Positions 1-21,489 of a stretch of 21,489 nt of DNA are shown piece after piece (the first letter of the stretch is position 1; each line of letters opens with the position of its first letter). Location of the stretch: positions 1 through 21,489 of the IMG/VR virus record IMGVR_UViG_3300025872_000361. The stretch is one strand, 5' to 3'. Below the pieces are notes generated by a model that saw only the letters and a program-made list of their open reading frames with translations, was not told the origin of the DNA and did no database searches. Source of the stretch: a virus. The translations under genes and the position numbers were made by a program.

Positions 1-46
1 CCGCATGGCTACGGACCAGCGCCTTCACCTGGTCTGCCGTAGCCAT
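1..46 (-). CDS. AAA-type ATPase, N-terminal fragment (runs off left edge)
   Basis: Only the first 15 codons are in the window, starting at the ATG at 46 and reading MATADQVKALVRSHA. The best ribosome binding site in the window, AAGGAGG, lies nine bases upstream, so the start is secure. From memory of the family, this N-terminus resembles actinobacterial AAA-type ATPases that begin with a short helical LVRSHAEGDD segment ahead of the ATPase core; the core itself is not visible. It is the next gene downstream of the RecB-like nuclease in the same operon, after a 97-base gap, which would suit an ATPase/nuclease recombination pair. The function is therefore inferred from a very short segment and from context. 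Confidence 0.6.
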   Translation of the reverse strand, partial: MATADQVKALVRSHA

Positions 47-143
47 CGTGGGCGCCCTCCTTGAGCGGTTGCGGCCCAGGTCAGGTCTGGTCCGGTGCGT
101 TGTTCGAGTCGGATCTTGCGCCAGGTGAGGATGCTGCAGATGA
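47..143. other. Short spacer before the ATPase gene, no gene called
   Basis: This 97-base stretch between the nuclease stop and the ATPase start has open frames on the minus strand but no ATG or GTG start giving a convincing product. It ends in the strong AAGGAGG site used by the ATPase gene. A TTGACA hexamer sits at the end of the nuclease gene, but I see no matching -10 element at the right distance. Confidence 0.5.
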
Positions 144-1304
144 TCAGTGCTTGTCAATAGCAATGTTGATCATCTGTTGGATGGCATCGACTTCTTGCTC
201 TGTCCATCTGTTGCGTTCGAGGATGTTGATTCCGACCATGTTTGCGTTCCGGTCGATGTAGTCGAGCTGTGTGTTGGTGAGCTGTTCGAGCTGCTCGAGC
301 ACCTTCTTTTTTGCTGGTCCGTTTGCGAGTCGGATTCCTGGTGCTGCTGGTTGGTCGCGTTCGATCCTGTTGATGACGTTGGCTAGGAGATAGAGCTCTC
401 TGCGCGTGTGCTTGTGACCAGATTTGAAGGTTGGAATCTGTGCTGGCCATGCTGCTGCGAGCTCTGCGCCGGCATTCGGATGGGTGTCGAGCAGGGTACG
501 GATCTGTTCGATCATGTCTGTTCGAATGTGACTGGTGGGGACTGCTTCCTGTGGGTCTCCCAAGGTGTGTTTCTCACCAGTGACTGTGAATTGACTGATG
601 GTGCAGGCTGCTTCGAAAATCTGGTAGAGCTCATCGATGCTGGTGGCTACTGGCACATACCGGTAGCCATGTTCCGTCAGGTGGACGATGGCTAGCTGTT
701 CGACTGCTGGCATTGGTTCTGCGTGCTGGTCGATGATTTGCAGGTCTGCTCGAGCGTAGGCAGCTAGCTGGACACCAAACTTTCCGTAGACACCTTTGCT
801 GGTTTTCCAGTCGATGAGTGTGGTCTTCCCATCGATGGTGGCTAGCAGGTCGTAGGAGCCTGCATATTGGGCTTGGGTGTTGACGACTGTGCGCTCTGCG
901 CCGATGACTGTTACTTCGAAGTCATCAAGGAAGTCTGCAATGTATTGTGCAAACTTTCCGTAGATTTGACCTTCCCATGATTTGGGGTCGATGCCAGTTA
1001 GGACGCGTTCGGCGATGGCATGAATGTCTGTGCCGCGTGCGCCGGCACGGTTCATGGTGTTGTAGGGAGCGCGTTTGAGCAGGTCGAGCGCGTCGCGCCG
1101 GTCGAGCTTTGACCAGGCTTCGACGTTATCGACTGCATACTCTGCAACCATTCCTTCTCCCCACCTTTTGAGCGCGGGTGCTGGAATGCCATTGGAGAGG
1201 ATGGTGGTGACGGATGGTCCGCGGAATCCTCCATCGATGATCGGATGTGGGATTTCGTACCAACGTCCACCAGGTCCGTTAGTGGCTAGAACAGGCTGCG
1301 TCAT
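144..1304 (-). CDS. RecB/Cas4-like PD-(D/E)XK exonuclease
   Basis: This is a 386-residue protein from the ATG at 1304; the open frame extends further upstream, but this ATG overlaps the preceding small gene as ATGA. The RecB/Cas4 nuclease motifs are visible in order: GTDIH (His95), AERTV (Glu137), GSYDLL (Asp152), IDWKTSKG (Asp165 and Lys167) and VQLAAYARA (Gln179, Tyr183). These residues bind the metal and cut DNA in this family. About 130 residues after the core are less conserved in appearance and rich in helices, and may bind DNA or a partner. I see no cysteine cluster of the Cas4 iron-sulfur type. The likely role is processing of DNA ends in phage recombination or replication, with the AAA-type ATPase that follows. 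Confidence is high for the fold and moderate for the role. Confidence 0.85.
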   Translation of the reverse strand: MTQPVLATNGPGGRWYEIPHPIIDGGFRGPSVTTILSNGIPAPALKRWGEGMVAEYAVDNVEAWSKLDRRDALDLLKRAPYNTMNRAGARGTDIHAIAERVLTGIDPKSWEGQIYGKFAQYIADFLDDFEVTVIGAERTVVNTQAQYAGSYDLLATIDGKTTLIDWKTSKGVYGKFGVQLAAYARADLQIIDQHAEPMPAVEQLAIVHLTEHGYRYVPVATSIDELYQIFEAACTISQFTVTGEKHTLGDPQEAVPTSHIRTDMIEQIRTLLDTHPNAGAELAAAWPAQIPTFKSGHKHTRRELYLLANVINRIERDQPAAPGIRLANGPAKKKVLEQLEQLTNTQLDYIDRNANMVGINILERNRWTEQEVDAIQQMINIAIDKH

Positions 1305-1435
1305 TGGTCTGCTTTCTCTACCCATGTGTGTTGGCATTGGTGTGGATGGTCTGCTGGTAGCTGGCATTGCTGTTGCCAGGTGCCGGTCCTGTCGAATGCT
1401 CGAGCCCCTGTGCGCGTGCAATACGTCAGGAACAA
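1301..1435 (-). CDS. Small Cys/His-rich protein, putative zinc binder
   Basis: This is a putative 44-residue protein lying in the space between the WhiB and exonuclease genes. It ends in an ATGA overlap with the exonuclease start. The C-terminal half reads CQLPADHPHQCQHTW, a Cys-x-x-Pro-x-x-His-x-His-x-Cys arrangement followed by Trp. This resembles small zinc-binding proteins common in actinophages and suggests a metal site. The start is uncertain: a TTG at 1435 overlaps the WhiB gene by ten bases, and another TTG at 1486 would add 17 residues. No good ribosome binding site supports either. The gene is called because it fills an otherwise empty gap and carries this motif. Confidence 0.5.
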   Translation of the reverse strand: MFLTYCTRTGARAFDRTGTWQQQCQLPADHPHQCQHTWVEKADQ

Positions 1436-1809
1436 TTGTCTCTGCGCCGGCGCAATTCGTTCTGATGCTGACAGTGACTGCTGCAATATTTGCTCCTAGC
1501 CTCGAAGCCTGTCTGGAACAGCTGCTGGCAACCTGGACAGTAAACAGTTTTGGTGGTGTTGATCGTGCGACGCAGTTTGCGCCTCTGTCGCATGGTCAAG
1601 CCTGCCCAAATGCCTTCATCATTGCGTTCGAGCGCGAAGGTCAAGCAGTCTTGGTGGACTGGACAGGTTCGACAGATCGTGCGTGCGATCTTTGCTGTGT
1701 TCGCATTGCTGGTTTCTGGGAACCACCAGCTGGTGGGACGACCTTTGCAGGCTGCGTCTGTCATCCATGGTGCTGTTTCGAATGCTCTGACTTGGAATCT
1801 GTCATGCAT
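1426..1809 (-). CDS. WhiB-family regulator with extra C-terminal zinc finger
   Basis: This 127-residue protein has a complete WhiB domain (about 14-80). Cys21, Cys46, Cys49 and Cys55 are spaced as in WhiB proteins to hold a 4Fe-4S cluster. GIWAGLT (67-73) is a variant of the GVWGG turn, and a basic tail RQRRKLRR follows. WhiB proteins are confined to actinobacteria and their phages and act with the vegetative sigma factor or on DNA, so this gene is the best evidence for the host. Residues 91-113 add a second metal site, CPGC then CSSHC, followed by an arginine-rich tail. The ATG at 1809 overlaps the upstream nuclease stop by eight bases. Control of phage or host transcription is the likely role. 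Phage WhiB proteins are also known to oppose host WhiB proteins. Confidence 0.9.
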   Translation of the reverse strand: MHDRFQVRAFETAPWMTDAACKGRPTSWWFPETSNANTAKIARTICRTCPVHQDCLTFALERNDEGIWAGLTMRQRRKLRRTINTTKTVYCPGCQQLFQTGFEARSKYCSSHCQHQNELRRRRDNCS

Positions 1810-2170
1810 TGGGGAACAGGTCTGGTAGGTCTGTGAGTCGCATGATCAAGTATGCGTCTGCCAGCTGATCGGGACAGGCTACAAAAACAAAGGGTCGATG
1901 GTCGTCTGGTGACCGTGCTGCTTCTGCTTGTGCTCGAGCGTTCTGGTAGCGCGTGTGGATGGGTCCGACCTGTGAGCCTGCTTTGCATTCAAGTAACCAT
2001 GGCAAATGTGTCCATGATTCTTCCTGCTGTTTGTGGAGGCTGAATGGGAGCTCGACTTGGAACCAGGTTTCGAGCTGCCGGCGCACCCATGCTTGCTTGC
2101 GTTTTCCTTTTGCTCTGTTGAGTCGTCCGCGACGTTGGTTGCTGCTTTCGCTCATCTGGTCTTTGGCCAT
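1802..2170 (-). CDS. Putative small PD-(D/E)XK nuclease or resolvase
   Basis: This 122-residue basic protein begins RGRLNRAKGKRKQAWVR, a positively charged segment suited to DNA. Residues 57-63 form a hydrophobic strand ending LLECKAG, which supplies the Glu61-x-Lys63 part of a PD-(D/E)XK active site. A QAE motif follows at 82-84, then a strand PFVFVACP. Phage Holliday junction resolvases and VRR-like nucleases share this layout. The expected upstream Asp is not obvious, so the assignment is tentative. The ATG at 2170 has a GAAGG site nine bases upstream. An internal ATG at 2155 would give an ATGA overlap with the previous gene and is a real alternative. Its neighbours encode WhiB and the RecB-like nuclease, which fits a DNA metabolism cluster. 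Confidence 0.55.
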   Translation of the reverse strand: MAKDQMSESSNQRRGRLNRAKGKRKQAWVRRQLETWFQVELPFSLHKQQEESWTHLPWLLECKAGSQVGPIHTRYQNARAQAEAARSPDDHRPFVFVACPDQLADAYLIMRLTDLPDLFPNA

Positions 2171-2379
2171 GGTGTGTGACCTTCGCGAATGCTGGTGATG
2201 TGTTCTGGTGTGACCAGAGCTGCTTTCATGGCTAGCTCGATGGTGCGTTGTTCGGATTCGCTCGAATGTTTCTTGGAGAGGATGACGAGCAGTCTGGTGA
2301 GATGCACGCGCAGATTGTCATTGGTGTTGCTGAGTGATGCGTTGCGTGCTTGCAGGTCTGCGTTGGTGGGATAACGCAT
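2152..2379 (-). CDS. Hypothetical protein, helical
   Basis: This 75-residue protein is not recognised. Its start is fixed by a TAATG junction with the preceding gene. The sequence is polar and helix-prone: an Asn/Ser-rich first third, then a Leu-rich segment (RVHLTRLLVILSKKH) that could form a coiled coil, then a second amphipathic helix ending ELAMKAALVTPEHITSIREG. There are no cysteines and no membrane segment. It lies in the run of small genes ahead of the nuclease and WhiB genes and is probably cotranscribed with them. Small helical proteins in such positions are often host-takeover factors, but nothing in the sequence shows this directly. Confidence 0.7.
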   Translation of the reverse strand: MRYPTNADLQARNASLSNTNDNLRVHLTRLLVILSKKHSSESEQRTIELAMKAALVTPEHITSIREGHTPWPKTR

Positions 2380-2597
2380 TACTGGTGAGCCTCGAGCATG
2401 GTCACGATCCCATCGACTGCGACCATGAGCATCATGGGTGGTTTCTCGACCAGGTTGAGTAACTGTGATGCTGTCACAGTGATTGCTGAACGAATGTCTG
2501 GATCGGCAAGATCGATGCATTGCTCGTCGAACGCGTCACGCATTTCTGCTGCGAGCTGATCGACTGTTGCTTTGTAGGCTGTGCCATTGAACATCAT
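2379..2597 (-). CDS. Hypothetical protein, 72 residues
   Basis: The function is not recognised. The open frame runs much further upstream through the lysozyme-like gene. The credible start is the ATG pair at 2597/2594, 13 bases after that gene's stop, with AAAGG about ten bases upstream. The protein is acidic in its first half (AAEMRDAFDEQCIDLADPD) and hydrophobic toward the end (PPMMLMVAVDGIVTML). That last stretch is more likely a buried helix than a membrane span, because it contains Asp and is short. It joins the next gene by TAATG, so their translation is probably coupled. Confidence 0.65.
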   Translation of the reverse strand: MMFNGTAYKATVDQLAAEMRDAFDEQCIDLADPDIRSAITVTASQLLNLVEKPPMMLMVAVDGIVTMLEAHQ

Positions 2598-2610
2598 CTG
2601 CAGGTGACCT

Positions 2611-3087
2611 TTACGACCATGGTTGTTTGCCGGCGCGCCGGTAGAGCTCTGCTGCGACCTTGATATTGGTTTCTGGATCGAACCAGTTTGCAGGGTCCAA
2701 ACCAAGGTTTCGATAGATTTGGTCATGTAGTGGGCTGCAGACCTGAAACACTCCAAGACAATTCGTGCTTGAGCGTGCATCTGGTTGGCACCTGCTTTCA
2801 CGGTAGGCAATTCTGATTGCCCATTCGCTCTCACCATATGGGTCGAAATGCTGTCGAATGATGGGAGCGAGCACACATTCTGGTGTGTTGCCGACAACGC
2901 TGGTTGTGGTGGTTGTGGTGCTCGAGGTTGTGGTGCTGGTGGTGCTCGACGTTGTGGTGCTCGAGCTAGTGGTGCTGGTGCTCGAGATGGTGCTCGAGCT
3001 GGTGCTGGTGATCCTGGTTCGTTCCTGTTGGTCTGCGAGTGTGCAGGTGGATAACAGGAGCGAGCAGAGCAGGATCTGTTTCAGCAT
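2611..3087 (-). CDS. Secreted lysozyme/SLT-like muramidase with Ser/Thr stalk
   Basis: This is a 158-residue protein from the ATG at 3087. Residues 1-18 form a signal peptide (MLKQILLCSLLLSTCTLA), with a Cys at 15 that is a poor lipobox fit. Residues 25-66 are almost entirely Ser and Thr, a wall-spanning or glycosylated linker. Residues 70-158 form a lysozyme-like domain: IAYRESRCQP gives the probable catalytic Glu97, CLGVFQV is the family's G-x-x-Q segment, and the end NIKVAAELYRRAG plus PWS is typical of these short actinobacterial domains. Cys71, Cys100, Cys110 and Cys117 could form disulfides outside the membrane. It is encoded with early genes, far from the holin and amidase, so wall remodelling or blocking of superinfection seems as likely as lysis. 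The start overlaps the upstream membrane gene out of phase. Confidence 0.8.
   Translation of the reverse strand: MLKQILLCSLLLSTCTLADQQERTRITSTSSSTISSTSTTSSSTTTSSTTSTTTSSTTTTTTSVVGNTPECVLAPIIRQHFDPYGESEWAIRIAYRESRCQPDARSSTNCLGVFQVCSPLHDQIYRNLGLDPANWFDPETNIKVAAELYRRAGKQPWS
2890..3015 (-). repeat. Low-complexity Ser/Thr-coding repeat
   Basis: On the plus strand this reads as imperfect repeats of TGGTGCTCGA and GTTGTGGTG. On the coding strand it specifies the 42-residue Ser/Thr linker of the secreted lysozyme-like protein. Copies of the palindrome GCTCGAGC fall inside it. The length is likely to vary between relatives by slippage or recombination. Confidence 0.8.
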
Positions 3088-3175
3088 GGTCAGTCTTTCT
3101 GCAGACGGATAGGACAAATACCGGTAACCATCCGATGCTGATGGCATAGGTGATGACGATGCCGCGCACGATCAT
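2966..3175 (-). CDS. Small membrane protein overlapping the lysozyme gene
   Basis: This 69-residue frame starts with an ATGA overlap on the preceding gene. Residues 2-23 (VRGIVITYAISIGWLPVFVLSV in outline) form one hydrophobic span, which makes the first 25 residues credible as a small membrane protein. The frame then runs 122 bases into the lysozyme-like gene in another phase. There it encodes a His/Gln/Glu-rich tail that is only the shifted reading of the Ser/Thr repeat. A CTGACCATG junction used at neighbouring genes is present at 3085-3093, but its TGA is out of frame here. The ancestral stop may therefore have been lost by a one-base change. The membrane segment is believable; the tail is doubtful. 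Confidence 0.5.
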   Translation of the reverse strand: MIVRGIVITYAISIGWLPVFVLSVCRKTDHAETDPALLAPVIHLHTRRPTGTNQDHQHQLEHHLEHQHH

Positions 3176-3414
3176 GCGCGCCGGTATTTCTGTTTGGATG
3201 CAATCTGGCAAGGTGGCACATCGTAGGTCGTGCTCGATGTTCCACCTGGTCCGAATTGCCAGAGGCCGAACGCGGTACGAGTCGTGATGGGACCATTCTG
3301 TTTGATCTCTGCATCACGCTCGCGGATGGTTGCTGCAACCTCTTGCTGGTGGAGCGCATAGAGATTGGGCTGCTTGATGCTCGAGCTCGAGCTTCCACGC
3401 GGTGTCTTACTCAT
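3172..3414 (-). CDS. Hypothetical protein, 80 residues
   Basis: This gene is not recognised. Its ATG at 3414 follows the upstream stop by two bases in the CTGACCATG junction seen at several genes here, which fixes the start. The protein begins with a Ser run (PRGSSSSSIKQP), has a central charged helix (QQEVAATIRERDAEIKQ), and ends in a Gly/Thr/Pro-rich segment with a basic tail. It has no membrane span or cysteine pair. It lies between two genes for one-span membrane proteins and just upstream of the secreted lysozyme-like protein, so a shared envelope role is possible but unproven. Confidence 0.65.
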   Translation of the reverse strand: MSKTPRGSSSSSIKQPNLYALHQQEVAATIRERDAEIKQNGPITTRTAFGLWQFGPGGTSSTTYDVPPCQIASKQKYRRA

Positions 3415-3416
3415 GG

Positions 3417-3566
3417 TCAGATACCAAGGTGTGTGAGCAGTCGGTCGATGGCACCAGGTGCGACGATGATGCCGATCCAGATCGGCAGGAGCACCATTGC
3501 ATCCTTGAGCATCTGTTGCTGGCTACGAGTGAGCAGTGACCATTCCTGTCGGAAATGCTTGAGCAT
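3417..3566 (-). CDS. Small single-span membrane protein, 49 residues
   Basis: This short gene fills the gap between two larger ones. GAGAGG lies six bases upstream of its ATG, and its stop is part of a CTGACCATG junction with the next gene. The first 22 residues are polar (MLKHFRQEWS, then LLTRSQQQ). Residues 23-41 form a hydrophobic span (AMVLLPIWIGIIVAPGAI), followed by a short tail DRLLTHLGI. A charged N-terminus before one short span suggests an inner membrane peptide with the N-terminus in the cytoplasm. Small early membrane proteins of phages often exclude other phages or disturb the host membrane. That would be inference here, since no family is recognised. Confidence 0.65.
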   Translation of the reverse strand: MLKHFRQEWSLLTRSQQQMLKDAMVLLPIWIGIIVAPGAIDRLLTHLGI

Positions 3567-3577
3567 GAGAGCCTCTC

Positions 3578-3904
3578 TCAGTCGATGCTTTGGATGATCT
3601 CGACCTGCTTACCTTCACTGTCCAATGCTGCTGCGACGGTTCGCACATATTCCAGCATTGCGCTCCTGCGTGCTCGAATGGTTCCGGCGTGCAGGTTCTT
3701 CCTGAACAGTCGTAGGTCTGCAGGGTCTTGTGACCATGGGTCTGTGACTGCTGTTGCGTAGCAGATGGCATCGATGTATCCGACGATGTAGCGCGCATCA
3801 ACATCTGGTGCTGTGTCTGCTTTGTTGAGCTGCTGTTGGAGCATGATGGCAGAGCCGATCAGCAATTCTTCTTTGCCATGCGGCTGGTAGATGCTCTGGT
3901 TCAT
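3578..3904 (-). CDS. Hypothetical protein, 108 residues
   Basis: This gene is not recognised. The ATG at 3904 is placed two bases after the previous stop (CTGACCATG). The protein looks like a compact soluble all-helical fold. It has a helix rich in Gln/Leu (AIMLQQQLNKA), then YIVGYIDAICYATAV, an acidic loop TDPWSQDPADLRLFRK, a basic helix and a final AMLEYVRTVAAAL helix. There are no metal-binding patterns, and the single Cys is isolated. It is the second gene of the leftward early unit and is probably translated in step with the first. Confidence 0.7.
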   Translation of the reverse strand: MNQSIYQPHGKEELLIGSAIMLQQQLNKADTAPDVDARYIVGYIDAICYATAVTDPWSQDPADLRLFRKNLHAGTIRARRSAMLEYVRTVAAALDSEGKQVEIIQSID

Positions 3905-3906
3905 GG

Positions 3907-4140
3907 TCAGTCTCGCGACTGCTCTGCAGTGAGCTTGTCGCAGAGTGCGTCTGCATCGTGCTGGTGGATTGCGTCGGAGAGATACTCAGGGTGCTTGCGT
4001 CCCCGCTTGGTGAGGATCTCGATGTGGTGGTCGTGCAGGAGCTCGAGCAGGTCATTGTGGTTCCAGTCTCGACTGGTGATCTGCTTGAGCTGCTTTGCGA
4101 CTGCTGCGAGTCGCACCAGGTGCTGGTCTTCCTGTGCCAT
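3907..4140 (-). CDS. First gene of leftward unit, hypothetical
   Basis: This is a 77-residue protein from the ATG at 4140, preceded by AGGAGG at seven bases. The open frame extends further upstream across the control region, but no ribosome site supports those starts. The protein is highly charged and His-rich (NHNDLLELLHDHHIEILTKRGRKHP, interrupted), with predicted helices throughout. The final part, HQHDADALCDKLTAEQSRD, is acidic. It is not recognised. Being first behind the divergent control region, it could be expressed earliest, and a DNA-binding or regulatory role is possible. The sequence shows no clear helix-turn-helix. Confidence 0.7.
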   Translation of the reverse strand: MAQEDQHLVRLAAVAKQLKQITSRDWNHNDLLELLHDHHIEILTKRGRKHPEYLSDAIHQHDADALCDKLTAEQSRD

Positions 4141-4250
4141 GTGTGAGCCTCCTGAGGCTGCTTGGGTATGGGATTGGGACCATAGCGCATTGGGTGTGAG
4201 GCTTGGTGGATGGTCGGATTTGGCAGGCTGGTGCTGGATTTCCCACCCAT

Positions 4251-4302
4251 CCGACAAAAGACTTGACAAGGCTGGTGGGTGGTGATTCAATGTCTTTGTC
4301 GG
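4251..4302. promoter_or_regulatory. Putative operator: inverted repeat flanking the early promoter
   Basis: CCGACAAAAGAC (4251-4262) and GTCTTTGTCGG (4292-4302) are inverted copies of one another apart from one extra A in the left arm. They bracket the -35 and -10 boxes of the rightward promoter, so a repressor bound to both arms could block it. The left arm also faces the leftward genes. A shorter related half-site, GTCGGAT, lies at 4213. This is inferred from position and symmetry only. Confidence 0.5.
4263..4291 (+). promoter_or_regulatory. SigA-like promoter for the rightward early genes
   Basis: A perfect TTGACA box (4263-4268) is followed by a 17-base spacer and TTCAAT (4286-4291), which matches TATAAT at four of six positions. 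Transcription would start near 4298 and give a leader of about 35 bases before the first ATG. The surrounding 4141-4333 region carries no gene. I could not find an equally good promoter for the leftward genes in it. Confidence 0.65.
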
Positions 4303-4333
4303 CAGGAGATGCCAGCCGGCAGGAGGCTCCAAA

Positions 4334-4546
4334 ATGCAGGTCACCATCACTCGCAGCTGGAAGTCAGCAGTCAGCCGCTCGAAGATGCACCAGCTCTCGA
4401 ACGGTATGCACATCGATGAGGCTCAAGGCTTCACGATGATCCTCCTGCTGGAAGGTGGTCTCATCCGACCCAACGTGGTCGGATGCTTCAAGACCATGGA
4501 GGCTGCTCTCGAGGCTGCCAGCACCCACCAGACGCAGGAGGCTTGA
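4334..4546 (+). CDS. First rightward early gene, hypothetical
   Basis: This is a 70-residue protein with AGGAGG eight bases before the ATG, directly downstream of the promoter at 4263-4291. It is not recognised. The sequence has a basic N-terminus (TITRSWKSAVSRSKMHQL), a hydrophobic strand TMILLLEGGLI, and a helical end KTMEAALEAASTHQ. That is a small alpha/beta pattern that could be an Arc-like or other compact fold. The gene body also contains a perfect inverted repeat at 4462-4485 that shares its half-site with sequences near the promoter. Its position suggests an immediate-early role. Confidence 0.7.
   Translation: MQVTITRSWKSAVSRSKMHQLSNGMHIDEAQGFTMILLLEGGLIRPNVVGCFKTMEAALEAASTHQTQEA
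4462..4485. repeat. Perfect 9-bp inverted repeat within the first early gene
   Basis: CATCCGACC and GGTCGGATG are separated by six bases. The half-site ATCCGAC also occurs in the control region (4249-4255 and, inverted, 4213-4219). The repeat could be a second operator site or an RNA hairpin. It may also be a by-product of codon choice in a genome rich in palindromes. Confidence 0.5.
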
Positions 4547-4549
4547 CTC

Positions 4550-4729
4550 ATGGCCAAGAGCAATCTGGCATTGGTCGGAGAATACTTCCAGCAGGTGGAT
4601 CCTGACCTGTGCGACAGTCTGAAGGCTGACGGATACACCACCAATGTCAAATTGGGACGGTACGTCAGAGACTGTGATCCTGAAATGTTCGATGAGATCG
4701 TGCGACGCGTTCGCAATGGGGAGGCTTGA
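4550..4729 (+). CDS. Hypothetical protein, 59 residues
   Basis: The second rightward gene starts four bases after the previous stop, with AGGAGG overlapping the end of that gene. The protein is acidic and not recognised. Its helices and loops include VGEYFQQVDPDLCDSLKADG, then NVKLGRYVRDC, and an end DEIVRRVRNG. The pattern is that of a small soluble helical protein. Spacing and ribosome site make the call secure despite its length. It may act with its neighbours, but nothing identifies a partner. Confidence 0.7.
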   Translation: MAKSNLALVGEYFQQVDPDLCDSLKADGYTTNVKLGRYVRDCDPEMFDEIVRRVRNGEA

Positions 4730-4733
4730 GAGG

Positions 4734-4970
4734 ATGATGTTGCAGCCGCGTGATGAGAGCGAGATGCAGAAACTGTGCGAGCTCTCCGACGACCTGTGGA
4801 ATGTGGTCAGTCGTCAGATGAGCAAAGCAGTCCAGCTTGGTCACCTGACCAGGCTCGAGCATCAGAGCATGATCGACAGGCTCAATGGTGCATGGACGTT
4901 GGTTGAGCGTCGGCACAATCTGGTGCGCCCGGAAATGTTCGGCACCAGGAAGACAGGCTCTGCTCAATGA
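4734..4970 (+). CDS. Hypothetical helical protein, 78 residues
   Basis: The open frame begins earlier, inside the previous gene, but GGGGAGG nine bases upstream points to the ATG at 4734, which leaves no overlap. The protein is predicted to be almost entirely helical: KLCELSDDLWNVVSRQMSKA, then HLTRLEHQSMIDRLNGAW and TLVERRHNLVRP. This resembles small dimeric helical proteins. No family is recognised. It ends in an ATGA overlap with the next gene, which implies translational coupling. Confidence 0.65.
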   Translation: MMLQPRDESEMQKLCELSDDLWNVVSRQMSKAVQLGHLTRLEHQSMIDRLNGAWTLVERRHNLVRPEMFGTRKTGSAQ

Positions 4971-5290
4971 CCAGTGACGGCCAGAACCATCACGCAGATG
5001 TGAACCTTGATCATCTGCAGCATTGGATCGATCTGTGCATTGCAGAGGGTTGGGGAGGCTTCGAAGCTACTGCATGGTCAGCTCATGATGAGATCGTGCG
5101 CCGGCGCAAAGCAGCAGACCAGCATCAACGTGCAATGCAAGACCTTGATGATCGTCTGTGGGATGCCACAGTCAGTGTGCTGCGAGACCTGCCCATGAAC
5201 ATCAATGAGTATTCAGCATTGATCACCAAGCTCGATGCCAAATGGAAGCAGGCTCGAGCAGAACAGGAGCAGTCGAACGATGACCAGTGA
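4967..5290 (+). CDS. Hypothetical helical protein, 107 residues
   Basis: This protein starts by an ATGA overlap at 4967 and has no clear ribosome site of its own, so it probably depends on coupling. It is rich in His, Trp and charged residues near the N-terminus (HLQHWIDLCIAEGWGGFEATAW). A long helical part follows (HDEIVRRRKAADQHQRAM), then a C-terminal coiled-coil-like stretch with KLDAKWKQARAEQEQ. It is not recognised. Its first 13 bases, ATGACCAGTGACG, are identical to those of the next gene, and both proteins begin MTSD, so the two starts may share an origin. Confidence 0.65.
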   Translation: MTSDGQNHHADVNLDHLQHWIDLCIAEGWGGFEATAWSAHDEIVRRRKAADQHQRAMQDLDDRLWDATVSVLRDLPMNINEYSALITKLDAKWKQARAEQEQSNDDQ

Positions 5291-5471
5291 CGATCAGCAC
5301 CACCTGCTCGACCAATTGTCTGAGGCTCGAGAGCTGCAGGCTTCAGTCGAGCACAAGATGTTGAAGCTGATGCTGGAAGCACGCGCCGCCGGCATGAGTC
5401 TTCGCAGCATTGCTCGAGCAGCAGGCTGCTCCTACCAGACGGTAGCGAACCTGACTGCTCGAGCGCAGTAG
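5280..5471 (+). CDS. Small helix-turn-helix DNA-binding protein
   Basis: This is a 63-residue protein from the ATG at 5280, overlapping the previous gene by 11 bases. The open frame extends upstream without support. Residues 1-35 form a helix (HLLDQLSEARELQASVEHKM). Residues 38-58 give a clear helix-turn-helix: GMSLRSIARAAG, then CSYQTVANL, with the small residue and hydrophobic spacing of resolvase- or Xre-type motifs. The protein probably binds DNA as a dimer through its N-terminal helix. It is the last gene of the rightward unit and lies just before the terminator. It is the best candidate in the window for the factor acting at the inverted repeats near 4250-4302, though this is a guess from proximity. 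Confidence 0.65.
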   Translation: MTSDDQHHLLDQLSEARELQASVEHKMLKLMLEARAAGMSLRSIARAAGCSYQTVANLTARAQ

Positions 5472-5484
5472 CTGGTACCAGTCT

Positions 5485-5537
5485 GCGCGCGAAAGGCTCC
5501 GACCCATGAGGCTAGGTGGGTCGGAGCCTTTGCGCGC
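5485..5537. terminator. Strong hairpin between convergent units, likely bidirectional terminator
   Basis: A 15-bp perfect stem (AAAGGCTCCGACCCA paired with TGGGTCGGAGCCTTT) has a ten-base loop. It extends through one bulged G into a further six GC pairs (GCGCGC). It begins 14 bases after the last rightward gene and about 28 bases from the end of the leftward endolysin gene. The T run is only three bases, so termination would depend mainly on stem strength, as is common in actinobacteria. Confidence 0.8.
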
Positions 5538-5564
5538 TCGAGATGCTAGCAGTCTGAGCGCAAA

Positions 5565-6284
5565 TCAGCGTGCAGTGTTGGTCAGGTCATCGATCATAAC
5601 CTGTGGCACGACCCATTCTGCATTGGTCTTGGGGTCGCAGGCTCCTGGCACGTTGGCTACCAACCAGAGCTTCCATGCACCATATGAGGCTGCAGTGATG
5701 TGGGTCTTGAGACCACCAGTGACCAACCAGACTTCATTGGTCTTGTCTCCGCGCATGAGCTTCATTTCATAGTCTCCGATCTGGATGGGACCAGGTGCAG
5801 GTGGACGCGGCTGACGTTCTGCAATGATCCATGCAAATACTTCATCACCTGGACAGCTGGTGCTGTTGACTTCTCGATGACCATAGAGCTGACCTGGTGT
5901 GTGGAACGCTCGCAAGAGTCGAATTGACTTCTGCATTTCTGCAGTCATGTGATCCTGCTGGTTGAGCAGGAGACACAAAGAAGGTTTGGTGCTATTGGTT
6001 GCCGGCCCATTGGCAGCGCTCTGATATTGCAGACCGCGACCTTCGTACACAGATCCATGGGGACAGCACAGGAGGCTATATGCAATATCGCAGTAATTTT
6101 GTGAGACTTCGTAGGTCTGAATCTGCTTGATTGCTGCTGGACATTTGGCATGGTCATCGAGTCGGAGACTGCCAGACCCGCCTACCCAATGGATGACTAG
6201 ATCCTTCGGTCCACCAGCTGCCCAAGGATTGGGTATGCATTTTGATGGTGCTGCGTTCCATGAGCTGCGCGGAAGAATGATCAC
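5565..6284 (-). CDS. Endolysin: N-acetylmuramoyl-L-alanine amidase (amidase_2/PGRP)
   Basis: This 239-residue protein cuts the bond between muramic acid and the peptide stem of the cell wall. The amidase domain fills residues 1-155. His32 (VIHWVGG), His136 (YGHREV) and Cys144 (SCPGD) fit the three zinc ligands, and GSVYEGRG (77-84) is the family signature. A Pro-rich linker (160-166) leads to a C-terminal domain (170-239) with YEMKLMRGD, then VWLVTGGLKTHIT and a final MIDDL. It looks like a beta-rich wall-binding module seen in other actinophage endolysins, though I cannot name it. The GTG start gives a GTGA overlap with the preceding gene. It is the last gene of the late operon. There is no signal peptide, so release should need the holin. 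Confidence 0.88.
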   Translation of the reverse strand: MIILPRSSWNAAPSKCIPNPWAAGGPKDLVIHWVGGSGSLRLDDHAKCPAAIKQIQTYEVSQNYCDIAYSLLCCPHGSVYEGRGLQYQSAANGPATNSTKPSLCLLLNQQDHMTAEMQKSIRLLRAFHTPGQLYGHREVNSTSCPGDEVFAWIIAERQPRPPAPGPIQIGDYEMKLMRGDKTNEVWLVTGGLKTHITAASYGAWKLWLVANVPGACDPKTNAEWVVPQVMIDDLTNTAR

Positions 6285-6592
6285 GCTAGAGCACCTTCGA
6301 TGGTCACATTGAAGTGACGGATATATGCGTGCGTTCCATCCGTCGCATTGACTTCGGCAATGTAGTTACCAGGTGCCAGATCATCGAGATCCGTAGAGCT
6401 CCAAGCAATCTGGATACCGGCAGCAGTACAGGTCAGACCTGTGGTCTTGGTCAGCGCAGTCGTGCTGGTGTCGAGACCAAGTTTGACTGTGGCAGTGAAG
6501 CCTGTGAGATCGATGAGCGCATTGCTGTCATCGATGAGCTGGATCTGTAGTGCCGGCAGTGACGCACCTGCAACGTAAGAGATGGTTTGCAT
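6281..6592 (-). CDS. BppU-like immunoglobulin-fold baseplate/fibre protein
   Basis: This protein of about 103 residues is rich in beta strands. The pattern GASLPALQIQLIDDSNALIDLTG, read in parts, then GIQIAWSSTDLDDLAPGNYIAEV is that of the N-terminal immunoglobulin-like domain of BppU-type baseplate proteins. Those attach receptor-binding parts to the tail tip. Two ATGs are possible. The one at 6598 gives an ATGA overlap with the upstream gene, but GAAGGA is then only one base away. The one at 6592 has that site at a normal six bases, so I prefer it. The gene sits between a fibre gene and the endolysin gene, in keeping with a virion component. Confidence 0.7.
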   Translation of the reverse strand: MQTISYVAGASLPALQIQLIDDSNALIDLTGFTATVKLGLDTSTTALTKTTGLTCTAAGIQIAWSSTDLDDLAPGNYIAEVNATDGTHAYIRHFNVTIEGALA

Positions 6593-6594
6593 CG

Positions 6595-7728
6595 TCATTC
6601 CTTCGGAAGCTTCATTGTAGATCGGACGCGCAATGCAACCTTGCTATCGATGACCAGTTTGATCGTGCTTCTGCAGGCTAGCTGCAAGGTCTTGACTGGT
6701 TGTGCAAGCAGTTTCTGTGCGCTACCGGTAGCAGTACCGGTAGCAATGCTCGAGCGCACAATGCTGACAAGCTTGCTGATACTGCTGGTTGTCACGCTCA
6801 ATCCACTACGGATGAGCGCAACATTCTTGGTGAGGCTCGCAGTACCGGTAGCAATGGCAGTCTGTGTGATTGCGCGTGTTTTTGTGAACGCGCTGCTAGC
6901 AGTACCTGACGCGTTTGCCAGGATAGTCGTAATGCGTTGACGCGTTGTAGTGACTGTTGCTGTACCGGTCGCAGTAGCACTGATACTGGTTGCGCTCATC
7001 GAACGGAATTCGAATTGCTCTGCTGTAGCAGTCATTGCAGTACCAGCACTGTATGCAAAGAGACCACCGCGACCTGCTGCCAATGGTGATGAATCCGTTA
7101 CTGCAGCAGTCACATAGTCAGTACCAGATTGCAAACCTGACTGCACCCAATCTGCACCAGAAGGTGGTGTTGCAGGATTAGTACCTTTCCAAGCTCGAGC
7201 TTGAAGCAAGATACTTGCACCACCATCGACTCGTATTGAACGCAGCTGCACAACCCATTTTGATGTTGAGCCTCCAACACCAGTCACATTCCCATCGATA
7301 GGTTGCAATAGCAATGTTGGTGTACCACCACTGTATCTAGCAATAACCAATCCGTAATTGGTTGTGGATTTGTACGTCCATTTGTCTAGATATGCATAAT
7401 AAAAGGTGGCTACGGTCGTCGTAGTTTTGTTGGTGATAACACCAAATTTGTTGCTGGTACTTCCCCATCCATTTGAAAGCGAGATGACAGCTGTAGTCAT
7501 TGCATCGTTAGGTGAGCTCGCACCTGTTCGATAGGCAGCACCACTACCAGCTCCTGCACCTGTTCCTGTGAAGGTGCCAACATTGCCAGAAGCTGTGGTC
7601 GAAATGCTCGTCCATGCAGTGAATGAACCTACGGTTTGTGTCCAAGCACTACCGTCACTGCTGTTATTGGCAGCAGCAGTCCATGCACTACCGGTACCTG
7701 GAAAGGTGTTAGTACAAATAACACCCAT
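6595..7728 (-). CDS. Tail fibre-like structural protein with C-terminal repeats
   Basis: This is a 377-residue protein from the ATG at 7728, two bases after the previous stop (CTGACCATG). The open frame extends upstream, but no start there is supported. Residues 1-245 are rich in Gly, Thr, Ser and aromatic residues with many beta strands, for example FGVITNKTTTTVATFYYAYLD and WVVQLRSIRVDGGASILLQA, read as separate strands. This resembles concanavalin-like folds in phage fibres. Residues 250-350 hold degenerate repeats of about 20 residues centred on ATGTA or SGTA (254, 274, 294, 331). The end is basic. It most likely forms part of the tail tip and recognises the host surface. The exact role is unknown. 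Confidence 0.65.
   Translation of the reverse strand: MGVICTNTFPGTGSAWTAAANNSSDGSAWTQTVGSFTAWTSISTTASGNVGTFTGTGAGAGSGAAYRTGASSPNDAMTTAVISLSNGWGSTSNKFGVITNKTTTTVATFYYAYLDKWTYKSTTNYGLVIARYSGGTPTLLLQPIDGNVTGVGGSTSKWVVQLRSIRVDGGASILLQARAWKGTNPATPPSGADWVQSGLQSGTDYVTAAVTDSSPLAAGRGGLFAYSAGTAMTATAEQFEFRSMSATSISATATGTATVTTTRQRITTILANASGTASSAFTKTRAITQTAIATGTASLTKNVALIRSGLSVTTSSISKLVSIVRSSIATGTATGSAQKLLAQPVKTLQLACRSTIKLVIDSKVALRVRSTMKLPKE
6650..6980 (-). repeat. Degenerate ~60-bp repeats in a fibre gene
   Basis: The coding repeats are marked on the plus strand by recurring GTACCGGTAGCA and related blocks at about 6723, 6735, 6841 and 6961. Protein copies start with ATGTA or SGTA followed by a Thr/Ser-rich strand with basic residues, spaced 17-20 residues. 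Copy number could change by recombination between the blocks. Confidence 0.6.
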
Positions 7729-7730
7729 GG

Positions 7731-8390
7731 TCAGAGCGCATTCGACAGTAGCTGCATTCGATACAGCTCCCACAGTCGAGCAGTGATCTTGAGCACATCC
7801 GTTTCGAGAGCAGCATTCCAAGCATCACGAAACGCGCTCAATTGCGCGTGATCGAGGTTGGAGTAATCCGATCCGAATACGCTAGGGAAAGTCGCAGACA
7901 GGTCACCATTCGCTCGAGCAATCATCCAATTCTGGATTGATGTGACGAGCAGGTCAGGTGCTCCAAGGCTGGTGAGATCAAGGAACAGCGCGTGTGCCAG
8001 GTTCGGCACATCATTATTTGAGCAGGCTGCAGCTAACTGTGTGCCGGCGCATTGCCCAAGCAGGGTCGTGCGTCGAGCCTGAACCACCAATTTGAAGTCA
8101 TCGATAGTGGTTGCAGTAATCATGGGTCGATCATTCGAGAAACTGCCAGTGATCAATTCCCAATAGAGATCATTGATCTGCAGCTCGACAACAGCAATGC
8201 TTCCGCAGTCGCGCACGATCTGCGCGATGAAACCAACAGGGTCTTGTCTGATTGGTTCCCCATCGAGGCTCGAGCAATACACATCGACTGCGCGCAATGC
8301 AACAAAGTTTTCGATGCCAGGAAGCAGGAGCGTAGGTTGCCGCGCACCTTCAATCTCAATCATGTTCACATGAATGAGCGTGCTATGCAT
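7731..8390 (-). CDS. Hypothetical virion-region protein, 219 residues
   Basis: This protein is not recognised. The ATG at 8390 overlaps the previous stop by one base (TGATG); the frame continues upstream only to a TTG. The N-terminal half is beta-rich with hydrophobic strands (TLIHVNMIEI, then CGSIAVVELQINDLYWELI). The C-terminal half is helical (NLAHALFLDLTSLGAP, then LDHAQLSAFRDAWNAAL). It has several cysteines but no pattern of a metal site. Lying between two fibre-like genes, it is probably a tail tip component or assembly factor. Confidence 0.6.
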   Translation of the reverse strand: MHSTLIHVNMIEIEGARQPTLLLPGIENFVALRAVDVYCSSLDGEPIRQDPVGFIAQIVRDCGSIAVVELQINDLYWELITGSFSNDRPMITATTIDDFKLVVQARRTTLLGQCAGTQLAAACSNNDVPNLAHALFLDLTSLGAPDLLVTSIQNWMIARANGDLSATFPSVFGSDYSNLDHAQLSAFRDAWNAALETDVLKITARLWELYRMQLLSNAL

Positions 8391-8773
8391 CAGGAAAACT
8401 TGACCTTGCAAGTTGCAGTGAGAGAGTCACCAGAGCTCAACGCAATACCAGCAAATTCACTGATGAAGAACATATTGCCACCAGTCGCAGGACTACCAGT
8501 ACCAGCAGAATCCCACAGCGCAACCTGCTGAATGGTCTGTGCGCTCGCGCTCGTAATGGTGAACACAACCTGGTAGGTGTCATTGGTGACAGTCGTAGTC
8601 ACGCGGCTGCTGGTGCCAGCAACGCGTGCTTCAGCAGTAGGAGTGTTCATGCTGGTGCTCGAGCTGGTTGCACCAGTACCGGTAGCCATCTGACCATAGA
8701 GAGGTTCAGTACCAGCACCAGTAATCCTGTTGGTGGTAATGGCCATACCAGTGTAGTAATTGCCTACTGCCAT
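8390..8773 (-). CDS. Small beta-rich tail structural protein
   Basis: This 127-residue protein has a good ribosome site (GGAGAAGGA) before its ATG. It begins MAVGNYYTGMAITTNRITGAG, a Gly/Thr-rich opening seen in small tail proteins of many tailed phages. Alternating strands follow: SRVTTTVTNDTYQVVFTIT, then QTIQQVALWD, and a final GDSLTATCKVKF. This is a compact beta sandwich, likely a tail fibre or baseplate unit. A short Thr/Ser linker (TGTGATSSSTSMNTPTAEA) lies between residues 31 and 49. The precise role is unknown. Confidence 0.65.
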   Translation of the reverse strand: MAVGNYYTGMAITTNRITGAGTEPLYGQMATGTGATSSSTSMNTPTAEARVAGTSSRVTTTVTNDTYQVVFTITSASAQTIQQVALWDSAGTGSPATGGNMFFISEFAGIALSSGDSLTATCKVKFS

Positions 8774-8775
8774 TG

Positions 8776-8940
8776 TTATTCCTTCTCCTGTGAGCTGGTG
8801 ACGAATGCCATCAGTCGCTCGAGCAGTTTGTGGTTGTGCTCATGGGTCGCATCGACCTTGCCAAGATCAATCACAGTACCGTCTGCTTTGATGATCTGCA
8901 GGTGAGTCTCACAGGAAACCTGTGAATCAGCGTGCTGCAT
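8776..8940 (-). CDS. Small protein, 54 residues, holin-fibre junction
   Basis: This short gene fills the space between the holin and the next fibre-like gene. Its ATG at 8940 overlaps the holin stop by 14 bases, and its own stop lies two bases before the next ATG. The protein has a strand-turn-strand start (THLQIIKADGTVIDLGKVD) followed by an amphipathic helix HNHKLLERLMAFV. The DGTVIDLG segment recalls small tail-tip proteins of actinophages. Its HEHNH sequence is a chance run and not an HNH nuclease motif. The function is unknown, and the call rests on frame, spacing and composition. Confidence 0.55.
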   Translation of the reverse strand: MQHADSQVSCETHLQIIKADGTVIDLGKVDATHEHNHKLLERLMAFVTSSQEKE

Positions 8941-9160
8941 CTTCAACCTTGATCTTCAGGAAGCTGGTCGAATCAGGATCCCCAACCAATTGCGTGACGA
9001 GCGTGATGCACGCGCTGATACCACTAGCAATGGTGGCCACAGCAAGAGCCTTCACAGCTTGCGTTGAAAGGTCAGGATTCTGCAGACCTGCCAGAAGGGT
9101 TGCGCCGGCAGCTGCCAGGAAGGATCGAATCATCCTCTCGACCAAGAGCTTCGAAAACAT
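8927..9160 (-). CDS. Holin, r1t-like
   Basis: This 77-residue membrane protein has the layout of the phage r1t holin family: a short charged start (MFSKLLVERMIRS), a first hydrophobic helix (FLAAAGATLLAGL), then NPDLSTQ, a second helix (ALAVATIASGISACITLV) and the ending GDPDSTSFL followed by a charged tail. The GDP-x-S-x-SFL pattern near the end is characteristic of this family. It would form lesions in the inner membrane and release the amidase. The ATG is preceded by AAGGAA. The endolysin gene is about 2.6 kb further downstream with five genes between, so the lysis genes are split. Confidence 0.8.
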   Translation of the reverse strand: MFSKLLVERMIRSFLAAAGATLLAGLQNPDLSTQAVKALAVATIASGISACITLVTQLVGDPDSTSFLKIKVEDAAR

Positions 9161-9251
9161 ATTGGGTTTGTTCCTTCAGTAAGGCTCCACAATTTGTGCA
9201 GAGCGCACCGGACAGACTCACTAGTGTATTGCAGTCTTGGCATCTGATCAT
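9072..9251 (-). CDS. Small zinc-ribbon protein overlapping the holin start
   Basis: This 59-residue frame starts by an ATGA overlap with the previous gene. Its first 22 residues read MIRCQDCNTLVSLSGALC then TNCG, that is CxxC-x10-CxxC, a compact zinc ribbon. The part ahead of the holin start (30 residues) is the convincing section. The remaining 29 residues share DNA with the holin in a different phase and end RNPSGRSAES. There is one further Cys at 48. Tiny zinc ribbons occur in many phages and may bind nucleic acid or protein. Nothing here shows the partner. The start junction and four ordered cysteines support a real gene. Confidence 0.6.
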   Translation of the reverse strand: MIRCQDCNTLVSLSGALCTNCGALLKEQTQYVFEALGREDDSILPGSCRRNPSGRSAES

Positions 9252-9502
9252 TCGTCAGACTCGTCATCTTCATCATGCAGCACATCATCAATGTCAGCGC
9301 AATAGAGCATCTGTTTGAAGGTGCCAGTGACCAATAGCCCTAGAGCCTCAAAGGGTCCAATGAGATCATCATCATGTGAGACTTTGAGCAGGTCACCTTC
9401 GGCATCGTAGATAACAGAGATGACTCTGATATCTGGAAAGCTCGAGCTCTGATCTTCAATTGGTTGCTCTGATTCGTTAGGCAAGATCGAGCTTCCATTC
9501 AC
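9248..9502 (-). CDS. Acidic hypothetical protein, 84 residues
   Basis: This protein uses a GTG start at 9502, overlapping the end of the phosphoesterase gene by 26 bases. The N-terminal 20 residues are polar and Ser-rich. A beta-rich core follows (IRVISVIYDAEGDLLKVSHDDD, in two strands) and the end is strongly acidic (DIDDVLHDEDDESDE). No family is recognised. An acidic tail of this type can mimic DNA or bind a basic partner, but this is speculation. It ends in ATGA with the zinc-ribbon gene, so the two are likely made together. Confidence 0.6.
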   Translation of the reverse strand: MNGSSILPNESEQPIEDQSSSFPDIRVISVIYDAEGDLLKVSHDDDLIGPFEALGLLVTGTFKQMLYCADIDDVLHDEDDESDE

Positions 9503-10499
9503 TGGTCACTCGTCCCTTGACAGGATCGATGAAATGCAGACGTTGCGAAGGTGTGCCAGTAGCCGCGACGAATTCTCGAGCGAATTCGTTCGAGGATTCT
9601 GGTGAGCCTGACATGAAGACCTGTCTTCCGTCAGCACCTGACAATGTTTGATGGGTGTGGAAATGTCCAATGTAGGTGTCTCTGAATTGTGGTAGGACAC
9701 CAGCTGCCCATGCGTTGACTTTGCGAAGGATTCCGTATGCCGGCAGATTGCCGCCCCATGCGTTGATCTGGTCTCCATGGATCAACAGAGCTCGATAGGT
9801 ACCGATCTCTACGATCTGATGCCAGGTGTCTGCGTGATGCCAAGTGAGTCTCTGATTGTGTGCGAGCCTGTCTGCTGCAATCCTGTACGCAATTCGGTCG
9901 ATGTTGTCATTGCGCGGGTTCTCTCCGCGCCGGCCCAACCTGCCATGGTTCCCATGGATATCCCACACTGTGACGGATGTGAAGGCTTCGAGCAGTGTGC
10001 TGATCAGCTGCTCAATCATGTTGGCTACTGCAAAGAGCTGCTCGTACAGGAGAGCATCGAGCTCATAGGCTTGACCAGGAAAGATGCCAATACCCTCCAC
10101 CATGTCACCACCTAGCAGCACCACACATTCATTGACAGGTTGTGCTGAACGCTGCACATCAACAATGTGCAGCACCTTTGCTGCCAGTTTCTCGAGTCGT
10201 GCTTGTGCGATCTCGACTCCATAGTCTGCTGCTCTTTTGCCAACCTGCCAGTCTGTGGTGTGCAGGAGCGCAACCTGGTGGGAGCTGGTGCGCCGATCAC
10301 GTTTCGGCGCAGTCAGTTTGGGTCTTCCTTGGGAGAGCGCAGCATCATGTGCTGCCACATAGACAGCATCGACCAGCTGCTCTGTGCGTGCTTTCTCTCG
10401 AGCAAGCTGTTGTGAGAGTCGCCGGCAGGTCTGTTGCAGCTCGATGATCTGATCTGCTGCAGCTGCAAATTCTGTCAGTGAGGGTTTCTGGTTAGGCAC
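9477..10499 (-). CDS. Calcineurin-like metallophosphoesterase
   Basis: This is a 340-residue protein with a GTG start that overlaps the previous gene by eight bases. Residues 10-55 form a coiled-coil-like helix. The phosphoesterase core (75-300) shows the metal motifs in order: Asp83 in TTDWQVG, GGDMVEG (Asp132), GNHGR (Asn184, His185), LIHGD (His241) and GHFHTH (His279, His281). The first motif has Gln85 where most relatives have His, a change also seen in some active subfamilies. The family includes SbcD/Mre11 nucleases, nucleotide hydrolases and cyclic nucleotide enzymes, and sequence alone does not choose among them. It is unusual to find it inside the late operon beside the holin. A packaging, lysis-timing or DNA-end role is possible. 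Confidence 0.8.
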   Translation of the reverse strand: MPNQKPSLTEFAAAADQIIELQQTCRRLSQQLAREKARTEQLVDAVYVAAHDAALSQGRPKLTAPKRDRRTSSHQVALLHTTDWQVGKRAADYGVEIAQARLEKLAAKVLHIVDVQRSAQPVNECVVLLGGDMVEGIGIFPGQAYELDALLYEQLFAVANMIEQLISTLLEAFTSVTVWDIHGNHGRLGRRGENPRNDNIDRIAYRIAADRLAHNQRLTWHHADTWHQIVEIGTYRALLIHGDQINAWGGNLPAYGILRKVNAWAAGVLPQFRDTYIGHFHTHQTLSGADGRQVFMSGSPESSNEFAREFVAATGTPSQRLHFIDPVKGRVTSEWKLDLA

Positions 10500-10740
10500 G
10501 ACGCGTCCGCGGATACTGTTTGGTTAGGTATGCAATGCGTGCACGCGTTGCTTGCTCTGCTGAATAACCACAGATATCAATCAGATAGCATCTGATTTGT
10601 GATTGATCGACAGCTCCGGATTGCCAAGCCTCGAGGATCTCTGGCCATTCTTTGATCGATGGCAACCAGGCTTGTGATCCTGGTGCATTCTTTCCGATCT
10701 TTGCTGCGTAATCAGTCAGCGTGATCTTGCTGCTGGCCAT
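10492..10740 (-). CDS. Hypothetical helical protein, possibly DNA-binding
   Basis: This is an 82-residue protein from the ATG at 10740, overlapping the previous gene by 29 bases. It is basic at the end (YLTKQYPRTRRA) and wholly helical in appearance. It has ITLTDYAAKIG, a Trp-rich turn (AWLPSIKEWPEILEAW), then SGAVDQSQIRCYLIDICG and YSAEQATRARIAYL. The two final helices could form a helix-turn-helix of the kind seen in small DNA-binding proteins. It is cotranscribed with and overlaps the phosphoesterase, which suggests a joint function. No family is recognised. Confidence 0.6.
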   Translation of the reverse strand: MASSKITLTDYAAKIGKNAPGSQAWLPSIKEWPEILEAWQSGAVDQSQIRCYLIDICGYSAEQATRARIAYLTKQYPRTRRA

Positions 10741-11116
10741 CAATATTCCAATCTTTGCGCCGGTCGAGCTCTCGAACCTTTTGCTCTAGGAACAGGCTGC
10801 GTTGTGATTCGTCACTGATGTGAGTGAGCATTGCGTTGGATAGAGCGCGCACATCTGTGTGCAGTCCATCGATCTTGTGCTCGAGCCCGTCGACGCGTTC
10901 ATCGATCTTCTTGATACGTTGACCTAGCGTCGGACCTTCGATGCTGACAGGTTCATCAAGATGGTTCAGATTGCTATCGATGCGCTCGACTGTTTTCTTG
11001 GTGCGTCGAGCTTGAAACCAAATGCCGGTAAGGGTCCCAATGAATCCAGCTATTGCTGTGATCAGTAGTGCTTCATCTGCGAGCGTTTGATTGCTCGTCC
11101 AATCCAAGATGCCCAT
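10712..11116 (-). CDS. Membrane-anchored coiled-coil protein (DUF2746-like)
   Basis: This 134-residue protein has one membrane span near the N-terminus (ALLITAIAGFIGTLTGIWF, residues 16-34), a basic stop (QARRTKK) and then a long heptad coiled coil (VERIDSNLNHL, RIKKIDERVDGLEHKIDGLH, VRALSNAML). The central GPTLGQRI motif and layout recall mycobacteriophage DUF2746 proteins, whose role is unsettled. It lies in the late operon upstream of the holin. It could act in lysis as an anchor or spanin-like linker, or be an anti-holin-like factor. It starts five bases after the previous stop codon begins. Confidence 0.7.
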   Translation of the reverse strand: MGILDWTSNQTLADEALLITAIAGFIGTLTGIWFQARRTKKTVERIDSNLNHLDEPVSIEGPTLGQRIKKIDERVDGLEHKIDGLHTDVRALSNAMLTHISDESQRSLFLEQKVRELDRRKDWNIDGQQQDHAD

Positions 11117-11119
11117 CGA

Positions 11120-11689
11120 TCATGCTGATTGCCAGATGGCAGAGAATCTGTGTGTGCAGGTCGTGCCAGTGAGCGCGACGCCGGCAGAGTGATCTTGCCG
11201 AATGAACATTTCAATGTAGTCACCTGCAACCAGTTTGCACATTGTGGTGATCGAGAGACCAGTGAGAATGAAACCTGTCTCACTCATCATGTTGCTTTGC
11301 TGTGCAATCATCGTGCCAGTGTTGTAATCACCAGCAGAATTCTTCCTGATCATTATCTGTGCAGCATCAGCCTGATTCACATTGGCCATCGTCACATGAC
11401 CAGTAATGAGATAGAGACCATCACCATCAGTCGGAATAGTCAGCCTGCTGGTATTGGTTGTGAGTGAATGCATGGACGCGGTATCCCAATCCTCTGTGGG
11501 AAAGGTCATCAACGTCCAGCTGGCAGCACCAATGGTGGTGGTAGCTGTGCTCGTAGCTCCAACAGAGCACCTACCAACATTGGCAGTACCGGACCCAAAC
11601 CAATTGCTGTTATCGATCAACAGGTTGTAATCCGTCGCAGTCACCCTATAGCCGCTCGAGCGACTGGTAGCGAGGGTCCATTTAGCCAT
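11120..11689 (-). CDS. Jelly-roll (C1q/TNF-like) tail fibre protein
   Basis: This 189-residue protein starts at an ATG six bases after the hub stop. Residues 1-40 contain strand and loop motifs with Trp and Gly. Residues 45-189 form a beta-rich domain with WTLMTFPTEDWDT, then MHS, RLTIPTDGDGLYLITGHVT, an Arg/Asn strand (AQIMIRKNSAG) and the end GTTCTHRFSAIWQ. The segment IPTDGDGLYLI is typical of C1q-like jelly rolls in phage fibres, which usually trimerise and bind surface sugars or proteins. Its position just after the hub supports a receptor-binding tip protein. Confidence 0.75.
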   Translation of the reverse strand: MAKWTLATSRSSGYRVTATDYNLLIDNSNWFGSGTANVGRCSVGATSTATTTIGAASWTLMTFPTEDWDTASMHSLTTNTSRLTIPTDGDGLYLITGHVTMANVNQADAAQIMIRKNSAGDYNTGTMIAQQSNMMSETGFILTGLSITTMCKLVAGDYIEMFIRQDHSAGVALTGTTCTHRFSAIWQSA

Positions 11690-11695
11690 TGGTCA

Positions 11696-13570
11696 TCATC
11701 CAAGGATGGTTGTCTGTCCAAGCAATCCATAGGTTGCATCCTCGAGCAACCAAGGTTGAATTGCTGGACTGCCAGTAAAGGTAGTGTTCCAGGTTTCTGG
11801 TGTGAAGGTATGTGCGATCTGCTCAACAATCATCTGCTGTGAGATACGCGTTCCAATCCTATTGGGTTGGAGCTCGAAGGTGATTCTATCTGCCAACTTC
11901 GCGCCCAATACCTTCGGATAACTAGTGCTTGGGTCGCGTTGTGGAATCACCATCCAATCTTTGATACGCAAGATTGGTTCAGCGTATTGCTGCACATGAA
12001 TGGACGCATAGGTTTGTGCGTCGCTCTGCGAGTCGAGCAGGGTCTCAATCTGACGAGCTCGAATGCCATAGGTCGTCTGACTCGTCGTATCGGATGCGAC
12101 AAATGCTGCACCTTGACTGGTGGTCACAGTCACCTGGTTGGCTAGGAATTCGTCGGAATAGGTGATGCCACCAACGCTCGAGAATCTGACTGTGCCGGCA
12201 ACACCACTATCACTGTAGGTAGCTTGACTGGTAGTGGATCTGGTTGCTGTGAAGTCATTGGTTCTGTTCAGGAACATGACGTTGCCAGACCCATTGACAA
12301 AGATGCGTCCACCTTCTGTGCGCGCAAGAGCTTGCAGCACACTGAGCGCAGACGTTCCCCATTTCATGCCACCAGGTTGAACGGTACCGGTATCGAGCGC
12401 ACTGGTGGTTCCGTCTGTCTTCTCGCGCCATGCTGTTGGCCAGCCGGCAGCGTTCAAGACCTGCGTGATCCAGTCTGTGGTGGTCGTACCGGTCGATGGC
12501 ACGCCGCGCAAACCTGCTGCTGCGAGCTGCTCGACCTGTGCTGCTGTCAGCTCTGTATTCCAGATGCTGATGTGCGCTAGATCACCTGTGTAGTAACCAC
12601 TATCTGTGGTGGTGCCATTGGCAATGGCAATGAGCTGCCATCCATTTGCGTCACCACCTGTACCGGTAGTGTTACCGGTCGAGAGCAGGACACCATCCAC
12701 ATAGATTTTGATGGCACCTGAACCTGCGTAACTGACTACTGCGTGATGCCAGAGATCATCGTCAGCTCGAAAGCCTGAGTGACCTGTGTTGCTCGAGCCT
12801 CGCCGGTATGCGAGTCGTCCCAATTCATCGATCCCAATGCACGCAGGATTGGTCGAGTCTGCGCTAGCCAGGATCGGATTGAATCCACCAGATGGGCCAG
12901 CAGTATTGGTCTTGAAGAAAAAGCTGACAGTGAATGCACTAGTAGTATTGACAGCAGATCCAATGGCACCGTAGGTGCCATCATATGTTTGACTAGATCC
13001 AGTCAACCAATTGCTTGGTGCGCTACCAGTCTTGGGAGTCGCAGTCGTATTGGTGAAGGTGTAGGTGTCTTCCTTGTCTGCGACGAGCACATCTGTTGTG
13101 CCTAGTGGCCACCATGCAAGCAGGTTTGCGCTCGCAATGGTTGTGACTGTGTAACTGTAGAAGTCTGCCGGCAGATCGACTGCAGCAAGGTATGCCAGAC
13201 CATCGTAGGCTTCGATGTTGGTGGTGCTGTCTCCATCGACCTGTGGTGCTAGTGGCCAACCTGCAACGTGACCTTTGAACAGAGCGTAGGTCACACTGTT
13301 GTAGGTGGCAGTGAGCCTGATGAGTCTTCGAGCTTTCAATCCAGTAGGACTGATGCTGGACGCATAGAAAGGATCGAAGGTACGAGCTCTGTTGTCGAGC
13401 ACCAGGTTGAGGGTACCGGTAGAGAAATCCTCGAGCTCATTGGTTCGACCAACGCGCAAGGAACCTGACCTGGTGTAACTGGTGATATCCGTCCAGGTGA
13501 GCGTGCCAGTCTCGAGCGCACTGTTAGCAAATGCGACTTCGACCTTTACTGTCGGAATGCTTATCGGCAT
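11696..13570 (-). CDS. Tail hub/minor tail protein with inserted LamG-like domain
   Basis: This is a 624-residue protein from the ATG at 13570, overlapping the tape measure stop by one base (TGATG). The N-terminal part (about 1-145) has the hub-type opening WTDITSYTRSGSLRVGRTNELEDF, read in parts, and LVLDNRARTFDP. Residues about 150-345 form a concanavalin-like LamG domain: NLLAWWPLG, FTVSFFFKT, DDLWHHAVVSY, IKIYVDGVLL and GDLAHISIWNTELTAAQVEQL are its usual strands. The remaining part returns to the hub pattern and ends with LADRITFELQP, MIVEQIAHTFTPETWNTTF and SPA, typical of the C-terminus of such proteins. It forms the tail tip below the tube. The inserted lectin-like domain probably binds cell-wall sugars. 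Confidence 0.85.
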   Translation of the reverse strand: MPISIPTVKVEVAFANSALETGTLTWTDITSYTRSGSLRVGRTNELEDFSTGTLNLVLDNRARTFDPFYASSISPTGLKARRLIRLTATYNSVTYALFKGHVAGWPLAPQVDGDSTTNIEAYDGLAYLAAVDLPADFYSYTVTTIASANLLAWWPLGTTDVLVADKEDTYTFTNTTATPKTGSAPSNWLTGSSQTYDGTYGAIGSAVNTTSAFTVSFFFKTNTAGPSGGFNPILASADSTNPACIGIDELGRLAYRRGSSNTGHSGFRADDDLWHHAVVSYAGSGAIKIYVDGVLLSTGNTTGTGGDANGWQLIAIANGTTTDSGYYTGDLAHISIWNTELTAAQVEQLAAAGLRGVPSTGTTTTDWITQVLNAAGWPTAWREKTDGTTSALDTGTVQPGGMKWGTSALSVLQALARTEGGRIFVNGSGNVMFLNRTNDFTATRSTTSQATYSDSGVAGTVRFSSVGGITYSDEFLANQVTVTTSQGAAFVASDTTSQTTYGIRARQIETLLDSQSDAQTYASIHVQQYAEPILRIKDWMVIPQRDPSTSYPKVLGAKLADRITFELQPNRIGTRISQQMIVEQIAHTFTPETWNTTFTGSPAIQPWLLEDATYGLLGQTTILG

Positions 13571-16116
13571 CAAGCAACCTTGATCTGCAAAGGTCCGTTC
13601 CGACGTTGGTACGCAGCAAGAGCATCGACCACAGCAGCACCAATGTCAGCAGGACTGGACAAAGGTGATGCATTCACATTGATCGTGATCGAGCTTGGGC
13701 TACCAAGGCTCGAGATCCTGCTCAAAGGAATGATTGCTTCCGGTCCAGCCTCACCAACCAGACCCAACGTCGGAGCAGTGACGATGCCACCAGTCGCAAA
13801 TCTGGTCACACCATTCTGGTGATAGGTCGTCCGATCAGAGCTAGGAGAAGGATCGTTCTCCCAACGCGGAAGACCATTCGGCAACCAACCAAGACCAGGA
13901 AGGTTCCGAAGATTTCTGATGATCGGATTGATCACACCAACCAGAGCATTCCACGCGGTACGCAAAGCATTCTTCACACCATCGAAGATGCCAGAGAAGA
14001 CACCAACCACAGCATCCTTGACAGTCCCAATGACAGCTTTGAGACCATCGACCATCTTCGACCAGACACCAATGATCAGACCCAAATACCATTGGATCGA
14101 ATTGAAGATGCCAGAGAAAACAGTCTTGATGAAATCCCAAATGCCGGTAAAGACTCCGACCACCACGCGTTTGATGGTGTCGAAATGCGTCACGATCAAA
14201 CCAACCACCAGTCCAATCGGACCAGTAAAGAGCATGATCAGAAGCTTCCAGTGATCACCAATCCAAGAGACAACACTCATCACCTTCTCTTTCACAAGAT
14301 CGAAAGCACCAATGAATGTTGACTTCAGGAATCTGCCCACAGCATCGACTGCATCTCTAAACCAACCAACCTTCTTGTACGCAACAATCAGTGCAGCAGT
14401 CAATGCGACAACACCAGCAATGACCAAGAAGATCGGATTGGCCAGCATCGTCGCAGTGAGTGCGCGAAACACTCCAATGATCGATGTACCCACAGACTTG
14501 AGCGCACCACCAGCCTTCGCAAAAATGCCGAAAGCCTTACTGCTCTTGATCGACTCACTGGCCACACCACGCAACGCACCAAAGATGGATTGACCACGCG
14601 TCGCAGCAACATTCGAAAGAGTCTGAAAACCAGACTTCATCGAGCTGATGTTTCCACCAGCCTTCTTCAGAGGATCGATGAGATTCGTGATACCAGTCTT
14701 GGTGCTTCCAAGCACGCTCGAGAAACCACCAACAGCAGCCTTCGCACCCTTGAACAGCAGGAAAGCTTCAACCAATTTGGTGAGCAATGGTGGTGGAATG
14801 GAAGCAATGAGGTTGGCAGCAGTAGCTGCGAGTGATGCCAATGCCGGCAGCAAAGGTGCAAGAGCTGTCAACGCGTCTGCGAGATCCTGACCAACAGCAA
14901 CAGCAACATCACCAAGAGTCGTAGCCAGGTCTGGCAACACAGGTGCAAGCTGATTGATCGCATCGACCAGAGCACCAGACAAGGTGGACCCAACCTGCAT
15001 GACCACAGGAATGAGCTGATTGAATACCGGTACCAGTGCTCCGATAGCCGGCAGGATCGCATCCATCAATGCGAGACCCACAGGAATGATCTGTGGGAGC
15101 AACGCACCAAAGGCTGCAGCAAACTGAGTGAGCAAGGGTCCAGCAGCAATAGCCACCTGCTGCAGAGCGAGACCCACCGCGCTCATCACCTGGCCAATCG
15201 GACCAAGAGCTGGTGTGACTGCACCAAGAGCAACATTGATTGCAGTACCCAATCCTGCGAGGATTGGAGCAAAGCTCGCAATGATTGGTTGCATTGCCGG
15301 AATGATCTGCTGGATAACAGGAAGCAGCATCTGCTCGAATGGAGTGATGATGCTCTTGATTACCGGAATGATCTGCTGTGCCAATGGCAGGAGCGCAGCA
15401 CCAAGGCTCTCTTGCAGGTTGCCTAGCTGCACCTTGAGTCGCTCGATGGGATTGGCAGCTGCTTCAGCAGCACCACCAAATTGAGTACCAAGCTCTGCGA
15501 GAATGATCTTCTGAGCACCAAGCAGATCACCAGATGCTTGCAGAGATTTGATCTGTTCCTTCTGCTGATCAGTGAAGATGATGCCGGCACGCGTCAGCTT
15601 CGTCAGACCATCAGCAGGATCTTGGAGAGCCTTGCCGATCATCACTGTTGCGCTCTGCAGGTCTGTGCCCATGGCAGCAGACAGGTTCAGAGCAGCAAGA
15701 GCAGCCTGGTTGAAAATGTCATTACCCTTACCAAGCTCATTGCGAACATTGGTAAAGGTCATCAGCACATTGGCAGCACCCTGGACAACCTCATCGTCCA
15801 CACCAGAGAGCTCACTCAAAGAGTCTGCTAGTGCAGAGACCTGCTCACGCGTGACATTGGCAACACCACCAGTCGAAGCGATGACTGCATCAGTCAGCTT
15901 GGCAACGCGTTGCGATTCGAGCGCAGCATCAATTGCGCTCTTCGAGAAATAGGCTGCGCCGGCAGCAGCAGCAGTCAGACCAAGAGCAAGGGTCTTGCCG
16001 ACAGCAGCAAACCTGCTACCTAGGGAATCACCTGCACGCTCAACAGATTCAAAAGCCTTCTGAGCTCCGCGTGCGTCACCAAGAATCTCGACTGTAAGTC
16101 TGCGAGTCTTAGCCAT
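13570..16116 (-). CDS. Tape measure protein
   Basis: This is an 848-residue protein, the longest in the window, and it sets tail length. At about 1.5 angstroms per residue it predicts a tail near 125-130 nm. The N-terminal 230 residues are helical, with TMP-type segments such as ALAALNLSAAMGTDLQSATV. Residues 240-440 contain hydrophobic Pro-rich repeats (LLPVIQQIIPAM, QPIIASFAPILAGL, GALVPVFNQLIPVV). Residues 560-610 have strong membrane-like helices (ANPIFLVIAGVVALTAALIV). Repeated aromatic FSGIF/GIWDFIKTVF motifs follow. The end FATGGIVTAPTLGLVGEAGP then EAIIPLSR is the classic tape measure C-terminus. There is no obvious peptidase or muramidase domain. Confidence 0.95.
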   Translation of the reverse strand: MAKTRRLTVEILGDARGAQKAFESVERAGDSLGSRFAAVGKTLALGLTAAAAGAAYFSKSAIDAALESQRVAKLTDAVIASTGGVANVTREQVSALADSLSELSGVDDEVVQGAANVLMTFTNVRNELGKGNDIFNQAALAALNLSAAMGTDLQSATVMIGKALQDPADGLTKLTRAGIIFTDQQKEQIKSLQASGDLLGAQKIILAELGTQFGGAAEAAANPIERLKVQLGNLQESLGAALLPLAQQIIPVIKSIITPFEQMLLPVIQQIIPAMQPIIASFAPILAGLGTAINVALGAVTPALGPIGQVMSAVGLALQQVAIAAGPLLTQFAAAFGALLPQIIPVGLALMDAILPAIGALVPVFNQLIPVVMQVGSTLSGALVDAINQLAPVLPDLATTLGDVAVAVGQDLADALTALAPLLPALASLAATAANLIASIPPPLLTKLVEAFLLFKGAKAAVGGFSSVLGSTKTGITNLIDPLKKAGGNISSMKSGFQTLSNVAATRGQSIFGALRGVASESIKSSKAFGIFAKAGGALKSVGTSIIGVFRALTATMLANPIFLVIAGVVALTAALIVAYKKVGWFRDAVDAVGRFLKSTFIGAFDLVKEKVMSVVSWIGDHWKLLIMLFTGPIGLVVGLIVTHFDTIKRVVVGVFTGIWDFIKTVFSGIFNSIQWYLGLIIGVWSKMVDGLKAVIGTVKDAVVGVFSGIFDGVKNALRTAWNALVGVINPIIRNLRNLPGLGWLPNGLPRWENDPSPSSDRTTYHQNGVTRFATGGIVTAPTLGLVGEAGPEAIIPLSRISSLGSPSSITINVNASPLSSPADIGAAVVDALAAYQRRNGPLQIKVA

Positions 16117-16124
16117 TGTGATTC

Positions 16125-16574
16125 CTAATCATGGAATGCGAGCGCAGCAATGCGCTCGAATTCGTCACCATACATATCGATGATCTTCTGAGTCTCCGCG
16201 CGCATCGTCGGAAACAGGAAGTAACCAGTATTACCGTAACCAGGAGTCTTCCATAACGGAAACTGCCGATAGTAGAGAGCACCAAATTCTGCGCCGGCAA
16301 ACCAAGGAATCTGAGCGTTACCACCAGTCAGCGTTGCTCGAGCCTGAGCACGACCTGAACGCATGGTGCGCGCAGCCTTGTGCTGTTGCTTGCCGACACC
16401 AGCTGCTCGAGCGATAGCACGCACGCGGATATGTTCGGCAACGCGCCAATTCACAGCCTTGAGCATGGCTTGTCCATCCGGCCCACCCTGCTCTCTGACA
16501 AGTCTGAGCTCGCGCCGAAATTCACGCAAGCCTGTGACCTTGAGTGAACCTTCTCCGCGCACAGGTGCTGGCAT
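16125..16574 (-). CDS. HK97 gp10-like neck/tail completion protein
   Basis: This 149-residue basic protein has the HK97 gp10-like pattern: GSLKVTGLREFRRELRLVRE near the start, a basic middle (RAIARAAGVGKQQHKAARTMRSG, in parts), then GAEFGALYYRQFPLWKTPGYGNTGYFLFPTMR, read in parts, and an end helix with YGDEFERIAALAF. Members usually join head and tail and are encoded between the connector and the tail terminator. Here the gene sits between the tail assembly chaperone and the tape measure, which is unusual. The motif match is clear; the role in this position is inferred. Confidence 0.75.
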   Translation of the reverse strand: MPAPVRGEGSLKVTGLREFRRELRLVREQGGPDGQAMLKAVNWRVAEHIRVRAIARAAGVGKQQHKAARTMRSGRAQARATLTGGNAQIPWFAGAEFGALYYRQFPLWKTPGYGNTGYFLFPTMRAETQKIIDMYGDEFERIAALAFHD

Positions 16575-16584
16575 GATCTCTGCT

Positions 16585-17003
16585 CTAACGCTGTCGAGCT
16601 ATCTCTTGATTGCGTTGCACAATGTAGTCATACATTGCTTCGAGCATTCCTGGTGGAGAATCCAACAGGTCTTGTGGTGCAATGCCAGTCTCGACTGACA
16701 TTGCAGCAATCAAGTAACTGAAGGATTCTCTACGAAAGGGGAATCTGCTTCGACCAGCTCAACGCTAGTAACGCTGTCCAACCATGCATCGAACGCCGGC
16801 ACAGCATCACCAGTCGTAGCTGCAGAGCTGCGCTCACTCTCCCAACCTAGCCAGTAGATATCGGAGAGCTTCTGGTTCTCCGACAGAGCCTTAGCCAGAC
16901 CAATCTTGTGAGCACGCTCGAAAGCAACAATGGTCTTGGGAGTAACCAAGTAAGAAGCTGCTTCACCAGACTGCTTAGTGACCTTGACTTGGAAGCTCTG
17001 CAT
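16585..17003 (-). CDS. Tail assembly chaperone GT fusion by -1 frameshift
   Basis: This is the extended product made when ribosomes slip back one base at CCCTTTC (16734-16740). It shares residues 1-90 with the G product and then continues for 49 residues in the -1 frame: RRESFSYLIAAMSVETG, then IAPQDLLDSPPGMLEAMYD and YIVQRNQEIARQR. That 49-residue part has the sequence style of T domains in other siphoviruses, including a Leu/Ala-rich helix followed by VETGI. It has no start of its own, which supports frameshifting. G and GT coat the tape measure while the tube assembles and are absent from the virion. The total length is 139 residues. Confidence 0.85.
16710..17003 (-). CDS. Tail assembly chaperone, G product
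   Basis: This 97-residue protein is read in the zero frame to a TGA at 16710. It starts two bases after the tail tube gene stop. Residues 1-30 are strand-rich (FQVKVTKQSGEAASYLVTP), then helix KTIVAFERAHKIGLAKALSE, and a typical chaperone segment SDIYWLGWESE, followed by an Ala/Thr-rich loop and FDAWLDSVTSVELVE. This pattern and its place between tube and tape measure identify it as the G part of the G/GT pair. It is produced in excess over the frameshifted form. Confidence 0.88.
   Translation of the reverse strand: MQSFQVKVTKQSGEAASYLVTPKTIVAFERAHKIGLAKALSENQKLSDIYWLGWESERSSAATTGDAVPAFDAWLDSVTSVELVEADSPFVENPSVT
16734..16740 (-). other. Programmed -1 frameshift slippery site CCCTTTC
   Basis: In the chaperone frame the codons are TCC CCT TTC GTA. 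The heptamer C CCT TTC has the X XXY YYZ form, so both tRNAs can re-pair on CCC TTT. The zero frame ends eight codons after TTC, and the -1 frame stays open for 49 codons. I did not identify a stimulatory stem or pseudoknot by eye. Confidence 0.85.
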
Positions 17004-17005
17004 GA

Positions 17006-17413
17006 TCAGGCAGTGCTCTTGGTGATCAGACCATCAACGGGCCAGGTCACATCAGCAGTAACGAGCTCCCCAACAGCACCATTGATCGGAGACCATTCCG
17101 TCACAAGCACGCTCATGCTGTACGCAGGATTGGTGCTGGTGGTAGTACCGGTAACAGGCTTGACCACAATGGTGGTCGTCTGACCAATGAGAGGGTAGAT
17201 CGTCTGCTCGACGTTGCTTGCAGCATAATCCTGCATGAAACTCAGCTGAATAGAGCTATCAAGCAATCCGGCAGCCCTAGTGACTGCGGTCGAACCGAAC
17301 GCTGTCGTCTGAATTTCGTTCACGCTCGTATTGATCGTGACCTGTGCAATGTGATCCTTCAGATCAACGCTATTGATCGTGATCGAAGGATTCGTGATGA
17401 CAATCTTTGCCAT
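17006..17413 (-). CDS. Major tail tube protein
   Basis: This 135-residue protein is rich in beta strands. It opens KIVITNPSITINSVDLKDH, then VTINTSVNEIQTTAFGS and LLDSSIQLSFMQDYAASNVEQ followed by TIYPLIG. This matches the tail tube family of siphoviruses, with the signature D-H and later F-x-QD-x-A segments. Strands in the second half include SMSVLVTEW and ELVTADVTWPVDG. It polymerises into hexameric rings around the tape measure. Length and place, between the 54-residue protein and the chaperone, are as expected. I see no added immunoglobulin domain. Confidence 0.88.
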   Translation of the reverse strand: MAKIVITNPSITINSVDLKDHIAQVTINTSVNEIQTTAFGSTAVTRAAGLLDSSIQLSFMQDYAASNVEQTIYPLIGQTTTIVVKPVTGTTTSTNPAYSMSVLVTEWSPINGAVGELVTADVTWPVDGLITKSTA

Positions 17414-17415
17414 GG

Positions 17416-17580
17416 TTACTCGCGCTCCTGGTTCTCGAGCTTGGTTGACTTGATCTTCTGAATGTGTCCAGCCTCAATCAAGGCTTCGACATTCGCACCA
17501 ATGAGATCGTCATCTGAGACAGTCTCACCAGTCTGCTTGCCAGCAACCTCTCGATCACTGGTCACCTTGTAGCTTGCCAT
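17416..17580 (-). CDS. Small protein upstream of tail tube, 54 residues
   Basis: This short gene is preceded by TAGGAGT five bases from the ATG and ends two bases before the tail tube ATG. The protein reads MASYKVTSDREVAGKQTGET, then VSDDDLIGANVEALIEAGHI followed by a basic tail. That pattern, a short strand followed by GANVEALIEAGHI, recurs in small proteins of many actinophage head or tail modules, often near the tube or capsid. Its role is not known; a structural or assembly helper is likely. Ribosome site and spacing make the gene secure. Confidence 0.75.
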   Translation of the reverse strand: MASYKVTSDREVAGKQTGETVSDDDLIGANVEALIEAGHIQKIKSTKLENQERE

Positions 17581-17588
17581 CGTAACTC

Positions 17589-17999
17589 CTAAGGATGGAC
17601 AGTCACTGAGAAGTCAATAGAAATGTATGTGACTTCACCAAAGATTACAGGCTGCATATTGCCACCGCGCACTACAACCAAAGTCTGAACAAAACCACCA
17701 AGGGTTTTATCCTGCTCGAGCGCAGCGCGCACACTGCGCGTGCCAGTCAAATCAAGATACTCAAAGAGCGCACGCTCACTCGCACGATCACTCGCACGAC
17801 CCACAACCACAGTCACCAGATACTGATGCACAGCATCACCAAGACCAAAAGCCTGGTGATACTCAATGTTGTCAATGCCGATGTATGCAGCCGGCGCAGC
17901 AATCTGATCTGGAATGTAATCAATGACTCGCAAACCTGGAATGGTTGCAAGAGCATTCTTCAACGCATCATTGATCTCAGCAATGGAAGATGTGCTCAT
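17589..17999 (-). CDS. Tail terminator-like protein
   Basis: This is a 136-residue protein with an ATGA overlap at its start. Its pattern is that of tail terminator proteins: a helix (AEINDALKNALATIPGLRV), strands PAAYIGIDNIEY and QYLVTVVVGRASDRASE, a helix RALFEYLDL, then SVRAALEQDKTLGGFV, QTLVVVRGG and FGEVTYISIDFSVTV. The terminator caps the tail tube and makes contact with the head connector. It follows the gp6-like connector directly, so the genome lacks an obvious separate head-closure gene between them. Confidence is good for fold and place, and moderate for the exact role. Confidence 0.75.
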   Translation of the reverse strand: MSTSSIAEINDALKNALATIPGLRVIDYIPDQIAAPAAYIGIDNIEYHQAFGLGDAVHQYLVTVVVGRASDRASERALFEYLDLTGTRSVRAALEQDKTLGGFVQTLVVVRGGNMQPVIFGEVTYISIDFSVTVHP

Positions 18000-18610
18000 G
18001 CGACAAGCTCAGGTTCGCGCCGGTACGGAGCGACAAGTAGCGCAGCAGTCGGATGCAAACCCTTCCGAAGATTGAGCACACCAGTCTCGACCACACCCAA
18101 AGATCCAAAAGGAGCTTCAACGCTCTTGAAGATCGTGATTGCTTGAATGATCGCAGCCTGCTTCACAGGACTAGGCACAGCTGGCCATCCCCATTTTGCA
18201 GTCACCTGCACTAGAGCCTGCCCATAGAACATGGGGAAATCCAAGGCTTCGATAGCGCGCACCTGTGTCCATGTCCAAGACTGACCATCAACCTGCTGGT
18301 TGAGAGGCTCGAGCTGGTAATCCGCGCTCGTCCAGGTCTGACTGAACGTGCCATCCATACCGGTATCTGTTCGAATGATCAGACCAGTAGCAGTCCAGAA
18401 GTCATCACAGAACACCAGATTTGGTGTCTGTGCTACGAAGATTCGAGCAGATGCGTTGGCATCCTTGTAGAACCTTCTGTTGCATTGAGCCTCGATCATG
18501 CGTGATGCAGCTTCGATAGCGAGCTCGAGCCTGCCATCATCGACAGAATCAAAAACATTCAGAGCCTGCTTCACATCAGACAGTGAACACAGACCATTGG
18601 TGATTGCCAT
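17996..18610 (-). CDS. Head-tail connector, HK97 gp6-like
   Basis: This is a 204-residue protein with AGGAG nine bases upstream. It begins with the usual helical part (CSLSDVKQALNVFDSVDDGRLE, in parts) and AIEAASRMIEAQCNRRFYK, the hallmark of gp6-like connectors. A strand section contains the YQLEP and VRAIEALDFPM segments, then ALVQVTAKWGWPAVPSPVKQA and AAIIQAITIFK. The family forms a ring below the portal. The adjacent glycosyltransferase genes upstream and the terminator downstream place it at the head-tail joint. Confidence 0.88.
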   Translation of the reverse strand: MAITNGLCSLSDVKQALNVFDSVDDGRLELAIEAASRMIEAQCNRRFYKDANASARIFVAQTPNLVFCDDFWTATGLIIRTDTGMDGTFSQTWTSADYQLEPLNQQVDGQSWTWTQVRAIEALDFPMFYGQALVQVTAKWGWPAVPSPVKQAAIIQAITIFKSVEAPFGSLGVVETGVLNLRKGLHPTAALLVAPYRREPELVA

Positions 18611-19435
18611 CTAGATGCGCTCCTGTGGGACGATCCACAACCAATGCAACAGCAACACAATTGCAATCCATGGGACAGGAATGAGCGCGGCTGTAGCCAA
18701 CGCTAATACCGGACCTGCTCCATGCTGATAGAGCCTGACTGAATCAGTCGCTACCAGCAATTGTGCATATGCCACTAAGACTACAACGCACACCCACAGG
18801 TTGAGCTCGTAAAGACCAAAGATGCACGCTCCCCAAGGAAGCAATAGCAGCTTGGCATCTCTCCAACGTCCAAGGTGATATTGGATACCAGCACGCAAAG
18901 GATGCGCCGCAATCCAATCCCATTCAGGATGATTGGTCTGCTCTGCTCGAGCGCACACCAGATGACTTAGCGTCGGCACGATGAGCACCAGCAATGGCCA
19001 GAATGACCATGCCCACAATGCTGCGAACACTGCTGCTGTCTCGCGACAGCACGCAGCAACAATCAGCAATGCGTACCCTGCGACCTGTAGCGACGGCATC
19101 TCGCTCGAGATGCAGCACACACTCAACAGAGTCAGCGCGGTAGCTGGCAGATCCACCTGGACAGGAATAGAGACCTGTGGACCCAAGATGCCAGGAAGAC
19201 CCAACAGCAATAGGACAGCAGCAAGCAGGGTCCAACCTGACAGACCATGCTGCTTTGCGAACCATGCCATCGAGACTGCGAGCACTACCCATGAGCTGCA
19301 GTAGACAATCCACCATCGGCGCAGGCTGCGCCCACAGACGCGTGGCAACAACCAACGCAAATGGAAAGGTCTAGTGACAGGAGCACCAGATGCCAGCATC
19401 AGATAACGCTGTGCGTCTGGACCCAAGTTAGGCAT
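18611..19435 (-). CDS. Polytopic membrane protein, GT-C glycosyltransferase-like
   Basis: This is a 274-residue protein from the ATG at 19435, which overlaps the upstream stop by eight bases; a TTG at 19465 is less likely. It has about seven to eight membrane helices, for example around 44-60, 68-88, 98-110, 117-129, 133-155, 194-230 and 242-268. Three short motifs hint at GT-C enzymes: VDLPATAL (94-101), CRETAAVF (130-137) and ATDSVRLYQ (229-237), like the K/RET and D-x-x-R segments of membrane mannosyl- and glucosyltransferases. Such enzymes use lipid-linked sugars. It lies next to the GT-A gene inside the head module, so the two may act together. The sequence evidence for catalysis is weak, but the membrane topology is clear. 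Confidence 0.6.
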   Translation of the reverse strand: MPNLGPDAQRYLMLASGAPVTRPFHLRWLLPRVCGRSLRRWWIVYCSSWVVLAVSMAWFAKQHGLSGWTLLAAVLLLLGLPGILGPQVSIPVQVDLPATALTLLSVCCISSEMPSLQVAGYALLIVAACCRETAAVFAALWAWSFWPLLVLIVPTLSHLVCARAEQTNHPEWDWIAAHPLRAGIQYHLGRWRDAKLLLLPWGACIFGLYELNLWVCVVVLVAYAQLLVATDSVRLYQHGAGPVLALATAALIPVPWIAIVLLLHWLWIVPQERI

Positions 19436-20204
19436 CAGCTCTTGGGAGTCGCTCAAGCCTGTCAAACACTCGCTCGTCCAACCAGAGAGGCTTCATGTGG
19501 GTAGTGCGTACACCAGTATGAATGTGGATCGGAATGTCGAGCGCACCAGCACGCGTGCAAAAGCTCAGGTCTTCTGAGATGGTCGCATTCACACTGGTAT
19601 TGAACACAGGAGAATACCAACAATTCCCATTTGCTTCTGCGATCTTCTCGAACACAGATCGATGGATGAGGATGCACGCACTACCGGTACCGGCAACACG
19701 CGTCACAGCATCACGCTCGTAGTCCAGACGCGCATGGAAACCCTGTCTCCCATCTGGCAGCTGGACCCAATCAAAGATGGTCGGAGAAGGTTCGACCAGG
19801 AATCCACCAGCACCATCTGGTGCTTCTTCTCGCATTGAGAAACAGAGACCACCAACAATTGGACGTTCCACAGGGTCTGCTGCTTCCATGAGTCGCTCGA
19901 CTGTATTGGGAAGGAATCCCATATCAGTATCGATCCACCACAACCAGTCAGCAGACCTGCTCTGCATGAAGCTCATGACAGCATCATTGCGAGCCTGAAT
20001 GATGCCACCAGTCCCATAACGCGTGGCCAACCAACCAGTCCCAATGACCTGTTGCTTATTGCCAACGTCATAGGAGATCAGATTCATCATGGACTGATGC
20101 CAAGAATGAGTGACCTGATTGCCATGCACATAACAGATCGTGACCTTATGTGCAGGGTTTAGCGACGGAAGCTGATTGTTGGAGCGAGGCTTACGAGTCT
20201 TCAT
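19428..20204 (-). CDS. GT-A glycosyltransferase (family 2-like)
   Basis: This 258-residue protein has an Asn/basic start and a Rossmann-type opening (KVTICYVHGNQVTHSW). IIQARNDAVMSFMQ follows, then WLWWIDTDMGFLP with the metal-binding DXD motif at 92-94. IVGGLCFSMR, RVAGTGSACILIHRSVFEKI and SEDLSFCTRA (Glu211, Asp212) are typical of phage GT-A enzymes in head modules. They transfer a sugar from a nucleotide donor. In some mycobacteriophages, similar enzymes glycosylate capsid and tail proteins. The gene follows the post-capsid gene with a 14-base overlap, so virion modification is the leading idea. Confidence 0.85.
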   Translation of the reverse strand: MKTRKPRSNNQLPSLNPAHKVTICYVHGNQVTHSWHQSMMNLISYDVGNKQQVIGTGWLATRYGTGGIIQARNDAVMSFMQSRSADWLWWIDTDMGFLPNTVERLMEAADPVERPIVGGLCFSMREEAPDGAGGFLVEPSPTIFDWVQLPDGRQGFHARLDYERDAVTRVAGTGSACILIHRSVFEKIAEANGNCWYSPVFNTSVNATISEDLSFCTRAGALDIPIHIHTGVRTTHMKPLWLDERVFDRLERLPRADA

Positions 20205-20424
20205 GCTTCACCACGCGTCGCTCACCAGGAGCTCGAGTCGCACGCTCGACTGGTGCTTGCTCTACCGTCCGACGAATCTTCACAGGCTGCGTAGCGAACA
20301 GGTCTCGTCGAGCCTTCACGAAAGGATCGTCGGAATCCCAAGGTTCATTCTGTGTGAGCTGTACCGGCAGACCAGTCGCAGGGTTGGTTGCCCACACATC
20401 TTCCTTTGCAAATACCACACGCAC
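20191..20424 (-). CDS. Small post-capsid protein
   Basis: This is a 77-residue protein from the GTG at 20424, with TGGAGG ten bases upstream. The frame continues to a TTG at 20520, but that start would fall inside a hairpin. It begins MRVVFAKEDVWATNPATGLP and contains WDSDDPFVKARRDLF, then VEQAPVERATRAPGERR. This is the pattern of short proteins that follow the capsid gene in many actinophages (a small strand part, then a D-D-P-x-V-x-x-R motif, then a charged A-P-G-E tail). Their role is not settled. Confidence 0.75.
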   Translation of the reverse strand: MRVVFAKEDVWATNPATGLPVQLTQNEPWDSDDPFVKARRDLFATQPVKIRRTVEQAPVERATRAPGERRVVKHEDS

Positions 20425-20448
20425 GCTGCTTGAGCCTCCACATGATTG

Positions 20449-20487
20449 TGCTCCGGTATCGAGAGCAGCCTTCCCGATACCGGAGCA
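20449..20487 (-). promoter_or_regulatory. Hairpin 2 after the capsid gene
   Basis: A perfect 13-bp stem, TGCTCCGGTATCG paired with CGATACCGGAGCA, has a 13-base loop. It lies between the capsid stop and the small post-capsid gene. It has no T run on either side, so RNA processing or message stability is as likely as termination. Confidence 0.7.
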
Positions 20488-20513
20488 GAAATCAGATGGG
20501 CTGCTGATGTAGA

Positions 20514-20556
20514 TGAGCAATCCAGTCCAGGCTTCCCCACCTGGACTGGATGCTCA
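20514..20556 (-). promoter_or_regulatory. Hairpin 1 after the capsid gene
   Basis: The arms TCCAGTCCAGG and CCTGGACTGGA have an eight-base loop. Beyond one bulged A the stem extends by TGAGCA pairing with TGCTCA, giving 17 pairs. It begins 19 bases after the capsid stop codon. In the leftward direction no T run follows, so it may protect the capsid message or allow partial termination. A TTTTT run lies only on the capsid side. Confidence 0.75.
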
Positions 20557-20575
20557 CCAGTTTTTAGCTTGCAGA

Positions 20576-21489
20576 TCAGGTGTTCTGCAGGAGCCGAAAA
20601 CCGTTGTCGTTCACAGAGTCGAAACCGTGACGAGCAACAGCGTAGAAACCACGCTGACCAGTCGGTCGCGAATTCGCGCCGAACAGGTGCGGAACCAGCT
20701 CGAGCGTCATACCAGCACGCTGCGCGATGACGAAATTGCTGAAGTCACCACACACCAGAATATTGGCCACACCAGTCGTACCGGTCCAGTCGGGCGCGTA
20801 ATCCGTAGTGTAGACAGGACGACCGAACAGGTTGCCAATGCCACCTTCGGCAAGGTTGACAGTGTAGTAAGCACCATCACTCGTCGCCGCGAGGCTACGA
20901 ATCTGGTTCTCGACGCCGGCAGACATGATCCACGACGCGTTACCACGGTAACGCTCAGGAACAGACTTCCAGAGCTTCAGCAGATCGACAGCCGCAAAGG
21001 TGCCAGCAGTCGTCAGCTTCACCTCAGAAGCAGCCGTCTGGTCGATAGCAGTGAAGATACCGAAAGGCTGCGACGAACCAGAGCCAGTAATGGTCTGAGC
21101 AGCAACCAGGTCGATGTAGCCCTGGTCAAGCAGCGCACGCATCTCCTCCGCGAACGAAGGGTAATCCTGCCCAATCTCGAGGCTGAACGGAACGAAACCA
21201 GCAGCCTTGTAAACAGGGATCGAAGGCTGCGCGAGAGTCGGAGCATCGTCCGAAACCTGCGCGGCTTCTGCGTCATACGACCACGAAACACCAGCAGACG
21301 AAACACCCTTCCATTCGTCAGTAGTGATCGTGATGGTGCGCGCGATCTGAAGCACCGGAGCAGCAGCCGCCCCGCTCGTCAATAGAATTGTCGGATCGAC
21401 GAGCACAGGAATTCCGAACCCACCAGCAGTATCAGTACCTTCGCTCATGGCGCGATACTCATTGACAGCAGCAGACTCTTCAGCGGTCC
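20576..21489 (-). CDS. Major capsid protein, HK97 fold (5' end outside window)
   Basis: The last 303 residues are visible; the frame stays open to the window edge, so the true start lies beyond 21489. The internal ATG at 21448 is not the start, because the residues before it (YRAMSEGTDTAGGFGIPVLV) continue the family pattern. Further HK97 segments are FVPFSLEIGQDYPSFAEEMR, GSGSSQPFGIFTAID and LWKSVPERYRGNASWIMS, then FGRPVYTTDYAP and ILVCGDFSNFVIAQRAGMTLEL. The end reads GQRGFYAVARHGFDSV plus NDNGFRLL. It forms the icosahedral shell. Two hairpins follow the stop, which suits high expression relative to later genes. Confidence 0.95.
   Translation of the reverse strand, partial: TAEESAAVNEYRAMSEGTDTAGGFGIPVLVDPTILLTSGAAAAPVLQIARTITITTDEWKGVSSAGVSWSYDAEAAQVSDDAPTLAQPSIPVYKAAGFVPFSLEIGQDYPSFAEEMRALLDQGYIDLVAAQTITGSGSSQPFGIFTAIDQTAASEVKLTTAGTFAAVDLLKLWKSVPERYRGNASWIMSAGVENQIRSLAATSDGAYYTVNLAEGGIGNLFGRPVYTTDYAPDWTGTTGVANILVCGDFSNFVIAQRAGMTLELVPHLFGANSRPTGQRGFYAVARHGFDSVNDNGFRLLQNT

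Follow-up and report, generated by a model that had tools for sequence, protein, structure and literature searches.

The question raised by this locus is what two different glycosyltransferase-like genes, one for a soluble enzyme and one for a polytopic membrane protein, are doing among the head genes of a virus. The stretch analysed, an IMG/VR virus record 21,489 bases long, is referred to here in its entirety as the window. Its late genes follow one another on the minus strand in the order capsid, connector-like gene, GT-A glycosyltransferase, membrane protein (MP), head-tail adaptor, tail terminator, major tail protein and tape measure. The major capsid protein gene (20576-21487, minus strand; PF05065, 1.4e-37; phrog_10) is cut by the window end, and between it and the GT-A gene lies a small connector-like gene (20191-20520, minus strand; phrog_9538, 3.1e-8) that overlaps the GT-A start by 14 bases. 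The sequence-only reading had placed a GT-A gene and a membrane gene beside the capsid gene, and both reading frames were recovered on the minus strand, at 19428-20204 (ATG start, 258 aa) and 18611-19435 (ATG start, 274 aa; characterised through AlphaFold2, Foldseek and conservation). The eight-base overlap between the GT-A stop and the MP start (19428-19435, minus strand) is exact given the ATG start of MP; an alternative TTG start at 19465 would yield a protein of 284 aa. Directly downstream of MP lies the head-tail adaptor (17996-18610, minus strand; phrog_442, 4e-15; PF05135, 9e-6).

The window also encodes a WhiB-like transcription factor (1426-1809, minus strand; PF02467). WhiB is a marker of actinobacterial phages, and its occurrence here as well as on 19 of 26 large contigs with MP points to actinobacteria as hosts. 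Elsewhere in the window, a 625-aa protein encoded after the tape measure (11696-13573, minus strand) carries a concanavalin-A-like lectin domain (PF13385, 1.9e-16) and is perhaps a tail receptor-binding protein. GC and AT skew flip sign near 14 kb (about 13000-15000), in a region where the genes are apparently all on the minus strand.

A soluble glycosyltransferase linked to the capsid gene

That the upstream gene encodes a soluble GT-A with a clear DXD motif was borne out. The motif is D92-T-D94, within WWIDTDMGF, and the protein has no transmembrane segment, hence no membrane anchor. D92 and D94 are invariant in all 42 non-redundant MP-paired relatives, as are R72, N73, E211, D212, H236 and K238, a set of residues that is as expected for an active GT-A. 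The window protein matches the glycosyltransferase family phrog_34859 at 1.2e-19 and PF00535 at only 0.07, and among the Pfam GT2 models PF13641 is matched by six of 14 relatives, down to 3e-5. By its DXD motif and these profile tests, the predicted product of 19428-20204 is a GT2-like glycosyltransferase of GT-A fold. A sequence search of the PDB with this protein returned only a match at 0.31, to galactofuranosyltransferases. Kinship with gp108-gp110 of phage Che8 was not detectable (hmmsearch E 0.015-0.036; hhalign probability 3.6), and that idea was dropped. One isolated Ca. Planktophila phage encodes a relative; phages E7/F5 of Ca. Planktophila were rejected as carriers of the gene pair, since no MP adjoins the GT-A relative there and the neighbouring genes are unlike a head module.

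Among the 103 distinct GT-A relatives nearest to the window, 92 have a capsid gene no more than 3 kb away; nine adjoin an MP and 74 are clearly without one despite room to see it. The GT-A thus appears to belong with the capsid. Relatives carry other genes in the position next to the GT-A, namely those for a nucleotide-sugar epimerase, for methyltransferases or for a second GT-A, which may be separate or fused to the first. The fused form is seen in L033 (4004-5386), L034 and L035, where GT-A and a second GT-A-like domain make up one 460-aa protein in the capsid-linked place. In L005 (4004-6313), the place of MP after the GT-A is taken by another GT-A-like enzyme together with a protein that resembles NAD-dependent sugar epimerases/GDP-fucose synthases.

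Fold and predicted orientation of the membrane protein

Relatives of MP became visible through alignments: a single-sequence scan found one near-identical contig only, a two-sequence alignment scan found 111 relatives in IMG/VR, and later scans found 178 and 176 stretches. The named phage GX15bay also carries a relative (E 3e-12). Members of the family had no convincing match among Pfam and PHROG models, and four proteins tried against NCBIfam had no meaningful one; hmmscan of MP against the GT87 and PMT_2 Pfam profiles gave no match, and a PDB sequence search with MP gave nothing. Across 47 diverse phage MPs, the residues D7, R10, R22, R27, D95, E132, D231 and R234 are never or hardly ever replaced. 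The first four sit in the N-terminal loop, D7 within a P-D-x-x-R-Y motif.

The AlphaFold2 model of the phage MP, which is of high confidence (pLDDT 94.7, pTM 0.92), has an amphipathic N-terminal stretch followed by membrane helices. When this model was compared with the PDB by Foldseek, all matches above a probability of 0.2 were GT-C proteins save one designed binder, the GT-C matches reaching probabilities of 0.57-0.75 with poor E-values. A homologue from Thermomonospora, with one extra N-terminal helix (model pLDDT 92.4), gave eleven best PDB matches that were all GT-C. ArnT ranked first (probability 1.00, TM 0.56, E 0.018), followed by AglB (0.96), EmbA (0.93) and EmbB (0.89), with ALG3, ALG6, PglB and AftA also matched; EmbA and EmbB are arabinosyltransferases. 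The structure prediction that the sequence-only reading had proposed as a check on its GT-C-like membrane partner thus returned GT-C folds, with no E-value below 0.001 in either PDB comparison. Comparison of MP with GT87 and PMT_2 by hhalign was not significant (E 0.056 and 0.58, with a reversed-sequence control reaching down to 0.11), and profile-profile comparison with GT87, PMT_2, MFS and UbiA was indecisive, the reversed-sequence control nearly equalling the best score. Because no E-value fell below 0.001 and the GT87 profile match was not significant, GT-C membership is argued from fold and from the order of motifs that MP and GT-Cs have in common, namely an acidic N-terminal loop, an aspartate starting a transmembrane helix and a K/R-E motif. 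MP is thus, as modelled, a membrane protein of minimal GT-C-like fold. The acidic residue that GT-Cs carry in the loop before TM2 is represented by D7, in a variant form: MP has no recognisable DXD, only the D-x-x-R-Y motif. The 8-13 transmembrane helices typical of GT-Cs, TM1 included, were not found; TM1 is absent in all 115 distinct phage MPs, which have fewer helices. Two further viral proteins of uncharacterised role share the MP fold in BFVD, A0A514K300 of a Nitrosopumilus spindle-shaped virus (probability 0.99) and A0A6J5M3A1 of an uncultured Caudovirales phage (E 5e-8).

The charge of the loops bears on which way MP faces. GT87 and PMT_2 proteins have their active faces outside, and all GT-Cs known to us act outside the cytoplasm. 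In 45 of 47 MPs the density of lysine and arginine is higher in the loops of the conserved face than in the opposite loops, as against 5 of 32 GT87 and 0 of 23 PMT_2 proteins, a bias to be read with the caveats that the positive residues of the N-terminal loop could be catalytic and not topogenic and that the opposite loops are short. For this count the MP loops were defined by the AlphaFold2 helices, which include one at 114-130 that had escaped automatic segmentation by hydropathy. Under the positive-inside rule, the inverted loop charge predicts that the conserved face of MP is turned toward the cytosol. We hold this orientation at about even odds, given the possible catalytic role of the arginines and the shortness of the loops on the other face.

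Conserved pairing and proposed function

The sequence-only reading had suggested looking for the same gene pair in other phages, and the pair is widespread. A GT-A relative lay upstream in 78 of the first 82 MP loci. In the full set, a GT-A was present within 1.2 kb upstream at 101 of 115 distinct MP loci, directly adjacent or overlapping in 90; MP has capsid genes upstream in 91 of the 115 loci, and in 92 its downstream side holds a gene for a head-tail adaptor or terminator. Three of the 115 loci, including that of GX15bay, were not scorable; the 52-kb GX15bay record contains MP and no relative of the window GT-A. Among the eleven exceptions, MP stands directly behind an apparent terminase large subunit (recognised by eye, not by profile) in nine. 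In five of these (L102, L180, L191, L347 and L356) a GT-A is encoded elsewhere on the contig, several kb away; two contigs of 10.7 and 6 kb have none, and two under 5 kb were left out. In the two remaining exceptions, the neighbour of MP is a GT2 enzyme other than this GT-A. MP thus seems to depend on a glycosyltransferase, whether the GT-A or another GT2. The distance matrices of GT-A and MP show a correlation of 0.60, where shuffling gave 0.20 at most, with shared phage ancestry contributing. Given the 176-178 MP relatives, the invariant columns and the conserved pairing, GT-A and MP are not a random pair of reading frames.

We propose, with a probability of roughly 0.45, that the two genes, tied to those of the head, form a two-enzyme glycosylation cassette of actinobacterial siphophages, in which the GT-A acts on a virion protein and MP adds a lipid-borne sugar. 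The soluble GT-A would attach a sugar to an acceptor in the cytosol, for which a virion protein, for instance the major capsid protein, is the likeliest candidate. A virion protein is the simplest acceptor because the GT-A is capsid-anchored, cytosolic and found with assorted cytosolic partners. MP, as a minimal GT-C, would then add a further sugar from a host polyprenyl-phosphate donor. If MP is to act on virion proteins, which are in the cytosol, its active face has to point inward, and the conserved face would accordingly be turned toward that side. There is precedent for such acceptors in actinophages, in which phage glycosyltransferases glycosylate capsid and tail proteins, as in Che8 (gp110), Corndog (gp38) and Myrna (PMC12363180, PMC11256854). 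Che8 gp108-gp110 differ in lying near the genome end and in having no detectable kinship with the window GT-A, and no membrane GT-C is annotated in their neighbourhood.

The sequence-only reading had left open whether the virion or the host surface is modified, and we favour a virion acceptor. Its scheme in which the GT-A loads a lipid and the GT-C uses it fits less well, as the GT-A occurs mostly without MP, is unanchored, has no flippase gene adjacent and is paired with an MP whose conserved face is predicted to be cytosolic. In its fullest form this scheme would have the GT-A charge polyprenyl phosphate, a host flippase flip the product and an outside-facing MP glycosylate a host cell-wall glycan, blocking superinfection or re-adsorption to debris. 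Known GT-A/GT-C pairs follow this established scheme (gtrABC, PMC3688519; csbB-yfhO and gtlAB, PMC5836110), and it is in keeping with the overlap of the two genes and with fold matches of the MP homologue that include the envelope-glycan modifiers ArnT, Emb and AftA. Under this scheme a GT-A would not be expected to be kept where MP is missing, yet most GT-A relatives occur without MP; a flippase gene and a membrane-anchored GT-A might be expected, and neither an adjacent flippase nor a membrane helix in the GT-A is found in the window, although host enzymes possibly supply the missing parts. Both genes lie among virion structural genes and the charge pattern of MP is opposite to that of extracytoplasmic GT-Cs. 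We regard host cell-wall modification as the main rival explanation, though a less likely one.

MP might instead be GT-C-like and have no transferase activity, anchoring or delivering a polyprenyl-linked sugar or recruiting the GT-A to the membrane. Its size, far below that of characterised GT-Cs (8-13 transmembrane helices, PMC5836110), its missing TM1 and its D-x-x-R-Y motif in place of a DXD would suit such a role, which is nevertheless quite unlikely given that the eight (near-)invariant polar residues have persisted across deep divergence in an active-site-like manner. It is less plausible still that GT-A and MP are independent additions sharing only their location, a permissive insertion slot by the capsid gene. 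The slot does accept many different enzymes; however, MP nearly always has a GT-A, even an unlinked one, and the correlation of the distance matrices exceeds its shuffled controls, even if common ancestry explains part of it. We consider independent addition very improbable.

That the pairing of a GT-A with a membrane partner looks new, as the sequence-only reading had put it, is too strong, as gtrB/gtrC and csbB-yfhO precede it. The gtrABC loci of P22 and Shigella phages likewise combine a phage GT-A-type GtrB with a membrane glycosyltransferase, GtrC (PMC3688519). They differ in including the flippase GtrA and in being seroconversion loci of temperate phages outside the capsid operon, whereas the GT-A of the window is not anchored in the membrane and its relatives usually lack MP; no GtrA-type flippase is present in the operon, where the neighbours are capsid, connector and adaptor genes. 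Teichoic acid glycosylation by csbB-yfhO and gtlA-gtlB also relies on a GT-A and GT-C pair, GtlB being a small GT-C with eight transmembrane helices and acidic residues in its first loop (PMC5836110). Compared by description, those pairs are chromosomal, their GT-A is anchored by C-terminal transmembrane helices and their active site is extracellular. MP resembles ArnT, EmbA-EmbB, AftA and GT87 in fold (Foldseek) and in the order of motifs, and departs from them in its length of 274 aa, its missing TM1, its inverted loop charge and its lack of significant sequence similarity. In the open-access literature, nothing on phage GT-C or membrane glycosyltransferases was found beyond the gtr systems. 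As far as searched, then, neither the embedding of such a pair beside the capsid gene, nor a GT-C-like family of such small size without TM1, nor the almost obligate reliance of that family on a glycosyltransferase linked to the capsid has been described. The family is apparently unlisted, is enriched in actinophages and is locked to a capsid-linked GT-A, and the pair makes virion glycosylation accessible to testing in actinophages that are abundant and uncultured.

Bacterial homologues and the candidate sugar donor

Few bacterial chromosomes carry a member of the MP family (1 of 395 and 5 of 299 genomes), so that a housekeeping origin of the phage MPs is not obvious. The five homologues come from Thermomonospora, Microtetraspora, Streptosporangium and two more genomes of the same family sample. 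Those in L124-L126 possess the extra N-terminal helix (TM1) that is absent from phage MPs. In two of the five bacterial loci, the MP homologue adjoins genes for DPPR synthase, DprE1 and DprE2, which constitute the pathway to decaprenyl-phosphoryl-arabinose. This lipid is the sole known D-arabinofuranose donor in these bacteria. These two neighbourhoods, which belong to chromosomal homologues and not to phages, hint that the donor of MP is a lipid-linked sugar, for which decaprenyl-phosphoryl-arabinose would be a plausible candidate. The homologue G536, linked to the decaprenyl-phosphoryl-arabinose genes, has lost two conserved acids (D95 to E and D231 to G).

A more specific proposal is that MP is a cytosol-facing GT-C, with TM1 lost and the loop charge inverted, that decorates virion proteins with a sugar made by the host only in lipid-linked form, such as D-arabinofuranose. 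We consider this rather unlikely as a whole; if the cytosolic orientation is true, MP would be a GT-C of reversed topology and would provide a route from lipid-linked sugars to virion decoration. In the Streptosporangiales, chromosomal MP homologues also occur between a Gfo/Idh/MocA oxidoreductase and a carbamoyltransferase, in a conserved and unexplained cluster (L211, 8033-11710; L126, 6572-10216; L213, 8640-12255).
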